Source of the DNA: Burkholderia sp. Bp8992
Lineage (GTDB): Bacteria; Pseudomonadota; Gammaproteobacteria; Burkholderiales; Burkholderiaceae
Length of the DNA: 64,000 nucleotides
NCBI RefSeq assembly: GCF_003853705.1
Contig: NZ_QTQI01000010.1
Coordinates: forward strand, 167,718-231,717
Direction of reading: 5' to 3'
This document shows positions 1-64,000 of this stretch, piece after piece (position 1 is the stretch's first letter; each line of letters starts with the position of its first letter). The notes under the pieces are model-generated. The model was not told the DNA's origin. It saw only the letters and a list, made by a program, of their open reading frames with translations, and ran no database searches. Made by a program: the position numbers and the translations under genes.

Positions 1-78
1 ATCGCCGAATCCGGCTCGGACGTGTCGCAGGCCAACGGCCGCTTCTTCCAGTACGACGGCGTCGAGCTGAGCTGGTGA
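1..78 (+). CDS. C-terminal end of an unidentified protein (partial)
   Basis: An open frame enters from the left edge and stops with TGA. Only the last 25 residues are visible, ending FFQYDGVELSW. That is too little to identify a family. The tail lies about 40 bp upstream of the next gene on the same strand, so the two could be co-transcribed. The frame is accepted as coding because it runs without a stop from the edge and its third codon positions are rich in G or C, like the rest of the window. Confidence 0.5.
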   Translation: MAESGSDVSQANGRFFQYDGVELSW

Positions 79-117
79 GCCGACTCGACAACCGATCGTC
101 GTTAATTCCCGTTTCGC

Positions 118-555
118 ATGATTTTGAACCGACCTGACGCGTGCCCGTGCGGCGGCGCGTCCCCCGCACCCGCCGGCAAAGCGCCGGCGCCGCGCTACGC
201 GGCCTGCTGCGGCCGCTTCATCGACGGCGGCGAAGCCGCGCCGACCGCGCTCGAGTTGATGCGTTCGCGGTACAGCGCGTACGTGCTCGGCGCGACCGGC
301 TACCTGCGCGCGACGTGGGCCGTGCGCACCTGCCCGCCCGATCTCGATGCCGACCCCGACGCACCCGACGCGCCGCGCTGGCTCGGCCTCGCGGTCAAAC
401 GCCATGCGCCGCTCGACGAACGCCACGCGGAGGTCGAGTTCGTGGCCCGCTACAAGGTGGGCGGACGCGCGTACCGGCTCCACGAGACGAGCCGTTTCGA
501 GCGCGACGAACACGGTTTCTGGCGCTATGTCGACGGCGAAGTAAGTGAACGCTGA
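118..555 (+). CDS. YchJ-family (UPF0225) protein with Cys-rich metal-binding motif
   Basis: Protein of 145 residues of the YchJ/UPF0225 family, whose biochemical role is not established. The N-terminus carries CPCGG (residues 9-13) and a second cysteine pair in YAACCGRFI, the SEC-C-like zinc-binding pattern of this family. The segment ALELMRSRYSAYVLG and the following YLRATW are family hallmarks. The remainder resembles a small NTF2-like fold. The length is close to that of other family members. It is probably a cytoplasmic single gene, with nothing in the neighbourhood that points to a pathway. Confidence 0.85.
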   Translation: MILNRPDACPCGGASPAPAGKAPAPRYAACCGRFIDGGEAAPTALELMRSRYSAYVLGATGYLRATWAVRTCPPDLDADPDAPDAPRWLGLAVKRHAPLDERHAEVEFVARYKVGGRAYRLHETSRFERDEHGFWRYVDGEVSER

Positions 556-661
556 CAAATAGTTGCCATGTCAGACGCCGGGTAATTCCCGCATTGCACA
601 ACCCGATTTTGTCGGGCTACGATGACCTCGAATTGGTCATGTTGCATGGCAGGGCTTACGA

Positions 662-1927
662 ATGGCGTTCAGCAAGGTATTGGTGGGATGGATGGCGGCC
701 TGTGCGCTGTCGGCCGCTCAGGCCGGTACGCTGCCGAACGCAAATACGGGTACGGGCGCCAGCGGGTCGCTCGCCCATGCCGAGCGCTTCGATTACGGCG
801 ACTCGAACCTGCCGCAGGTCGCGGCCGATCTCAACGAACAGGTTCTCCGCATCCCGGCCGATGCGTCGGGCGCCGTCACGCTCGAGGCGACGCTCTTCAA
901 GCCGGACGGCCCCGGGCCGTTCCCGCTCGTCGTCTTCAATCACGGCAAGAACACCGGCGATCTCCATCTGCAGCCGCGCAGCCGGCCGCTCGCGTTCGCA
1001 CGCGAATTCGTGCGGCGCGGCTACGCGGTGATCGCGCCGAACCGCCAGGGCTTCGCCGGCTCGGGCGGCACGTACCAGCAGGAAGGCTGCAACGTCGGCA
1101 AGAACGGCCTCGCGCAGGCCGCCGACGTCGACGCGACGGTGCGCTACATGTCGCACCAGCCGTACGTCGATGCGTCGCGCATCGTCGTCGCCGGCACGTC
1201 GCACGGCGGCCTCGCATCGGTCGCGTACGGCACCGAAGCCGCACCGGGCGTGCGCGGCATCATCAACTTCTCGGGCGGGCTGCGCCAGGACCTGTGCGAC
1301 GGCTGGCAGCGCAACCTCGTCGATGCGTTCGACCAGTACGGGGCGCATACGGCCGTGCGCTCGCTGTGGCTGTACGGCGACAACGATTCGGTCTGGACGC
1401 CCGCGCTCGTCGCGCAGATGCACGACGCGTACGTGTCGCACGGCACGCAGGCGCAGTTCATCGATTTCGGCCGCTACAAGGACGACGCGCACCGGCTGAT
1501 CGTCGATCGCGACGGCGTGCCCGTGTGGTGGCCGGCCGTCAATGCGTTCCTCGCGACCCTGAACCTGCCGACCTCGGTGCGCTATGCGGTCGCGAACCCG
1601 CACGAGCCGAAGGCCACCGGCTACGCGTCGATCGATGCGGTCAACGCGGTGCCGTATGTCGACGAAGCCGGTCGCGAAGGCTATCGCCGCTTCCTGAACC
1701 AGCATCCGAGCCGCGCGTTCGCGGTGTCGTCGGAAGGCGCCTGGTCGTGGGCGGAAGGCGGCGACGACCCGATGGCGCTCGCACTCGACAACTGCGCGAA
1801 ACAAGGCGCGGGCGCATGCCGGCTGTACGCGGTCAACGACCATGTCGTGTGGAACACGACGCAGACGGCCGACAACGGCGACGCCAACGCGCGCGACGCC
1901 GATACGCACGCACTGGCTTCGCGCTGA
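662..1927 (+). CDS. Secreted alpha/beta hydrolase (dienelactone-hydrolase-like)
   Basis: Predicted exported hydrolase of 421 residues. It begins with a signal peptide (basic MAFSK, hydrophobic core, cleavage after AAQA near residue 21). A VVFNHGK oxyanion-type strand near residue 95 is followed by a nucleophile elbow GTSHGG near residue 180, so Ser is the likely nucleophile. A small C-terminal module with CAKQGAGACRLYAVNDHVVW is found at the end of several proteobacterial secreted hydrolases. The substrate is unknown; esters or peptides are possible. It stands alone, 134 bp after a same-strand gene, and is followed by a 460-bp gap. Confidence 0.8.
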   Translation: MAFSKVLVGWMAACALSAAQAGTLPNANTGTGASGSLAHAERFDYGDSNLPQVAADLNEQVLRIPADASGAVTLEATLFKPDGPGPFPLVVFNHGKNTGDLHLQPRSRPLAFAREFVRRGYAVIAPNRQGFAGSGGTYQQEGCNVGKNGLAQAADVDATVRYMSHQPYVDASRIVVAGTSHGGLASVAYGTEAAPGVRGIINFSGGLRQDLCDGWQRNLVDAFDQYGAHTAVRSLWLYGDNDSVWTPALVAQMHDAYVSHGTQAQFIDFGRYKDDAHRLIVDRDGVPVWWPAVNAFLATLNLPTSVRYAVANPHEPKATGYASIDAVNAVPYVDEAGREGYRRFLNQHPSRAFAVSSEGAWSWAEGGDDPMALALDNCAKQGAGACRLYAVNDHVVWNTTQTADNGDANARDADTHALASR

Positions 1928-2388
1928 CGCGCGGCGGGTCCGCCGCCGCCGCACCCTTCCCGCCTGATCCGGTTCTGCCTCCCGCCCGTCCTCCCGTGCG
2001 GTTATGCCTGCGTGCCGTTCCTGCCGGCTGTTTCCTCCCCTGATTCCGTAGACGATTCGAGCGCCGCCTCGTAGGCGCGACGTCGCCGCGCTCCCCCGCA
2101 CCCGCCTTCGATCCCCGTTTTTCCCTGGTCATGCCGGCGCGCGGCCCGCGATTTTTTTCTGTCTGGGCGGCTCACTCGAACGTCGTCATCTACGGTCATT
2201 TCCCCGCTTCCGCCGCGTTCCGTCCCGAGCACCCCCGAACTGCGCCGAACTCCCGCCCGGCAAGGCTTTGCAGCGTTTGTAACCGCTAGTGCAACGTCCC
2301 GCGGAACACGCTAATCTCAGCGCGTTTCGTGTCCCGCCGCGCGGCATCCATTCGATGCCGCGCGGTCGTTTTACCCCCCGGAGTCGCC
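1928..2388. other. Intergenic region upstream of the biotin operon
   Basis: This stretch holds the promoter region of bioA, but no convincing ORF. It contains TTGTAACC at 2277-2284, which resembles one half of a BirA box, but I find no matching second half at the expected distance, so repression by BirA is not shown. GGAG at 2380-2383 is the ribosome-binding site for the bioA TTG start. No RNA gene or strong terminator was recognised. Confidence 0.4.
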
Positions 2389-3735
2389 TTGAGTACGCCA
2401 GCCACCGACGACTGGGTCGCGCGCAGCCTGCGCGCGGTCTGGCATCCCTGCACCCAGATGAAGCATCACGAGCGCCTGCCGCTCGTCCCCGTCGCGCGTG
2501 GCGCGGGCGTGTGGCTGTACGACCACGACGGCCGCCGCTACTTCGACGCGATCAGCTCGTGGTGGGTCAACCTGTTCGGCCATGCGAACCCGGACATCAA
2601 CGCGGCGCTGAAGGACCAGCTCGACACGCTCGAGCACGCGATGCTCGCCGGCTGCACGCACGAGCCCGCGATCGAGCTCGCCGAACGGCTGCACGCGCTC
2701 ACCGCGCGCAACCTCGGCCATGCGTTCTTCGCGTCGGACGGTGCGTCGGCCGTCGAGATCGCGCTGAAGATGAGCTTCCACGCGTGGCGCAACCGCGGCC
2801 GCGCGAACAAGCAGGAATTCGTCTGCGTCGCGAACAGCTATCACGGCGAGACGATCGGCGCGCTCGGCGTGACCGACGTCGCGCTGTTCAAGGATGCGTA
2901 CGATCCGCTGATCCGCCACGCGCACGTCGTCGCGTCGCCCGATGCGCGCGGTGCGCTGCCGGGCGAGACGGCCGCCGACGTCGCGGGCCGTGCGCTCGCG
3001 GACGTGCGGCGCCTGTTCGCCGAACGCGGCGACCGGATCGCCGCGCTGATCGTCGAGCCGCTCGTGCAGTGCGCGGCCGGCATGGCGATGCACGATCCGT
3101 CGTACGTGCGCGGGCTGCGCGCGCTGTGCGACGAATTCGGCGTGCACCTGATCGCCGACGAGATCGCGGTCGGCTGCGGCCGCACGGGCACCTTCTTCGC
3201 GTGCGAGCAGGCCGGCGTCTGGCCCGATTTCATGTGCCTGTCGAAAGGCATCAGCGGCGGCTATCTGCCGCTGTCGCTCGTGCTCACGCGCGACGACGTG
3301 TACGCGGCGTTCTACGACGACGACACGACGCGCGGCTTCCTGCACTCGCACTCGTACACCGGCAACCCGCTCGCGTGCCGCGCGGCGGTCGCGACGCTCG
3401 ACCTGTTCGCGCGCGACGACGTGCTCGCGGGCAATGCGCGCAAATCGGCGACGCTGCGCGCCGCGCTCGCGCCGCTCGACACGCACCGCCAAGTTCGCCA
3501 CCTGCGCGAGCGCGGCACGCTGTTCGCGTTCGACGTCGCGCTCGACGGCGACGCGGCGCGCGGTTTCTCGCGGCGGTTCTTCGAACGCGCGCTGGAGCGC
3601 GAGCTGCTGCTGCGCCCGATCGGCACGACCGTCTACCTGATGCCGCCGTACGTGATGAGCGACGACGACATCGCGTGGCTCGCGCAGCGCACGCGCGACA
3701 CGCTCGACGCGACGCTGGCGGAGGTCGCGCAATGA
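2389..3735 (+). CDS. bioA: Adenosylmethionine-8-amino-7-oxononanoate aminotransferase
   Basis: BioA (448 residues) transfers an amino group from S-adenosylmethionine to KAPA to give DAPA, the penultimate intermediates of biotin synthesis. It is a cytoplasmic class III PLP aminotransferase. Visible signatures are the N-terminal [24 protein letters not shown], and [13 protein letters not shown] with the PLP lysine. I choose a TTG start because GGAG lies 5 bp upstream and the product then begins at the usual family position (STPATDDW). An in-frame ATG 60 bp earlier would add an unconserved tail. The stop overlaps bioF by ATGA, indicating translational coupling. Confidence 0.96.
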
Positions 3736-4922
3736 CCGTGCCGCTGCTCGACACCCTGCAACGCAGCCTCGCCGATCTCGACGCACAAGGGCTGCGCCGC
3801 GTGCGCCGCATCGCCGACACCGCGTGCGACGCGCGCATGACCGTGAACGGCCGGGAAATCATCGGCTTCGCGAGCAACGACTATCTCGGCCTCGCCGCGC
3901 ATCCGGCGCTCGTCGCCGCGTTCGCCGAAGGCGCGCAGCGCTACGGCTCCGGCAGCGGCGGCTCGCACCTGCTCGGCGGCCATTCGCGCGCGCACGCCAA
4001 ACTGGAAGACGAACTCGCGGGCTTCGCGGGCGGCTTCTCCGATGCACCGCGCGCGCTGTACTTCAGCACCGGCTACATGGCGAACCTCGCGGCGATGACG
4101 GCGCTCACCGGCAAGGGCGCGACGATCTTCTCCGACGCGCTGAACCACGCGTCGCTGATCGACGGCATGCGGCTGTCGCGCGCGAACGTGCAGGTCTATC
4201 CGCATGCGGACATGGCCGCGCTCGCCGCGCTGCTCGACGCATCGGATGCCGAAACGAAACTGATCGTCAGCGACACCGTGTTCAGCATGGATGGCGATAT
4301 CGCGCCGCTCGCCGAACTCGTCGCGCTGGCCGAACGCCACGGTGCATGGCTCGTCGTCGACGATGCGCACGGCTTCGGCGTGCTCGGCCCGCAGGGCCGC
4401 GGCGCGCTCGCGGCCGCCGCGCTGCGTTCGCCGCATCTCGTGTACGTCGGCACGCTCGGCAAGGCCGCCGGCGTCGCGGGCGCGTTCGTGATCGCGCATG
4501 AAACCGTGATCGAATGGCTGATCCAGCGCGCGCGCAGCTACATCTTCACGACGGCCGCGCCGCCGGCCGTCGCGCACGCGGTCTCGGCGAGCCTGAAGGT
4601 CATCGCCGGCGACGAAGGCGACGCGCGCCGCGCGCACCTCGCCGCGCTGATCGAACGCACGCGCGCGCTGCTGCGCAACACGCGCTGGCAGCCGGTCGAT
4701 TCGCACACGGCCGTGCAGCCGCTCGTGATCGGCAGCAACGAGGCGACGCTCGCGGCCATGCGCGCGCTCGACGCACACGGCCTGTGGGTGCCCGCGATCC
4801 GGCCGCCGACGGTGCCCGCCGGCACGTCGCGGCTGCGCGTGTCGCTGTCGGCCGCGCATTCGTTCGACGATCTCGCGCGGCTCGACGCGGCGCTGATCGA
4901 AGCCAGCGAGGCGGCAGCATGA
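3732..4922 (+). CDS. bioF: 8-amino-7-oxononanoate synthase
   Basis: BioF (396 residues) condenses pimeloyl-ACP (or pimeloyl-CoA) with L-alanine to KAPA, the first committed ring-precursor step of biotin synthesis. It is a PLP enzyme of the alpha-oxoamine synthase family. Family motifs are present: [10 protein letters not shown] near residue 50, [14 protein letters not shown] near 75, [12 protein letters not shown], and [12 protein letters not shown] with the PLP lysine. The ATG start overlaps the bioA stop (ATGA) and its own stop overlaps bioD in the same way, so the three are translated as a coupled block. Confidence 0.96.
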
Positions 4923-5638
4923 CGGCCCCGCTCTCGCTGTTCGTCACCGGCACCGACACCGAAATCGGCAAGACCTTCGTGTCGGCCGCGATGCTGCATG
5001 GCTTCGCGCGGCACGGCCTGCGCGCGGCCGCGCTGAAGCCCGTCGCGGCCGGCGCGTACGAACGCGACGGCGTCTGGCGCAACGAGGACGCCGACCAGCT
5101 CGATGCCGCCGCGAACGTCGTGCTGCCGCCCGAGCTGCGCACGCCGTTCCTGCTGAAGGCGCCGGCCGCGCCGCATATCGTCGCCGCGCAGGAAGGCGTG
5201 ACGCTCGACATCGGCACGATCGCCGCGTGCCATCGCGAAGCGCTGACGCGCGCGGACGTCGTCGTCGTCGAAGGCGCCGGCGGCTTCCGCGTGCCGATGA
5301 ACGACACGCAGGACATGGCCGATCTCGCCGTCGCGCTCGACGTGCCGGTCGTGCTCGTGGTCGGCGTGCGGCTCGGCTGCATCAACCACGCGCTGCTCAC
5401 CGCCGACGCGATTGCCGCACGCGGCCTCAAGCTCGCGGGCTGGGTCGCGAACCACGTCGACCCGGCCATGTCGTTCCCAGACGAGAACATCGCGACGATG
5501 CGCGACTGGCTCGCGCGCGAGCACGGCGCACCGCTCGTCGGCCGCATTCCGCACATGAGCCCGGCCGCCCCCGAATCCGCAGCGGCGATGCTCGACATCG
5601 CCGCGCTCGTCGAGACGCTGCGCACCGCGCAGCATTGA
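4919..5638 (+). CDS. bioD: Dethiobiotin synthetase
   Basis: BioD (239 residues) uses ATP and CO2 to close the ureido ring of DAPA, giving dethiobiotin. The N-terminal P-loop [13 protein letters not shown] is a textbook match, followed by LKPVAAGA and the [10 protein letters not shown] segment that contacts phosphate and Mg2+. The length is normal. The start overlaps the bioF stop by 4 bp. It is separated from bioB by 63 bp containing a purine-rich ribosome-binding site (AGGAAA). Confidence 0.96.
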
Positions 5639-5701
5639 CCCAACCGAAACAGATCCCCCGATCCCCCGATCCCTCATCCCCGACCAGGACAGGAAACCGA
5701 A

Positions 5702-6721
5702 ATGACCCAAGCCCAGACCGCCGCCGTGCAACCCGACGCGATTCCCGTGGCTGCGCCGGCCCCGCAGCGCTGGCGCGTCGCCGACGTCGTCGCGCTGTTC
5801 GAGCTGCCGTTCAACGACCTGCTGTTCCGCGCGCAGCAGGTGCACCGCGAGCACTTCGATGCGAACGCGGTGCAGCTGTCGACGCTGCTGTCGATCAAGA
5901 CGGGCGGCTGCGAGGAAGATTGCGGCTACTGCTCGCAATCGTCGCATCACGATACGGGCCTGAAGGCCGAGAAGCTGATGGACGTCGACGCGGTGCTCGA
6001 CGCCGCGCGCGCGGCGAAGGCGAACGGCGCGAGCCGTTTCTGCATGGGCGCCGCGTGGCGCAACCCGAAGGAGCGCCACATGCCGGCGCTGACCGAGATG
6101 GTGCGCGGCGTGAAGGAACTCGGCCTCGAGACCTGCATGACGCTCGGCATGCTCGAGGACGAACAGGCGCAGGAACTCGCGAACGCCGGCCTCGACTACT
6201 ACAACCACAACCTCGACACGTCGCCGGAGTTCTACGGCCAGGTGATCTCGACGCGCACGTACCAGGACCGCCTCGACACGCTCGACCGCGTGCGCGACGC
6301 CGGCATCAACGTGTGCTGCGGCGGCATCATCGGGATGGGCGAATCGCGCCGCGAACGCGCGGGGCTGATCTCGCAGCTCGCGAACCTGAACCCGTATCCG
6401 GATTCGGTGCCGATCAACAACCTCGTCGCGATCGAAGGCACGCCGCTCGAAGGCACCGCACCGCTCGACCCGTTCGAGTTCGTGCGCACGATCGCGGTCG
6501 CGCGCATCACGATGCCGAAGGCCGTCGTGCGCCTGTCGGCCGGCCGCGAGCAGCTCGACGACGGGCTGCAGGCGATGTGCTTCCTCGCCGGCGCGAACTC
6601 GATGTTCTACGGCGACCAGCTGCTGACGACCAGCAACCCGCAATCGCAGAAGGACCGCGCGCTGTTCGAGCGCCTCGGCATCCGTGCGAGCGACGCGGAC
6701 GCGATGTCGGCCCGCGCGTAA
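5702..6721 (+). CDS. bioB: Biotin synthase (radical SAM)
   Basis: BioB (339 residues) inserts sulfur into dethiobiotin to make biotin. It is a radical-SAM enzyme: the CX3CX2C cluster motif appears as [11 protein letters not shown] near residue 65. The [2Fe-2S] cluster cysteines and arginine fall in the later segments ([25 protein letters not shown]). GANSMFYGD near the C-terminus is typical. It is the last gene of the bioAFDB operon and is followed 36 bp later by a strong hairpin terminator. Confidence 0.97.
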
Positions 6722-6757
6722 GCGGCATCCGCCGGCGGGCCGGGCCCGCCAACGAGA

Positions 6758-6784
6758 AAGCCGGGGCATGCCCCGGCTTTTTTT
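6758..6784 (+). terminator. Rho-independent terminator after bioB
   Basis: Stem AAAGCCGGGG / CCCCGGCTTT with a 3-4 nt loop (catg region) followed directly by a run of T. It ends the biotin operon. The A-run before the stem means it could also work in the opposite direction for cutC. Confidence 0.92.
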
Positions 6785-6919
6785 CATCCGATCGTCTGCA
6801 CCGGGTTGCCCTGCGCGTCGCGGATCACCGGCGCGCGGCGTCAGCGTGCGCGCCGCCCTGCTCGTCGGGTGTTGCGCCGGCCATGCGGCCCGCTCTCCCG
6901 ATTCGTGTTCCGGTGCACG

Positions 6920-7645
6920 TCACACGTGCGCCGCCGCGCCGTCGAGCGCCGCGCGCACGCGCTCGACGCGCTGCTCGTCGACGGGCGCCAGCACCTCGCC
7001 GCGCGGTCGCACGCCCGAGCCGAAATGCACCGCGCGCACGCCGGTCGCGCGGACGAAATCGCCGACGGCGTCGATCGTCAGCCCCGAGCCGGCCAGCACC
7101 GTGCAGGTCGAGCCGGCCGCCTGCCGCACCAGCCGCGTGATCGTCGCGACCGCGTCGAGCACCGACGGATGGCCGCCCGAGGTCAGCACGGACGTGACGG
7201 CCGGCACGCGCAGCAGCGCGTCGAATGCGGCGTTGAGATCGCGCGCGACGTCGAACGCACGGTGGAACGTGAGCGCACGCCCGTCGGCGGCGGCCGCGAT
7301 GCGGGCCAGCGCATCGAGATCGACGTCGCCGCGCGCATCGAGCGCGCCGAACACGACACCGTTCGCACCGGCCGCGACGGCCGCGCGCACGTCGCGTTCG
7401 ATCACGCGCAGGTCGTCGGCGTCATAGACGAACGACCGGCTGTGCGGGCGCACGATCACGTTGACGGGAATCGGCACGGCAGCCACGACGGCCTCGATCA
7501 GGCCGACGCTCGGCGTCAGCCCGCCTTCCGTGATCGCGGTCACGAGCTCGAGGCGGTCGGCGCCCGCGCGGGCGGCGGCCTTCGCGTCGCCGACGGTCGT
7601 GGCGATCACTTCGAGGAGGATGGAAGAAGCGGCGTTTCGGTTCAT
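6920..7645 (-). CDS. cutC: CutC-family protein
   Basis: CutC (241 residues) is a TIM-barrel protein historically linked to copper homeostasis, although its enzymatic role remains uncertain. Diagnostic segments are LLEVIATTVGDAKAAARAGADRLELV at the N-terminus, GGLTPS near residue 42, VIVRPHSRSFVY near 65, and NGVVFGALDARGDVD near 95. It converges on the biotin operon and probably shares its terminator. No copper genes lie next to it, so the copper link is not supported by context. Confidence 0.88.
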   Translation of the reverse strand: MNRNAASSILLEVIATTVGDAKAAARAGADRLELVTAITEGGLTPSVGLIEAVVAAVPIPVNVIVRPHSRSFVYDADDLRVIERDVRAAVAAGANGVVFGALDARGDVDLDALARIAAAADGRALTFHRAFDVARDLNAAFDALLRVPAVTSVLTSGGHPSVLDAVATITRLVRQAAGSTCTVLAGSGLTIDAVGDFVRATGVRAVHFGSGVRPRGEVLAPVDEQRVERVRAALDGAAAHV

Positions 7646-7727
7646 GGGCGGCCCGCGAATCGTCAGGACAATTCGCGCATCCTAGTCAGTATGACTCCGC
7701 GGGGCAAGGGCTGGCGTGCCGTGCGCG

Positions 7728-8129
7728 TCAGGCGCGCCGCACGAGCCCGATGCCGGCCAGCGCGGACAACGCCGTCAATGCGGTGCCGGGCACGAACCTG
7801 AACATCCGCGCGTCGAAGTACGCACTCTGCTGCATCATGTCGACGATCTTCGGTGTGAGCACGAGCATCGCCCAGCCGAGCGCGCCGAACGCGGTGATCG
7901 CGGTCGCGACGAGCAGCGCGATGCCCGCGCCGCGCGTACGCGGCCGGAATGTGCCGGCAAACGCGCCTGCGGCGAGGAGCACGGCCGACACCGCGAACAG
8001 CACGGCGACGAATACGGTCGTCGCGCCCGCATGGCCGACTTTCATGAACGTGACCGTCTGCGCGGCGCTCACGCAGAAGCCCGCGATCGCGAACAGCACG
8101 ATCGCGATCGCATTGCGCACGATGCTCAT
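7728..8129 (-). CDS. Small integral membrane protein, second of a coupled pair
   Basis: Hydrophobic protein of 133 residues, not assigned to a family. Four membrane segments are apparent: VRNAIAIVLFAIAGFCVSAA, VFVAVLFAVSAVLLAAGAFAG, IALLVATAITAFGALGWAMLVL, and a C-terminal TALTALSALAGIGLV. The start codon overlaps the stop of the upstream membrane protein by ATGA, so translation of the two is coupled and they probably act together. No charged catalytic or transport motif is visible. Confidence 0.7.
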   Translation of the reverse strand: MSIVRNAIAIVLFAIAGFCVSAAQTVTFMKVGHAGATTVFVAVLFAVSAVLLAAGAFAGTFRPRTRGAGIALLVATAITAFGALGWAMLVLTPKIVDMMQQSAYFDARMFRFVPGTALTALSALAGIGLVRRA

Positions 8130-8512
8130 GCGGGCGTCTGGCGGAAATACGCGGTCGCGGGGCGCCGGAACAGCAGGTAGACGAACAGCGCGAACAGCAG
8201 GACGCCGGGAATCAGCACCGCGAGCATCGACGCCGGCATGTTGACCAGCGAGAACGCGATGCCGAACACGAACGTCGCGACGTACGCCGTGCGCGACCAT
8301 TCGCGCCCCTTCAGGATCGCGATGCCGATCACGACGTTCGCGACTTCGATGATCATGCTGATGCCGAACGTCGCCCAGACCGGCAGCAGGTAGTGCGACA
8401 TCAGCGCCTGGGTGGTCGGCATGCCGATCGAGAACGGCGTATAGACGCACGTGATCGCGTTGGTCACGATGACGACCCACGCGAGGATGGTCAGCGAAAT
8501 CGGTCTTTTCAT
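8126..8512 (-). CDS. Small integral membrane protein, first of a coupled pair
   Basis: Protein of 128 residues with an N-terminal MKRPISLTILAWVVIVTNAI and about four hydrophobic helices, including FGISMIIEVANVVIGIAIL, VATFVFGIAFSLV and ML..LIPGVLLFALFVYLLFR. A charged KGREWSR loop lies between helices 2 and 3. No family was recognised; it looks like one of the DUF-type tetraspan bacterial membrane proteins. It is the first gene of a two-gene unit overlapping its partner by 4 bp. Confidence 0.7.
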   Translation of the reverse strand: MKRPISLTILAWVVIVTNAITCVYTPFSIGMPTTQALMSHYLLPVWATFGISMIIEVANVVIGIAILKGREWSRTAYVATFVFGIAFSLVNMPASMLAVLIPGVLLFALFVYLLFRRPATAYFRQTPA

Positions 8513-8554
8513 GATGTTGTCCTTTTATTCGCCGCCATGGTGGCCCCCGGGGCG

Positions 8555-8587
8555 GCGCGATCGCGGACACGACGGCCGCGATCGCGC
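8555..8587. other. Perfect 12-bp stem-loop between the EAL gene and the membrane pair
   Basis: Inverted repeat GCGCGATCGCGG / CCGCGATCGCGC with a 9-nt loop. On the minus strand it follows the EAL gene stop and precedes the first membrane-protein start. No T-run follows on either strand, so it is not a classical terminator. It may be an mRNA-processing or stability hairpin, or a protein-binding palindrome. Confidence 0.55.
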
Positions 8588-8668
8588 CATTGTCGGGGAA
8601 GCATGCAGCGAACGCAACGGCCGCCCCGCGCCGCCGCGCCCCGATCGCCGCATGCGATCCGTGCGGCG

Positions 8669-9955
8669 CTAGCCGCCGTCCGCTTCCTCGTCGACCCAGT
8701 CGATATCGCCGCACAGCACACGCTGCGCATCGCCGACGCGCACGGCCACCGACAGCGTCACGCACGGCTGCGCCTCGTTGATCGACAGGTACGGCCGCGT
8801 GACCTGCACGCGTCCCGGCTCGGCGATCGCCGAACGGAAATACGGCCGGCGCAGCCAGTTCGCGCCCTGCGCGTCCGCCAGCGGCGAGAAGCGCGCCTCG
8901 GCGAGCGCGCGATCGGCGCGCAGCACGACGTTGCGGCCCGACTGGCGGCCGTGTGCGTCGAGCAGGAAGCAGCGCGCGGCCGCGTCGAGCGCGAGGAAGT
9001 TCCAGCACACCTCGTCGAGCGGTTCGCCGGCCGCGAGACGCTCGGACGCCCGCTCGAACGCACGCAGGTACGGCGCGAGCCGCTGCGCGTCGCGCCGTTC
9101 GCGCGCTTCGGTCTGCTGACGAAAGCGCTCGGTCAGCTCGCCGATGCAGCCGGTCGCGGTCGCGCTGTCGGGCAGCCCCGGCGCCGGTCGCCCGAAGTAG
9201 TAGCCCTGCACGAAATCGGCCTCGCACGACAGCGCGATCTGCGCCTCGTGCTCGGTCTCGATCCCTTCGACGAGCACGAGCTTGCCGGCCTCGTGCAGCA
9301 GCGTGACGAGCCCGTGCAGGATCGCGGTGAGCCCGGTGCGGTGCGCCGCGTGCGACAGCATGATCCGGTCGAGCTTCACGATGTCCGGGTTCAGTTGCCA
9401 GATCCGTTCGAGGTTCGAATGACCGGCGCCGAAATCGTCGAGCGCGATCAGGAAGCCGTGCGTGCGGAATTCGCGCACGGCCTCCGCGAGCCGCTCGACG
9501 TCTTCCGCGCGCTGTTCGAGCACTTCGAGCACGATACGACGCGGCGGCATGCCGAGCCGCTTCAGGTTCGCCAGCAGCGCGGCGGCCTGGAACGGGTCGG
9601 TCAGCACGCCCGGATGGACGTTGAGAAACAGCCACTCGCGCTCGGCGCCGAGCAGCGCGAAGTTCTCCAGATGCAGCGCCTGCGCGAGCCGGTCGAGCTG
9701 CAGCAGCTCGCCATGGCGCGCGGCGGCGCCGAACACGTCGAGCGGCGACACCGCGCGGTCGAGCGCATCGTGCGCGCGCAACAGCGCCTCGTAGCCGACC
9801 GCACGCTGGTGCGACAGGCTGAATATCGGCTGGAACACGGTCGTCAGCGTCAGGTCGCGATGCTGCGTGGCCAGACGTTCGAAGCCGGAACTCATCTCCC
9901 GCTCGAACCGGTACGGCGACGCGGCGGACGGACGCTCCTGTTGAACGATCGTCAT
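8669..9955 (-). CDS. EAL-domain cyclic-di-GMP phosphodiesterase with C-terminal sensor-like region
   Basis: Protein of 428 residues. The EAL domain (about residues 30-270) keeps the catalytic set: GYEALLR, FLNVHP (Asn), VLEVLEQ (Glu), IALDDFGAGHSN, DIVKLDR and VEGIE. It should therefore hydrolyse c-di-GMP to pGpG. The C-terminal part (from about residue 290) has RCFLLDAHGRQSGRNVV and PYFRSAI, resembling the PAS-like YkuI_C sensor module of EAL proteins; this assignment is less certain. The start is set by AGGAGGAAGGC just upstream, better than the in-frame ATG 129 bp earlier. There is no transmembrane segment, so it is cytoplasmic. Confidence 0.87.
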   Translation of the reverse strand: MTIVQQERPSAASPYRFEREMSSGFERLATQHRDLTLTTVFQPIFSLSHQRAVGYEALLRAHDALDRAVSPLDVFGAAARHGELLQLDRLAQALHLENFALLGAEREWLFLNVHPGVLTDPFQAAALLANLKRLGMPPRRIVLEVLEQRAEDVERLAEAVREFRTHGFLIALDDFGAGHSNLERIWQLNPDIVKLDRIMLSHAAHRTGLTAILHGLVTLLHEAGKLVLVEGIETEHEAQIALSCEADFVQGYYFGRPAPGLPDSATATGCIGELTERFRQQTEARERRDAQRLAPYLRAFERASERLAAGEPLDEVCWNFLALDAAARCFLLDAHGRQSGRNVVLRADRALAEARFSPLADAQGANWLRRPYFRSAIAEPGRVQVTRPYLSINEAQPCVTLSVAVRVGDAQRVLCGDIDWVDEEADGG

Positions 9956-10251
9956 GCCTTCCTCCTGGTGATGCCTTCGAACGCGCCGCCCGGCGAAACG
10001 GACGGCGCACTCAATGTCATGGTTGGACCCTCGATTGCCCGATCGATGCCGGGCGGCTGCCCACTTCAAGCAAGCTCCGTGCAAGGCGCCGACAATCCAT
10101 ATGCCATGCGGTTCGGCCGGGCCATCGCACCACCGCGGCGCACGCCGGGCGCACCATTTTCGTGCGCACGCACCGGCCGCTTGAGCGCAGCCGTCACGTC
10201 GGCACGCTACACTCCGTACGATCGTTTCATTCCGCGTTATTCGCCGTATCG

Positions 10252-11919
10252 ATGGAAATCGTTTTCACAGTCCTGATTCTGCTGCTGACCGTCGCACTGT
10301 CCGGCGCCGTCACGCGCCTCCTGCCGTTGCAATTGCCGCTGCCGTTGATGCAGATCGCGTTCGGCGCGATGCTCGCATGGCCGAACCTGAACCTGCACGT
10401 CACGTTCGATCCTGAAATCTTCATGCTGCTGTTCATTCCGCCGCTGCTGTTCGCGGACGGCTGGCGGATCCCGAAACGCGAGCTGTACCTGCAGCGCCGC
10501 GCGATCCTGATGCTCGCGTTCGGCCTCGTGTTCATGACGGTACTCGCAGTGGGCTACTTCGCGCATTGGCTGATTCCCGAGTTGCCGCTGCCTATCGCGT
10601 TCGCACTCGCGGCCGTGCTGTCGCCGACCGACGCGGTCGCGCTGTCCGGCATCGCCGGCAAGGGCCGGATTCCGCCGCAACTGATGCACATCCTCGAAGG
10701 CGAGGCGCTGATGAACGACGCGTCGGGCCTCGTCGCGCTGAAATTCGCGATCGCGGCCGCGCTGACGGGCGTGTTCTCGCTGCGCGCCGCGTCGGTCACG
10801 TTCGTGATCGTCGCGGCCGGCGGGCTCGCGACGGGCGCGATCGTGTCGTGGTTGTTCAGCGCGCTGTCGACGCGCTTCCTGAACGCCGAGCAGGAAGGCG
10901 ATCCGGCCCCCGGCATCGTGATGACGCTGCTCGTGCCGTTCGCGGCCTACCTGTTCGCCGAGCACCTCGACCTGTCGGGCGTGCTCGCGGCCGTATCGGC
11001 CGGGATGATGATGAATTACACGAGCTTCTCGCGCAAAAGCACGGTCGCGTCGCGCGTGCGCGCCGAAAGCACGTGGGCGATGATCGAGTTCGTCTTCAAC
11101 GGCATGGTGTTCATCATGCTCGGGCTGCAGTTGCCGCACATCATCGGCCGCGCGCTCGTCGACGCGCACCACACGAGCGATGCGCTGGTCGGCCGCATGA
11201 TCTTCAACGTGGGCGCGATGATGCTCGCGCTGTATGCGATCCGCTTCACGTGGGTGTGGCTGCTGCGCTGGTTCGCGAGCCGCCGCGCCGCGCGCCAGGG
11301 CCTCGCGGGCACGATGGCCGGCGTGCGCACGATCGCGGTGATGACGGTCGGCGGCGTGCGCGGCGCGGTCACGCTCGCCGGCGTGCTGTCGATTCCCGTC
11401 GCGTTGTCGGACGGCGCACCGCTGCCGGGGCGCGACACCGCGATCTTCGTCGCGTCGGCCGTGATCCTCGGCTCGCTGATCGTCGCGGTGATCGGGCTGC
11501 CGCTGCTGCTGCGCGGCGTGCGCTCGACGCGCAACCCGCTCGGCGACGAAGAGCGCATCGCACGCTCGGCCGCCGCGCAGGCCGCGATCCGTGCGATCGA
11601 CTCGTCGCACGATGCGATCTCGGCCGAGCTCGACGAATCGGGTGCGGCGCGCTGCGCGGACATCTCCGCGCGCGTGATGGACCAGTATCGCCGCCGGCTC
11701 TCCGCACTCGCCGAGGACGGCCCCACGCCGCGCGCGGAAGCGAAGCAGGCCGAAACGATGGAGCTGCAGATGCGGATCGCGGCCGTGCGCGCGGAACGCT
11801 CCGCGCTGTACCGGCTGCGCAGCGACAGCAAGATTTCCGACGAGACGCTGACGAAGCTGATCCGCGAGATCGACCTGTCGGAAACCGCGCTGTCGACGCG
11901 CAAGAAAGGCATTCTCTGA
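10252..11919 (+). CDS. CPA1-type Na+/H+ antiporter
   Basis: Inner-membrane cation/proton antiporter of 555 residues. About 12 hydrophobic segments fill the first 420 residues. The transport core shows LSPTDAVALSGIAGKGRIP and ILEGEALMNDASGLVALKF, the ND-type ion-binding motifs of the NhaP/YjcE branch. The VRGAVTLAG segment near residue 370 is also typical. The C-terminal ~130 residues are a soluble helical tail (ERIARSAAAQAAIRAID onward), likely regulatory. It is transcribed alone and ends at a strong terminator. Whether Na+ or K+ is the substrate cannot be told. Confidence 0.9.
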   Translation: MEIVFTVLILLLTVALSGAVTRLLPLQLPLPLMQIAFGAMLAWPNLNLHVTFDPEIFMLLFIPPLLFADGWRIPKRELYLQRRAILMLAFGLVFMTVLAVGYFAHWLIPELPLPIAFALAAVLSPTDAVALSGIAGKGRIPPQLMHILEGEALMNDASGLVALKFAIAAALTGVFSLRAASVTFVIVAAGGLATGAIVSWLFSALSTRFLNAEQEGDPAPGIVMTLLVPFAAYLFAEHLDLSGVLAAVSAGMMMNYTSFSRKSTVASRVRAESTWAMIEFVFNGMVFIMLGLQLPHIIGRALVDAHHTSDALVGRMIFNVGAMMLALYAIRFTWVWLLRWFASRRAARQGLAGTMAGVRTIAVMTVGGVRGAVTLAGVLSIPVALSDGAPLPGRDTAIFVASAVILGSLIVAVIGLPLLLRGVRSTRNPLGDEERIARSAAAQAAIRAIDSSHDAISAELDESGAARCADISARVMDQYRRRLSALAEDGPTPRAEAKQAETMELQMRIAAVRAERSALYRLRSDSKISDETLTKLIREIDLSETALSTRKKGIL

Positions 11920-11960
11920 CGGTCCTGCAACTGCCCGCGTACGGGTACTGAGACGCAAAA

Positions 11961-11990
11961 AAAACGGCGACGCTCAAGCGTCGCCGTTTT
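11961..11990. terminator. Bidirectional terminator between antiporter and indolepyruvate oxidoreductase
   Basis: A 14-bp perfect stem AAAACGGCGACGCT / AGCGTCGCCGTTTT, with T-rich flanks on the plus strand and an A8 run on the left that becomes a T-run on the minus strand. It serves two convergent genes. Confidence 0.9.
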
Positions 11991-12010
11991 CACATCCACC
12001 CGCGTTCGCG

Positions 12011-15000
12011 TTACTTCGCGACGACGACCGGAATCCCCTTCAGCATCCCCGCGCCCTTCATCTCGTCAAGCGCGTGCTGCACGGCCGCGCTCGTCGCCGC
12101 GTCGATGCCGAGCTGCAGCGCGAGCTCGCGCTCCGCGCGCTTCACGCCGGCCAGGTTGCGCACCTTCACGTGGCCGAAGCCGCGCACGCGGGCGTGCAGG
12201 TCGGCCAGTTGCACGACCTGCGCCGCATTGCCGGCCGTCATCGCGGCGAATGCGCGCGTGAGCGTCGTCTCGTAGTCGTCGGCGAGTGCGCGCTCCATCT
12301 TGCGCTCGACGGTGCGGCCGAACGGATCGAGCCCCGTGCCGCGCAGGCTGCGCACGCGCGCCAGCACGCCGAACACCGGCCACATCCACTGGCCGAACAC
12401 ACGCTTCTTCGGCGTGCTGCCGTCGCGGCCGGCCTTCGCGACCGTCGGCGGCGCAAGGTTGAACTTCACGCGATACGCCTGCCCCGGCACGCCTTCGAAC
12501 TGCGCTTCGAGCGCCGTGCGGAATGCGTCGTCCGTGTACAGCCGCGCGACCTCGTATTCGTCCTTCACCGCGAGCAGCCGGTAGAACGTCGTCGCGACCG
12601 CGCGCGTCAGCGCGTCGTCGCCCTTCGCGCGTGCGGCGTTCACGAGCGCCCGGTAGCGCTCGACGTAACGCGCGCCGCCGTAGCCGTCGAGTCGCGCTTC
12701 GCGATCGGCGATCAGCTCGGCGAGCGTCTCCGGCGCGGCACGTGCGGCCACCGTGTGACGCGCATTCCACAACGCATCGAGGCCCGCCGCGTCGCCGGCC
12801 GCCATCCGGCCGATCGAGAACGCGAGCTTGTTCATCGGCACCGCGACGTTGTTCAGCTCGATCGCGCGCATCATCGCGGCGAGCGACACCGGCACGAGGC
12901 CGAGCTGCCACGCATAGCCGAGCATCAGGATATTCGCGCCGATCGAATCGCCGAGGAATTTCGCGGCGAGCGCCTGCGCGTCGCAGCTCGACAGGTAGCC
13001 GTCGCCGGCCGCATGGTGCATCTTCTCGAGCAGCGCGTCCGCATGCAGGTTCGCGTCGGGGTTCTGCACGAACGACGCGTTCGGGATCCGGTGCGTGTTG
13101 ACGACGATCCGCGTGCGCTCGTGGCGCACCGTCTGCAGCGCTTCGGCGCTCGCGCCGACGACCATGTCGCACGCGAGCAGCACGTCGGCCTGCTGCGTGT
13201 CGATACGCACCTGGTTCAGCCACCGGTCGCTCGACGCGATCCGCACGAACGACAGCACCGAGCCGCCTTTCTGCGCAAAGCCCATGAAGTCGAGGACCGA
13301 CGCGCTCTTGCCTTCGAGGTGCGCGGCCATGCTGATCAGCGCGCCGACCGTCACGACACCCGTACCGCCGACACCCGTCACGAGCATGTCGAACGGCGCC
13401 GCGTCGAGATGGGTCGCCGGCACCGGCAGCCCGTCGACGCGCGCGGCGAGCGCCGCTTCGTCGAACGCGGCGCCGGCCGCCTTCTTCAGCGCCGCGCCTT
13501 CGACCGTCACGAAGCTCGGGCAGAAGCCGTTCACGCACGAATAGTCCTTGTTGCACGACGACTGGTCGATGCGGCGCTTGCGGCCGAGCGGCGTCTCGAG
13601 CGGCTCGACCGACAGGCAGTTCGACTGCACGCCGCAGTCGCCGCAGCCTTCGCACACGGCGTCGTTGATGAACAGGCGCTTGTCCGGGTCGGGGAATTCG
13701 CCTTTCTTGCGGCGGCGGCGCTTCTCGGCCGCGCAGGTCTGGTCGTAGATCAGCACGGTGACGCCCGGCGTCTCGCGCAGCTCGCGCTGCACCGTGTCGA
13801 GCTCGCTGCGGTGATGGAACGTCGTGCCCGTCGGAAACTGCCCGTGATGGCCGTCGTACTTCTCCGGCTCGTCGGACACGACGACGAAGCGCGACACGCC
13901 CTCCGCCTCGACCTGCCGTGCGATCTGCGGCACCGAGATGCTGCCGTCGACCGGCTGGCCGCCCGTCATCGCGACCGCGTCGTTGTAGAGGATCTTGTAC
14001 GTGATGTTCGCTTTCGCGGCGACCGCCTGGCGGATCGCGAGGATGCCCGAGTGGAAGTAGGTGCCGTCGCCGAGGTTCTGGAACACGTGCTTCGTGTTGG
14101 TGAACATCGCGTGCGCGGCCCAGTCGACGCCCTCGCCGCCCATCTGGATCAGCCCCGTCGTGTCGCGCTCCATCCACGACGCCATGAAGTGGCAGCCGAT
14201 CCCGGCCTGCGCGATCGAGCCTTCCGGCACCTTCGTCGACGTGTTGTGCGGGCAGCCCGAGCAGAAGTACGGCGTGCGCTTCACCGCGTCGGCTTCGTTC
14301 GACAGGATCTGCGGCGCGACCAGATCGACGACGCGTTCGCGGCGGTCGAGCGCGGGCTTGTGCCGCGCGAGCCATTCCGCGAACACCGGCAGGATGCGCG
14401 ACGGGCGCAGTTCGCCGAGCTCGGACAGCAGGCAGGCGCCGGCGGCGTCGTGCTTGCCGAGCACGCGCGGGCGCGCGCCTTCGCTGCGGTTGTACAGGTA
14501 GTCCTTGAGCTGCTGCTCGATGACCGGGCCCTTCTCCTCGATCACGAGCACTTCGTCGAGCCCGTCGACGAAGGTCTCGACGCGCGTCATCTCGAGCGGA
14601 TACGACAGGCCGACCTTGTAGATCCGCACGCCGGCGGCGTCGAGATCGGCAACCGTCAGGTCGAGGCGGCGCAGCGCTTCCATCAGGTCGAGGTGCGCCT
14701 TGCCGCAGGTGACGATGCCGACGTTCGCGTGCGTGCTCGGCGCGATCCACTTGTCGATGCTGTTGGTGCGCGCGAAATGGCGCACCGCGTCGAGCTTCGC
14801 GGCGAGGCGCGCCTCGATCGTCAGGCTCGGCAGATCGGGCCAGCGGTTGTGCAGGCCGCCCGACGGCGGCGTGAAGCCTTCCGGTGCCGGCCACTGCGTC
14901 TGCAGCGCGTCGAGGTCGACGGTCGAGCCCGACTCGACCGTTTCCGAGATCGCCTTGAAGCCGACCCATGCGCCCGAGTAGCGCGACAGCGCCCAGCCGT

Positions 15001-15583
15001 ACAGGCCGAATTCGAGCATGTCGGCGATGTTCGCCGGGTTCACGACCGGCATGTGCCACGCGATCATCGCGAAGTCGCTCTGGTGCGGCATCGACGACGA
15101 CACGCAGCCATGGTCGTCGCCCGCGACGACCAGCACGCCGCCGTGCGGCGACGAACCGTACGCGTTGCCGTGCTTCAGCGCGTCGCCGGCGCGATCGACG
15201 CCCGGACCCTTGCCGTACCACATCGCATACACGCCCTCGACCGTGCGCTCGGGATCGGCTTCGACGCGCTGCGTGCCGAGCACGGCCGTGCCGCCGAGTT
15301 CCTCGTTGATCGCCGGCAGGAAGCGCACGCCGCTGGTATCGAGCAGTTTCTTCGCCTTCCACAGCTGCTGGTCGACCATGCCGAGCGGCGAGCCGCGATA
15401 GCCGCTGACGAAGCCGGCCGTGTTGAGTCCCTGCTCGATGTCGACCGTGCGCTGCATCAGCAGCAGGCGGACCAGCGCCTGCGTGCCGGTCAGGAAGATC
15501 CGGCCGCGCGTCGCGGTCAGGTTGTCGGTCAGGCGGTAGTCGGACAGGGCAGGCGTGCCATCGACGGGCAGGCGGGCGGTCAT
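12011..15583 (-). CDS. Indolepyruvate ferredoxin oxidoreductase, fused subunits
   Basis: Large single-chain enzyme of 1190 residues. It oxidatively decarboxylates arylpyruvates (indolepyruvate, phenylpyruvate) to aryl-acyl-CoA with ferredoxin as acceptor. The N-terminal half carries the thiamine-dependent subunit (VSGYRGSPLGMVDQQLW near residue 60; CSGCPHNTSTKVPEG; GGEGVDWAAH; YNDAVAMTGGQPVDG). The centre has Fe-S cysteines (CEGCGDCGVQSNC, then CNKDYSCVNGFCPS). The later part carries the gamma-like domain starting VTGVGGTGVVTVGA. It ends with a helical region found in proteobacterial fused forms. It is transcribed alone with its own terminator and likely works in aromatic amino-acid breakdown. 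Confidence 0.92.
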   Translation of the reverse strand: MTARLPVDGTPALSDYRLTDNLTATRGRIFLTGTQALVRLLLMQRTVDIEQGLNTAGFVSGYRGSPLGMVDQQLWKAKKLLDTSGVRFLPAINEELGGTAVLGTQRVEADPERTVEGVYAMWYGKGPGVDRAGDALKHGNAYGSSPHGGVLVVAGDDHGCVSSSMPHQSDFAMIAWHMPVVNPANIADMLEFGLYGWALSRYSGAWVGFKAISETVESGSTVDLDALQTQWPAPEGFTPPSGGLHNRWPDLPSLTIEARLAAKLDAVRHFARTNSIDKWIAPSTHANVGIVTCGKAHLDLMEALRRLDLTVADLDAAGVRIYKVGLSYPLEMTRVETFVDGLDEVLVIEEKGPVIEQQLKDYLYNRSEGARPRVLGKHDAAGACLLSELGELRPSRILPVFAEWLARHKPALDRRERVVDLVAPQILSNEADAVKRTPYFCSGCPHNTSTKVPEGSIAQAGIGCHFMASWMERDTTGLIQMGGEGVDWAAHAMFTNTKHVFQNLGDGTYFHSGILAIRQAVAAKANITYKILYNDAVAMTGGQPVDGSISVPQIARQVEAEGVSRFVVVSDEPEKYDGHHGQFPTGTTFHHRSELDTVQRELRETPGVTVLIYDQTCAAEKRRRRKKGEFPDPDKRLFINDAVCEGCGDCGVQSNCLSVEPLETPLGRKRRIDQSSCNKDYSCVNGFCPSFVTVEGAALKKAAGAAFDEAALAARVDGLPVPATHLDAAPFDMLVTGVGGTGVVTVGALISMAAHLEGKSASVLDFMGFAQKGGSVLSFVRIASSDRWLNQVRIDTQQADVLLACDMVVGASAEALQTVRHERTRIVVNTHRIPNASFVQNPDANLHADALLEKMHHAAGDGYLSSCDAQALAAKFLGDSIGANILMLGYAWQLGLVPVSLAAMMRAIELNNVAVPMNKLAFSIGRMAAGDAAGLDALWNARHTVAARAAPETLAELIADREARLDGYGGARYVERYRALVNAARAKGDDALTRAVATTFYRLLAVKDEYEVARLYTDDAFRTALEAQFEGVPGQAYRVKFNLAPPTVAKAGRDGSTPKKRVFGQWMWPVFGVLARVRSLRGTGLDPFGRTVERKMERALADDYETTLTRAFAAMTAGNAAQVVQLADLHARVRGFGHVKVRNLAGVKRAERELALQLGIDAATSAAVQHALDEMKGAGMLKGIPVVVAK

Positions 15584-15918
15584 GGGGGATGTCTCCGGAT
15601 TGTGCTGTTCTGGGCTGCGCGGCGGGGCGTCGGGCGACGCGTGACCGGCGGCAGCGAATGGCTCTATTTTTTCGTGCGCAGCCGAGAATGTTTTTTCTCA
15701 TCTTGCTCGGGCGGGGCTGTAGCGAGAAAAACTGCGCAGGTTTTCGCGTGGATTTGAGAGAGTTTTCGCGCGCGGTGGTGGGGGCGCGGTTGGCGGGTGT
15801 CGACGCGGCCGGCCGTCTTGCCGGGAAAACCGATGCGCGCTTGAGGGCATCGCCATGGCCACGCGATGGGTGCTCGAACCCCGTCTGCCAAGGGTTTCGA
15901 GGGCTTTTGGCAGTCACC
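15584..15918. other. Upstream region of the indolepyruvate oxidoreductase
   Basis: This region holds the promoter of the leftward oxidoreductase gene, next to a non-coding repeat array. It contains relatively T-rich stretches (around 15664-15700) and loosely symmetrical GAGAA / TTCTC elements around 15687-15702. No ORF here has convincing codon structure, and no defined operator was recognised. Confidence 0.35.
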
Positions 15919-17241
15919 CTCACCGTTGAATTGCACAGGGTTCCGATTGGTCGAGGGCGCCGGATGTCCACAACGCCGCGCCCTTCGCGCCGATCGGGTT
16001 CGCGCGCTCACCGTTCGATTGCACAGCATTTCGAGTGGCGTCGGGGCCGGGATGTCCACATCCGGAATCGGCATGCCGTTCGCCCGGGTGTCGACGCTCA
16101 CCGTTGGAATTCACAGCGCGACGAGTGGGTCCTGACGGTGGATATCCACATCCTGGCCGGCTCGTTTCGACGATCCGCTGTTCACCCTCACCGTTCGAAT
16201 ACACAGGGTCGTGAGTGGGTTCGTCGGGCGGATATCCACGCCGGAATACGCATGCTGCGCGACTACCGCTTCGCACTCACCGTTGAAATGCACAGGGCTT
16301 CGACTGGCTGCGGCGGCTGTTTTCCACGGCCGGACCTGCATTGCCAGCGGGCCGTGCGCGTATGCTCACCGGTGAAAATCACAGCGCTTCGAGTGGCTTG
16401 GGGGGCCGGATATCCACATCGGGGAAAATCGGCCGATCGCTCGCGGAGGCGCGTTTCATCGAGCGCCGGCGACGCGGCAATCCATGCCGGAGGCGGCTGG
16501 TCACCCGATCGGACGCTGACACTCACCGTCGAAAAACACAGTGCCGCGAGTCGTTTCGGCGGGCGGATATCCACACTGAAATGCGCACGGTGCGCCTGAC
16601 ACGGCACGTGCTCCAGGCGACGTCATCAGCCGGACGGCCGCGCCCGGACGGGCTGCCGGCCAATGATGCGCGGATACTCACCGTTGAATTCCACAGCGCG
16701 TCGAGTCGCTTGGGAGATCGCGAATGCGCGACGAAATTCGCACGTTCCGGACCACGTGCCCGCGCTTGCCGTTAGAATGCACGCCCGCTCGATCGCGATC
16801 CGGACCCGGATATCGGCGTCGCGACGCACATCGGGCTCGGTCGCGCATTCTTGCATTCCGTCAGAATGCGCGGCGCGCCGAATCACGGCAAAGGCCGGCG
16901 AGCCTTGCTGGAACTGGCGCGTCGCGCGATCGGCTTCGACACTCACCGTTGGATTTCACAGCATTTCGCTTGGTCTCGGAGCGAGTTGTCCACACCCTTC
17001 TTCACGTATTGCGCGACATCAGGCGATCCTCACCGGTGAAATCCACAGCGCGCCGAGTCGTTTCGGAGCGAGGATATCCACAACCGGTTGCGCGACGGGA
17101 TCGCCATGCGCACATCGGCGAACGCCTCGGTGCACCGCAACCGGGGACACCCGCAAAGGCTTGTCCGGACTGCCTCGGCGGCACCCTCACCGTTCAAATG
17201 CACAGCGTTTCGAGTCGTCGTCTAGCGGGTTGTCCACATCC
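15919..17241 (+). repeat. Array of degenerate 56-bp bipartite repeat units (at least 11 clear copies)
   Basis: Non-coding array. Clear units begin at 15919, 16007, 16097, 16187, 16276, 16365, 16522, 16677, 16942, 17029 and 17186. All eleven have CTCACCG, then 8 variable bases, then CACAG. Most continue with a TTTCGAGTGG/CG-like segment. Ten carry a TCCAC box (TCCACA in eight, TCCACG in two) 32-33 bp after the CACAG start, most often inside GGATATCCACA or GTTGTCCACA; the unit at 16677 lacks it. More degenerate copies sit at about 16765 and 16853. Start-to-start spacing is 87-90 bp, or 155-157 bp in three places. Two sub-palindromes recur: TCACCGGTGA (units 6 and 10) and GGATATCC. All units have the same orientation. 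Sequence between units is not conserved. Frames are broken and spacing is not a multiple of three, so it is not coding. The function is unknown; a protein-binding array is my inference. Confidence 0.9.
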
Positions 17242-17285
17242 GCTCATCGATGCGCGATCGCGCCGGCACGCGCGCCCGGGCAATG

Positions 17286-17843
17286 TCATTCGGCAATCGA
17301 CCGGATGACCGCTGCCGGATTGCCGCCGACCAGCGTATTCGGCGGAACGTCGCGCGTGACGACCGCCGCGGCCGCGACGACCGAATTCTCGCCGACCGTC
17401 ACGCCACCGATGATCGTCGCGCCGGCGCCGATCCAAACGTTCCGTTCGATCACGATCGGCTTCGCGACGACGCCGTCGCGCCGCCGCGAAGGCTCGATCG
17501 GATGACCGGACGTGATCAGGCTGACGTTCGGGCCGATCATCACGTCGTCGCCGATCTCGAGTCCGCCCAGGTCGTAGAACGTGCAGTTCTGGTTGACGAA
17601 CACGTTGCGCCCGAGCTTCATGCCGGTGCCACCCGTCGCGTGAAACGGCGGGATCAGCACGAAGCCGTCGTCGACCTGCGTGCCGATCAGTTCTCCGAAC
17701 AATGCACGAACCTCGCATGCATCGTCGAACGTCAGACGGTTGAGCCGCGCGGTGATCGCCATCGCGCGCTTGACCTCGGCCACCATGGCCGCCGATTCCG
17801 GTGTTCTCCGCGAAATGATCGTGGTGCGATCGTCGTTTGCCAT
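17286..17843 (-). CDS. Sugar O-acetyltransferase (maltose/galactoside acetyltransferase family)
   Basis: Left-handed beta-helix acetyltransferase of 185 residues that uses acetyl-CoA to acetylate a sugar hydroxyl. Hexapeptide repeats run from about residue 75 to 180 (GRNVFVNQNCTFYDLGGLEIGDD, VWIGAGATIIGGVTVGENSVVAAAAVVTRDVPP). The catalytic histidine is probably in ITSGHPIEPSRR. The family C-terminus GNPAAVIRSI is present. GGAG upstream fits the chosen start. The gene ends 44 bp from the repeat array and has a strong palindromic candidate operator in its promoter region. Substrate unknown. Confidence 0.88.
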   Translation of the reverse strand: MANDDRTTIISRRTPESAAMVAEVKRAMAITARLNRLTFDDACEVRALFGELIGTQVDDGFVLIPPFHATGGTGMKLGRNVFVNQNCTFYDLGGLEIGDDVMIGPNVSLITSGHPIEPSRRRDGVVAKPIVIERNVWIGAGATIIGGVTVGENSVVAAAAVVTRDVPPNTLVGGNPAAVIRSIAE

Positions 17844-18214
17844 GCGTGACTTGTCTCCAGTGATGTCCGTGTTTCGCGATGCTTTGGCGGTCGTGGTCGA
17901 ATGCCTGCGAGGTCATGTGCCAGGAGGCTGCGGGGGGCGCGGCGTACATGGGGCGCTATGTCATTTTCCACAGGATTTTTGTCGATCTTCATAACTAGTC
18001 CTCATATAACTAGTTATTCCAAAACCTCCTTATCCCACCGGGCCTTGCCGGATTTTCCGCCCGATTCACGCTCGACACACAACGCCGCCAACAGACTCGC
18101 TCAGCCGTACCGCCCTTGGCCGGACGCCCCTCGCCGCCCCTGTCCGAACCTCCTGCGCTCGGGTACGCTTGAGCATCGACCTGACCGACACCGGCACCCA
18201 AACGCGGAGGCGCG
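17844..18214. other. Divergent promoter region, acetyltransferase / glutathione S-transferase
   Basis: Intergenic stretch between two divergent genes. It is locally AT-rich around 17960-18030, where a palindromic operator candidate lies (listed separately). The right half is C-rich with no recognisable gene. GGAGG just before 18215 is the ribosome-binding site of the transferase. Confidence 0.4.
17991..18017. promoter_or_regulatory. Palindromic operator candidate with ACTAGT cores
   Basis: Inverted arms ATAACTAGT (17991-17999) and ACTAGTTAT (18009-18017). The right arm also forms a complete 12-bp palindrome ATAACTAGTTAT on its own (18006-18017). The two ACTAGT cores are 16 bp apart. This AT-rich symmetry in a 67% GC region looks like a MarR- or TetR-type operator controlling the divergent genes. 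The cognate regulator is not adjacent. Confidence 0.5.
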
Positions 18215-18829
18215 ATGAAGCTCTACTACTGGCCGAAGACCCGGGCATTCCGGGCGTTGTGGATGCTCGAGGAAACCGGCGTGGTGTACGAACTCGTGCC
18301 GATCGACCTGCGCTCGCACGAACAGGGCAGCGACGCATTCGTGCAGGTCAACCCGATGGCCAAGCTGCCCGCGCTCGACGACGGCAGCGCGCCGTTCGCC
18401 GAATCGGGTGCCGTGCTGCTCTACCTCGCCGATCGCTGCCCGGGCGCCGGGCTCGGCATCGCGCCCGACGATCCGCTGCGCGGCCGCTTCCTCCAATGGA
18501 TGTTCTTCACGCCGACCTGCCTCGAACCGGCGATGGCCGAGAAATTCACCGGCGCGTCGGGCAATCCGGTCGCGTTCGGCTGGGGCAACATCACGCGTGT
18601 GCAACGCGCACTCGCGCAAGCGCTCGCCCATCACCCGTGGCTCGTCGGCGATCGCTTTACCGCGGCCGACCTGCTGCTCGCCAGCACGCTGAAGATCGCG
18701 TTCGACGCGCATCTGCTGCCGGCCGAAGGCGTGCTCGGCGACTACGTCGCACGCGCCGAGGATCGCGACGCGTTTCGTCGCGCCGTGGCGATCGAACAAC
18801 GCGAAGCGGCGCGATTGCTGCACGCGTGA
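18215..18829 (+). CDS. Glutathione S-transferase family protein
   Basis: Cytoplasmic protein of 204 residues. The thioredoxin-like N-terminal domain (MKLYYWPKTRAFRALWMLEE, then NPMAKLPALDD and the glutathione-binding PFAESGAVLLYLAD) is followed by an all-helical C-terminal domain with VGDRFTAADLLLASTL, the conserved N-capping box motif. The substrate is unknown. The start is preceded by GCGGAGGCGCG. It converges on the K+ channel gene with 23 bp between stops. Confidence 0.9.
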   Translation: MKLYYWPKTRAFRALWMLEETGVVYELVPIDLRSHEQGSDAFVQVNPMAKLPALDDGSAPFAESGAVLLYLADRCPGAGLGIAPDDPLRGRFLQWMFFTPTCLEPAMAEKFTGASGNPVAFGWGNITRVQRALAQALAHHPWLVGDRFTAADLLLASTLKIAFDAHLLPAEGVLGDYVARAEDRDAFRRAVAIEQREAARLLHA

Positions 18830-18852
18830 CGCGCGAGAGGCCGGCCCCTCGC

Positions 18853-19821
18853 TCACGCCTGCGCGCCCGGACCCTGCGCCGACGCGCCCGCTTCGACCAC
18901 CACGCCGGGCGACCCACGCTCGTCGGTGTCGACGTCGATCGGCACGACTTCATGAAAATACGTGTAGTCGATGTGCGTGATGCCGTCCTCGTCGTGCATC
19001 AGGTCGACATAGCGGTGACGCCAGCGGATCTCGTCATGCGCCCACGAATGACGCGCCTGCATGACCTGCGCGGTCGTTTCGTCCGAGCCCTCGATCGTGA
19101 TCAGCAACGACGCGTCGCGCGCGGCGAGCGATTCGGGCGTCTCGCCGAACAGCGCGCTCGACTCGTCAATCACGTGCATCAGGTTCCAGCCGAGCAGGAA
19201 GATCGGGTGCTCGCTGCGCACGAGCGGCAGGTCGTGGATCTTGCGCAGCGAGTAGCCCTCGTGCGTGCCTTCGATGCGCATCAGCCGCAACTTCGCCTGC
19301 GCCTCGGCAATCACGTTCTGGCGCGCATTCGCGGCGCGCACCATCAGCGTCATCCTGCCGTTCAGCGGCCGCACGATCGCGTTGCGCGCGAACAGGATCT
19401 TCGCCTGCGGCCGCGAGAAGCGCGCGAACACGAGCCCCGTGGCCAATGCGATGCTCGACATCCCGACGAAGATCTCGAACGTCGCGACGAGGTGCGCATA
19501 GACGGTCTGCGGATGCATGTCGCCGTAGCCGACGGTCGCGAGCGTCTCGACGCTGAAGAAGAACGCACCGCCGAAGCCGGCCGGCGACTGGTTCGCGATC
19601 GGCGCATGGCCGAGCAGGTAGAGCGTCGCGAAGCCGCCGTTGAGCAGCAGGAACAGCACCGCGAGCGACAGGAAGAACACGGGCCAGCTCACCGTCAGCG
19701 CGCGATGGTAGAAATCGCGCCAGCCGAGCGGCGGCATCCCGTATGCGATCACCGGGCGGGTGCCCGACCAGATCTTGCGGCCACGGCCGCGGGGGGCTGG
19801 GGAGGACGAATCGACGGTCAT
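18853..19821 (-). CDS. KirBac-type inward-rectifier potassium channel
   Basis: Homotetrameric K+ channel subunit, 322 residues from the chosen ATG. The pore has the selectivity filter TVGYGD within FFFSVETLATVGYGDMHPQT near residue 95. Two transmembrane helices flank it (WPVFFLSLAVLFLLLNGGFA and VATFEIFVGMSSIALATGLV). The cytoplasmic immunoglobulin-like Kir domain follows (FARNAIVRPLNGRMTLMVR, MVRAANARQNVIAEA, FLLGWNLMHVIDESS, IEGSDETTAQVMQARHSW). It is clearly homologous along its length to KirBac1.1 of B. pseudomallei. A start 39 bp upstream is possible, but MTVDSSSP aligns better. It may share a transcript with the upstream sulfate-binding gene. Confidence 0.93.
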   Translation of the reverse strand: MTVDSSSPAPRGRGRKIWSGTRPVIAYGMPPLGWRDFYHRALTVSWPVFFLSLAVLFLLLNGGFATLYLLGHAPIANQSPAGFGGAFFFSVETLATVGYGDMHPQTVYAHLVATFEIFVGMSSIALATGLVFARFSRPQAKILFARNAIVRPLNGRMTLMVRAANARQNVIAEAQAKLRLMRIEGTHEGYSLRKIHDLPLVRSEHPIFLLGWNLMHVIDESSALFGETPESLAARDASLLITIEGSDETTAQVMQARHSWAHDEIRWRHRYVDLMHDEDGITHIDYTYFHEVVPIDVDTDERGSPGVVVEAGASAQGPGAQA

Positions 19822-19989
19822 CGCGCGGCGCCGGTTGCAGGGAGGCGATGAGCGTAGCATGCGCGGCGGCGGTCGGGAATGCGTGCCGTCGCGAAACGGA
19901 AGTCCGCCGCGCGATGCCGAAAAAAAACCGGCCGCGTGTGCAGCCGGCTGCGATGTCGTCGTGTGGGCCGCGCGCGATGCGCGCCGTGC

Positions 19990-21009
19990 TTACTTCCGGT
20001 CGACGATCACCTGGTCGAACGTGCCGCCGTCGGCGAAATGCGTCTTTTGCGCGTTCGCCCAGCTGCCGAAAACCTGCTCGACGCTGAACGTCTTCAGCGC
20101 CTTGAACTCGGCCGCATGCTTCTTCAGCACGTTCGCGTCGCGCGGGCGCAGATGGTGCTGCGCGATGATCTCCTGCGCTTCCGGCGTGTACAGGTAGTCG
20201 AGATAGGCCTGCGCGACCTTGCGCGTGCCTTTCTTGTCGACGACCTTGTCGACGACGGCGACGGGCGGCTCCGCGAGGATGCTCGCCGACGGATACACGG
20301 CGTCGAACTGCGCGCCCGATGCGCCGGTGTCCATCAGCGCGACTTCGTTCTCGAACGTGACGAGCACGTCGCCGATGCCGCGCTGCGTGAACGTCGTCGT
20401 CGCGCCGCGGCCGCCCGAGTCGAGCACCGGCACGTTGCGGAAGATCGCCTTCTCGAAGTCGAGCGCCTGCTGGTCGGTCGCGCCCTTCTGCTTCTGGAAG
20501 CCCCACGCGGCAAGATACGCGTAGCGGCCGTTGCCCGACGTCTTCGGGTTCGCGATGATCACCTGGACGCCCGGCTTGGCGAGATCGCTCCAGTCCTTGA
20601 TCGCCTTCGGATTGCCCTTGCGCACGAGGAACACCATCGTCGTGGAATACGGCGAGCTGTTGTCCGGGAAGCGCGCGCGCCAGTCCTTCGGCAGCAGTTG
20701 CCCGCGCTCGGCGAGCAGGTCGATGTCGTTCGGCTGGTTCATCGTCACGACGTCGGCCTGCAGCCCCTGCAGCACCGACAGCGCCTGCGCGCTCGACGCG
20801 CCGTGCGACTGCTTGATCGTGACGGTCTCGCCGGCCTTCTGCTTGTACGCGGCGGCAAAGCTCGTGTTGATGTCCTTGTACAGCTCGCGCGTCACGTCGT
20901 ACGACACGTTCAGGATCGACGTGTCCGCGTGCGCGGCCGTCGCCGCCACGACCAGCGCCGCCGCCGCGCCCGTGTGCAGCCAGCGGCCGATCCCCTTGAT
21001 GCTTGCCAT
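19990..21009 (-). CDS. Periplasmic sulfate/thiosulfate-binding protein
   Basis: Substrate-binding protein of 339 residues for a sulfate-type ABC importer. It has a signal peptide (basic MASIKGIGR, hydrophobic core, AHA cleavage near residue 28), then ILNVSYDVTRELYKDIN, the start of Sbp/CysP proteins, followed by KQSHGASSAQA and NPKTSGNGRYAYL, which line the oxyanion site. No permease or ATPase gene lies beside it, so it must pair with components elsewhere or be a paralogue of the main operon protein. Confidence 0.9.
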   Translation of the reverse strand: MASIKGIGRWLHTGAAAALVVAATAAHADTSILNVSYDVTRELYKDINTSFAAAYKQKAGETVTIKQSHGASSAQALSVLQGLQADVVTMNQPNDIDLLAERGQLLPKDWRARFPDNSSPYSTTMVFLVRKGNPKAIKDWSDLAKPGVQVIIANPKTSGNGRYAYLAAWGFQKQKGATDQQALDFEKAIFRNVPVLDSGGRGATTTFTQRGIGDVLVTFENEVALMDTGASGAQFDAVYPSASILAEPPVAVVDKVVDKKGTRKVAQAYLDYLYTPEAQEIIAQHHLRPRDANVLKKHAAEFKALKTFSVEQVFGSWANAQKTHFADGGTFDQVIVDRK

Positions 21010-21111
21010 CGTGATGTGCCCCGTTTCCAGTGGTGGTGAATGTGCGTGACGGCACGCGTACGCGCTGTCATCGAAACGTAAGCGGGCATTCTAGCGGCCG
21101 GGCGCGGCGGT

Positions 21112-21133
21112 CTTTCCAATCAGTCGTGGAAAG
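21112..21133. promoter_or_regulatory. Inverted repeat upstream of the sulfate-binding gene
   Basis: CTTTCCA and TGGAAAG arms separated by 8 bp, about 100 bp upstream of the leftward sulfate-binding gene. It could be a regulator site for that gene. CysB-type sites are poorly defined, so the assignment is only a suggestion. Confidence 0.3.
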
Positions 21134-21225
21134 CAAATCTCGAATCCTGCTAAACGCCGGCCGACGCTCGCGCGCGCCGCCGATCCGGTGTTAAGATCGC
21201 CGCTCAGCCCACTCACGGTTCGTCC

Positions 21226-21321
21226 ATGTCCGCCACCCTGCGCTCGCTTTCGATCCTCGCCGCCGTCGCGGCAGGTACGCGCGCGGCCGGGCTGAAACTG
21301 AAAAAACGACTCCTCGACTGA
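21226..21321 (+). CDS. Possible 31-residue peptide upstream of the DHDPS-family gene
   Basis: Short ATG-to-TGA frame encoding a hydrophobic then basic peptide (starts MSATLRSLSILAAV, ends GLKLKKRLLD). No good ribosome-binding site precedes it. The stop falls inside an imperfect hairpin (CTGACGGGGACG / CGTCCCGTCAG). It may be a leader peptide or chance. I report it only because it sits alone in the upstream region of the aldolase gene. Confidence 0.2.
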   Translation: MSATLRSLSILAAVAAGTRAAGLKLKKRLLD

Positions 21322-21460
21322 CGGGGACGTCGCGTCCCGTCAGGCGAATGCCGGACGGGATGCCCGCAGGTCGTTTCTTTCTCCTTGCATGCACGCCTCG
21401 CTCCGGCACCCCGCCGGCGGAACGGTTCCTTCCCACTCCGTTTCCACCATGAGGCTTTGC

Positions 21461-22354
21461 ATGAACACACGTTTCGAAGGTATCTGGCTGCCGATCATCA
21501 CGCCGTTTCACCACGGCGAAGTCGACCATGCAGCGCTCGCTCGGCTCGCGCGTCACTACGCGGGCGCAGGCATCGCGGGCTTCGTCGCGGGCGCGACGAC
21601 CGGCGAAGGCGTGCTGCTCGACTCCCGCGAACAGGATGCGGTGTTCGCGACGCTGCGCGACGCGGCGCCCGGACTGCCGATCGTCGTCGGGCTGACCGCG
21701 AGCGCGACGCACTTCGCGGCCGCGCGCGCACGCGAACTTGCCGCGCTGCGACCCGACGGGCTGCTCGTCACGCCGCCCGTCTACGTGCGGCCGACGCAGG
21801 ACGGCATCCGCCGCCATGTCGAGGCGATCGTCGACGCGGCCGACTTGCCGGTGCTCGTCTACAACATCCCGTACCGCACCGGCGTGAACGTCGAACTGGA
21901 CACGCTGCAGGCGCTCGCGCGCGACCCGCGCGTCGCCGGCATCAAGGAATGCGGCGGCACGCTCGACCGGATGAGCCGGCTCGTGCACGACACGCCGCTC
22001 ACGATCCTGTCCGGCGACGACAACCAGAACTTCGCGGCGATGTGCGCGGGCGCGCACGGCGCGATCGCGAGCAGCGCGCACGTGCTGCCCGAATGGCATG
22101 TGCGGATCCATGCGCTGTTGCGCGACGGGCGGCTCGCCGACGCGCGACGCCTGTCGGTCGCGCTGCAGCCGCTCGTCGCGGCGCTGTTCGCGGAGCCGAA
22201 CCCGGCGCCGGTGAAGGCCGTGCTCGCCGCGCAAGGGTGGTGCGAGGACGGGTTGCGGCTGCCGTTCGTGCCGGCGAGCGAGGGGTTGCGGGAACGGTTG
22301 GACAAGCTCTGTGCGGAGCTCGATGCGTCCGCGTCGGCTGGTGCGGCGGCGTAG
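21461..22354 (+). CDS. Dihydrodipicolinate synthase family aldolase
   Basis: TIM-barrel class I aldolase of 297 residues. Family residues are all present: GATTGEG near residue 46 (pyruvate-carboxylate loop), YNIPYRTG near 134 with the catalytic Tyr, and GIKECGG near 160 with the Schiff-base Lys. The reaction uses pyruvate as donor, but the acceptor is not certain: it could be a true DapA or a catabolic relative. The isolated position away from lysine genes favours a paralogue. The start with GAGG 9 bp upstream is chosen over the ATG 12 bp earlier. Confidence 0.85.
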   Translation: MNTRFEGIWLPIITPFHHGEVDHAALARLARHYAGAGIAGFVAGATTGEGVLLDSREQDAVFATLRDAAPGLPIVVGLTASATHFAAARARELAALRPDGLLVTPPVYVRPTQDGIRRHVEAIVDAADLPVLVYNIPYRTGVNVELDTLQALARDPRVAGIKECGGTLDRMSRLVHDTPLTILSGDDNQNFAAMCAGAHGAIASSAHVLPEWHVRIHALLRDGRLADARRLSVALQPLVAALFAEPNPAPVKAVLAAQGWCEDGLRLPFVPASEGLRERLDKLCAELDASASAGAAA

Positions 22355-22375
22355 AGATTCGATCCCGAAACTGTT

Positions 22376-22756
22376 TCAGACCGTCAAGATTCTTGACGCG
22401 CCATACCGCGCAAGATGGCCGTCGGCGGTGATGAGCACCATCGGCTCGTACGAGGCCTGCGCGACCAGCAATCGGTCGAACGGGTCGCCATGGTGGAGGG
22501 GAAGATGACGAACGGCCGCACCGTGCGCCGCCCGAACGGGCAGTTCGCGGTATTGACTCGTCTTGAGCTTGTCGACCAGCCGATCCACATCGACATCCAG
22601 CTTCCCCTTGCCGGCTTTGATGGCCACTTCCCAGATGCTCGCGCTGCTGATGAACACTTCGTCCGCGGAATCAATCAACCTGCGCGCGCGAACACTCAGC
22701 CTCGGATTATTCGCAACCATCCAGAGAAAGATATGCGTATCGAACAGCAGTCGCAT
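22376..22756 (-). CDS. PIN-domain toxin (VapC-like)
   Basis: Ribonuclease toxin of 126 residues. The PIN-domain acidic set is visible: LLFDTHIFLW (Asp), SSASIWEVAIK (Glu), GDPFDRLLVAQA (Asp) and LITADGHLARYG (Asp). These coordinate Mg2+ for RNA cleavage in the family. It is second in a two-gene module; its ATG shares one base with the antitoxin TAA. Its stop lies 21 bp from the end of the convergent aldolase gene. Confidence 0.9.
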   Translation of the reverse strand: MRLLFDTHIFLWMVANNPRLSVRARRLIDSADEVFISSASIWEVAIKAGKGKLDVDVDRLVDKLKTSQYRELPVRAAHGAAVRHLPLHHGDPFDRLLVAQASYEPMVLITADGHLARYGASRILTV

Positions 22757-22983
22757 TACTTGCCTTCGAACGCGTCCAATAAATCATCGGGGAGCGGCGC
22801 ATCGAAGTCGTCGGCGATCCAGATCTCCCCCTCAAGCGCTCCGTACGGATGAATCGGCCTGAGCGGTACGAGCCGGACCGACTGCTTGCCGTTCTGCGTG
22901 ATCACGACACGTTCGCCGGCGATCGCGGCATCGAGCAGCCTTTGCAGGTTGAGCGTGGCTTCGGGGACAGTGGCAACTTGCAT
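22756..22983 (-). CDS. Phd/YefM-type antitoxin
   Basis: Antitoxin of 75 residues. The N-terminal half (MQVATVPEATLNLQRLLDAAIAGERVVITQNGKQSVRLVP) is the DNA-binding Phd/YefM fold. The acidic C-terminus (IWIADDFDAPLPDDLLDAFEG) is the toxin-neutralising segment. GGAG with 6 bp spacing supports this start; an ATG 12 bp upstream is the alternative. It precedes and overlaps the PIN toxin gene, the canonical order. Confidence 0.9.
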   Translation of the reverse strand: MQVATVPEATLNLQRLLDAAIAGERVVITQNGKQSVRLVPLRPIHPYGALEGEIWIADDFDAPLPDDLLDAFEGK

Positions 22984-22995
22984 GATGGGCTCCAT

Positions 22996-23006
22996 TGGGT
23001 GACCCA
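22996..23006. promoter_or_regulatory. Palindrome upstream of the antitoxin gene
   Basis: TGGGTGACCCA, an odd 11-bp perfect palindrome just upstream of the antitoxin start. Type II modules usually autoregulate by antitoxin binding to such sites, so this is a candidate operator. Confidence 0.4.
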
Positions 23007-23079
23007 CCATTGTTACGGCATTCACCCTGTTGCACCAATGGGCCGAACGTCCAGCCGAACGCACGCTTGCCGATCGATA

Positions 23080-24129
23080 TCATGCCGCCAGCGCCCCCGC
23101 CCCCTCCGTCGCCTCCCGCACCGCCTGCGTCACGATCCGCGCGAGCCGGTCGACCGTCGGCGTCGCCGACGACGTGCGCCGCAGCAGGATCAACGGCAGG
23201 CTCGGCAGTGCCGGCAGCCCGCACGACGCCGCGTCGAGCACGCGCACCGACGCCGGCAGCCCGTAGTGCGAGCGCACCGTCAGCCCGAGGCCGGCCGCCG
23301 CCGCGGCCCATAACCCGGCGAGGCTGGGCGTCGTGAACGCAATGCGCCACGCCATGCCCGCGCGATCGAGCGCATCGGTCGCCGTGCCGAAGAACCGGCA
23401 CGGCCGGTCGAACACGACGAGCGGCAGCGGCTCGCCGCGTGCTCGCTCGACACGGCCGTTCGTTTCATCCGCATCACCTTCGGCCCCGTCGTCGCCCTCC
23501 GGTACCCCGAATCCACCGGCGCCCACCGCACCGATCCATTGCATCGGCACCTGCGCGATCGTTTCGCTGCCGATCCCCGCCCGCGACACGAACTCGGCCA
23601 ACGAAGGATCACCCCATACCAGCGCCAGATCGAGCTGGTTCGCATCGAGCCGCTCGAACAGGTCGGCATTGCACGCCACGCGCGCCTCGATCTTCACCTT
23701 CGGATGCGCACGCGCGAATCGCCCGAGCACGTCCGGCAGGATCGCCTCGCCGAAATCTTCCTGCAGCCCGACACGCACCCAGCCGTCGAGATTCACGCCG
23801 CGCACGGCCGCCGCAGCTTCGTCGTTCAGCGCGATCATCCGCCGCGCATAACGCAGCATCGCGTCGCCGGCGTCGGTCAGCGCGAGCCCGCGCCCGGCCT
23901 TCACGAACAGCGGCGTGCCGGCCTGCTCCTCGAGCTTGCGGATCTGCGCGCTCACCGCCGACGACGAGCGCGCGACGCGGTCGGCCGCCTTCGCGAAGCT
24001 GCCGAGATCCACGCCCGCGACGAGGCTGCGCAGCGCGGCCACGTCGAAGTTGGGCCGCGCCAGCGCGGCATCGGCCCAGGCGAGCGGCTCGCCGCCGCGC
24101 GGAATGTCTTGTCCGGGCATCTCAATCAT
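23080..24129 (-). CDS. LysR-family transcriptional regulator
   Basis: DNA-binding regulator of 349 residues. The winged helix-turn-helix is near residues 32-90 (LVAGVDLGSFAKAADRVARSSSAVSAQIRKLEEQAG, then PLFVKAGRGLALTDAG). A periplasmic-binding-like effector domain follows (VRVGLQEDFGEAILPDVLGRF). It has an unusual ~28-residue N-terminal extension and an acidic insert (GDDGAEGDADETNG) near residue 225. It is divergent from the MFS transporter gene and probably regulates it. Confidence 0.9.
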   Translation of the reverse strand: MIEMPGQDIPRGGEPLAWADAALARPNFDVAALRSLVAGVDLGSFAKAADRVARSSSAVSAQIRKLEEQAGTPLFVKAGRGLALTDAGDAMLRYARRMIALNDEAAAAVRGVNLDGWVRVGLQEDFGEAILPDVLGRFARAHPKVKIEARVACNADLFERLDANQLDLALVWGDPSLAEFVSRAGIGSETIAQVPMQWIGAVGAGGFGVPEGDDGAEGDADETNGRVERARGEPLPLVVFDRPCRFFGTATDALDRAGMAWRIAFTTPSLAGLWAAAAAGLGLTVRSHYGLPASVRVLDAASCGLPALPSLPLILLRRTSSATPTVDRLARIVTQAVREATEGAGALAA

Positions 24130-24145
24130 CCTGTTTCATCGAACG

Positions 24146-24179
24146 ATTCATCAAATACTTTCCGATTTTCAGGATGAAT
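24146..24179. promoter_or_regulatory. Inverted repeat in LysR/MFS divergent promoter
   Basis: Arms ATTCATC and GATGAAT separated by 20 bp in the 97-bp AT-rich divergent space. A LysR-type regulator site would be expected here. The identity of the binding protein is inferred from position only. Confidence 0.35.
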
Positions 24180-24226
24180 GTAGGCCGCCAGACTAGGGAT
24201 GTCAATTTCCAACCGGGCCTGCCGCC

Positions 24227-25498
24227 ATGGATACCTCGTGCATCGTTTCCTCCTCCTCGCCCGCCCGCGCCGCGCGCGGCGCGGCCCATCGCTGGCGCGT
24301 GCTGGCAGCCGGCGTCGCCGCGAACATGAGCTTTTCGGCGGCCGCGGCCGGCATTCCGACCACGGCCGTCTGGATGCGTTCGGCCTATCACCTCGACAAC
24401 GGCGCGCTCGGCCTCGTGCTCGGCGCGCTCGGCTTCGGCGTCGCGCTGTCCGAGCTGCCGTGGGGGATCGCGGCCGACCGCTTCGGCGATCGCCGCGTGC
24501 TGCTGACCGGGCTCGTCGCGACGGCCGCGATGCTCGCGCTGATGGTGTGCACGATCGTCCCGACCGCGCACGCGGTACCGCCGCTGATGCGCGTCGTCGC
24601 GGCGATGTGCTGCGTCGGCCTGCTCGGCGGCAGCGTGAACGGGTCGAGCGGACGCGCGGTGATGCGCTGGTTCGGCGAGCGCGAACGCGGGCTCGCGATG
24701 AGCATCCGCCAGACGGCCGTGCCGCTCGGCGGCGGCGTCGGCGCGGCGCTGCTGCCGTCGCTCGCGTCGCATCTCGGCTTCGCCGCGGTGTTCGGCGCGC
24801 TGATGCTGCTGTGCGCGGGATCGGCCGCGCTGACCTGGCGCTGGCTGCACGAGCCGCCCGCCGAGCCGGCCGCGCCGCACCTCGCCACGCATCGCCCCGC
24901 CGAGCGGCAGCCGTCCGCGCAGCATGCGCGCAATCCGCTCGCGAGCGGCCCCGTGTGGCGCATCGTGGTCGGCATCGGCCTGCTGTGCACGCCGCAGTTC
25001 GCGGTGCTCACGTTCGCGACGGTGTTCCTGCACGACTTCGGCCGGCTCGGCCTCGCCGGCATCAGCGCCGCGATGGTCGTGCTGCAGATCGGCGCGATGG
25101 CGATGCGCGTGTGGAGCGGCCGTCATACCGACCGGCACGGCAACCGGCGCGCGTATCTGCGCGGATCGGTATTCGTCGCGGCCGGGTCGTTCGCGCTGCT
25201 CGCAGCCGCAACGGCCGGCAGTGCGCACGTGCCGCTCGCCGCGATCGTCGCGATTCTCGTGCTTGCCGGCATCTGCGTGTCGGCGTGGCACGGCGTCGCG
25301 TACACGGAGCTCGCGACGCTCGCGGGCGCCAACCACGCGGGCACCGCGCTCGGGATGGCGAACACGGTCGTCTACCTCGGGCTGTTCGCGACGCCGCTCG
25401 CGATTCCGCCGCTGCTCGCGGTCAGTTCGTGGAGCGTGGTGTGGCTCGCGACCGCGCTGATCGCCTGCGCGACCTATCCGCTGTTCTCCGCGAAATAG
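24227..25498 (+). CDS. Major facilitator superfamily transporter
   Basis: Inner-membrane carrier of 423 residues with about 12 hydrophobic segments. The loop 2-3 motif appears as WGIAADRFGDRRVLL near residue 80 and a second-half copy as WSGRHTDRHGNRR near 290. Segment GGSVNGSSGRAVMRWF lies in helix 4. The substrate is unknown. It is divergent from a LysR regulator, suggesting inducible uptake or efflux of the regulator's effector. Confidence 0.9.
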   Translation: MDTSCIVSSSSPARAARGAAHRWRVLAAGVAANMSFSAAAAGIPTTAVWMRSAYHLDNGALGLVLGALGFGVALSELPWGIAADRFGDRRVLLTGLVATAAMLALMVCTIVPTAHAVPPLMRVVAAMCCVGLLGGSVNGSSGRAVMRWFGERERGLAMSIRQTAVPLGGGVGAALLPSLASHLGFAAVFGALMLLCAGSAALTWRWLHEPPAEPAAPHLATHRPAERQPSAQHARNPLASGPVWRIVVGIGLLCTPQFAVLTFATVFLHDFGRLGLAGISAAMVVLQIGAMAMRVWSGRHTDRHGNRRAYLRGSVFVAAGSFALLAAATAGSAHVPLAAIVAILVLAGICVSAWHGVAYTELATLAGANHAGTALGMANTVVYLGLFATPLAIPPLLAVSSWSVVWLATALIACATYPLFSAK

Positions 25499-25553
25499 CA
25501 GCGGCCCGCCTCATGCGGGCGTCGCGGCACACACCGCGACACCCGCACATCCG

Positions 25554-26192
25554 TCAGGCCGCCTCGCGCGCCAGCGCGCGTCGCACCGCCGGCCGCTCGG
25601 CCTCGCGCTGCGCATGGGCCGTCCACGCCGCATGCCGCGTCATGTCGAGTCCGATCGCTGCGCCCCAGCGATACAGCACGAACAGGAACGGATCGACGAT
25701 CGAATGCGCGCCCGGCTCGGCCCACGTGCGGCCGTCGGCGAGCGCGGCTTCGATCGACGCATTCGCCGCTTCGATCGTGCCGCGCCCGTGCGTGCTGACC
25801 GCACCGTGCAGCGCCGGATCGTCGATGAAGCGGCCCGGCCGCCACAACGCACCGTAACCGACGCCGTGCACCCAGCCGACCAGCCAGGCAAGCCATTCGT
25901 GACACCGCGCCTCGCGCAGCGGATCGCCGGGCGGCAGCAGCTGCGCATCCGGATGGCGGCGAGCGAGATACGTGAGGATCGCCGGTGTTTCGGTCAGCAC
26001 GCGCGACTCGCCCGGAATCGCGAGCACGGGCACGCGCGCCTTCGCGTTGATCGCGAGATAGGGCGCCGCGAGGTTCTGCCGCTTCTGCACCGAGACGATC
26101 TCGACGTCGAACGGCGCGCCGGTTTCCTCCAGCGCGATGTGGGCGGCAAGCGAGCAGGCGCCCGGCGAAAGATAGAGACGATATGCGTTCAT
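25554..26192 (-). CDS. Glutathione S-transferase family protein
   Basis: Protein of 212 residues. The N-terminal thioredoxin-like domain begins YRLYLSPGACSLAAHIALEE, the bacterial beta-class pattern with Ser/Cys near residues 10-12. RVPVLAIPGESRVLTETPAILTYLA contacts glutathione. The C-terminal helical domain has SIVDPFLFVLYRW. Substrate unknown. It is divergent from a LysR regulator with a clear palindromic box between them. Confidence 0.88.
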   Translation of the reverse strand: MNAYRLYLSPGACSLAAHIALEETGAPFDVEIVSVQKRQNLAAPYLAINAKARVPVLAIPGESRVLTETPAILTYLARRHPDAQLLPPGDPLREARCHEWLAWLVGWVHGVGYGALWRPGRFIDDPALHGAVSTHGRGTIEAANASIEAALADGRTWAEPGAHSIVDPFLFVLYRWGAAIGLDMTRHAAWTAHAQREAERPAVRRALAREAA

Positions 26193-26282
26193 GGTGTGTG
26201 GCCCGACGGGACTGTGGAAGACGGAACCGAGTGTAGGAACGCGTACCGGTGCGCGACAAACGATGAATTGTCGTGCTCGGAC

Positions 26283-26297
26283 ATTAGTGTTACTAAT
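26283..26297. promoter_or_regulatory. LysR-type box between GST and its divergent regulator
   Basis: Perfect 15-bp inverted repeat ATTAGTGTTACTAAT, matching the T-N11-A rule for LysR-type sites. It lies 6 bp upstream of the regulator start and about 90 bp from the transferase start, as expected for an autoregulatory operator. Confidence 0.7.
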
Positions 26298-26303
26298 ACC
26301 CGC

Positions 26304-27224
26304 ATGCGACGCATCCACCTCCCTCCGCTGCAGACGCTGCGCGCGTTCGAGACCGCCGTGCGGCTGCAGAGCTTCACGCGCGCGGCCGACGCGCTCGCGC
26401 TCACGCAAGGCGCGGTGAGCCAGCACATCCGCGCGCTCGAGGCGCAGCTCGGCTATCCGCTCTTCACGCGCGAACGCAACGGCGCGACACCGACGCATGC
26501 CGCGCACGCGCTCGCGCTGCAGGTGCGCCAGGGCCTGAGCGTGCTCGAACGCGCGTTCGAGCCGGCACTCGCGGTACGCAGCCGCCCGCGTACCTGCGAC
26601 GTGACGCTGAACGTCAGCGTGCTGCCGAGTGTCGCCGAGCGCTGGCTCGCGCCGCGCCTGCCGCGCTTCACGGCCGCGCATCCGCACATCGCGATCGCGC
26701 TGCACCCGGACGTGGCGCTCGCGCCGCTGCGCAAGCGCGATCGCATCGACGTCGCGCTGCGCTACGGGCCCGGCACCTGGCCGGGCGTCGTCGCCGAAAA
26801 GCTGATGAACGAGACGATCTTCCCGGTCGCGAGCCCCGCGTACCGCAACCGCGACGGCATCGCGCCACGCGTGCCGGCCGATCTCGTGCGCGCGACGCTG
26901 CTGCGCCATCCCGCGCAGCCCTGGGAGCCGTGGTTCCAGGCCGCGCGGCTCGACCTCACCGAATCCGCGCGCGCGCCGCGCTTCACCGATGCGAACGCAT
27001 TGATCGACGCGACGCTGCAAGGCCGCGGCGTCGCACTCGCGCGCCGCTCGCTGATCGAACCCGAGCTCGCGGACGGCACGCTCGTGCGCGTGTCGACGGT
27101 GCGCGTGACCGACGTGTATGCGCACTACGTCGTGTGGCGCCCCGGCCATCCGCACGAAGCGGCGATCCGCACGTGGCTCGACTGGCTGCGCAGCGAGGTG
27201 CGGCGCAGGACGCCGAGGCGCTGA
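26304..27224 (+). CDS. LysR-family regulator (GcvA-like)
   Basis: Regulator of 306 residues. The helix-turn-helix begins LPPLQTLRAFETAVRLQSFTRAADALALTQGAVSQHIRALEAQ, the signature of the GcvA/AmpR-like branch. The effector domain includes RWLAPRLPRFTAAHPHIAIALHP and IDVALRYGPG. It starts immediately after a T-N11-A palindrome and is divergent from the glutathione S-transferase gene, its probable target. Confidence 0.9.
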   Translation: MRRIHLPPLQTLRAFETAVRLQSFTRAADALALTQGAVSQHIRALEAQLGYPLFTRERNGATPTHAAHALALQVRQGLSVLERAFEPALAVRSRPRTCDVTLNVSVLPSVAERWLAPRLPRFTAAHPHIAIALHPDVALAPLRKRDRIDVALRYGPGTWPGVVAEKLMNETIFPVASPAYRNRDGIAPRVPADLVRATLLRHPAQPWEPWFQAARLDLTESARAPRFTDANALIDATLQGRGVALARRSLIEPELADGTLVRVSTVRVTDVYAHYVVWRPGHPHEAAIRTWLDWLRSEVRRRTPRR

Positions 27225-27395
27225 CCGGCAGCGATCGACGGCAGCCGGCTGCCGGTCCGCCGCACGCGAAAGCCGTTGGTCAGCCTGACGAAAGCCTTTC
27301 GCGATCACATGCCGGACGCAAACGATTCACCGAAACGTCGCATCGCACCGGCATACTCGAAAACGTTTCCCGATCAGCCTGCCAGGAGAGAAGTC

Positions 27396-27689
27396 ATGCG
27401 TCGCGTTTCCGTCGTCGTCGTTCTGTGTGCCGCCGTTCTCGTCGCCGCCTGCAGCGACGACGGGCAGCACGACGCCCACGCGACCGACGCCTCGCAGCAA
27501 GCCGGCGCATCGGCCGGCGCCGCCAGCGCGTTCAACAACGGTGCCGCCGCGAACGCCGCCGCGTCCGATGCCGCACCGCTCGCGCCGCCCGTCGTGCACT
27601 ACCCGCCCGATGACGACGACGACGCGAAGCCTGCGACGAACGCAACGAACGCGGCCGCGTCGAGCGCCGCGGCATCGTCGCCGGGCTGA
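27396..27689 (+). CDS. Small Ala-rich lipoprotein
   Basis: Predicted lipoprotein of 97 residues. A signal peptide with lipobox LVAAC directs lipid attachment near Cys 19. The mature part is low in complexity, with Ala/Asn/Ser runs and a PPDDDDDAK acidic patch, so it is probably unstructured. GGAGAG precedes the start. The 46-bp gap to the phospholipase gene suggests one transcript; it may assist that enzyme, but no homology shows this. Confidence 0.65.
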   Translation: MRRVSVVVVLCAAVLVAACSDDGQHDAHATDASQQAGASAGAASAFNNGAAANAAASDAAPLAPPVVHYPPDDDDDAKPATNATNAAASSAAASSPG

Positions 27690-27735
27690 TCCCGCCGCTT
27701 CCGCCCCCCCCGACCGCAGAACCGAGGTGAACAAT

Positions 27736-29856
27736 ATGACGTCATCGAGCCGCCGCCGTTTCCTGCATACCGTCGCACAATCCGCGGGCGCCGCCGTTGC
27801 GCTCAACGCTTTTCCCGAATCGATCCGCCGCGCGCTCGCGATTCCCGCCGCGCGCGGCACCGGCACGATCCGCGATGTCGAGCACATCGTCGTGTTCATG
27901 CAGGAAAACCGCTCGTTCGACCATTACTTCGGACACCTGCGCGGCGTGCGCGGCTACAACGACCGCTTCCCGATCCCGCTGCCGAACGGCAAGCCGGTGT
28001 GGTACCAGCCGTCGAAGGCCGATCCGGGCAAGCCCGTGCTGCCGTTCCGGCTGAACACGCTGACGACGAGCGCGCAGTGCGTGGGCGATCTCGACCACTC
28101 GTGGTACAAGACGCACGCGGCGATCGACGGCGGCCGCTACGACCAGTGGCCCGCGAACAAGACCGACATGACGATGGGCTATCACGTGCGCGAGGACATC
28201 CCGTTCCACTACGCGCTCGCCGATGCGTTCACCGTGTGCGACAACTACTTCTGCTCGCTGCCGGGGCCGACGCACCCGAACCGCTCGTACCTGATGACGG
28301 GCACGGTCGACCCGACCGGCAAGTTCGGCGGCCCGCTGCTCGACAACAGCGACTACGTCGACGGCGACGGGCCGCCGGCGTACCAGCTGCTGTCGTGGAC
28401 GACCTTTCCCGAACGCCTCGAGGCGCACGGCGTGTCGTGGCAGATCTACCAGCAGGGCACGACCGGCAACGATCCGTACAACGGCAACTACGGCACCAAC
28501 GTGCTGCAGAACTTCGCGAACTTCATCAACGCGAAGCCCGGTTCGTCGCTGTACCAGCGCGCGCAGACGGTGCGCACGCTCGACAACCTGAAGGACGACG
28601 TGATCAACGACCGGCTGCCGCAGGTATCGTGGCTGTGCCCGCCGGCCGCGTTCTCCGAGCATCCGAAATACACGCCCGCGTACGGCGCGAACTACACGTC
28701 GCAGATCCTCGATGCGCTCACGTCGAACCCGGACGTGTGGCGCAAGACCGTGCTGTTCATCATGTACGACGAGAACGACGGCTTCTTCGACCACATCGTG
28801 CCGCCGCAGCCGCCGACGTCGGCCGCGCAGGGCGCATCGACCGTGACGACCGACGGCGAGCTGCATACGGTCGTGAACCCGGGCCGCGGCGGCAGCTATA
28901 CGGCCGACGGCCTGCCGTACGGCCTCGGGCCGCGCGTGCCGATGACGGTCGTGTCGCCGTGGACCAAGGGCGGCTACGTGTGCTCGCAGGTGTTCGACCA
29001 CACGTCGGTGATCCGCTTCATCGGCGAACGCTTCGGCATCGACGAACCGAACATCACGCCGTGGCGCCGCACCGTGTGCGGCGACCTCACCGCCGCGTTC
29101 GACTTCCGCTCGTCGGATGCATCGTTCCCGCCGCTGCCCGACACGAGCCAGTACCGCTCGATCGCGGACCAGCAGTGCACGTCGCAGCCCGCGCCGACCG
29201 TGCCCGCGACGCCGTCGCCGGTCGATCCGCAGGAGCCCGGCGTGCGGCCCGCGCGCGCGCTGCCGTACGAGCTGCACGTGAACGCGAGCCTCTATGGCGG
29301 GACGAAGCTGCGCATCGAGTTCGCGAACCGCGGCAACCAGGGCGCGCACTTCCACGTGTACGCGACGAACCGCACCGACGGGCCGTGGCGCTATACGGTC
29401 GGCGCGCGCCGCGTGCTGCACGCGGACTTCGACCTGACGGAGACGAACGGCGTGTATGCGTTCTCGGTGTACGGGCCGAACGGCTTCGTGCGCGTGTTCT
29501 CCGGCAACGTGTCGGCCGCGACCGCGCGTCACCGCAACCCGGCGCAGCCGGAGGTGAAGGCCGGCTACGACATCGCGAACGGGAACCTGTACCTGAAGCT
29601 GCGCAACCACGGCGGCGCCCGCGTCACGCTGACGCTGACCGACAACGCGTACGGTGCGCCGTCGCGGCAGGTGACGCTGCACGGCGGCGACGAGCAGGTC
29701 GAGCAGTGGGCGCTCGCGTCGAGCCACCACTGGTACGACGTGACGGTCAGCGACGGCGCGAACGGCACGTTCTCGCGCCGCTACGCAGGCCACGTGGAAA
29801 ACGGCCGGCCGAGCTATTCGGATCCGGCCGCCGTCAAGCCGGTCGCGGCGTCGTAA
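27736..29856 (+). CDS. Tat-exported phosphocholine-type phospholipase C
   Basis: Secreted phospholipase C of 706 residues. A twin-arginine signal (SSRRRFLHTVAQSAG) starts the protein. The phosphoesterase domain carries HIVVFMQENRSFDHYFGHLRG near residue 55, LPGPTHPNRSYLMTG near 175, and FIMYDENDGFFDHIVPP near 345, all typical of the acid-phosphatase-like PLC family of Pseudomonas and Burkholderia. Two C-terminal beta domains (YELHVNASLYGG; PEVKAGYDIANGNLYLKLRN) are usual for it. It probably hydrolyses phosphatidylcholine or sphingomyelin. It follows a small lipoprotein. Confidence 0.93.
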   Translation: MTSSSRRRFLHTVAQSAGAAVALNAFPESIRRALAIPAARGTGTIRDVEHIVVFMQENRSFDHYFGHLRGVRGYNDRFPIPLPNGKPVWYQPSKADPGKPVLPFRLNTLTTSAQCVGDLDHSWYKTHAAIDGGRYDQWPANKTDMTMGYHVREDIPFHYALADAFTVCDNYFCSLPGPTHPNRSYLMTGTVDPTGKFGGPLLDNSDYVDGDGPPAYQLLSWTTFPERLEAHGVSWQIYQQGTTGNDPYNGNYGTNVLQNFANFINAKPGSSLYQRAQTVRTLDNLKDDVINDRLPQVSWLCPPAAFSEHPKYTPAYGANYTSQILDALTSNPDVWRKTVLFIMYDENDGFFDHIVPPQPPTSAAQGASTVTTDGELHTVVNPGRGGSYTADGLPYGLGPRVPMTVVSPWTKGGYVCSQVFDHTSVIRFIGERFGIDEPNITPWRRTVCGDLTAAFDFRSSDASFPPLPDTSQYRSIADQQCTSQPAPTVPATPSPVDPQEPGVRPARALPYELHVNASLYGGTKLRIEFANRGNQGAHFHVYATNRTDGPWRYTVGARRVLHADFDLTETNGVYAFSVYGPNGFVRVFSGNVSAATARHRNPAQPEVKAGYDIANGNLYLKLRNHGGARVTLTLTDNAYGAPSRQVTLHGGDEQVEQWALASSHHWYDVTVSDGANGTFSRRYAGHVENGRPSYSDPAAVKPVAAS

Positions 29857-29874
29857 GCGCGACGGCCTGCGCCG

Positions 29875-30498
29875 TCAGACCGCGTGCGCCAGCGCGCGGT
29901 CGACGAGCGCGGTTTCGAAGCCGTCGTCCGCGTCGCGAAAGCGCAGCGGCGCCGCGCAATGCACCAGCGTATCGATGAAGTATTTCGCGCGCGGCCACGG
30001 TCCGAAGCCGGCTGCCGTGTTGATGTGCCCGGCGTCGCCGAGGTTCACGAACGCGCTGCCCAGGCGTTGTGCGAGCGCGCGCGCATCGGCGAGCGGCATC
30101 CACGGATCGGTCTCGCTGCCGATCACGATCGACGGCACCGCGAGCCGGCGCGCGTCGAACGGCCCGGCGAACGTGAATTTCTTCGGGCTGGCGGGCGCGA
30201 CGAACAGGACGCCCGCGACATCGCCCGCATGCGGCCCCTGCGTGAGCGCATGCGCGGCCGCGAGGCAGCCGAAGCTGTGCGCGGCGAGCACGAACGGGCC
30301 GCGCTCGCGATCGAGCAGCGTGCGCACCGAGTGCGCCCAGCCTGCGAGATCGGGCGCGTCCCAGTCGTCCTGCTCGACGCGCAGCGAACGCGGAAACTGC
30401 CGCTCCAGCCAGGTTTGCCAGTGAGCGCCTTCGCTGCCGTGCAGGCCCGGAACGGTGACGAGCCGTGGCGGCCACGCCGATTTGCTGCATGCGCTCAT
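29875..30498 (-). CDS. RBBP9/YdeN-family serine hydrolase
   Basis: Small alpha/beta hydrolase of 207 residues. VTVPGLHGSEGAHWQTWLE is the family start. The nucleophile elbow is AAHSFGCLA near residue 74. The acid residue is in IVIGSETDPWM and the His in GDAGHINTAAGFGPW near 175. Substrate unknown. It converges on the phospholipase C gene, ending 18 bp from it. Confidence 0.88.
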   Translation of the reverse strand: MSACSKSAWPPRLVTVPGLHGSEGAHWQTWLERQFPRSLRVEQDDWDAPDLAGWAHSVRTLLDRERGPFVLAAHSFGCLAAAHALTQGPHAGDVAGVLFVAPASPKKFTFAGPFDARRLAVPSIVIGSETDPWMPLADARALAQRLGSAFVNLGDAGHINTAAGFGPWPRAKYFIDTLVHCAAPLRFRDADDGFETALVDRALAHAV

Positions 30499-30752
30499 GA
30501 TTGCCCTCGCTTGCTTGAAGACGAGGTTCGATTGTGGCGCGGCGGCCGCGGCGGCCGAACCAATATTTTGTGCTTTGCTTTTGCGCGGCCGGCGCCCCGG
30601 TGGCCGGCACTCCGGCGGCCGCGCGCGCCGGGCGGACATCCCGCGCGACGGCGCAATGCGCCGCGAAACCGTAGAATGTGGGCTTCCCGCCAGCTTCACA
30701 CCGAGCCGGGCCGGGCGCCGATGCGCCGGGCCCGGTCGTCAGGAGACGCACG
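30499..30752. other. Divergent promoter region, hydrolase / hydroxyacid reductase
   Basis: Intergenic space with a short AT-rich block (around 30560-30580, AATATTTTGTGCTTTG) that may hold promoters for both sides, followed by very GC-rich sequence. No gene was recognised apart from the small frame listed next. Confidence 0.35.
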
Positions 30753-30842
30753 ATGTCCGCTACGCCCGCCGGCGCGCTGCGCCCGGCCCCGCTCGCCCTG
30801 CCCGTGACGCGCCCCGCCGGCGCGCACGCCATCACGCAATGA
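30753..30842 (+). CDS. Possible 29-residue leader peptide coupled to the hydroxyacid reductase
   Basis: ATG frame with a good AGGAGACGCACG ribosome-binding site. It encodes a Pro/Ala-rich peptide starting MSATPAGALRP and ending AHAITQ. Its TGA overlaps the ATG of the next gene as ATGA. The reductase itself has no ribosome-binding site near its start, so translation of this peptide may bring ribosomes to it. Codon bias is compatible with coding, but the length is too short for firm proof. Confidence 0.4.
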   Translation: MSATPAGALRPAPLALPVTRPAGAHAITQ

Positions 30843-31780
30843 AGATCCTGTTCTACTCCCCGCACCAGGAAGCCGCCGCATGGCGCGACGAGATCGCGCA
30901 CGCGCTGCCGGAAGCCGAGCTGCGCGCGTGGCAGCCGGGCGACACGGCCGCCGCCGACTACGCGCTCGTGTGGCGCGCGCCGCGCGAATTCTTCGCACCG
31001 CGCGACGGCCTGCGCGCGATCTTCAACCTCGGCGCGGGCGTCGACGCACTGCTCGCGCTCGAGCGCGCGCATCCGGGCACGCTGCCCGCGCACGTGCCGC
31101 TCGTGCGGCTGGAAGATTCGGGCATGGCGCAGCAGATGGTCGAATACGTGACGCACGCGGTGCTGCGCTACCTGCGCCGCTTCGACGAATACGATGCGCT
31201 GCAGCGCGAGCGCCGCTGGCAGCCGCTCGAACCGCATCCGCGCGCGAGCTTTACCGTCGCCGTGCTCGGCCTCGGCGTGCTCGGCGCGCAGGTCGCGCGC
31301 GTACTCGCCGCGCTCGGCCTGCCCGTGCGCGGCTACAGCCGCAGCGCGAAGCAGCTCGACGGCGTCACGACCTTCGCCGGCGAAGGCGCGTTCGACGCAT
31401 GCATCGACGGCGCGAAGGTGCTCGTCAACCTGCTGCCGAGCACGCCCGACACCGACGGCATCCTGTCGTCGCGCGCATTCGCGCGGCTCGCGCCCGGCGC
31501 GTACGTCGTCAACGTCGCGCGCGGCGCGCATCTCGTCGAGGCCGACCTGCTCGACGCGCTCGCGAGCGGCCGGATCGCCGCGGCCACGCTCGACGTGTTC
31601 CAGCATGAACCGCTGCCGGCAGACCATCCGTTCTGGCACGCGCCGCGCATCACGATCACGCCGCACAGCTCGGCCGAGACGCTGCGCGCGGAAGCCGTCG
31701 AGCAGATCGCCGGCAAGATCCGCGCGTTCGAGCGCGGCAAGCGTGTCGGCGGCGTCGTCGACTACGCGCGCGGCTACTGA
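30839..31780 (+). CDS. ghrA: Glyoxylate/hydroxypyruvate reductase A-type dehydrogenase
   Basis: NAD(P)H-dependent 2-hydroxyacid dehydrogenase of 313 residues. It reduces glyoxylate and hydroxypyruvate in the GhrA family. The Rossmann motif is VAVLGLGVLGAQVARVLAALG near residue 140. Catalytic Arg is in VVNVARGAHLVE, Glu in VFQHEPLP and His in TPHSSAETL. LEDSGMAQQMVEYV is family-specific. Its ATG lacks its own ribosome-binding site and overlaps a short upstream frame. HMG-CoA lyase follows 32 bp later on the same strand. Confidence 0.87.
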   Translation: MKILFYSPHQEAAAWRDEIAHALPEAELRAWQPGDTAAADYALVWRAPREFFAPRDGLRAIFNLGAGVDALLALERAHPGTLPAHVPLVRLEDSGMAQQMVEYVTHAVLRYLRRFDEYDALQRERRWQPLEPHPRASFTVAVLGLGVLGAQVARVLAALGLPVRGYSRSAKQLDGVTTFAGEGAFDACIDGAKVLVNLLPSTPDTDGILSSRAFARLAPGAYVVNVARGAHLVEADLLDALASGRIAAATLDVFQHEPLPADHPFWHAPRITITPHSSAETLRAEAVEQIAGKIRAFERGKRVGGVVDYARGY

Positions 31781-31812
31781 ATTCCGCCCTACCGAAAAAT
31801 CAGGAGACAACC

Positions 31813-32745
31813 ATGACGTTCCCCACCGCCGTCAAGATCGTCGAAGTCGGCCCGCGCGACGGCCTGCAGAACGAGAAGACGTTCGTGCCGACCGACGTGA
31901 AGATCGCGCTCGTCGACCGGCTGTCGCGCGCCGGCTTCCGCAATGTCGAGGCCGCGTCGTTCGTGTCGCCGAAATGGGTGCCGCAGATGGCCGACGGCGC
32001 CGACGTGATGGCCGGCATCGAGCGCCGCGCGGGCACCGTGTACTCGGTGCTCACGCCGAACCTCAAGGGCTTCGAGAACGCGGTCGCCGCACGCGCGGAC
32101 GAAGTCGTGATCTTCGGCGCGGCGAGCGAGGCGTTCTCGCAGCGGAACATCAACTGCAGCATCGCCGAGAGCATCGCGCGCTTCGAGCCCGTCGCGAAGG
32201 CCGCGAAGGACGCGGGCCTGCGGCTGCGCGGCAGCGTGTCGTGCACGCTCGGCTGCCCGTACCAGGGCGAGGTGCCGGTCGCGTCGGTCGTCGACGTCGT
32301 CGAGCGCTTCGCGGCGCTCGGCTGCGACGAGATCGACATCGCCGACACGATCGGCGTCGGCACGCCGAAGCGTACGCGCGAAGTGCTCGCGGCCGTCACG
32401 CGCGTGTTCCCGCGCGAACGCCTGTCGGGCCACTTCCACGACACCTACGGCCAGGCGCTCGCGAACATCTACGCGGCGCTGTTCGAAGGGATCGAGATCT
32501 TCCACGCGTCGGTCGCGGGCCTGGGCGGCTGCCCGTACGCGAAGGGCGCGACCGGCAACGTCGCGACCGAGGACGTGCTGTACCTGATGCAGGGCCTCGG
32601 CATCGACACCGGCATCGATCTCGCACAAGTCGTCGCCGCCGGCGACTTCATCTCGAACGCGATCGGCCGCGCGAACGTGTCGCGCGCCGGTCGTGCACTG
32701 CTCGCCAAGGCACAAAGCGCGGCCGACGACGCGACCTGCGTGTGA
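31813..32745 (+). CDS. mvaB: Hydroxymethylglutaryl-CoA lyase
   Basis: Enzyme of 310 residues that cleaves HMG-CoA to acetoacetate and acetyl-CoA, the last step of leucine breakdown. It belongs to the DRE-TIM metallolyases: VEVGPRDGLQNEK at the N-terminus, the metal HFHDTYGQALAN near residue 215, and the catalytic-cysteine loop AGLGGCPYAKGATGNVATED near 240. AGGAGACA precedes the start. Other leucine-pathway genes are not adjacent, so it is separate from the liu operon. Confidence 0.94.
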   Translation: MTFPTAVKIVEVGPRDGLQNEKTFVPTDVKIALVDRLSRAGFRNVEAASFVSPKWVPQMADGADVMAGIERRAGTVYSVLTPNLKGFENAVAARADEVVIFGAASEAFSQRNINCSIAESIARFEPVAKAAKDAGLRLRGSVSCTLGCPYQGEVPVASVVDVVERFAALGCDEIDIADTIGVGTPKRTREVLAAVTRVFPRERLSGHFHDTYGQALANIYAALFEGIEIFHASVAGLGGCPYAKGATGNVATEDVLYLMQGLGIDTGIDLAQVVAAGDFISNAIGRANVSRAGRALLAKAQSAADDATCV

Positions 32746-32771
32746 CCACGGCACTTCACGGATTCCTCAAC

Positions 32772-33278
32772 ATGACGACACCTGCTTCCTTCGATTCCCT
32801 CCCCGATTCCGCGCGACGCGTCGCGCTCCTGCTGCGCGAGCGCGGCCATGCGAACGGCATCGTGATGCTCGCCGAAACCGGCAAGACGTCGGCCGAAGCC
32901 GCGGCCGGGCTCGGCTGTTCGGTCGCGCAGATCGCGAAGTCGATCCTGTTTCGCCGGCAGTCGGACGGCGCGCCCGTGCTGGTGATCGCGAGCGGCGTCA
33001 ATCGCGTCGACGAGAAGAAGGTGGCCGCGCAGGTCGGCGCGGTCGGCCGCGCGGACGCGAAGTTCGTGCGCGACAACACCGGCTACGCGATCGGCGGCGT
33101 CTGCCCGATCGGCCATCTCGTCGAACCCGTCACGCTGATCGACGCCGACTTGCTCACGCTCGACAGCCTGTGGGCCGCGGCCGGCCATCCGCACGCGGTG
33201 TTCAACCTGTCGCCGGACGAACTCGTGTCGCTGACGGGCGCGCCGGTTGCGGACGTCGCGTTGCGGGAGCCCGCATGA
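32772..33278 (+). CDS. YbaK/EbsC-family aminoacyl-tRNA editing protein
   Basis: Protein of 168 residues of the YbaK/ProX fold, trans-editing enzymes that deacylate mischarged tRNA. TAEAAAGLG-like segment TSAEAAAGLGCSVAQIAKSILFR carries the conserved Lys. GVNRVDEKKVAAQVG, YAIGGVCPIGH and the C-terminal VFNLSPDELVSLTGA complete the pattern. Which tRNA is edited is unknown. It overlaps the following DUF1289 gene by 4 bp. Confidence 0.9.
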   Translation: MTTPASFDSLPDSARRVALLLRERGHANGIVMLAETGKTSAEAAAGLGCSVAQIAKSILFRRQSDGAPVLVIASGVNRVDEKKVAAQVGAVGRADAKFVRDNTGYAIGGVCPIGHLVEPVTLIDADLLTLDSLWAAAGHPHAVFNLSPDELVSLTGAPVADVALREPA

Positions 33279-33487
33279 GCGACGTGACGGTAGCGGTGCC
33301 GGTCGCGACGGTCGCGTCGCCGTGCACCGACGTATGCCGGATCGATCCGCGCACCGACTGGTGTGCGGGTTGCCTGCGCACGCGTGACGAGATCAAGGGA
33401 TGGCGGGCGTCGGACGACGACGCGAGGCGCGCGCTGCTCGCGCGGCTCGACGCACGGCGGCGCCTGCTCGCCGGGAGCGAAGCATAA
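33275..33487 (+). CDS. DUF1289 small Cys-rich protein
   Basis: Protein of 70 residues with the DUF1289 pattern SPCTDVCRIDPRTDWCAGCLRTRDEIKGW: four cysteines and a WC..C..T..EI..W core, probably metal-binding. The function is not known. Its ATG overlaps the YbaK-family stop by ATGA, so the two are translated together. Confidence 0.88.
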   Translation: MSDVTVAVPVATVASPCTDVCRIDPRTDWCAGCLRTRDEIKGWRASDDDARRALLARLDARRRLLAGSEA

Positions 33488-33519
33488 AAAAAAGCCGTTC
33501 AGCCTCACGGGCGAACGGC
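33486..33519 (-). terminator. Terminator facing leftward transcription
   Basis: Stem GAACGGC / GCCGTTC with a 12-nt loop. The A8 run on its left becomes a T-run on the minus strand. It would end transcripts coming from the leftward exporter gene. It is not a plus-strand terminator because no T-run follows. Confidence 0.65.
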
Positions 33520-33613
33520 GTCGAGATCGGAATCCTGTGAACGTGATCAACGTCACAGCACGCATCATACGAGCGACGCGGCCGCATCGCATCGGGTGTT
33601 TCCCTACAACTTC

Positions 33614-33700
33614 TTACAGCGCCTTTCCCGCCTGCGCGCGAGCCGCTTTCGCGCGCAATCGTCGTTCCCGGCATTCACGTTCGGCGGGCCGCAACGGCAT
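33614..33700 (-). CDS. Possible 28-residue basic peptide
   Basis: Short minus-strand frame (starts MPLRPAERECRERR, ends AQAGKAL) between the exporter stop and the leftward terminator. It is very basic (Arg/Lys-rich). There is no clear ribosome-binding site. It could be translated by reinitiation from the exporter gene, or be chance. Confidence 0.2.
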   Translation of the reverse strand: MPLRPAERECRERRLRAKAARAQAGKAL

Positions 33701-33730
33701 CGCGCCGCGGCGCCGAATCGTACGACCGTT

Positions 33731-34636
33731 TCAGTTGCCGACGGCCGCCCGACGCGCGGGCACGATGCGCCAGCCGAGGTTCACGCCGGCCGCCGCGAGC
33801 AGGATCAGCAGCGCGCCGAACACCTGCGTCCACGCGAGCGTCTGCCCGAACGCGACGTGATCGACGACGATCGCGACGACCGGATAGACGAACGACAGCG
33901 CGCCCGTCATCGCAGTCGGCAGCTTCTGGATCGCGCCGTACAGCAGCACGTACATCAGGCCCGTGTTGACGACCCCGAGCACGATCAGGTCGAGCCATTG
34001 CGCGGCCGTCGCGGGCAGCGTGCCGAAGTGCGCGAACGGCGCGAGCAGCACGACGCCGAGGCCGGCCTGCAGCAGCGCGAGCAGATGCGGCGGCGTCCCC
34101 TTCAGGTGCTTCGTGACGATCGACGAGATCGCGTACAGGAATGCCGCGCCGAGCGACAGCGCCACGCCTTCGAGATATTCGCCGGGCACCGCGAGCACGG
34201 ACGGCTCGACGCGCACCACGAACACGAGCCCGGCGAACGCCAGCGCGAGCCACGCCACCGTCGACGCGGTGATCCGTTCGCGGAACACGATCGCGCCGAG
34301 CGCGACGAGCATGAACGGCTGCGTGTTGTAGACGGCGGTGGCCATCGAGATCGACGCGCGCGAATACGCGGCGAACAGCAGCAGCCAGTTCGCGACGATC
34401 GCGACGCTGCCGAGCGTCGCGAGCGCGAGCATCCGCGGCGAGAACAACGCGCGGCGCAGGAAGCCGAACGCCGCGCAGACGATCGCGAGCGTCGCGGCGC
34501 CGAACAGGCAGCGGAAGAACACGACATTCGTCAGCGGCTGCTGCGACGACATCACGAGCCAGCCGATCGTGCCGGACATCAGCATCGCGACGACCATCTC
34601 GGCGGCACCGCGGCGCATTTCATTCGAGGCCATCAT
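33731..34636 (-). CDS. EamA/DMT-family transporter
   Basis: Inner-membrane permease of 301 residues with about ten hydrophobic helices in two EamA repeats (MLMSGTIGWLVMSS..., then GVALSLGAAFLYAISSIVTKHLKG). Family residues such as VFFRCLFGA and ATAVYNTQPFMLVALGAIVFRE in the first repeat, and GALSFVYPVVAIVVD in the second, are present. It is probably an exporter of amino acids or other metabolites. It is divergent from an Lrp-type regulator. Two adjacent ATGs at the start cannot be told apart. Confidence 0.9.
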   Translation of the reverse strand: MMASNEMRRGAAEMVVAMLMSGTIGWLVMSSQQPLTNVVFFRCLFGAATLAIVCAAFGFLRRALFSPRMLALATLGSVAIVANWLLLFAAYSRASISMATAVYNTQPFMLVALGAIVFRERITASTVAWLALAFAGLVFVVRVEPSVLAVPGEYLEGVALSLGAAFLYAISSIVTKHLKGTPPHLLALLQAGLGVVLLAPFAHFGTLPATAAQWLDLIVLGVVNTGLMYVLLYGAIQKLPTAMTGALSFVYPVVAIVVDHVAFGQTLAWTQVFGALLILLAAAGVNLGWRIVPARRAAVGN

Positions 34637-34677
34637 GAACTCCGTTGCAGAGGGTGGATGACTTCGATTCTAGAAAC

Positions 34678-34738
34678 TTGCTTTCGCCGCAACCATGGCT
34701 AAACTGAAGTGAATCAGCCGAATCACCTTCGAAAGCAA
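34678..34738. promoter_or_regulatory. Inverted repeat in exporter/Lrp divergent promoter
   Basis: Perfect 9-bp arms TTGCTTTCG (34678-34686) and CGAAAGCAA (34730-34738), 43 bp apart, straddling the divergent promoter region. Lrp-family proteins bind paired distant sites, so an autoregulatory role is plausible. Inference from position only. Confidence 0.4.
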
Positions 34739-34745
34739 AGCGATC

Positions 34746-35237
34746 ATGCCGAAACGCCTTTCCCCGCCTGCCGTCGCGTCGCTCGACGCGACCGACCGCG
34801 CGATTCTCGCGGCGCTCGCCGACGACGCGCGCATCGCCACCAGCGAACTTGCGCGGCAGATCGGGCTGTCGGCGCCCGCGACCGCCGACCGCGTGCGGCG
34901 GCTCGAAGCGCAGGGCGTGATCGCCGCGTTCACCGTCGAGCTCGACCCGCGCGCGCTCGGCTACACGCTGCAGGCGATCGTCCGCGTGAAGCCGCTGCCG
35001 GGCCAGTTGCACCTGGTCGAGGAGTTGCTGCGGCGCATTCCGGAATTCGTCGAATGCGACAAGGTGACCGGCGAAGACTGCTTCATCTGCCGGCTCTACC
35101 TGCGCACGATCGAGCACCTCGACGACATCCTGTCGAAGGTGACCGAGCGCGCGGAGACGAGCACCGCGATCGTGAAATCGACGCCGGTGCCGCGCCGCCT
35201 GCCGCCGCTCGTCGAGGACGACCACACGCACCGCTGA
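34746..35237 (+). CDS. Lrp/AsnC-family transcriptional regulator
   Basis: Regulator of 163 residues. The N-terminal helix-turn-helix is LDATDRAILAALADDARIATSELARQIGLSAPATADRVRRLEAQGVI. The C-terminal RAM effector domain follows (VRVKPLPGQL, CDKVTGEDCFICRLYLRTIEHLDDIL). It responds to an amino acid or similar metabolite in the family. It is divergent from the DMT exporter gene, a common regulator-exporter pair. Confidence 0.92.
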   Translation: MPKRLSPPAVASLDATDRAILAALADDARIATSELARQIGLSAPATADRVRRLEAQGVIAAFTVELDPRALGYTLQAIVRVKPLPGQLHLVEELLRRIPEFVECDKVTGEDCFICRLYLRTIEHLDDILSKVTERAETSTAIVKSTPVPRRLPPLVEDDHTHR

Positions 35238-35270
35238 GCAGCGGGCGGCGCGTGCCGCCTGCCCGCCCCC

Positions 35271-36167
35271 TCATGCGGCCGGGTCGCGCGCCTCGAAGAA
35301 CGCGAGCAGTTCGTCGATCAGCGCGACGGGTGCCTCTTCCGGAATGTAGTGCCCGCAGTCGAGCGCGCGGCCGCTGACGTCGCGTGCGACGCGCCGCCAT
35401 TCGTCGAGCGGATCGAAGCAGCGGCCGACGATCCCGTGCTCGCCCCACAGCACGCGCAGCGGGCACGCGACCTTGTTGCCGCGCTCGAGATCCGCACGGT
35501 CGTGCTCGAGGTCGATCGTCGCCGATGCGCGGTAGTCCTCGCACATCGCATGCACGGCGCCCGGCTGCGCGAGCGCGGCACGGTACGCGTCGAGCGCTTC
35601 GGGCGCGAACGGCGCGAGCCCGGCCGACCGGTTGCCCATCACGCGCTCGATGTACGCATCGGTATGCGCGCCGACCAGCGTCTCGGGCAGCGGCGCCGGC
35701 TGGATCAGGAAGAACCAGTGGAAGTACGCGGTCGCGAATGCGCGGTCGGTTTTCTCGTACATCGCGAGCGTCGGCGCGATGTCGAGCAGCATCATCCGCT
35801 CGACGGCGTCCGCGTGATCGAGCGCGAGCCGGTGCGCGACGCGCGCGCCGCGGTCGTGCGCGCACACATGGAAGTGCTCGAAGCCGAAATGCCGCATCAC
35901 CGCGACCTGGTCGGCCGCCATCGCCCGCTTCGAATACGGCAGGTGCTGCGCGTCGCTCGGCGGCCGGCCCGACGCGCCGTAGCCGCGCAGGTCGGTGGCG
36001 ATCACCGTGAAATGATTCGCGAGCGTCGCGGCAACGCGATGCCAGATCATGTGGGTCTGCGGATGGCCGTGCAGCAACAGCAGCGGCGGCCCCGCGCCTC
36101 CTTTGACACCGAAGATGTCGGTGTCCTGCACCGTCACGCGAAACGGTGCAAACGCCTCAAACGACAT
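35271..36167 (-). CDS. Fluoroacetate-dehalogenase-like alpha/beta hydrolase
   Basis: Hydrolase of 298 residues. Active-site residues match haloacetate dehalogenase FAcD in position: nucleophile Asp105 with Arg106 and Arg109 (HDRGARVAHRLALD), second acid Asp129, the halide pocket His150-Trp151 (FHWFF) and Tyr212 (DYRASATID), and catalytic His273 (GHYIPEE). LLLLHGHPQTHMIWHRV and ATDLRGYG are also conserved. It should cleave carbon-halogen bonds of haloacetates; an epoxide or other substrate cannot be excluded. It stands alone and is divergent from nitronate monooxygenase. Confidence 0.86.
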   Translation of the reverse strand: MSFEAFAPFRVTVQDTDIFGVKGGAGPPLLLLHGHPQTHMIWHRVAATLANHFTVIATDLRGYGASGRPPSDAQHLPYSKRAMAADQVAVMRHFGFEHFHVCAHDRGARVAHRLALDHADAVERMMLLDIAPTLAMYEKTDRAFATAYFHWFFLIQPAPLPETLVGAHTDAYIERVMGNRSAGLAPFAPEALDAYRAALAQPGAVHAMCEDYRASATIDLEHDRADLERGNKVACPLRVLWGEHGIVGRCFDPLDEWRRVARDVSGRALDCGHYIPEEAPVALIDELLAFFEARDPAA

Positions 36168-36374
36168 GGTTTGTTTCTCGTTGGTTTGTTATGGCGGCTA
36201 TTTTATGAGTGCCCGTGCATCTACACAGCGGGACAACCACCCGAAACCGTAGAAAGAGAACACTCACTCGATTGCCGCCACACCGCGCATTTTGTTAAGC
36301 TCGCGTAGAATCGCACGACCGTTCGTATTAATATGAACGTCCTCGAACGCGCCCGGTTCGCCGCTACACTCGAA

Positions 36375-36394
36375 TCACCGTTCGAATGCAAAGC
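36375..36394 (+). repeat. Isolated half-unit of the 56-bp repeat family
   Basis: TCACCGTTCGAATGCAAAGC differs at two of 20 positions from the first half of array units such as the one at 17187 (TCACCGTTCAAATGCACAGC). It lies in the intergenic space upstream of nitronate monooxygenase, in the same plus-strand orientation. The second half with TCCACA is absent. Confidence 0.5.
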
Positions 36395-36456
36395 ATGGTG
36401 TCGGCATCCGCGCGACCGCGCGGACGCCGACGGCCCCTGGAGACTGGAGACATCAC

Positions 36457-37416
36457 ATGGCATTGCCCGCTGTCCTGCAGAACCTGACGCTGCCCGTCAT
36501 CGCGTCGCCGATGTTCATCGTCAGCTACCCCGAACTCGTGCTCGCGCAATGCAAGGCGGGCATCGTCGGTTCGTTTCCCGCGCTCAATGCGCGTCCGGCC
36601 GAACTGCTCGACGAGTGGCTCACGCAGATCCAGTCGGAGCTGGCCGACCACAAGGCGAAGCACCCCGACGCGGTGATCGGCCCGATCGCGGTCAACCAGA
36701 TCGTCCACCAGTCGAATGCGCGGCTCGAGCACGACGTGCGCGTGTGCGTCGAGCACAAGGTGCCGATCTTCATCACGAGCCTGCGCGCGCCGGCGCGCGA
36801 GATCGTCGACGCGGTGCACAGCTACGGCGGCATCGTGCTGCATGACGTGATCAACCTGCGCCACGCGCAGAAGGCGCTCGAAGCCGGCGTCGACGGGCTG
36901 ATCCTCGTCGCGGCCGGCGCCGGCGGCCACGCAGGCACGACGTCGCCGTTCGCGCTGGTCGGCGAAGTGCGCAAGATCTTCGACGGCCCGATCGTGCTGT
37001 CCGGCTCGATCGCGAACGGCGGCTCGATTCTCGCCGCGCAGGCGATGGGCGCCGACTTCGCGTACATGGGCACGCGCTTCATCGCGACGCAGGAAGCGCA
37101 CGCGATCGACGACTACAAGCACGCGATCGTGAACGCGAAATCGTCGGACATCATCTACACGAACCTCTTCACCGGCGTGCACGGCAACTACATTCGCGAG
37201 AGCATCGAGAAGGCCGGCCTCGATCCGGACGCGCTGCCGGAATCGGACAAGACGAAGATGAATTTCGGCAGCGACAAGACCAAGGCGTGGAAGGACATCT
37301 GGGGTGCCGGCCAGGGCGTCGGCCTGATGGACGACCTGCCGAGCGTGGCCGCGCTCGTCGAGCGGCTGAAGCGCGAGTACGACGACGCGAAGGCGCGGCT
37401 CGGCATCCCGCGCTGA
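36457..37416 (+). CDS. Nitronate monooxygenase (2-nitropropane dioxygenase family)
   Basis: FMN-dependent TIM-barrel enzyme of 319 residues that oxidises alkyl nitronates in the family. N-terminal LPVIASPMFIVSYPELVLAQCKAG starts the barrel. FMN contacts are in GLILVAAGAGGHAGTTSPFAL near residue 150 and LSGSIANGGSILAAQAMGADFAYMGTRF near 190. ITSLRAPAREIVDAVHSYG is typical. GACTGGAGAC precedes the start. It is monocistronic and closed by a strong hairpin. Confidence 0.9.
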   Translation: MALPAVLQNLTLPVIASPMFIVSYPELVLAQCKAGIVGSFPALNARPAELLDEWLTQIQSELADHKAKHPDAVIGPIAVNQIVHQSNARLEHDVRVCVEHKVPIFITSLRAPAREIVDAVHSYGGIVLHDVINLRHAQKALEAGVDGLILVAAGAGGHAGTTSPFALVGEVRKIFDGPIVLSGSIANGGSILAAQAMGADFAYMGTRFIATQEAHAIDDYKHAIVNAKSSDIIYTNLFTGVHGNYIRESIEKAGLDPDALPESDKTKMNFGSDKTKAWKDIWGAGQGVGLMDDLPSVAALVERLKREYDDAKARLGIPR

Positions 37417-37470
37417 CGGAAGCGGTGGCCGTGGCGGCCGCCGTCGGCGCTCGAATCGTCGCACCAAAGA

Positions 37471-37503
37471 AAAAGCGCGAACCGCAGCGGTTCGCGCTTT
37501 TTG
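37471..37503. terminator. Strong terminator after nitronate monooxygenase
   Basis: 13-bp perfect stem AAAAGCGCGAACC / GGTTCGCGCTTTT with a 5-nt loop and a T-run after it. The A-run on the left means it can also end the leftward LysR transcript. Confidence 0.93.
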
Positions 37504-37530
37504 TTGCCCCGCCGCAGCGGAATCCGCAGT

Positions 37531-38493
37531 TCAGACCGCGCGCTTCATCCGCGTGATCGGCAGCACGCGCAGGCGCGATTCGATCGACGGGCACAGCGAC
37601 TGCCCTTCGAAACGCGCCGCGAGGAAGTCGACGAACGAACGCACTTTCGCGGACACGTGACGGCGGCTCGCGTACACCGCATAGATCGGCGCTTCGTGCG
37701 GCGGCACCGAATCGAGGAGCACCGGCACGAGCCGGCCCGACTCGATGTCGTCGCCGACCACCTCGGTGCCGAGCAGCGCGATGCCCGCGCCGGCGAGCAC
37801 GGCCGCACGCAGCCCTTCGAGATGGTTCACGATCAGGTTGCCGTTCAGGTTCACGCGCGACGCAGCGGCCGCGTCGATCATCAGCGAGTCGAGCATCGTC
37901 GAATTCGAATCGCGCCGCAGGTAGTTGTGGTGCGCGAGATCGGCGATCGTCTGCGGCGTGCCGCGTTTCTCGAGATACTCGGGCGACGCGACCAGCAGGA
38001 TGTGCGCGGTCGCGATCTGCCGCGCGACCAGCGACGACGATTTCAATCCGTTCGGCGCCGCGCGTACCGCGACGTCGTAGCCTTCCTCGATCAGGTCGAC
38101 CACGCGATCGGACAGCGTCATGTCGACGGTGACGTCCGGGAAGCGGCCCGCGTAATCGGTGACGGCCTGCATCACGTGCCGCAGCCCGAACGCGGACAGC
38201 GACGTCACGCGCAGCCTGCCCTGCGGCACCACGCTCGCGGCACCGACGGCCTGCCCGGCTTCGTCGAGTTCGGACAGCGCCTGCACGAGGCGCTCATAGT
38301 ATTCGCGTCCCGCCTCGGTAGGCGCAACGCGTCGTGTCGTGCGATGCAGCAGCCGCGCGCCGAGCTGCTGCTCGAGATGCATCACGTGCTTGCTCGCCAT
38401 CGCAGCCGACATCTGCATGCGTTCGGCCGCGCCGACGAAGCTGCCCACTTCGACGACGTAGCGAAACACATTCATGCTGACGAGGGTATCCAT
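37531..38493 (-). CDS. LysR-family transcriptional regulator
   Basis: Regulator of 320 residues. The helix-turn-helix is MNVFRYVVEVGSFVGAAERMQMSAAMASKHVMHLEQQLGARLLHRTTRRVAPTEAG. The effector domain includes GRLRVTSLSAFG and VDLIEEGYDVAVRAAPNGLKSSSLVARQI, the CrgA-like branch that often controls adjacent oxidoreductases. It converges on nitronate monooxygenase and has no divergent partner nearby, so its target is not evident. Confidence 0.9.
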   Translation of the reverse strand: MDTLVSMNVFRYVVEVGSFVGAAERMQMSAAMASKHVMHLEQQLGARLLHRTTRRVAPTEAGREYYERLVQALSELDEAGQAVGAASVVPQGRLRVTSLSAFGLRHVMQAVTDYAGRFPDVTVDMTLSDRVVDLIEEGYDVAVRAAPNGLKSSSLVARQIATAHILLVASPEYLEKRGTPQTIADLAHHNYLRRDSNSTMLDSLMIDAAAASRVNLNGNLIVNHLEGLRAAVLAGAGIALLGTEVVGDDIESGRLVPVLLDSVPPHEAPIYAVYASRRHVSAKVRSFVDFLAARFEGQSLCPSIESRLRVLPITRMKRAV

Positions 38494-38577
38494 CGAACTA
38501 GCTCGTAATGACGGGGGAATGGTCCAATTACGAGATAGGGTAACAAAGGCGAGGAAACAGAAAGGTCAAGAAAGGCA

Positions 38578-38606
38578 AAACGGCGCCGCGAGTGGCGGCG
38601 CCGTTT
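38578..38606. terminator. Terminator downstream of the porin gene
   Basis: 12-bp stem AAACGGCGCCGC / GCGGCGCCGTTT, loop of 5. It lies about 70 bp after the leftward porin stop, with T-rich sequence following on the minus strand. Confidence 0.75.
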
Positions 38607-38677
38607 CTGGCGAGAAAACATGCAGCCGGGACGCGCGTTTTTACGCGCGCGGCCGGCGCACCGATCGCGCGTGCGCG

Positions 38678-39754
38678 TCAGAACTTCGCGCGAATGCCTG
38701 CGCCGAACGTGTTGCCCGACGACAGGCCGCTGATCTTGTCGTTCATGTAGGCCGCGTAGACGTCCGTGCGCTTGGACAGCGGATAGTCATAGCCGACGGC
38801 CCAGGTCTGGCGCGTCTGGTCGAGGCCGCCTGCATCGCGCGAGTACGCGTACGACGCCATCGCGTTGCCCACGCCGAGCGGCACCGACACGCCGCCTTGA
38901 GCCGTGTTCACGTGCCAGCTTCCCGCGACCTGGTCGTTCTTCGTGTACATGTACTGGCCGAACAGCTTCACGACCTTCAGGTCGTAGGTGGCGCCGACCA
39001 GCGCGATGCCCTGGCTCTTCATGCCGGCGACGAGCGCGCTCAGATCCTGCGGGCCGTTGTTGAAGTTCACGTACTGATACGTGGCAGTCGCCGCGAACGG
39101 GCCGTTCGCGTAGTTGAACTGCGCACTCCACTTCTTCGAACGGTTGTCGCCGGCCTGGTTGCCGAGCGCGTACATCGCACCGAAGTTCAGGCCACCGAAC
39201 GAAGGCGACGTGTACGACAGCGCGTTGTTCCAGCCCGAATCGCCGACCGCGCCCTGGTCGCTCGGATAGGTCGGGAACGTGCCGAGGCCGAGGAACACGT
39301 GGTACACCATCGGCGAGAAGGTGTACGAGTCGTAGAACGGGTTGAACAGGATCGTCGACAGGAACAGGTGCGTCGTCAGGCGGCCTGCCGTCACCGTGCC
39401 GTACGGCGAGCTGACGCCGACGTACGCATTGCGCGCGAAGAACGTGTCGCCCTGGAAGCGGCCGTACTGGCCGTTCTGCGCGCGGAAGAAGCTTTCCAGC
39501 GTGAAGATCGCCTTGTAGCCGTTGCCGAGATCCTCGGCGCCGTGCAGGCCCCAGTACGACGTCGACATGCCGCCGCCCGACACGTTCCATGCGCGATTGC
39601 CGCCCGGGAACTTGGTGGCGCCGACCCATTCGTCGACCTGACCATAGAGCGACACGCTCGACTGTGCATGGACGGGCGCAGTGGCCGCCACGCAGGCGGC
39701 CGCGGCGATCAGCTTGACGGACGTGCGCGACGCACGGCGAGCAAATGCTTTCAT
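38678..39754 (-). CDS. Outer-membrane general porin (Burkholderia type)
   Basis: Trimeric beta-barrel porin of 358 residues. The signal peptide is long and basic (MKAFARRASRTSVKLIAAAACVAATAPVHAQ). Mature start SSVSLYGQVDEWVG and SYWGLHGAEDLGNGYKAIFTLESFF are hallmark porin_4 strands. Constriction-loop and strand motifs follow, and it ends GNTFGAGIRAKF with the terminal Phe required for barrel assembly. GGAGAT sets the start; an upstream extension lacks signal-peptide logic. It has its own terminator. Confidence 0.95.
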   Translation of the reverse strand: MKAFARRASRTSVKLIAAAACVAATAPVHAQSSVSLYGQVDEWVGATKFPGGNRAWNVSGGGMSTSYWGLHGAEDLGNGYKAIFTLESFFRAQNGQYGRFQGDTFFARNAYVGVSSPYGTVTAGRLTTHLFLSTILFNPFYDSYTFSPMVYHVFLGLGTFPTYPSDQGAVGDSGWNNALSYTSPSFGGLNFGAMYALGNQAGDNRSKKWSAQFNYANGPFAATATYQYVNFNNGPQDLSALVAGMKSQGIALVGATYDLKVVKLFGQYMYTKNDQVAGSWHVNTAQGGVSVPLGVGNAMASYAYSRDAGGLDQTRQTWAVGYDYPLSKRTDVYAAYMNDKISGLSSGNTFGAGIRAKF

Positions 39755-40099
39755 GGGATCTCCAGGTTTTGTCGGATAGTCGATAAGTGGCGCGAGCGTT
39801 GTTTTATGGAGCCGAGTGCTTGCGTCTTGTGGGGCGCAGCCATCTTTACGGATCATTCGTCCGGTCAAAATTGCGCACACTTATTGCGGGTATAGCGGCA
39901 GCATTAACTTCGCGGGGTCGATACATGGCCGGATGCGCGGCGGCGGCCCGGCACAAACGCGATCGCGCGGCGGGGCGGCGGCGTGGCGTGCACGTACCGG
40001 GCGCGAAAGATAGCGCAATGCGGCGGGAAAATCAGCGGAAATCTACGCGCGACTGTGGCGAATTCGCATCAGCCGGCAGGGGGACGAGCGCCGGGGCGC
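39755..40099. other. Porin promoter region
   Basis: Upstream region of the leftward porin. It is AT-richer near 39860-39910 (GTCAAAATTGCGCACACTTATTGCGGG) where the promoter is likely. No ORF with good codon structure was found. Confidence 0.35.
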
Positions 40100-40597
40100 T
40101 CAGTTTCGGTAGAACGGGGAGAAAAACGGCGAGTGCGCAGGCTCTTCCTGCGAGCGGGGCGGCGGCATCGGACGGCCGCCGCGCTCCTCGTTGTAGCGCG
40201 CGACGTCGGCGCGGATCGAGCCCGCACGCAGCGGCACGTTGCCGCCGCCCGGCGGGCGCGGCATCTGGCGCACCTCGGCGCTGATCGGACGATACGGGCT
40301 TTGCGCGGCGTAATGGCCGTACGACGGCGTCGGCCGCAGCCCCCAGCGGGAGCCGTAGCTGCTCACGCCGCCGGGACGCATGCCGCCGGGAGGCGGAACG
40401 CGGCGCCAGACCGGCACACCGCCGGGCCCGCCGCCATTCGGCTGACCGTACGCGCGCATGTCGCCGCCACCGAAGCCGTGGCCGCCGAACCCATGACCAC
40501 CGCCGTGGGGCGGCTGGGCGAGCGCGAGCGGCACCAGCAACGCGCCGAGCACGCCTGCCGCCCATCGTCCGATCTTCCGTTTCACCCGTTCCGTCAT
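40100..40597 (-). CDS. Secreted Gly/His/Pro-rich protein
   Basis: Protein of 165 residues of unknown function. A signal peptide (MTERVKRKIGRWAAGVLGALLVPLALAQ) precedes a repeat-like His/Gly stretch (PPHGGGHGFGGHGFGGGD) and a Pro/Arg-rich middle. The C-terminal SIRADVARYNEERGGRPMPPP resembles the end of small Burkholderia peptide-binding-like proteins. The His/Gly segment might bind a metal; this is inference. It is monocistronic. Confidence 0.65.
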   Translation of the reverse strand: MTERVKRKIGRWAAGVLGALLVPLALAQPPHGGGHGFGGHGFGGGDMRAYGQPNGGGPGGVPVWRRVPPPGGMRPGGVSSYGSRWGLRPTPSYGHYAAQSPYRPISAEVRQMPRPPGGGNVPLRAGSIRADVARYNEERGGRPMPPPRSQEEPAHSPFFSPFYRN

Positions 40598-40943
40598 CGT
40601 TCAGTGCCTGTCCACGCCCGCCGCCGGCTCCTTTCGGCCGACCCAAGGCTTTCAGCAGTAATTTATGAGCGGTCCGAAACGGTGTCGAGCCAAAAAGTGT
40701 TATGTCGCGGGCATCGGTGTAACACCATGTTACTGCTAGGTTTTTTCACTTCCGGGCGCGATCGCGACAGAACATTCTTCTGCCGCATTGCGCGTCGCCG
40801 GGCCGGTGCGACGACCACCGTTTCATGCAATCGATTCATCAATCGATTCATACAATGAATTTGTGTGGTGAATCGTCAACCGGGACAATGACGCCATCCG
40901 CGCGCGCGACGCGCGCCTCCGTCGTTTTCGAATCGAGTTCCCG
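40598..40943. other. Divergent promoter region with a 12-bp tandem duplication
   Basis: Intergenic region between the Gly-rich protein and the symporter. It contains two perfect tandem copies of CAATCGATTCAT (40828-40839 and 40840-40851), followed by the partial inverse ACAATGAAT. These are in AT-rich sequence and may be a regulator site or a replication-slippage duplication. Confidence 0.5.
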
Positions 40944-41975
40944 ATGGCCCGTCCCCGTTTTCTTCCCGACAACTTCACGCTCGCGCTCGTCGGCACCGTC
41001 GTGCTCGCGAGCCTCCTGCCCTGCCGCGGCCCGGCCGCCCACGCGTTCAACTGGGCGACCAACATCGCCGTCGGCTTGCTGTTCTTCCTGCACGGCGCGA
41101 AGCTGTCGCGCGAAGCCGTCGTCGCGGGCGCGACCCACTGGCGGCTGCACGCGGTCGTGCTGCTGAGCACGTTCGCGCTGTTCCCGCTGCTCGGCCTCGC
41201 GCTGAAACCCGTGCTGCAGCCGCTCGTCACGCCGACGCTGTATGCGGGCGTGCTGTTCCTGTGCACGCTGCCGTCGACGGTCCAGTCGTCGATCGCGTTC
41301 ACGTCGATCGCGAAGGGCAACGTGCCGGCCGCCGTGTGCGCGGCATCCGCGTCGAGCCTGCTCGGGATCTTCGTCACGCCGGCGCTCGTGGGGCTGATGA
41401 TCACGTCGCAGTCGGCCGGCGCCGCGTCGCCGTGGAGCACGGTCGGCAGCATCGTGATGCAGCTGCTCGTGCCGTTCATCGCCGGCCAGTTGCTGCGCCC
41501 CGTGATCGGCGGCTGGATCGACCGCAACCGCGGCGTGCTGCGCTTCGTCGACCAGGGCTCCATCCTGCTGGTCGTCTACGTCGCGTTCAGCGAAGCCGTC
41601 AACGAAGGCCTGTGGCACCAGATCCCGCCGCGCGCGCTCGGCGGCCTGCTCGTCGTCAACCTCGTACTGCTCGCGATCGCGCTGCTGCTGACCGCGTTCG
41701 TCAGCAAGCGGCTCGGCTTCAACCGCGCCGACCAGATCACGATCATCTTCTGCGGATCGAAGAAGAGCCTCGCGGCCGGCGTCCCGATGGCGAAGGTGAT
41801 CTTCTCGGCGAACGCGGTCGGCGCGGTCGTGCTGCCGCTGATGCTGTTCCACCAGATCCAGCTGATGGCGTGCGCGGCGCTCGCGCAGCGCTGGGGCGCG
41901 CGCGACACGAGCGGCGAGCACGACGAGGGCGACGCGACGTCCGCGCGCGGCGCGCTGAGCGCGGGCAAGCGCTGA
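40944..41975 (+). CDS. Bile acid:sodium symporter-like carrier (YfeH/SBF family)
   Basis: Membrane carrier of 343 residues with about ten helices. The N-terminus RFLPDNFTLALVGTVVLASLLPCRG and the paired half-repeats with crossing segments (CTLPSTVQSSIAFTSIAKGNVPAAVCAA near residue 110 and ITIIFCGSKKSLAAGVPMAKVIF near 265) match the SBF-like branch. The substrate is an organic anion in related proteins; here unknown. A Na+ site is expected near the crossing helices. Confidence 0.87.
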   Translation: MARPRFLPDNFTLALVGTVVLASLLPCRGPAAHAFNWATNIAVGLLFFLHGAKLSREAVVAGATHWRLHAVVLLSTFALFPLLGLALKPVLQPLVTPTLYAGVLFLCTLPSTVQSSIAFTSIAKGNVPAAVCAASASSLLGIFVTPALVGLMITSQSAGAASPWSTVGSIVMQLLVPFIAGQLLRPVIGGWIDRNRGVLRFVDQGSILLVVYVAFSEAVNEGLWHQIPPRALGGLLVVNLVLLAIALLLTAFVSKRLGFNRADQITIIFCGSKKSLAAGVPMAKVIFSANAVGAVVLPLMLFHQIQLMACAALAQRWGARDTSGEHDEGDATSARGALSAGKR

Positions 41976-42165
41976 CGCGCCGAGGGGATGACGGCCGCCG
42001 GAAGGCGGCCTTCCGCCGCGCCCTCCCATCCACCTTCCGGACGCATGTCGATGCACGTCCGGCGCGACGCACCAGTCGCGTGCATCGTGTCACGAAATCT
42101 TCATTCAATTCCCTGCGCGCGGCGCCGTTAAGCCGGACGTCCCGTCGATTCGGCTGCCCTCGCCC

Positions 42166-44004
42166 ATGCCCGCGCTCCACACCGACTCCGCTGCCGCCAT
42201 CACCACGCGCCTGATCGCGGAGCGCGCGCTCGCGGCCGTTTTCCAGCCGATCGTCGACCTCGCGTCGGGCACGGTCGTCGGTTACGAAGGGCTGATCCGC
42301 GGCCCGCGCGGCACGGACCTCGAACCGCCGGCCGCGCTGTTCGCGCAGGCCGCGCGCGAAGGCAAGACCATCGCGCTCGAGCAAGCCGCCGCGCTCACCT
42401 GCCTCGACGCGTTCGCGGCGCTCGGCTGCGACGGCAAGCTGTTCCTCAATTTCAGCGCGGGGACGATCCTCACGCTCGCCGGCGAACGCGAGCGCGCACG
42501 CCAGTTCCTCGGCCGCGCACGGATCGGCGCCGAGCGCATCGTGATCGAGCTCACCGAGCAGAACGCGATTCCCGATGTCGCGCACATCGGGCCGGCGGTC
42601 GCGTCGCTGCGCGACGCCGGCATCCAGTTCGCGCTCGACGACTACGGCACCGCGAACGCGAGCATGAACCTGTGGCTGCGCCTGCATCCGGACGTCGTGA
42701 AGATCGACCGCTTCTTCATCCACGACATCGCGCGCGACCCGCTCAAGTTCGAGGCCGTGAAGGCGATGCAGCACTTCGCGCAAGCGAGCGGCGCGCAGCT
42801 GATCGCGGAAGGCATCGAGAACGAATGCGACCTGATCGTCGTGCGCGACATGGGCATCTGCTGCGTGCAGGGCTTCCTGCTCGGCCGGCCGAACGCGCAG
42901 CCGTCGCGCGTCGTCGCGCCGGCCGCGCGCGACGCGATCCGCGCGCCGCACATCGCGGTGTTTCCGGGCGCGACGCGCTCGGTGCGGCCGGCCGGCACGA
43001 TCGCCGGGAAGATGCTGGTTCCCGCGCCGGCCCTGCCGCGCGACGCGACCAGCAACGACGTGCTCGACCTGTTCAACCGGATGCCCGACCTGCACGCGGT
43101 CGTGCTGGTCGAACGCGGACGGCCCGTCGCGCTCGTGAATCGCCGCGGCTTCATCGACCGCTTCGCGCTGCCGTATCACCGCGAAGTGTTCGGGAAGAAG
43201 CCGTGCCTGCAGTTCGCGAACGACGCGCCGCTGATGATCGACAACGCGACGACGTTCGAGCAGCTCGCGACGCTGCTCGCGAGCCACGACCAGCGCTATC
43301 TCGCGGACGGCTTCGTGATCACCGAGCACGGCCGCTACGTCGGGCTCGGCACCGGCGAGAGCCTGGTGCGCACGGTGACCGAGATGCGCATCGAGGCCGC
43401 GCGCTACGCGAATCCGCTGACCTTCCTGCCCGGCAACATCCCGATCAGCGCGCACATCGACCGCCTGCTCCAGCGCGACGCCGGCTTTCATGCGTGCTAC
43501 GTCGACCTGAACCAGTTCAAGCCGTTCAACGACCAGTACGGCTACTGGCAGGGCGACGAGGTGCTGAAGTTCGCCGCGACGGTGCTGGCCGGCGTGTGCG
43601 ACCCGCAGCGCGACTTTCTCGGCCACGTCGGCGGCGACGATTTCCTCGTGCTGTTCCAGCGCGACGACTGGCGCGAGCGCGCCGCCGACGCGATCGCGCG
43701 CTTCAACGACGGCGCGCGGCTCTTCTACACGCAGGCCGACCGGCAGGCGGGCGGGTTGCGCGGCGAAGACCGCCACGGCAACCCGGCGTTCTTCGGCTTC
43801 GTGACGATGGCGATCGGCGCGGTCGGCGTGCCGGCCGGCGCGCACGGCGCGAAGCGCTACGGCAGCGACGAGATTGCGTCGGTCGCGGCACTCGCGAAGC
43901 GGCGCGCGAAACAGCAGCCGGACGGGCTGGCGGTCGTCGATCTCGACGCGGGGCGCGCCGCGCTGCGCCATCGCGGCGAGCCGCCGGCCGTGGCGGCGGG
44001 CTGA
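42166..44004 (+). CDS. EAL-CBS-GGDDF c-di-GMP signalling protein
   Basis: Cytoplasmic protein of 612 residues. The EAL domain (about 20-260) keeps the catalytic residues Glu41 (GYEGLIR), Asn in FLNFSAG, Glu in IELTEQN, Asp-Asp in FALDDYGTANAS, Lys in VVKIDR and Glu in AEGIEN, although EAL reads EGL. A CBS pair follows (SNDVLDLFNRMPDLHAVVLVERGRPVALVNR; ATTFEQLATLLAS...GFVITEHGRYVGL). The C-terminal GGDEF domain (about 430-580) has GGDDF near residue 488, one change from consensus, so cyclase activity is doubtful. The likely net role is phosphodiesterase with CBS/GTP control. Confidence 0.9.
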   Translation: MPALHTDSAAAITTRLIAERALAAVFQPIVDLASGTVVGYEGLIRGPRGTDLEPPAALFAQAAREGKTIALEQAAALTCLDAFAALGCDGKLFLNFSAGTILTLAGERERARQFLGRARIGAERIVIELTEQNAIPDVAHIGPAVASLRDAGIQFALDDYGTANASMNLWLRLHPDVVKIDRFFIHDIARDPLKFEAVKAMQHFAQASGAQLIAEGIENECDLIVVRDMGICCVQGFLLGRPNAQPSRVVAPAARDAIRAPHIAVFPGATRSVRPAGTIAGKMLVPAPALPRDATSNDVLDLFNRMPDLHAVVLVERGRPVALVNRRGFIDRFALPYHREVFGKKPCLQFANDAPLMIDNATTFEQLATLLASHDQRYLADGFVITEHGRYVGLGTGESLVRTVTEMRIEAARYANPLTFLPGNIPISAHIDRLLQRDAGFHACYVDLNQFKPFNDQYGYWQGDEVLKFAATVLAGVCDPQRDFLGHVGGDDFLVLFQRDDWRERAADAIARFNDGARLFYTQADRQAGGLRGEDRHGNPAFFGFVTMAIGAVGVPAGAHGAKRYGSDEIASVAALAKRRAKQQPDGLAVVDLDAGRAALRHRGEPPAVAAG

Positions 44005-44392
44005 ACCGCACGCGGCCGGCGTTCGCAGGGGGCACGGCCGCACGCCGTGCCATGGCGACGGATGCCCGCTCGCCGCGCGCCGCTTACCCTTACCGCCCGC
44101 CGCCAGGATCGTTGCGCACCGCACCGGCTTCAGGCCTGCCCGCGCACGCCCGGACGAGCGATGCACGCTCGCATCCAGCCCACCTGCCGCCCGCGACGCG
44201 CGCCGCCCGGCCCCATACGTCCACCTTGCCTTTTTCGTGTTTTGTTTAGTATTTTTAGTAACGGCGTTTTCGCAGATTAGCGCGTAAAAAGCCACTATTC
44301 GCGGGTATTCCCCGGTTATCCGGCCCGAATTCCGCGATTCGTTTTACTATACAATCGCTTTCACCCTAAACAAACCGGACCCCGAACCAACG
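44005..44392. promoter_or_regulatory. Promoter region of the LacI-AGE-PfkB operon
   Basis: GC-rich at first, then AT-rich from about 44225. It contains TTTGTTTAG (44241-44249) and its exact inverse CTAAACAAA (44366-44374), 116 bp apart, the second just upstream of the LacI start. A LacI-family tetramer could loop between such sites. TATACAAT near 44349 is a possible -10. No gene was seen here. Confidence 0.5.
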
Positions 44393-45412
44393 ATGGGTAC
44401 GACCATTCGCGATGTGGCGCGGGCGGCAGAGGTCTCGATCGGCACCGTCTCCCGCGCGCTGAAGAACCAGCCCGGCCTGTCCGAAGCCACGCGTGCGCGC
44501 ATCGTCGGGATCGCGCAGCAGCTCGGCTACGATCCCGCCCAGTTGCGGCCGCGCATCCGCCGGCTCACCTTCCTGCTGCACCGCCAGCACAACCGCTTTC
44601 CCGCCAGCCCGTTCTTCTCGCACGTGCTGCACGGCGTCGAGGACGCGTGCCGCGAGCGCGGCATCGTGCCGACGCTGCTGACGGTCGGCCCGAACGACGA
44701 CGTGCTGCGCCAGATGCGCCCGCACGCGCCCGACGCGATCGCGGTCGCCGGCTTCATCGAGCCCGAGACGATCGAGGCGCTCGCCGCGACCGGCCGGCCG
44801 CTCGTGCTGATCGACCTGTGGGCGCCCGGATTGCGCTCGGTCAACATCGACAACGCGACGGGCGCCGCGCTCGCGATGCGCCACCTGCTCGCCACCGGCC
44901 GTTCGCGGATCGCGTTCATCGGCGGCTCGCCCGCGCACTACAGCATCGCGCAGCGCGCGATCGGCTACCGGCGCGCGTTCTTCGAAGCCGGGCGGCTGTT
45001 CGATCCCGCGTACGAGGTGACGATCGATGCGGGGCTCGACCCCGACACGGGCGCCGCGCGAGCGATGGAGCAACTGCTCGACGCACCGGGCCCGCGCCCC
45101 GACGCCGTGTTCGCCTACAACGACGCGGCCGCGCTCGCTGCGCAGCGCGTGTGCATCGCGCGCGGCCTGCGGATTCCGGACGACATCGCGATCGTCGGCT
45201 TCGACAACATCCCGGCCGCCGCGCACGCGAGCCCGCCGCTCACGACGCTGTCGGTCGACAAGGAAGCGCTCGGCCGCCGCGGCGTCGAGCTGCTGCTCGC
45301 CGACTCGCCCGAGCGCACCGAAATCTCCCTGCCCGTCGAGCTGATCGTGCGGGCCAGCAGCCAGCCCGCCGCCTCGCCGGCACTCGACACTGCCACCGTC
45401 ACCGAATCATGA
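44393..45412 (+). CDS. LacI-family transcriptional repressor
   Basis: Repressor of 339 residues. The helix-turn-helix is TTIRDVARAAEVSIGTVSRALKNQPGLSEATRARIV, with hinge QLGYDPAQLRPRIRR. The sugar-binding domain contains VFAYNDAAALAAQRVCIARGLRIPDDIAIVGFDNIPAAAHASPPLTTL. It is the first gene of an operon with an AGE-type isomerase and a PfkB kinase (4-bp overlaps), so it probably senses the sugar they use. Confidence 0.92.
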   Translation: MGTTIRDVARAAEVSIGTVSRALKNQPGLSEATRARIVGIAQQLGYDPAQLRPRIRRLTFLLHRQHNRFPASPFFSHVLHGVEDACRERGIVPTLLTVGPNDDVLRQMRPHAPDAIAVAGFIEPETIEALAATGRPLVLIDLWAPGLRSVNIDNATGAALAMRHLLATGRSRIAFIGGSPAHYSIAQRAIGYRRAFFEAGRLFDPAYEVTIDAGLDPDTGAARAMEQLLDAPGPRPDAVFAYNDAAALAAQRVCIARGLRIPDDIAIVGFDNIPAAAHASPPLTTLSVDKEALGRRGVELLLADSPERTEISLPVELIVRASSQPAASPALDTATVTES

Positions 45413-46689
45413 ACATGCCCCCGGTCCAACCCCACCCGGCCGCGCCGGCCGCCCACACGCCAGCCGCACCGTTCGTCGCGAGCTTCCGCGATCCGGCGTT
45501 CCTGCTGTCGCACATCGAGGACACGCTGCGCTTCTACGCGACCAACGCGTTCGACCCGACGGGCGGCTTCTATCATTACTTTCGCGACGACGGCAGCATC
45601 TACAACCGCACGTCGCGCCACCTCGTCAGCAGCTGCCGGTTCGTCTTCAACTACGCGATGGCGTACCGGCATTTCGGCGACCCGCGCCACCTGGAATACG
45701 CGCGCCACGGGCTGCGCTTCCTGCGCGATGCGCACTGGGACGACGCACTGCAGGGCTACGACTGGGAGCTCGACTGGCGCGACGGCGCGAAGCGCGAGAC
45801 GCTCGACGGCACGCGCCACTGCTACGGCCTCGCGTTCGTGCTGCTCGCGGCCGCGCACGCGACGATGGCCGGCATCGACGAGGCACGCCCGCTGATCGCC
45901 GCGACCTACGAACTGGCCGAGCACCGCTTCTGGGATGCGGCCGCGGGCCTGTACGCGGACGATGCGACGCCGAACTGGATCGTGTCGTCGTACCGCGGCC
46001 AGAACGCGAACATGCACATGACGGAGGCGCTGCTCGCCGCGTACGAGGCGACCGGCCACCTCACGTACCTCGATCGCGCGGAGAAGGTCGCGTCCCACAT
46101 CACGCAGCGCCAGGCCGCGCTGTCGGGCGGGCTCGTGTGGGAGCACTACCATGCGGACTGGTCGGTCGACTGGGACTACAACAAGGAAGACAGCTCGAAC
46201 ATCTTCCGTCCGTGGGGCTTCCAGCCCGGCCACCAGACCGAATGGGCGAAGCTGCTGCTGATCCTCGAACGGCACCGCCCGCTCGACTGGCTCGTGCCGC
46301 GCGCGGCCGAGCTGTTCGACGCGGCGCTCACGCACGCGTGGGACGCCGATCACGGCGGCCTGTGCTACGGCTTCGGCCCCGACTTCACGATCTGCGACCA
46401 CAACAAGTACTTCTGGGTGCAGGCCGAAACCTTCGCGGCGGCCGCGATGCTCGGCGCGCGCACGGGCAGCGAACGCTTCTGGGACTGGTACGACGAGATC
46501 TGGCGCTACAGCTGGGCCCATTTCGTCGATCACCGCTACGGCGCGTGGTATCGGATCCTCACCTGCGACAACCGCAAGTACAGCGACGAGAAGAGCCCGG
46601 CCGGCAAGACCGACTATCACACGATGGGCGCCTGCTACGACGTGCTCGCGACCCTCGCGCGCATGCAACGCAGCGAGCCGACGCAATGA
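45409..46689 (+). CDS. AGE-family epimerase/isomerase
   Basis: (alpha/alpha)6-barrel enzyme of 426 residues, related to N-acylglucosamine 2-epimerase, YihS and mannose isomerase. Key segments are SRHLVSSCRFVFNYAMAYRHFG near residue 75, ETLDGTRHCYGLAFVLLAAA near 125, NANMHMTEALLAAYEATG near 200, RPWGFQPGHQTEWAKLLL near 270, and HNKYFWVQAETFAAAAML near 330; the His residues there form the active site. It has 20 more N-terminal residues than typical. It starts in an ATGA overlap with the LacI gene. Since a PfkB fructokinase-type gene follows, mannose-to-fructose isomerisation is likely, not proven. Confidence 0.87.
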   Translation: MNMPPVQPHPAAPAAHTPAAPFVASFRDPAFLLSHIEDTLRFYATNAFDPTGGFYHYFRDDGSIYNRTSRHLVSSCRFVFNYAMAYRHFGDPRHLEYARHGLRFLRDAHWDDALQGYDWELDWRDGAKRETLDGTRHCYGLAFVLLAAAHATMAGIDEARPLIAATYELAEHRFWDAAAGLYADDATPNWIVSSYRGQNANMHMTEALLAAYEATGHLTYLDRAEKVASHITQRQAALSGGLVWEHYHADWSVDWDYNKEDSSNIFRPWGFQPGHQTEWAKLLLILERHRPLDWLVPRAAELFDAALTHAWDADHGGLCYGFGPDFTICDHNKYFWVQAETFAAAAMLGARTGSERFWDWYDEIWRYSWAHFVDHRYGAWYRILTCDNRKYSDEKSPAGKTDYHTMGACYDVLATLARMQRSEPTQ

Positions 46690-47594
46690 GCGGCGGCACG
46701 TTTCCGGCTTTCGTGTCGGCGGGCGACATCCTGACCGACATGGTGCGGGCGGGCGATGCGCAGTGGACCTCGGTGCCGGGCGGCGCCGGCTGGAACGTCG
46801 CGCGCGCGGTGGCGCGGCTCGGCGTGCCGAGCGCGCTCGCCGGTTCGATCGGCGAAGACTGCTTTTCCGACGAACTGTGGCACACGAGCGAAGCGGCCGG
46901 GCTCGACCTGCGCTTCCTGCAGCGCGTCGCGCGGCCGCCGCTGCTCGCGATCGTCCACGAGACGCGCCCGCCCGCGTACTTCTTCATCGGCGAAGCGAGT
47001 GCCGATCTCGCGTTCGATCCCGCGCTACTGCCGGCCGGCTGGACCGAGCACGTGCAATGGGCACATTTCGGCTGCATCAGCCTCGTGCGCGAACCGCTCG
47101 CGGGCACGCTGGCCGCGCTCGCGGCCGAGCTGCACGCGCGCGGCGTGAAGATCAGCTTCGACCCGAACGTGCGGAACCTGATGACGGCCGCGTACCGGCC
47201 GACGCTGGAGAAGATGGCCGCGCTCGCCGACCTGATCAAGGTGTCCGACGAAGACCTGCGGCACCTGTTCGGCGGCGACGGCCCCGACGCGATCGCGGCG
47301 GTGCGCGCGCTGAACCCGCAGGCGGCCGTGCTCGTCACGCGCGGCGCGCAGGCGGCGACGCTCTACGCGGACGGCGACGTGCACGAGGCCAGCCCGCCGC
47401 GCGTCGAGGTGGCCGACACCGTCGGCGCGGGCGACGCGTCCATCGGCGGCATGCTGTTCAGCCTGATGGCCGCGCCGCAGCGCGCCTGGCGCGAGCATCT
47501 CGTGTTCGCGCTGGCGGCCGGCGCCGCCGCGTGCCGGCATACGGGCGCGCACGCGCCGACGCTCGACGAGGTCGTCGCGCTGATCGAACGCTGA
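46686..47594 (+). CDS. PfkB-family sugar kinase (fructokinase-like)
   Basis: Kinase of 302 residues. Substrate-binding starts VSAGDILTDMV and GGAGWNVARAVARLGVPSALAGSIGED. The ATP-binding motif DTVGAGDASIGGMLFSL near residue 245 contains the catalytic Asp. FDPNVRNLMTAAY is conserved in fructokinases. ATGA overlap with the isomerase gene couples translation. It would phosphorylate the isomerase product, giving a two-step route into glycolysis. Confidence 0.9.
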   Translation: MSGGTFPAFVSAGDILTDMVRAGDAQWTSVPGGAGWNVARAVARLGVPSALAGSIGEDCFSDELWHTSEAAGLDLRFLQRVARPPLLAIVHETRPPAYFFIGEASADLAFDPALLPAGWTEHVQWAHFGCISLVREPLAGTLAALAAELHARGVKISFDPNVRNLMTAAYRPTLEKMAALADLIKVSDEDLRHLFGGDGPDAIAAVRALNPQAAVLVTRGAQAATLYADGDVHEASPPRVEVADTVGAGDASIGGMLFSLMAAPQRAWREHLVFALAAGAAACRHTGAHAPTLDEVVALIER

Positions 47595-47694
47595 TGGAAA
47601 GACGGTGGCCGGGCACTGTTCGGTCACCGATAAGCGACGCTGTACATGTTGCGCCGCAGTGCTACGATGAAGTGTCCTTTTGCGGGAGAGCACG

Positions 47695-47916
47695 ATGGAC
47701 ACGAACACGTTCACGAAAGGCATCTACACGGCCAAGGCGCATACCCAGCATGCGGGCAACGGGCAGTTCCAGGGTTACGTGATCCTCGCGCGCGACGACG
47801 GCGACGACACCGAGAACACGCGTTACGACGTCCACTCGACGAGCCCCAGCGAGGAAGAAGCGTTCGACGAGGCAAAGGCGCTCGCGCACCGGATCCTCGG
47901 CGAGATCGAGCTGTAA
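47695..47916 (+). CDS. Small conserved-type hypothetical protein
   Basis: Acidic protein of 73 residues, unknown family. It starts MDTNTFTKGIYTAKAHTQHAGNG and has FQGYVILARDDG and SPSEEEAFDEAKALAHRILGEIEL, a likely beta-beta-alpha domain. GGGAGAG precedes the chosen ATG; a start 15 bp upstream is possible. It is expressed separately from the kinase operon. Confidence 0.65.
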   Translation: MDTNTFTKGIYTAKAHTQHAGNGQFQGYVILARDDGDDTENTRYDVHSTSPSEEEAFDEAKALAHRILGEIEL

Positions 47917-47936
47917 CCCCCTCCTTCCGGCGCGGC

Positions 47937-48131
47937 TCAGAGCAGCCGCGCCACCATCGACAGCAGCATCGTCAGCACCAGCGTCGACATGAACGGGAAC
48001 GGGTAGCGCCGCCCGCCGAGTGTCAGCGTGACGTCGCCCGGCATCCGCCCGATGCCGAGCTTGCCGAGCCACGGCCAGCAGCGCGTCAGGATCATCACCG
48101 CGATGAACGTCGTCAATAGCCAGCGCAGCAT
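47937..48131 (-). CDS. DUF2905-family small membrane protein
   Basis: Protein of 64 residues with two hydrophobic segments (LRWLLTTFIAVMILT and FMSTLVLTMLLSMVARLL) around a conserved LGIGRMPGDVTLTLGGRRYPFPF core, the DUF2905 signature. The function is not known. The gene lies 11 bp after the methyltransferase stop on the same strand and may be co-transcribed. Confidence 0.85.
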   Translation of the reverse strand: MLRWLLTTFIAVMILTRCWPWLGKLGIGRMPGDVTLTLGGRRYPFPFMSTLVLTMLLSMVARLL

Positions 48132-48142
48132 GCTAGGGCCTG

Positions 48143-49333
48143 TCAGAGTGCGTGCGAGCGGTCGCCGCGCGCGAACGCGTCGAGCGTGCCGTCGATGCCG
48201 CGCGAGAACGCGATCACCTTGAACAGCTCGCCCATCTCGGCTTCCGAGATCAGCTTCTGCACCGCGTTCGCGGCCGGCAGGAACGCGTGGATGTCGGACG
48301 GGTCGATCGCGGCCAGCGCGTCGGTGACGCCCGCGTTCAGCAGGAAGCGCGCCTGCGACGTGTAGCCGAGCAGGTCCGTGCCGGTGGCGACGGCCGCATC
48401 GTAGATGCCGGTGAATTCGACGTGCGCGGTGATGTCCTGCAGCCCCGGGTACAGGAACGGGTCATCGTGCGCGTGGTGGCGGTAGTGGCACATCAGCGTG
48501 CCGCGGTCGCGCTGCGGATGGTAGTACTCGTGCGCCGGAAAGCCGTAGTCGACCAGCAGCACCGCGCCGCGCGCGAGCATCGTGCAGACGGTGCGCGTGA
48601 ACGCCAGCGCGGCCTCGTGCGTCTCGGTCACGTAGCCGTCGCCGACGTCGAGCCCCGCGAGCACCGGCGGCAGGCCGGCTGCATCGGCGGGCCGGTCGTC
48701 GAACACGAACGCCTGCTGCGCGTCGAGCGCGACGCCGCGCTCGTGCCACGCGCCGCCCGCTTTCGCGAACAGCCGCACCGGCATCGCGTCGAGCACCTCG
48801 TTGCCGACCACGACGCCTTCGAACCGCTCGGGCAGCGCGTCGAGCCAGCGCACCTTCGCGGCGAGCGCCGGCGCGGCGGCCGCGATCGTGTCGCGCTGCC
48901 GCTCGCGCAGCTCGCCGGACAGGTCGACGATCAGGTATTCGTCGAGTTCGACGCCCTGCGCGTCGAGCGCGGCGAGCAACCCGGCCGCGAGCTTGCCCGT
49001 GCCGGCGCCGAATTCCATCACGCGGCGCGTATCGCTCGCCGCAAGCGCTTGCGCGACCGGTTGCGCGAGCGTCTGCGCGAACAGCGGCGACAGCTCGGGC
49101 GCGGTGACGAAGTCGCTGCCGTCGTCGGCGCGGCGCCCGAACTTGCGCGCGCCGCCGCTGTAATAGCCGAGGCCCGGCGCATACAGCGCGCGCTCCATGA
49201 AGCGGTCGAACGGCAGCCAGCCGCCGGCCGCCGCGATCTCGTCGCGCAATTGCGCGGCAAGGGTTTCGGACTGCGCGAGCGCGTCAGGGCCGGGAGCAGG
49301 TAAACTAGCGGGTTCGTGAGCTTTCGGGTTCAT
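48143..49333 (-). CDS. MidA/NDUFAF7-like SAM-dependent methyltransferase
   Basis: Protein of 396 residues. The family start LPFDRFMERALYAPGLGYYSGGARKFGR and FVTAPELSPLF are present, followed by the SAM-binding VMEFGAGTGKLAAGLL near residue 105. VGNEVLDAMPV and LLVDYGFPAHEYYHPQRDRGTLMCHYRHH are also typical. Mitochondrial NDUFAF7 methylates an arginine of complex I; the bacterial target is unproven. It is tightly divergent from an SDR-fold gene (13 bp between starts). Confidence 0.9.
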   Translation of the reverse strand: MNPKAHEPASLPAPGPDALAQSETLAAQLRDEIAAAGGWLPFDRFMERALYAPGLGYYSGGARKFGRRADDGSDFVTAPELSPLFAQTLAQPVAQALAASDTRRVMEFGAGTGKLAAGLLAALDAQGVELDEYLIVDLSGELRERQRDTIAAAAPALAAKVRWLDALPERFEGVVVGNEVLDAMPVRLFAKAGGAWHERGVALDAQQAFVFDDRPADAAGLPPVLAGLDVGDGYVTETHEAALAFTRTVCTMLARGAVLLVDYGFPAHEYYHPQRDRGTLMCHYRHHAHDDPFLYPGLQDITAHVEFTGIYDAAVATGTDLLGYTSQARFLLNAGVTDALAAIDPSDIHAFLPAANAVQKLISEAEMGELFKVIAFSRGIDGTLDAFARGDRSHAL

Positions 49334-49346
49334 CCCGGCATTGTAA

Positions 49347-50090
49347 ATGACCGTTTCAGCCGATACGTCGACCCCGCGCGTGGTGCTCGTCACGGGCGCC
49401 CTGGGCAGCGCAGCCGACGCCGCGTCGATCGGCCGTGCGCTCGCGACCGGTTTCGCCCGCCGCGGCTGGGACGTCGCGCTGCAGCGCAGCCCCGGCGCGC
49501 CGCGCGCGGCCGCCGATGCGCTCGTCGCCGAAGTCACGGCGCGCGGCCGCCGCGCGGCCGTGCTCGACGCCGATCTGGCCCTGGAAGCCGATGCGGCCGC
49601 GCTCGTCGCCGCGTGCGGCGAAGCGCTCGGCCGGCCGGCGTGCGCGGTGTTCGTCAGCGCCAGCGCGGGCGCCGACGACGCGCACACGGTGGACGGCGCG
49701 TCGCTCGCCGGCGCACTCGCGCGCAACGTGACGGCGCCGCTCGCGCTGGCCCGCGCGCTCGCCGATGCAACACCCGACGCCGCGCGCGAGCATGAAGCAC
49801 TGCGCGCGTGCGCGATCCACGTGCTGGATCAGGCCCTGTTTCACCCGGCACCGGCGCAGTTGTCGCATGCGCTGATGCAGGCCGCGCTGAACCGCGCGAC
49901 GTCGGCGCTGGCGCTCGCGCTCGCGCCGAAGGTGCGCGTCGCGGCGCTCGTGCGCGGCCACGCGCCGCACGCGGACGACATCGCGGCGGCCGCCTGCTAT
50001 CTCGCGAGCGCGCCCGGCGTGACGGGCGCGACGCTGACCGTCGACGGCGGCGAGCACCTGGTGCCGCCCGCCGCCGGCCCGAATGAATGA
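49347..50090 (+). CDS. SDR-fold protein with altered catalytic motif, upstream of folB
   Basis: Rossmann-fold protein of 247 residues, similar to FolM/pteridine reductases. The N-terminal LVTGALGSAADAASIGRALATGFARRGWDVAL has an insertion in the glycine motif. The catalytic Tyr-x3-Lys is replaced: in QLSHALMQAALNRAT near residue 173 the positions hold His and Gln. The end YLASAPGVTGATLTVDGGEHL is normal for SDRs. It is probably not a standard dehydrogenase. It precedes folB by 78 bp, so a folate link is plausible. Confidence 0.75.
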   Translation: MTVSADTSTPRVVLVTGALGSAADAASIGRALATGFARRGWDVALQRSPGAPRAAADALVAEVTARGRRAAVLDADLALEADAAALVAACGEALGRPACAVFVSASAGADDAHTVDGASLAGALARNVTAPLALARALADATPDAAREHEALRACAIHVLDQALFHPAPAQLSHALMQAALNRATSALALALAPKVRVAALVRGHAPHADDIAAAACYLASAPGVTGATLTVDGGEHLVPPAAGPNE

Positions 50091-50168
50091 ACTGCGCGGA
50101 TCGCGCGGCCTGACTGCCGCCGCCCGCGCCGCTTTGCGTGCGTGCACGCCAATTTGACTGGGACGACC

Positions 50169-50573
50169 ATGTTTTCCGCTCTCCTGCACCCCCGCCTCGC
50201 GGATTGCCGCAGGCTCTACCTGCGCGACTACGAGGTGCACATCAACATCGGGGCCTTCGAACACGAGAAGCGCGGCGAGCAGCGCGTCGTCATCAACGTC
50301 GACCTGTTCGTGCCGCTCGCGCTGTCCACCCCCGTCGACGACCGGTTGCATGAAGTCGTCGACTACGACCTGATGAAGCAGAGCGTCGCGCAATGCGTGG
50401 CGCGCGGCCACATCCACCTGCAGGAAACGCTGTGCGACGCGATCGCCGCACACCTGCTGGCGCACGATGCCGTGCGCGCGGTACGCGTCTGTACCGAGAA
50501 ACCGGACGCCTATCCGGACTGCGACGCCGTCGGCGTCGAAGTCTTTCGCATCAAGGACGAGGAGCGCGCATGA
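50169..50573 (+). CDS. folB: Dihydroneopterin aldolase
   Basis: FolB (134 residues) cleaves or epimerises dihydroneopterin in folate synthesis. [26 protein letters not shown] contains the pterin-binding Glu. [11 protein letters not shown] and the catalytic-Lys segment [20 protein letters not shown] near residue 115 are typical. The ATG is chosen over one 27 bp earlier because it fits the family start. The stop overlaps the ttcA start by ATGA. Confidence 0.88.
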
Positions 50574-51562
50574 ACGCCCCCCACATGAATGACACGGCGG
50601 CCGATGCCGCCACCCTCGACGACGCCGCCCCGGCCGGCCGCCCTGCGCTGACGCGCCGCGAGCAGAAGGAAGCGTACGAGAACAACAAGCTGTACAAGCG
50701 GATCGTGCGCCAGGTCGGCCAGGCGATCGGCGACTACAACATGATCGAGCAGGGCGACAAGGTGATGGTGTGCCTGTCGGGCGGCAAGGACAGCTACGCG
50801 ATGCTCGACGTGCTGCTGCGCCTGCGCGAGCGCGCGCCGATCGACTTCGACATCGTCGCGGTGAACCTCGACCAGAAGCAGCCGGGCTTCCCGGAACACA
50901 TCCTGCCGGAATACCTGAAGCAGGTCGGCGTGCCGTTCCACATCGAGAACCAGGACACCTACAGCATCGTCAAGCGGCTCGTGCCCGAAGGCAAGACGAC
51001 CTGCTCGCTGTGCTCGCGGCTGCGCCGCGGGATCCTGTACCGCGTGGCCGGCGAACTCGGCGCGACCAAGATCGCGCTCGGCCACCATCGCGACGACATC
51101 GTGCAGACGCTGCTGCTGAACATGTTCTACGGCGGCAAGCTGAAGGGGATGCCGCCGAAGCTGCAGTCGGACGACGGCAAGAACATCGTGATCCGCCCGC
51201 TCGCGTACGTGAAGGAAACCGATCTCGAGAAATACGCGGAGCTGCGCGAATTCCCGATCATCCCTTGCAACCTGTGCGGCAGCCAGCCGAACCTGAAGCG
51301 CGCGGAAATGAAGGCGCTGATCCGCGAATGGGACAAGCGCTTCCCGGGCCGCGTCGACAACATGTTCAACGCGCTCGCGAAGGTCGTGCCGTCGCACCTG
51401 ATGGACACGACGCTGTACCCGTTCCAGTCGCTGCGCGCGACGGGCGAGGCCGACCCGCAAGGCGACATCGCGTTCGACGAGGAGCCGTGCGCGTCGGGCG
51501 ACGACTCGGCGGCGCCGGGCGCGTCCAAACCGATCTCGATCGTCCAGTTCGACGACCTGTAA
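50570..51562 (+). CDS. ttcA: tRNA 2-thiocytidine biosynthesis protein TtcA
   Basis: TtcA (330 residues) thiolates cytidine 32 in tRNAs. It is an ATP-dependent PP-loop enzyme with a [4Fe-4S] cluster: the PP-loop [10 protein letters not shown] near residue 70, then [10 protein letters not shown] near 147 and [10 protein letters not shown] near 240 provide the cysteines. [28 protein letters not shown] is family-defining. It is translated in overlap with folB and followed by a hairpin. Confidence 0.95.
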
Positions 51563-51578
51563 GCAGGGACCGAACACC

Positions 51579-51612
51579 CGCCGAAACCGGGGCCGACGGC
51601 CTCGTTTCGGCG
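51579..51612 (+). terminator. Hairpin between ttcA and glmU
   Basis: Arms CGCCGAAAC and GTTTCGGCG with an inner GGCC/GGCC pairing in the loop. No long T-run follows, so it is a weak intrinsic or processing terminator. It separates folB-ttcA from glmU-glmS. Confidence 0.5.
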
Positions 51613-51697
51613 TTGTCGCCGCGCCGCGACAGGCCCGGAGCGACAAGGGCCGCATGCTAAAATGGACGGCTTCGAACTCCTCTGACAAGCTGGCGCC

Positions 51698-53059
51698 ATG
51701 AATATCGTGATTTTGGCGGCAGGCACCGGCAAGCGCATGCGTTCCGCGCTGCCGAAAGTGCTTCACCCCCTGGCCGGCAGGCCGCTCCTCTCCCACGTCA
51801 TCGACACCGCGCGCACGCTGCAGCCGTCCCGGCTCGTCGTCGTCGTCGGTCACGGCGCCGAGCAGGTCGAGGCCGCCGTCGCCGCGCCCGATGTCCAGTT
51901 CGCGTTGCAGGCCGAGCAGCTCGGCACCGGCCACGCGGTGCGCCAGGCACTGCCGCTTCTCGACCCCGCGCAACCGACGCTCGTGCTGTACGGCGACGTG
52001 CCGCTCACGCGCGCGTCGACGCTGCGGCGTCTCGTCGATGCCGCGCGCGAAGGCCGCTACGGGATCCTGACCGTCACGCTCGACGATCCGAGCGGCTACG
52101 GCCGCATCGTGCGCGACGCGTCCGGCTTCGTCACGCGCATCGTCGAGCAGAAGGACGCGTCGCCGGACGAGCTGAAGATCGCCGAAATCAACACGGGCAT
52201 CATCGTCACGCCGACGGCCCAGCTGTCGATGTGGCTCGGCGCGCTGAAGAACGAGAACGCGCAGGGCGAGTACTACCTGACCGACGTCGTCGAACTCGCG
52301 ATCGAGGCCGGCTTCGAGGTCGTCACGTCGCAGCCCGACGAGGAATGGGAAACGCTCGGCGTCAACAGCAAGGCGCAGCTCGCGGAACTCGAGCGCATTC
52401 ACCAGCGCAATGTCGCGGACGCATTGCTCGCCGACGGCGTCACGCTCGCCGATCCGGCGCGCCTCGACGTGCGCGGCACGCTGCGCTGCGGCCGCGACGT
52501 GTCGATCGACGTGAACTGCGTGTTCGAAGGCAACGTGACGCTCGCCGACAACGTGACGATCGGCGCGAACTGCGTGATCCGCAACGCGTCGGTCGGCACC
52601 GGCACGCGTATCGACGCGTTCACGCACATCGACGGCGCCGAGCTCGGCGCGCACACCGTGATCGGCCCGTACGCGCGGCTGCGCCCGGGCGCGCAACTGG
52701 CTGACGAAGCGCACGTCGGCAACTTCGTCGAAGTGAAGAACGCGGTGATCGGCCATGGCTCGAAGGCGAACCACCTCACGTACATCGGCGACGCCGACAT
52801 CGGCGCGCGCGTGAACATCGGCGCGGGCACGATCACCTGCAACTACGACGGTGCGAACAAGTTCCGCACCGTGATCGAGGACGACGTGTTCGTCGGCTCG
52901 GACACGCAGCTCGTCGCGCCCGTGCGCGTCGGCCGCGGCGTGACGATCGCCGCCGGCACGACGATCTGGAAGGACGTGGCCGACGGCGTGCTCGCCTTGA
53001 ACGAGAAGACCCAGACCGCGAAGAGCGGCTACGTCCGCCCGGTCAAGAAGAAGAGCTGA
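51698..53059 (+). CDS. glmU: Bifunctional GlcN-1-P acetyltransferase / GlcNAc-1-P uridylyltransferase
   Basis: GlmU (453 residues) makes UDP-GlcNAc for peptidoglycan and lipopolysaccharide. The N-terminal pyrophosphorylase domain begins [44 protein letters not shown] and [16 protein letters not shown]-type segments follow. The C-terminal left-handed beta-helix starts about residue 250; [24 protein letters not shown] carries acetyl-transfer residues. It lies 54 bp upstream of glmS, the enzyme giving GlcN-6-P. Confidence 0.97.
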
Positions 53060-53113
53060 ACCTTTTGCGGGCGCCCCGGCGGCGCCCGCGTCGACTTACA
53101 GGATTGACCATTC

Positions 53114-54931
53114 ATGTGCGGCATTGTCGGCGCAGTTGCGCAGCGTAATATCGTTCCGGTGCTGATCGAAGGATTGCGGCGCCTCGAATACCGTGGCTAC
53201 GACTCGTGCGGCGTCGCCGTGCTCGAGCCCGGTGCACCGAAGCGCGCGCGCAGCGTCGCGCGCGTCGCCGATCTCGACACGCAGGTGCGCGAATCGCATC
53301 TCGAAGGCACGACGGGCGTCGCGCACACGCGCTGGGCCACGCACGGCGCGCCCGTCACGCACAACGCGCACCCGATCTTCTCGTCGAACGCGCTCGCGCT
53401 CGTCCACAACGGTATCATCGAGAACTTCGAGACGCTGCGCGACGCGCTGCGCGCGAAGGGCTACGAATTCGTGTCGCAGACCGACACCGAGGTAATCGCC
53501 CACCTCGTGCACAGCCTGTACCGCGGCAACCTGTTCGACGCGGTGCGCGAGGCCGTCGGCCAGCTGCACGGCGCGTATGCGATCGCCGTGATCCACAAGG
53601 ACCAGCCGCATACCGTCGTCGGTGCGCGCCAGGGTTCGCCGCTCGTCGTCGGCCACGGCGACGGCGAGAACTTCCTCGCGTCCGACGCGCTCGCGCTCGC
53701 AGGCAGCACCGACCGCTTCACGTTCCTCGAGGAAGGCGACGTGTGCGAGCTGTCGCTCGACGGCGTGAAGATCGTCGATCGCCACGGCGCCACGGTGCAG
53801 CGCGAGATCCGCGTCGTCAGCGCGTACGGCGGCGCGGTCGAGCTTGGGCCCTATCGCCACTTCATGCAGAAGGAAATCTTCGAGCAGCCGCGCGCGATCG
53901 GCGATACCGTGCCGCAGACGGAAGCGTTCGACGCCACGCTGTTCGGCGACGCCGCACCGGCTGCGTTCGCGGAGATCGACAGCCTGCTGATCCTCGCGTG
54001 CGGCACGAGCTACTACTCGGGCCTCACCGCGAAGTACTGGCTCGAATCGATCGCGAAGATCCCGACGCAGGTCGAGATCGCCAGCGAGTACCGCTACCGC
54101 GAATCGGTGCCGAACCCGCGCCAGCTCGTGCTCGTGATCTCGCAGTCGGGCGAGACGGCCGATACGCTCGCCGCGCTCAAGCATGCGCAGTCGCTCGGCC
54201 ACACGCATACGCTCGCGGTCTGCAACGTCGCGACCAGCGCGATGGTGCGCCTGACCGAGATGCAGTTCCTGACGCATGCGGGCACCGAGATCGGCGTCGC
54301 GTCGACGAAGGCGTTCACGACGCAGCTCGTCGCGCTGTTCGTGCTGGCCGCGACGCTCGGCAAGCTGCGCGGGCACGTCGACGCCGCGCAGGAAGCCGAA
54401 TTCCTGAAGCAGCTGCGCCACCTGCCGGCCGCGTTGAACAGCGTGCTCGCGCTCGAGCCGCAGATCATCGCGTGGTCGGAAGAATTCGCACGCAAGGAAA
54501 ACGCGCTGTTCCTCGGCCGCGGGCTGCACTACCCGATCGCGCTCGAAGGCGCGCTGAAGCTGAAGGAAATCTCGTACATCCACGCCGAGGCCTATCCGGC
54601 CGGCGAACTGAAGCACGGGCCGCTCGCGCTCGTCACGGAAGCGATGCCGGTCGTCACGGTCGCGCCGAACGACACGCTGCTCGAGAAGCTGAAGTCGAAC
54701 ATGCAGGAAGTGCGTGCGCGCGGCGGCGAGCTGTACGTGTTCGCCGATGCCGATACGCAGATCGTCAACGACGACGGCCTGCACGTGATCCGGATGCCGG
54801 AACACTACGGGCAACTGTCGCCGATCCTGCACGTCGTGCCGCTGCAGCTGCTCGCGTATCACACCGCGTGCGCACGCGGCACCGACGTCGACAAGCCGCG
54901 GAACCTCGCGAAATCGGTGACGGTGGAGTAA
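53114..54931 (+). CDS. glmS: Glutamine-fructose-6-phosphate aminotransferase
   Basis: GlmS (605 residues) converts fructose-6-P and glutamine to glucosamine-6-P, the first step of amino-sugar synthesis. The N-terminal glutaminase begins [32 protein letters not shown], with Cys2 as nucleophile. Two SIS isomerase domains follow ([35 protein letters not shown]). The C-terminus ends [11 protein letters not shown]. It forms a unit with glmU. No GlmS ribozyme-type leader was recognised in the 54-bp gap. Confidence 0.97.
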
Positions 54932-55015
54932 GGCTGGACGACAGGGATGGCCTGCATCGGGCCGTCCCGACCGCGTCGCGGCACGAAGCAGACCATTCGG
55001 CCAGGTCGAAATATG

Positions 55016-55036
55016 TACCACGTAGTGGTATATAAT
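55016..55036 (+). promoter_or_regulatory. Operator-promoter of the toxin-antitoxin locus
   Basis: Perfect 15-bp palindrome TACCACGTAGTGGTA (55016-55030) adjoining a consensus -10 box TATAAT (55031-55036), about 26 bp before the toxin start. Binding here would block RNA polymerase, so it is the likely autoregulatory operator. Confidence 0.75.
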
Positions 55037-55061
55037 CCTGTGCTAGCTCGACCGGCTCGAC

Positions 55062-56261
55062 ATGTCTGCTTCCGTACGACGCGTCTTCAAGACGAAGTGG
55101 TTTCACAAGGCAGCCGGGAAAGCGGGAATCGCCGATGGCGAGCTCTGCCGCGCGGTGCGGGAACTGGCCCGCGGCCAGGGCGTCGATCTCGGCGGCAACG
55201 TCTGGAAGAAGCGCCTCGACGGCAATCGGCAGCGCGGGATCGTGCTGGGCAAGGTCGGGCACACGTGGATGTTCGTGTTCCTGTTCGCGAAATGCGACCG
55301 CGACAACATCGATGCACGCGAACTGCGCGCCTTCAGAAAGCTCGCCGCGGACGTAGGTCGACACACTGACAGCGACATCGCGACGCTGGTCGCACTGAAA
55401 GAGCTTGTGGAGATTTGCAATGGCCAAGAGTCGATTCAAGAGCGACGCGACGGAGGCGGTCCACAGCGCCGCGTCGGGGCTTTATCGCGCCAGTCTGATC
55501 GACAAGAAGACGATGCGGGAATACGACGATCTCTGCATCGAAGCCGCGCCGCAGTTCGATCCCGAAGCGATCGCCCGCATCCGCAAGTCGGTCAACGTCA
55601 GCCAGAGCGTGTTCGCGCTGTACCTGAACACGACGACGTCGACGATCCGCCAATGGGAACAGGGCGACAAGCGGCCGAGCGGCATCGCCGCGCGCATGCT
55701 CCAGATCGTCGAGAAACACGGGCTCGAGGTGTTCTCCTGAGCCGGCTTCCCCGAATGCGCATGCACGGCCGACCGGACGCGGGCCGCAAGGAATATGACG
55801 GAGAGACAATGGTAAGACTGATTGGATGCGGTTTGCTGGCGCTGACGTTCGCGTCGACGGGCTGGGCCGCCGAGCATTACGTCGAGGTCTGGAACCCGCC
55901 CGAGGCGCGCCATCCGGCGGCCCGCACGCCGGCCGCACGCACGGGCGCCGATGCGCGCACCGGCAAGAGCACGGAGAAGCACGCGAGCGTCACGCCGAAA
56001 GCCGCCGCGAAGCCGCACAAGCGCCGTGTCGCCCAGACCGTGAAAGCCGGTTCGCACCGCCCGGCCGCCACCGCGACCGACACGCCGGCCGCACCGCGCC
56101 CCGTCGCCCAGCCTGCGCCGGGCCGCCTCACGGTGATGCGCCCTGCCGGCTCCGACGAGACGCACGCGCTAAACTTCTCCAATATCCCGCGTCAATACAC
56201 GCCGGACGGCAACGTGCTGCAGGTCGGCACGCGCGGCCGCGCTGCGGAGGTGACTCGATAA
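55062..56261 (+). CDS. RelE/HigB-type toxin whose reading frame lacks its own stop
   Basis: The first ~120 residues are a RelE-superfamily mRNA-interferase-like toxin (VRRVFKTKWFHKAAGKAGI, GVDLGGNVWKKRL, HTWMFVFLFAKCDRDNIDARELRAFRKLAAD, LVALKELVEICN). Family members stop about where the antitoxin starts. Here no stop occurs in frame: it runs through the antitoxin gene out of phase and then into the next gene, whose frame it shares, ending at that gene's TAA after 399 residues. Translation to the end would give a toxin fused to a basic tail. Either the stop was lost or the strain has a tolerated extension. Sequence error is also possible. Confidence 0.6.
   Translation: MSASVRRVFKTKWFHKAAGKAGIADGELCRAVRELARGQGVDLGGNVWKKRLDGNRQRGIVLGKVGHTWMFVFLFAKCDRDNIDARELRAFRKLAADVGRHTDSDIATLVALKELVEICNGQESIQERRDGGGPQRRVGALSRQSDRQEDDAGIRRSLHRSRAAVRSRSDRPHPQVGQRQPERVRAVPEHDDVDDPPMGTGRQAAERHRRAHAPDRRETRARGVLLSRLPRMRMHGRPDAGRKEYDGETMVRLIGCGLLALTFASTGWAAEHYVEVWNPPEARHPAARTPAARTGADARTGKSTEKHASVTPKAAAKPHKRRVAQTVKAGSHRPAATATDTPAAPRPVAQPAPGRLTVMRPAGSDETHALNFSNIPRQYTPDGNVLQVGTRGRAAEVTR
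55420..55740 (+). CDS. HTH-type antitoxin (HigA/XRE-like)
   Basis: DNA-binding antitoxin of 106 residues. The helix-turn-helix sits in the C-terminal half: IARIRKSVNVSQSVFALYLNTTTSTIRQWEQGDKRPSGIAARMLQIVEKHG. The N-terminus (MAKSRFKSDATEAVHSAASGLYRA) likely contacts the toxin. Order toxin-then-antitoxin matches HigBA-like modules. A perfect palindrome at the promoter is its expected binding site. Confidence 0.88.
   Translation: MAKSRFKSDATEAVHSAASGLYRASLIDKKTMREYDDLCIEAAPQFDPEAIARIRKSVNVSQSVFALYLNTTTSTIRQWEQGDKRPSGIAARMLQIVEKHGLEVFS
55809..56261 (+). CDS. Exported basic Pro/Ala-rich protein
   Basis: Protein of 150 residues, unknown function. A signal peptide (MVRLIGCGLLALTFASTGWAAE) precedes a Lys/Arg/Pro/Ala-rich middle (KHASVTPKAAAKPHKRRVAQTVK) probably disordered, and a short C-terminal block (NFSNIPRQYTPDGNVLQVGTRG). 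GGAGAG lies before the start. It shares the reading frame of the upstream toxin. Its TAA overlaps the next ATG by one base. Confidence 0.7.
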   Translation: MVRLIGCGLLALTFASTGWAAEHYVEVWNPPEARHPAARTPAARTGADARTGKSTEKHASVTPKAAAKPHKRRVAQTVKAGSHRPAATATDTPAAPRPVAQPAPGRLTVMRPAGSDETHALNFSNIPRQYTPDGNVLQVGTRGRAAEVTR

Positions 56262-56479
56262 TGGAAGCGCAGACCTACCACGGCTACCAGATCTGGGGCC
56301 ACGCGATCCTGCAGCAGGACGAGATCATGCAGCCCGAGCGCTTCGCGGCGAGCGGCACGATCACGCAGAACAACCGGCTCGTCGAAGCGTCCGGCGTGCT
56401 CGGCGTGTTCGACACCGAAGACGATGCGCGCAATGCAGGGCTCGAATGGGCGCGCGCCTGGATCGACAACCACCGCTGA
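56261..56479 (+). CDS. Small hypothetical protein
   Basis: Protein of 72 residues (MEAQTYHGYQIWGHAILQQ..., ending GLEWARAWIDNHR). It resembles the many short beta-rich Burkholderia proteins with a YHGYxIWGHA start; no function is known. GGAGG at 56246-56250 serves its start, which overlaps the preceding stop by one base, so the pair is co-translated. Confidence 0.7.
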   Translation: MEAQTYHGYQIWGHAILQQDEIMQPERFAASGTITQNNRLVEASGVLGVFDTEDDARNAGLEWARAWIDNHR

Positions 56480-56515
56480 TCCCGTCGCGCGCGCGCGGAT
56501 CGCGCATCGCAAATG

Positions 56516-56546
56516 CGGAAAGGGGCGTCATCGACGCCCCTTTCCG
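56516..56546. terminator. Bidirectional terminator
   Basis: 14-bp perfect stem CGGAAAGGGGCGTC / GACGCCCCTTTCCG with a 3-nt loop between convergent genes. T-runs are short on both sides. Confidence 0.75.
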
Positions 56547-56563
56547 TATTCAAACCCGGATAT

Positions 56564-57400
56564 TCAGGCGGCGGCCCGTGGCGGCCTCACCGTCACCTGC
56601 GGCCGGCCGACGAGCCGGGCCAGCACGACGATCGCCACCAGCGTCGCCACGTATGCGGCGATCTGGATGCCCGCCGGACGCGCGGTATAGCCGATCAGCG
56701 TATGCAGTGCCTTGCCGACGATGCTCGATTCCTTGAGCAGCCACGATGTATCCCAGACCGCATCGCCCCACGACGGCACGAGCCCCGCAGCCAGCAGGAA
56801 GCCGACGCACTGGCTCGCCATTCCCGCCGCGAGCAGCACGATCAACGCGTTGGTGACGGAGAACAGGCGCTTCAACGGAATCTGCAGCAGGCCCGCATAC
56901 ATCGCGTAGCCGAGCCCGGCGCCGCCGAGCACGCCCAGCAGCCCGCCGGCGATCATCTGCGGCGTCTGCCCCGGATCGCCCGCCGCGATCCCGTAGAGGA
57001 ACAGCACGGCCTCGGAGCCCTCGCGCAGCACCGCGACACCGACCACGATGGCGAGGCCCGTCAGCGGCCGGCTGCCGGCCGCGACGGCCCGGCCGACCGC
57101 GCCCATGTGCAGCGCCATCTCGCGGCCGTGCCGGCTCATCCAGATGCAATGCCATGCGAGCATCAGCGTCGCGACGAACATCACGCCCGCGTTGAAGACT
57201 TCCTGCCCCATGCCGGACGCCCACTGCGAGATCACGTCGGCAAACGCCGCGATCAGGCCTGCACCGATCACGCCGCCGGCCAGCCCGCCGCTCACCCACC
57301 AGCCGCGCCGCGGCACGCCCTTCGTGGCGGCCATCACGATCGAGACCACCAGCGCGGCCTCGAGCACTTCACGAAAGACGATCAGGGCAGTCGACAGCAT
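56564..57400 (-). CDS. FTR1-family iron permease
   Basis: Seven-helix inner-membrane iron permease of 278 residues. Both REXXE iron-relay motifs are visible: FREVLEA near residue 9 and LREGSEA near 125. The protein begins MLSTALIVFREVLEAALVV, typical of bacterial FtrC/EfeU. It is downstream of a cupredoxin gene (12-bp gap), forming a small ferrous-iron uptake pair that needs oxidation by the cupredoxin. The usual P19/FtrA partner is not adjacent. Confidence 0.92.
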   Translation of the reverse strand: MLSTALIVFREVLEAALVVSIVMAATKGVPRRGWWVSGGLAGGVIGAGLIAAFADVISQWASGMGQEVFNAGVMFVATLMLAWHCIWMSRHGREMALHMGAVGRAVAAGSRPLTGLAIVVGVAVLREGSEAVLFLYGIAAGDPGQTPQMIAGGLLGVLGGAGLGYAMYAGLLQIPLKRLFSVTNALIVLLAAGMASQCVGFLLAAGLVPSWGDAVWDTSWLLKESSIVGKALHTLIGYTARPAGIQIAAYVATLVAIVVLARLVGRPQVTVRPPRAAA

Positions 57401-57412
57401 GTCGGTATCCGC

Positions 57413-57745
57413 TTACTTGACGGTGAGGTGCGTCTTCGACTGCGCTTCGTGATACTCGTCGTGGAACTCGTAGGTTCCGGCCTTCAGCGGCCCGACCAGG
57501 ATCTCGGCCGACTTGCCGGCCGGCACGACCTTCTCCGCCTTGAAGTCGTCGCTCTCGAATTCCGCGGGCGTCGCGTCGAGGTTCTTCACGACGAATTTCA
57601 CCTTCTTGCCGGCAGGGATCGTCACGCCATCGGGAGAAAACTTGTGGTCCTTCAGGGTCAGGTTGACGACGTCGTCGGCAGCGAATGCGGACGTTGCCGA
57701 TGCGCCCAGCAGGGCCAGCGCGAAGCCGAAAGCAAAACGATTCAT
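57413..57745 (-). CDS. Periplasmic cupredoxin of the iron-uptake pair
   Basis: Protein of 110 residues. A signal peptide (MNRFAFGFALALLGASATSAFA) leads into a cupredoxin_1-like domain: VNLTLKDHKFSPDGVTIPAGKKVKFVVKNLDATPAEFES, then AGTYEFHDEYHEAQSKTHLTVK. It matches FtrB/EfeO N-domain proteins that oxidise Fe(II) for FTR1 permeases. No classical blue-copper Cys is seen, as in the family. A Fur-like box lies upstream. Confidence 0.85.
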   Translation of the reverse strand: MNRFAFGFALALLGASATSAFAADDVVNLTLKDHKFSPDGVTIPAGKKVKFVVKNLDATPAEFESDDFKAEKVVPAGKSAEILVGPLKAGTYEFHDEYHEAQSKTHLTVK

Positions 57746-58075
57746 GGTTGGGAACGGAGAATGGATCTTGAAGAGAATCGATACTAAGAGCGATTCGCAT
57801 TTCCGTATCGAATGCCCTCGTTGCCGCCATGGAAATAGTGTTTCACATCGTTTCGCAGTCCGTTGTCCGGAAAGGCTTTTCCCGACGCACGGCGCTGCAC
57901 GGCCACGGTCAATCGGGCCATACACCGACCGGCATGCGCGGCGCCGCCTCCATTCGTCAGACCACGGCCTGACGCGTCGTCGGCCAGGCGGTATCCTGCA
58001 CGCAACGCTTGACCTTCCCACCATGGCAAACTTCATGCTGACGGTGTTCGTCAATCGACCACTCAGGAGAACACG
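57746..58075. other. Divergent promoter region of iron pair and copper chaperone
   Basis: Between the leftward cupredoxin gene and the rightward HMA protein. It contains a Fur-box-like element (listed separately) in AT-rich sequence near the cupredoxin start, and AGGAGA before the chaperone. No further gene is seen. Confidence 0.4.
57785..57799 (-). promoter_or_regulatory. Fur-box-like element
   Basis: On the minus strand TGCGAATCGCTCTTA, matching the TGAGAATNATTCTCA Fur consensus (7-1-7) at 10-11 of 15 positions, about 40 bp upstream of the cupredoxin start. Iron repression of the pair is likely. Confidence 0.5.
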
Positions 58076-58276
58076 ATGGAATTCGAAGTCCAGGACATGA
58101 CCTGCGGCGGCTGCGCCAATGCGATCACGCGTGCGGTGACGGCTGCCGATCCTGCCGCGAAGCTCGACATCGACGTCGCGGCGAAGATCGTCAAGGTCGA
58201 ATCGGCGCAAGGCGCCCAGCGCGTGCAGTCGATCATCGAAGCCGCCGGCTTCCACCCTGCGTTGCGCACCGCCTGA
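58076..58276 (+). CDS. Heavy-metal-associated (CopZ-like) copper chaperone
   Basis: Protein of 66 residues, a complete HMA ferredoxin-like domain. MTCGGCANAITRAVTAADP has the MXCXXC Cu(I) site. The remainder (AAKLDIDVAAKIVKVES, VQSIIEAAGFHPAL) completes it. It carries Cu(I) in the cytoplasm in the family. AGGAGA precedes the start. It is divergent from the iron-uptake pair, whose cupredoxin may need copper; a functional link is only inferred. Confidence 0.9.
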   Translation: MEFEVQDMTCGGCANAITRAVTAADPAAKLDIDVAAKIVKVESAQGAQRVQSIIEAAGFHPALRTA

Positions 58277-58336
58277 CGCACACCCGGGAGGGCGGGCGCA
58301 GCGCCGAGCGGCGATGCGCCCGTGCATGCCAACGCG

Positions 58337-59827
58337 TCAGCGCAGCCGGATCAGCGTCGACTTCAGCTCGGTGTATTTCTCGAGCGCGTGCAGCGACTTG
58401 TCGCGGCCGTTGCCCGACTGCTTGTAGCCGCCGAACGGGAAGTTCATGTCGCCGCCCTCGTCGTAGCAGTTCACCCATACGGTCCCCGCACGCAAGCGGC
58501 GCGATACGTCGTGCGCGGTCGTCAGGTTCGACGTCCACACGGCCGCGGCCAGCCCGTATTCGGTATCGTTCGCGATCCGCACGGCCTCGTCGACATCGTC
58601 GAACACGATCACCGACAGCACGGGCCCGAAGATTTCCTCGCGCGCGATCTTCGCATCGGGTTTCACCTCGAACACCGTCGGCTCGACATAGAAGCCGCCC
58701 GTCTCCTGCTTCACGCGCGCCCCGCCCGTGACGAGCGTGCCTTCGCTGCGCCCCGCGTCGATATAAGCGAGCACGCGCTCGAGCTGGATGCCGTCGACGA
58801 TCGCACCCATCGACACCGACGGATCGAGCGGATTGCCCGGCACATAGGCGCGCGCGGCCGCGACGAGCTTCTCAATGAAGGCGTCCTTGATGTCGCGATG
58901 CACGAGCAGCCGCGAACCGGCCGTACACATCTCGCCCATGTTGTAGAAGATCGCGCCGGCCGCCGTTTGCGCAGCACGGTCGAGATCGGGGCAATCGGGC
59001 AGCACGATGTTCGGCGACTTGCCGCCGAGCTCGAGCCACGCGCGCTTCAGGTTCGACTGCGCCGCATACTGCATGATCAGCTTGCCGACGGCCGTCGAGC
59101 CCGTGAACGCGATGCAGTCCACGTCGCGATGCAGCGCGAGCAGCTTGCCCGGTTCGCCCGCGCCCGGCACGACGTTGAACACGCCGGCCGGGATGCCGGC
59201 TTCGAACGCGAGCTGCGCGACGCGGATCGCGGTCAGCGGCGATTTCTCCGACGGCTTCAGCACGACGCTGTTGCCGGCCGCGAGCGCGGGGCCGAATTTC
59301 CACGCGGCCATCAGGATCGGGAAGTTCCACGGCACGACGGCCGCCACCACGCCGACCGGCTCGCGCGTGACGAGCCCGACGAGGTGATGATCGGCCGGCG
59401 CAACCTCGCCGCCGACCTTGTCGATCGCTTCCGCGAACCATTCGACGCAGTACGCGGCGCCCGGCACGTCGACCGTCGTCGTGTCGCCGATCGGCTTGCC
59501 CGCGTCGAGCGTCTCGAGCAGCGACAGTTCGTCGAGATGCTCGCGCATCAGCGCGGCCCAGCGCAGCAGCACGGCCTTGCGTGCACGCGGGTTCAGGCCG
59601 GCCCATACGCCTGCGTCGAACGCGCGGCGGGCAGCCGCGACGGCCGCGTTCACGTCGGCTTCGCCGCAGTCGGCGACCTTCGCCAGCACGCGGCCGTCGA
59701 TCGGGCTCACGCAGTCGAACGTCTTGCCGCCATGCGCGTCGCGCGACGCGCCGTCGATGAATGCGCGCCCTTCGATCTCGAGCGACGCCGCCTTGTCCTG
59801 CCAGTCAGCCAAAGTCAACTTGTTCAT
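58337..59827 (-). CDS. puuC: Gamma-glutamyl-gamma-aminobutyraldehyde dehydrogenase-type aldehyde dehydrogenase
   Basis: NAD(P)-dependent aldehyde dehydrogenase of 496 residues. VVPWNFPILMAAWKFGPALAAGN and FTGSTAVGKLI bind NAD. Catalytic Glu is in LELGGKSPNIVL and Cys in NMGEMCTAGSRLLVH near residue 300. It ends MNFPFGGYKQSGNGRDKSLHALEKYTELKS, typical of PuuC. It oxidises the aldehyde made from glutamyl-putrescine. It sits next to the PuuR-type regulator and PuuD/PuuA, supporting putrescine use. Confidence 0.92.
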   Translation of the reverse strand: MNKLTLADWQDKAASLEIEGRAFIDGASRDAHGGKTFDCVSPIDGRVLAKVADCGEADVNAAVAAARRAFDAGVWAGLNPRARKAVLLRWAALMREHLDELSLLETLDAGKPIGDTTTVDVPGAAYCVEWFAEAIDKVGGEVAPADHHLVGLVTREPVGVVAAVVPWNFPILMAAWKFGPALAAGNSVVLKPSEKSPLTAIRVAQLAFEAGIPAGVFNVVPGAGEPGKLLALHRDVDCIAFTGSTAVGKLIMQYAAQSNLKRAWLELGGKSPNIVLPDCPDLDRAAQTAAGAIFYNMGEMCTAGSRLLVHRDIKDAFIEKLVAAARAYVPGNPLDPSVSMGAIVDGIQLERVLAYIDAGRSEGTLVTGGARVKQETGGFYVEPTVFEVKPDAKIAREEIFGPVLSVIVFDDVDEAVRIANDTEYGLAAAVWTSNLTTAHDVSRRLRAGTVWVNCYDEGGDMNFPFGGYKQSGNGRDKSLHALEKYTELKSTLIRLR

Positions 59828-59924
59828 CAGGATGCCTCAGTTTTTTGGCATTCGCGATGCGGCACGCCGCTGCGCATGATGCGCAGCCAGCCAGCAGCGA
59901 ATGCAGTGATGCGCGGTGGGAAGG

Positions 59925-60494
59925 TCAGAAGGTCGCCGGCGAATTGGCCGAGACGACCTCGCAGATCAGTTCCGCGCTGGGATTGCGAAAACGGTGCGGC
60001 AAACGGCTTTCGAAGTAGTAGCCGTCTCCGGGGTCGAGCAGCCACGTCGCGCCGTCGACGGTCAGCTCGAGCCGACCCGATACGACGACACCGCCCTCGT
60101 GCCCCGCGTGCACGAGCATCTCGGGCCCCGTGTCGGCGTGCGGCTGATAGATCTCGCGCAGGATGCACATGTTGCGGTCCTTCACGCTCGCGCCGACCAG
60201 GTGAAACGCGAGCGTGTCGTTGCCGAGGTTCGGCATCTCGTCACGACGCGACACGACCGAGCGCGACTCGACGAGCTCGAACGTGAAGAACTCCGCGAGA
60301 CTCATCGGTATGCATTCGAGCAATTTCTTCAGCGAGCCGACCGACGGGCTCACGCGGCCCTGTTCGATCAGCGAGATCGTGCCGTTGGTCACGCCGGCGC
60401 GCTTCGCGAGTTCGCGCTGCGACAGGCCATGCTTGTTGCGCACGAAGCGCAGGCGCTCGGCGACTTCGGTGGACATCGATTCGGTTTCGGACAC
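59925..60494 (-). CDS. puuR: XRE-cupin transcriptional regulator (PuuR-like)
   Basis: Regulator of 189 residues. The N-terminal helix-turn-helix is VAERLRFVRNKHGLSQRELAKRAGVTNGTISLIEQGRVSPSVGSLKKLLE. The C-terminal cupin domain (MLVHAGHEGGVVVSGRLELTVDGATWLLDPGDGYYFESRLPHRFRN) binds an effector, putrescine in PuuR. It is the probable repressor of the flanking genes. Confidence 0.9.
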   Translation of the reverse strand: MSETESMSTEVAERLRFVRNKHGLSQRELAKRAGVTNGTISLIEQGRVSPSVGSLKKLLECIPMSLAEFFTFELVESRSVVSRRDEMPNLGNDTLAFHLVGASVKDRNMCILREIYQPHADTGPEMLVHAGHEGGVVVSGRLELTVDGATWLLDPGDGYYFESRLPHRFRNPSAELICEVVSANSPATF

Positions 60495-61398
60495 GATAAG
60501 TGCGATGGCAAAGTGAAACGACGCGGTGGACAGCCGTTGAATATTCTAATCACTTTATGCCGCATATCAGCGGGGAAAACCCTGAAAGGCGTTCGAAATA
60601 ATGAACACCCCGCCGACCATTCCTTTTGCGAATCTTTTGTTCCCGTTGCTCGGGAAAGCCCTGATACAGGACCGTTAAAAAACATTTGACGCCGTTTTTG
60701 GCTCGTATATGCTGGCTCTCAGGTTGGCGTCATCAGACTTTAATGAGCAGCAAAAAAGCGTTATTGCAACGCAAAAATTGATGCTCATCAATGTAAATGA
60801 TGTCGAACCGGCGCCTTGATTATTTTAAACGCCCAGTGCGTTGAAACGGTCGGGTGTTCAATACTTTCAACAAACCAGTCGAGTGTAATCGTGAGAGTCC
60901 GTGGCCCTCTGGTGAGGTGGGATCGAGGCGATGTGCGAAGTTTGCGCAGCGCCGTTCCCGCTTCCGACGGCAGTTGCGGCTGGCATAGTCCTCGCCTGCT
61001 TCACCTGTCGATCTACACCATCCTGTCCCGTCGTTCCGTTCGGCGCCACAACGCCGTTTCCGCACGCGCATTCGTCGCCGTCGATACCGACGAAGTGGCG
61101 TCGCTGCTGCCGTAGCGCCTCTCCTTTCTTTACGTCGTTCGTTTCGCCTGCTGATTCGCCAACCGCATGGTCCGTGCGGTGACGGAACGCGTTCGCGCAT
61201 TCGTTGCCGCGTCGCGTGTCGCAATGAAACGAACGACGGCCTGATCGTCGCGCGCAGCGCGGATCGCCACGCCATCCCGTTGCGCCCATTCACCAGCGGC
61301 CTTGCGCTTTGCGCCAGGCTGCGGGGCTGTTGCACGCCTGCGTTTCGCGCCGTCCGGCGAGCTGCACGCAACAACCCTCCGGATAACTGATTGACGTC
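60495..61398. other. Long divergent region between puuR and puuD with palindromic sites
   Basis: About 900 bp. The part near puuR is AT-rich (60540-60860) and holds TTGATGCTCATCAA (60778-60791), a perfect inverted repeat, and TTGCAACGCAA (60764-60774). PuuR sites of this TGAT/ATCA style are plausible. The part from 60900 to 61390 is GC-rich with open frames on both strands but no credible protein. A long untranslated leader for puuD is possible. Confidence 0.5.
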
Positions 61399-62184
61399 AT
61401 GGAAAGGAAACCCCTCGTCGGCATCACTGCCGACCTCACGCAAATCGGCGCACACGCGTCGCACACGGTCGGCGACAAATACGTCGCCGCGATCGTCGAC
61501 GGCGCGCACGCGTTCGCGATGGTGCTGCCCGCGCTCGGCGCGCGCCAGTCGGTCGACGACGTGCTCGCCACGGTCGACGGGCTGTTGTTTACCGGCAGCT
61601 ACTCGAACGTCGAGCCGCACCTGTATGGCGGCGAACCGAGCGCACCCGGCACGAAACACGACCCGGCACGCGACGCGACGACGTTGCCGCTGCTGCGCGC
61701 CGCGATCGCCGCGGGCGTGCCGGTGCTCGCTGTCTGCCGCGGCTTCCAGGAGCTGAACGTCGTCTGTGGCGGCACGCTGCACCAGCGCGTGCATGAAGTG
61801 CCGGGCCTCGCCGATCACCGCGAAGACGACGACGCGCCGATGGACACGCAATACGGCCCCGCGCACGTCGTGCGCCTGACGCCCGGCGGCAAGCTGCACG
61901 CGCTCGCCGGCGGCCGCGACGAAGTGCACGTGAACTCGCTGCACAAGCAGGGCATCGCGCAGCTCGGCTCCGGCCTCGCCGTCGAAGCCGTCGCACCGGA
62001 CGGCCTGATCGAGGCCGTCAGCGTCGTCGATGCACCGGCTTTCGCGCTCGCCGTGCAGTGGCACCCCGAATGGCGCCATGCGCAGGACCCGCTGTCGAGC
62101 GCGATCTTCCGCGCCTTCGGCGATGCCTGCCGCGCCCGCCGCACTGCCCGCACGCGCGCCATGGCCGCCGCCGCGCTCGCCTGA
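61399..62184 (+). CDS. puuD: Gamma-glutamyl-gamma-aminobutyrate hydrolase
   Basis: Class I glutamine-amidotransferase-like hydrolase of 261 residues. It releases GABA from gamma-glutamyl-GABA. Cys nucleophile in PVLAVCRGFQELNVVCGG near residue 115 and His/Glu in VQWHPEW near 220. N-terminal KPLVGITADL and VNSLHKQGI are family-specific. It starts the rightward operon followed 31 bp later by puuA. Confidence 0.93.
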   Translation: MERKPLVGITADLTQIGAHASHTVGDKYVAAIVDGAHAFAMVLPALGARQSVDDVLATVDGLLFTGSYSNVEPHLYGGEPSAPGTKHDPARDATTLPLLRAAIAAGVPVLAVCRGFQELNVVCGGTLHQRVHEVPGLADHREDDDAPMDTQYGPAHVVRLTPGGKLHALAGGRDEVHVNSLHKQGIAQLGSGLAVEAVAPDGLIEAVSVVDAPAFALAVQWHPEWRHAQDPLSSAIFRAFGDACRARRTARTRAMAAAALA

Positions 62185-62215
62185 GCGCGCCGACCCAAAC
62201 AAAACGAGAACAGAC

Positions 62216-63553
62216 ATGCAAGACATCGAAAGTTTTCTGAAACAGCACCGGATCACCGAAGTCGAGGCGATCATTCCCGACATGGCCGGTATCGCGCGCG
62301 GCAAGATCACGCCGCGCAACAAGTTCACGTCCGGCGAATCGATGCGCCTGCCGCAGGCCGTGATGGTGCAGACCGTCACCGGCGAGTATCCGGAAGACGG
62401 CTCGCTGACCGGTGTGACCGATCCCGACATGGTGTGCGTGCCCGACGAGTCGACGATCCGCCTGATCCCGTGGGCCGTCGACCCGACCGCGCAGGTGATC
62501 CACGACTGCGTGCACTTCGACGGCTCGCCCGTTGAAATCTCGCCGCGCTACGTGCTGCGCCGCGTGCTCGAGCTGTACAAGGCCAAGGGCTGGAAACCCG
62601 TTGTCGCACCGGAACTCGAGTTCTACCTGGTCGACATGAACAAGGACCCGGACCTGCCGCTGCGCCCGCCGGTCGGCCGCACGGGCCGCCCCGAAACGGG
62701 CCGCCAGTCGTATTCGATCGAGGCCGTCAACGAGTTCGATCCGCTGTTCGAGGACATCTACGAGTACTGCGAAGCACAGAACCTCGACATCGATACGCTG
62801 ATCCACGAAGTCGGCGCCGCGCAGATGGAGATCAATTTCATGCACGGCGACGCGCTGTCGCTGGCCGACCAGGTGTTCCTGTTCAAGCGCACGGTGCGCG
62901 AGGCCGCGCTGCGTCACAACATGTACGCGACGTTCATGGCCAAGCCGATGGAAGACGAACCGGGTTCGGCGATGCACGTGCACCAGAGCATCGTCGACGA
63001 GGAAACGGGCCTGAACCTGTTCACGTCGCAGGAAACCGGCGGCGCGACGTCGATGTTCTACAACTACCTCGCGGGCCTGCAGAAGTACACGCCGGCGCTG
63101 ATGCCGATCTTCGCGCCGTACATCAACTCGTACCGCCGCCTGTCGCGCTTCATGGCCGCGCCGATCAACGTGCAGTGGGGCTACGACAACCGCACGGTCG
63201 GCTTCCGCATCCCGCACTCGGGCCCGTCGGCACGCCGCATCGAGAACCGCATCCCGGGCGTCGACTGCAACCCGTACCTCGCGCTCGCCGCGACGCTCGC
63301 GGCCGGCTACCTCGGCATGACGCAGCGCCTGGAGCCGACCGAGCCGCTCGTCAGCGACGGCTACGACCTGCCGTACCAGCTGCCGCGCAACCTCGAGGAA
63401 GGGCTGACGCTGATGGCCGCGTGCGAACCGCTCGGCGAGATCCTCGGCCACAAGTTCCTGAAAGCGTATTTCGCGCTGAAGGAAACCGAATACGAAGCGT
63501 TCTTCCGCGTGATCAGCTCGTGGGAACGCCGCCATCTGCTGCTGCACGTCTGA
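62216..63553 (+). CDS. puuA: Gamma-glutamylputrescine synthetase (glutamine synthetase family)
   Basis: Enzyme of 445 residues that ligates glutamate to putrescine with ATP. Glutamine-synthetase signatures: VVAPELEFYLVDMNKDPDLPL near residue 130, SAMHVHQSIVDEETGLNLF near 255, and RRIENRIPGVDCNPYLALAATLAAG near 340. The N-terminus EVEAIIPDMAGIARGKITP is typical of the PuuA/GS-III-like polyamine branch. It is between puuD and an aminotransferase on one transcript. Confidence 0.93.
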   Translation: MQDIESFLKQHRITEVEAIIPDMAGIARGKITPRNKFTSGESMRLPQAVMVQTVTGEYPEDGSLTGVTDPDMVCVPDESTIRLIPWAVDPTAQVIHDCVHFDGSPVEISPRYVLRRVLELYKAKGWKPVVAPELEFYLVDMNKDPDLPLRPPVGRTGRPETGRQSYSIEAVNEFDPLFEDIYEYCEAQNLDIDTLIHEVGAAQMEINFMHGDALSLADQVFLFKRTVREAALRHNMYATFMAKPMEDEPGSAMHVHQSIVDEETGLNLFTSQETGGATSMFYNYLAGLQKYTPALMPIFAPYINSYRRLSRFMAAPINVQWGYDNRTVGFRIPHSGPSARRIENRIPGVDCNPYLALAATLAAGYLGMTQRLEPTEPLVSDGYDLPYQLPRNLEEGLTLMAACEPLGEILGHKFLKAYFALKETEYEAFFRVISSWERRHLLLHV

Positions 63554-63590
63554 GCGTGCGCACGACCGAATACGGAATCACGGAGGAAAC

Positions 63591-64000
63591 ATGACTTACC
63601 GCAACGAATCTGCCTGGATCCAGCCGGCCGCGCCGGCCGCCGCACCGCGCGCGGCACAGGCACGCTCGACCGCCGAATACCGCGCGCTCGACGCCGCGCA
63701 CCACATCCACCCGTTCTCGGACATGGGCGCGCTGAACCGCGCCGGCAGCCGCGTGATCGTGAAGGCCGACGGCGTCTACCTGTGGGATTCGGACGGCAAC
63801 AAGGTGATCGACGGGATGGCCGGCCTCTGGTGCGTGAACGTCGGCTACGGCCGCAAGGAACTCGCCGACGCCGCGTATCGCCAGCTGCAGGAACTGCCGT
63901 TCTACAACACGTTCTTCAAGACGACGCACCCGCCGGTGATCGAGCTTTCCGCGATGCTCGCGGAAGTGACGCCGGCCGGCTTCAACCACTTCTTCTATTG
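63591..64000 (+). CDS. Class III (putrescine-type) aminotransferase, cut by window end
   Basis: The first 136 residues of an omega-aminotransferase; the frame runs off the right edge. DAAHHIHPFSDMGALNRAGSRVI and YLWDSDGNKVIDGMAGLWCVNVGYGRKELADAA match SpuC-like putrescine/polyamine aminotransferases. The PLP-lysine region lies outside. GGAGGAAAC precedes the start. It follows puuA by 37 bp, so polyamine breakdown is likely. Confidence 0.9.
   Translation, partial: MTYRNESAWIQPAAPAAAPRAAQARSTAEYRALDAAHHIHPFSDMGALNRAGSRVIVKADGVYLWDSDGNKVIDGMAGLWCVNVGYGRKELADAAYRQLQELPFYNTFFKTTHPPVIELSAMLAEVTPAGFNHFFY

Follow-up and report, generated by a model that had tools for sequence, protein, structure and literature searches.

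A clade-restricted array of composite boxes on Burkholderia chromosome 1, a candidate replication-control locus

DnaA-box clusters situated away from oriC, such as datA and DARS of E. coli, carry IHF or Fis sites and affect DnaA-ATP. In Rep_3 plasmids, inc arrays, which are direct repeats of initiator sites in the form of full iterons, control the copy number in cis. For V. cholerae, crtS is described as a non-coding site whose place on chromosome 1 is conserved and which includes a putative DnaA site (PMC6090056); it is given as one site of ~70 bp (PMC4948915) and as having no similarity to other RctB motifs (PMC11711613). For Burkholderia, a study of the chromosome 1 and 2 (c1 and c2) origins speaks of no obvious evidence for their shared regulation and calls a crtS-like link worth exploring, and according to a supplement caption B. 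cenocepacia has a second c2 iteron cluster, separated from the c2 origin by 140 kb (PMC4948915). In B. cepacia, ori2 is reported to contact a large part of chromosome 1, which the authors compare with crtS, and finding "timers" in further systems is named there as an open task (PMC13342612).

Here we describe an array of short composite units in a window of 64,000 nt, the whole stretch of Burkholderia DNA analysed. Like crtS, it occupies a conserved position on the primary chromosome (7/7 genomes with array and dnaA on one contig; synteny in 10/10), DnaA-type sites appear to be present (109/154 units with at most one mismatch from TTATCCACA), and a link to the chromosome 2 initiator is proposed, for which a putative half-site (CTCACC) is found. 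It differs from crtS in having 10-17 units per main array plus a sister array instead of a single short site, in that each unit carries the presumed initiator half-site, and in that the initiator would be a Rep_3 RepA and not RctB. With datA and DARS it shares a probable cluster of DnaA boxes outside oriC, but its units are composite, led by CTCACC, repeated with a period of ~89 bp, far more numerous and clade-specific. As in inc arrays, (putative) initiator sites form direct repeats; these are, however, located on another replicon and consist of half-sites combined with DnaA-like boxes. Unlike a c2 RepA iteron array, which has the full iteron CCCGAAAA-NN-CTCACC, the units contain the CTCACC half only. 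The second c2 cluster of B. cenocepacia likewise consists of iterons outside the origin; going by its caption description, it is set apart from our array, which is on the dnaA contig and is without the CCCGAAAA half. The array would work like crtS or datA but is assigned to neither, as it lacks or leaves open defining features of both, and is filed, as a candidate, among the replication-control binding-site arrays. In a literature search covering titles and the beginnings of abstracts, no such array was described among the matches listed.

Architecture and neighbourhood of the array

Positions 15919-17238 of the window hold eleven exact CTCACCG-N8-CACAG units, the number given by the initial annotation, all on the + strand and with exact cores that span 15919-17205; the exact pattern is absent from the rest of the 64 kb. 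When as many as two mismatches were allowed, 19 core matches were observed compared to 7.5 (sd 3.2) in shuffled sequences, and 19 was reached in 0/100 shuffles. A profile built from 10 of the 11 units scored the eleven units with 35.7-63.3 bits and the next match in the window with 9.9 bits. This lone, partial match (36375-36396, E 0.037) is probably due to chance.

Units 1 to 7 are located at 15919..15972, 16007..16060, 16097..16150, 16187..16240, 16276..16328, 16365..16418 and 16522..16575, unit 8 at 16677..16708, and units 9 to 11 at 16942..16994, 17029..17082 and 17186..17238. A decayed unit (16765..16796, + strand) retains 11/18 core positions and 20/32 positions overall. Start-to-start spacing (88, 90, 90, 89, 89, 157, 155, 265, 87 and 157 bp) falls into six steps of 87-90 bp and four of 155-265 bp; the period is ~89 bp and the unit footprint 53-54 bp, which replaces the 56-bp unit assumed earlier. 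The unit is built of four constrained blocks: CTCACC comes first and CACAG second, followed by a middle block near CGTTTCGAGTSG and finally by a DnaA-like third box. The latter reads ATGTCCACA in unit 1, where all four are present, TTTTCCACG in unit 5 and TTGTCCACA in units 9 and 11. Its TCCAC occurs in ten of the eleven units, the exception being unit 8, and starts 27-28 nt past the end of CACAG; the 32-33 bp originally stated as lying beyond CACAG apply when counted from the CACAG start. ORFs overlap the array, but since orthologous arrays differ by single-base gaps in the alignment, a coding function is argued against.

That all copies point the same way is true of the window, but not of several relatives, whose arrays contain inverted blocks; unit orientation is therefore not essential. 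The occurrence of units in both orientations also counts against an explanation by clustered small RNAs, the alternative offered in the initial annotation, or by promoters of such RNAs, although promoters could well have units of regular length with short boxes at constant distances. RNAalifold found no consensus structure and no base pair over 55 units, the window has no Rfam match, and the third box resembles a DnaA box. We thus regard this explanation as very unlikely, and a structured small RNA family was rejected on the same two grounds (no conserved secondary structure in 55 units, no Rfam match in the window). The array is neither a CRISPR (eight copies are 61-77% alike to the reference copy, and inter-unit DNA is common between species) nor a REP/BIME element (one or two loci per genome among the matches listed, no RNA fold), in agreement with what had been noted before.

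To the left, the array is bordered by a gene for a ferredoxin-oxidoreductase type protein (12011..15583, - strand; Pfam PF01558, PF20169 and PF02775), which we take to be an indolepyruvate type ferredoxin oxidoreductase and which lies outside the array as a syntenic anchor. The right neighbour, also outside the array, encodes a hexapeptide-repeat transferase (17286..17843, - strand; Pfam PF00132). Both match Pfam families unrelated to each other, so the earlier description of an array between two unrelated genes holds. The main array adjoins the same left neighbour and the same right-hand genes in 10/10 genomes compared; the hexapeptide gene is present at 8/10 syntenic main arrays, with no match beside L018 and L020. 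An inward-rectifier potassium channel type gene (IRK domains) lies at 18853-19860 of the window and recurs in this neighbourhood at 10/10 syntenic loci.

Constraint, location and distribution

Constraint between species was expressed as mean identity of orthologous arrays to the window as reference, in an alignment of nine rows of which eight are independent (L012 and L048 are one genome). Identity was highest for CTCACC (0.977), followed by CACAG (0.955), the third box (0.899) and the middle block (0.878), and lower for N8 (0.826), the upstream flank (0.784), the spacer (0.684), the seventh base (0.680) and inter-unit DNA (0.655). When the two cores were compared with N8, spacer and inter-unit DNA by permutation, the difference was reached in 0/10000 cases. 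The CTCACCG core is invariant within the window, as had been claimed, but its seventh base G is unconstrained between species; likewise, the selection postulated for two short sites is borne out for the boxes, yet comprises four blocks. Because the boxes are kept between species while the DNA between them drifts, these data support selection on binding sites. Neutral spread of a repeat by duplication might explain the 89-bp period, the decayed units and the near-identity of adjacent copies in a few cases (L011, L013 and L020), but is contradicted by orthologous units that keep their boxes while the surrounding DNA changes, and we consider it extremely improbable. The platform for a sequence-specific DNA-binding protein suggested in the initial annotation is, at the sequence level, well supported by conserved boxes, non-conserved inter-box DNA and a syntenic place in 10/10 genomes.

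Main array and dnaA were found on one contig in 7/9 genomes searched (G002, G008, G009, G011, G012, G017 and G018). In these, the array lies 234-280 kb upstream of dnaA, where the distances for G012, G017 and G018 assume that the contig is a closed circle. Main arrays have 10-17 unit-profile matches each (ten arrays listed in full, L016 not among them); the sister array, built of the same units, is smaller and has 2-6 (L021-L028). The sister array is on the opposite side of dnaA, 19-33 kb away, in G008, G012 and G017; in G002 and G009 sister units lie ~300 and ~636 kb away, respectively, and among the matches listed G018 has a single sister unit at 25 kb. Main and sister arrays taken together, unit matches occur at one or two loci per genome among the matches listed. 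The proposed recurrence was thus seen at one syntenic place, but not as one locus per chromosome. The neighbourhood of one sister array (L022) includes a catalase-like gene and a sigma-70 family gene. In G009 (C1:2720513-2722062), the dnaA match consists of two segments, which correspond to profile positions 99-437 and 1-88 and are separated by ~230 bases. The distance between array and dnaA is nearly constant, with 0.252, 0.235, 0.246 and 0.246 Mb in G012, G017, G018 and G002; half of the size difference between chromosomes 1 and 2 amounts to 0.455, 0.054, 0.357 and 0.230 Mb, respectively. A tuning of array distance to chromosome sizes was not seen in these four genomes.

The pattern CTCACC-N9-CACAG-N24-32-TCCACA is present in 52/65 Burkholderia species genomes with 7-17 matches each and has 0 matches in the other 13, so array presence is all-or-none; the reversed pattern, used as control, had 0 matches in all 65. 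Together with the conserved cores, this distribution argues against the outcome (cores not conserved, or array absent in all relatives) that had been named as leaving functional constraint unsupported. In a sample of 200 genomes of the family, 10-17 matches were found in 19 genomes, all Burkholderia, and one match each in two others (control pattern: one match in the sample). The profile model agreed with the pattern search (19/200), and neither of the two revealed an array in the 24 other genera sampled. Ten of 80 named flanking-gene loci (the best 80 of 591) carry the array, for example those of B. cenocepacia, B. latens, B. territorii, B. ubonensis and B. pseudomultivorans; within the same set it is absent from loci of B. 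guangdongensis, Paraburkholderia, Caballeronia, Trinickia and Pandoraea. The syntenic place is also without array in four array-free Burkholderia (L056, L067, L091 and L108). When the flanking protein was placed in a tree of 35 rows, the 19 rows with array fell on one side of a branch (support 87/85), for which a single gain is the simplest account. The genome nearest to the window among those compared has 40% of sampled words in common with it.

Outside the genus, CTCACC combined with a DnaA-like box but without CACAG gave at most two matches per genome, except for G127 (6), G086 (5) and G171 (3). In these three genomes the matches are dispersed, and an array-like combination was rejected. 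In G127 (contigs C1 and C2), five of the matches are dispersed, identical copies of one stretch that has CTCACC and ends in a DnaA-box-like sequence, apparently a mobile repeat; the sixth is a different match. For a plasmid origin of the array we found no indication, as positions 15880-17260 of the window had no match in 72,556 plasmid records. A third-replicon RepA (at least 95% identity) is encoded in 51/52 array carriers, but also in 2/13 non-carriers. G002 has units at both loci without a close third-replicon RepA, and G015 and G249 show the reverse. Dependence of the array on the third replicon was not adopted as an explanation, since the association is confounded by descent, the 19 sampled array rows grouping in the flanking-gene tree.

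Relation of the boxes to replication origins

The motifs point to candidates for the proteins that may use this platform, namely the chromosome 2 initiator RepA and DnaA. The 109 units whose third box has at most one mismatch from TTATCCACA are made up of 81/122 main-array and 28/32 sister-array units (null 0.0003 and 0.0006), and perfect copies are more common in sister arrays (9/32) than in main arrays (4/122). TTATCCACA is the DnaA-box consensus used for B. cenocepacia (PMC4948915), and by its sequence the third box is DnaA-box-like.

The c2 iteron is reported to contain CTCACCT (PMC4948915). In 20/20 ori2 regions, CTCACC is found 17-26 times per 4 kb, compared to 1.4-2.0 expected, and forms the iteron core. 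A CTCACC/GGTGA inverted repeat precedes the c2 repA start by 63-68 bp in 56/60 loci from several genera (L040, L041, L043, L128-L144 and L146-L185; L145 left out), arranged as CTCACC-N6-GGTGA in 52 of them and with other spacing in 4. Two of the remaining 4/60 loci lack CTCACC within 90 bp, and for the other two the position of repA was not found. In Rep_3 systems, half-sites placed in inverted orientation ahead of a rep gene typically act as the initiator's autoregulatory operator. The c2 RepA belongs to the Rep_3 family (PF01051), and among proteins of solved structure a sequence search linked it to a single relative, R6K pi (E 0.0069). The inverted repeat is likely such an operator, and because of its position before repA, CTCACC very likely represents a RepA half-site.

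CACAG is enriched at ori2 in eight array carriers (19-35 per 4 kb versus 5.2-6.6 expected) and in six array-free members of the genus (9-24 versus 4.6-6.0), but not in six genomes of other genera (4-8 versus 4.7-8.0). The enrichment is hence a feature of the genus and not of array carriers alone, as if a further factor were recruited to ori2 in this genus. At oriC1, 6-7 copies occur in ~900 bp in 3/4 genomes and 5 in the fourth. CTGTGCA 7-mers, the reverse complement of TGCACAG, are reported to cluster at the c1, c2 and c3 origins, their significance being stated as unknown (PMC4948915). Full units were not found near oriC1, ori2 and ori3 at a PWM score of at least 16 (L035-L047), and six ori2/ori3-neighbourhood loci, one of which (L042) is without iterons, gave weak partial unit matches only.

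A locus dedicated to DnaA alone is conceivable, i.e. a datA- or DARS-like titration or reactivation site whose third boxes would sequester DnaA and set oriC1 timing, the CACAG boxes perhaps being weak DnaA sites and CTCACC the site of a helper factor. Besides the third box with its perfect copies and the array's proximity to dnaA, such a role is favoured by the second box, which fits WTNCACA in 99/122 main-array units; the same box, however, does so in just 14/32 sister-array units. Moreover, the most constrained box, CTCACC, is not a DnaA box, and the unit at 16677 retains the first two boxes without the third. In our view this makes a DnaA-only locus unlikely, though worth keeping in mind.

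A possible link between the two chromosomes

We propose, with a probability of roughly 45%, that the array is a chromosome 1 replication-control locus which binds the c2 initiator and DnaA and thereby couples or titrates initiation. Each unit would be a composite landing site, with CTCACC serving as half-site for the c2 RepA and the third box serving DnaA, while RepA, DnaA or a third factor could occupy the CACAG/CGTTTCGAGTSG block between them. We infer from this arrangement that many such units in the origin-proximal part of chromosome 1 would make the level or state of unbound RepA (and DnaA) depend on chromosome 1 replication. Passage of the fork would double the array, so that initiation at ori2 might be released or re-set and chromosome 2 would start shortly after chromosome 1. 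The effect could be an activation, as with crtS, or a titration of the kind associated with datA and with inc arrays of plasmids. The reading as a coupling site is suggested by the combination of c2-initiator half-sites with DnaA-like boxes, in rows near oriC1. In its most specific form, which we consider doubtful but not far-fetched, the arrays would be an inter-chromosomal timer like crtS that one Burkholderia clade evolved on its own, outside the Vibrionaceae, with RepA(c2) half-sites fused to DnaA boxes flanking oriC1, where passage of the chromosome 1 fork would license or re-set chromosome 2.

In favour of the replication-control proposal, the unit profile scores highest, among the six ori2/ori3 loci, on the repA-proximal iteron of L040 (12.5 bits, E 0.008). 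The timing is consistent with coupling, too: C periods are reported as 58 min for c1 and 51 min for c2 at ~33 kb/min (PMC4948915), and a fork starting at oriC1 would by arithmetic traverse ~245 kb in ~7 min, close to the difference in C periods, although the array position is not that of the strain measured and the agreement does not constitute a test. On the other hand, the CCCGAAAA half of the iteron is absent from the units, sharing of a 6-mer is expected by chance in ~1-2% (arithmetic), and the near-constant distance between array and dnaA shows no relation to chromosome sizes in the four genomes. Same-type RepA proteins are encoded by all 23 genus members of the family sample, including four array-free ones (91-95% identity), and by five other genera without arrays (78-92% identity); in the other nine array-free genus members a c2-type RepA match was obtained and the repA start located. 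As the same type of RepA serves array-free genomes, RepA can in general function without the array.

A carrier-specific likeness of the repA-proximal iteron to the array module was not confirmed (p 0.26 and 0.10; gapless comparison of 29 carriers, 12 array-free members and 16 loci of other genera), and the proposal does not rest on it. This result, as well as the restricted distribution, would fit a platform for a clade-specific protein, e.g. a nucleoid organiser, a tether or a partition factor, that is unrelated to replication initiation, the sharing of CTCACC with ori2 being a coincidence. Since each of the three boxes has a motif link to origins, we judge such a platform to be rather unlikely.

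For the question of how multi-chromosome bacteria outside Vibrio coordinate replication, the array provides a defined, deletable and evolutionarily constrained candidate, for which array-free relatives represent natural controls. If the replication-control proposal is true, the array may tie copying of the second chromosome to that of the first in one group of Burkholderia.
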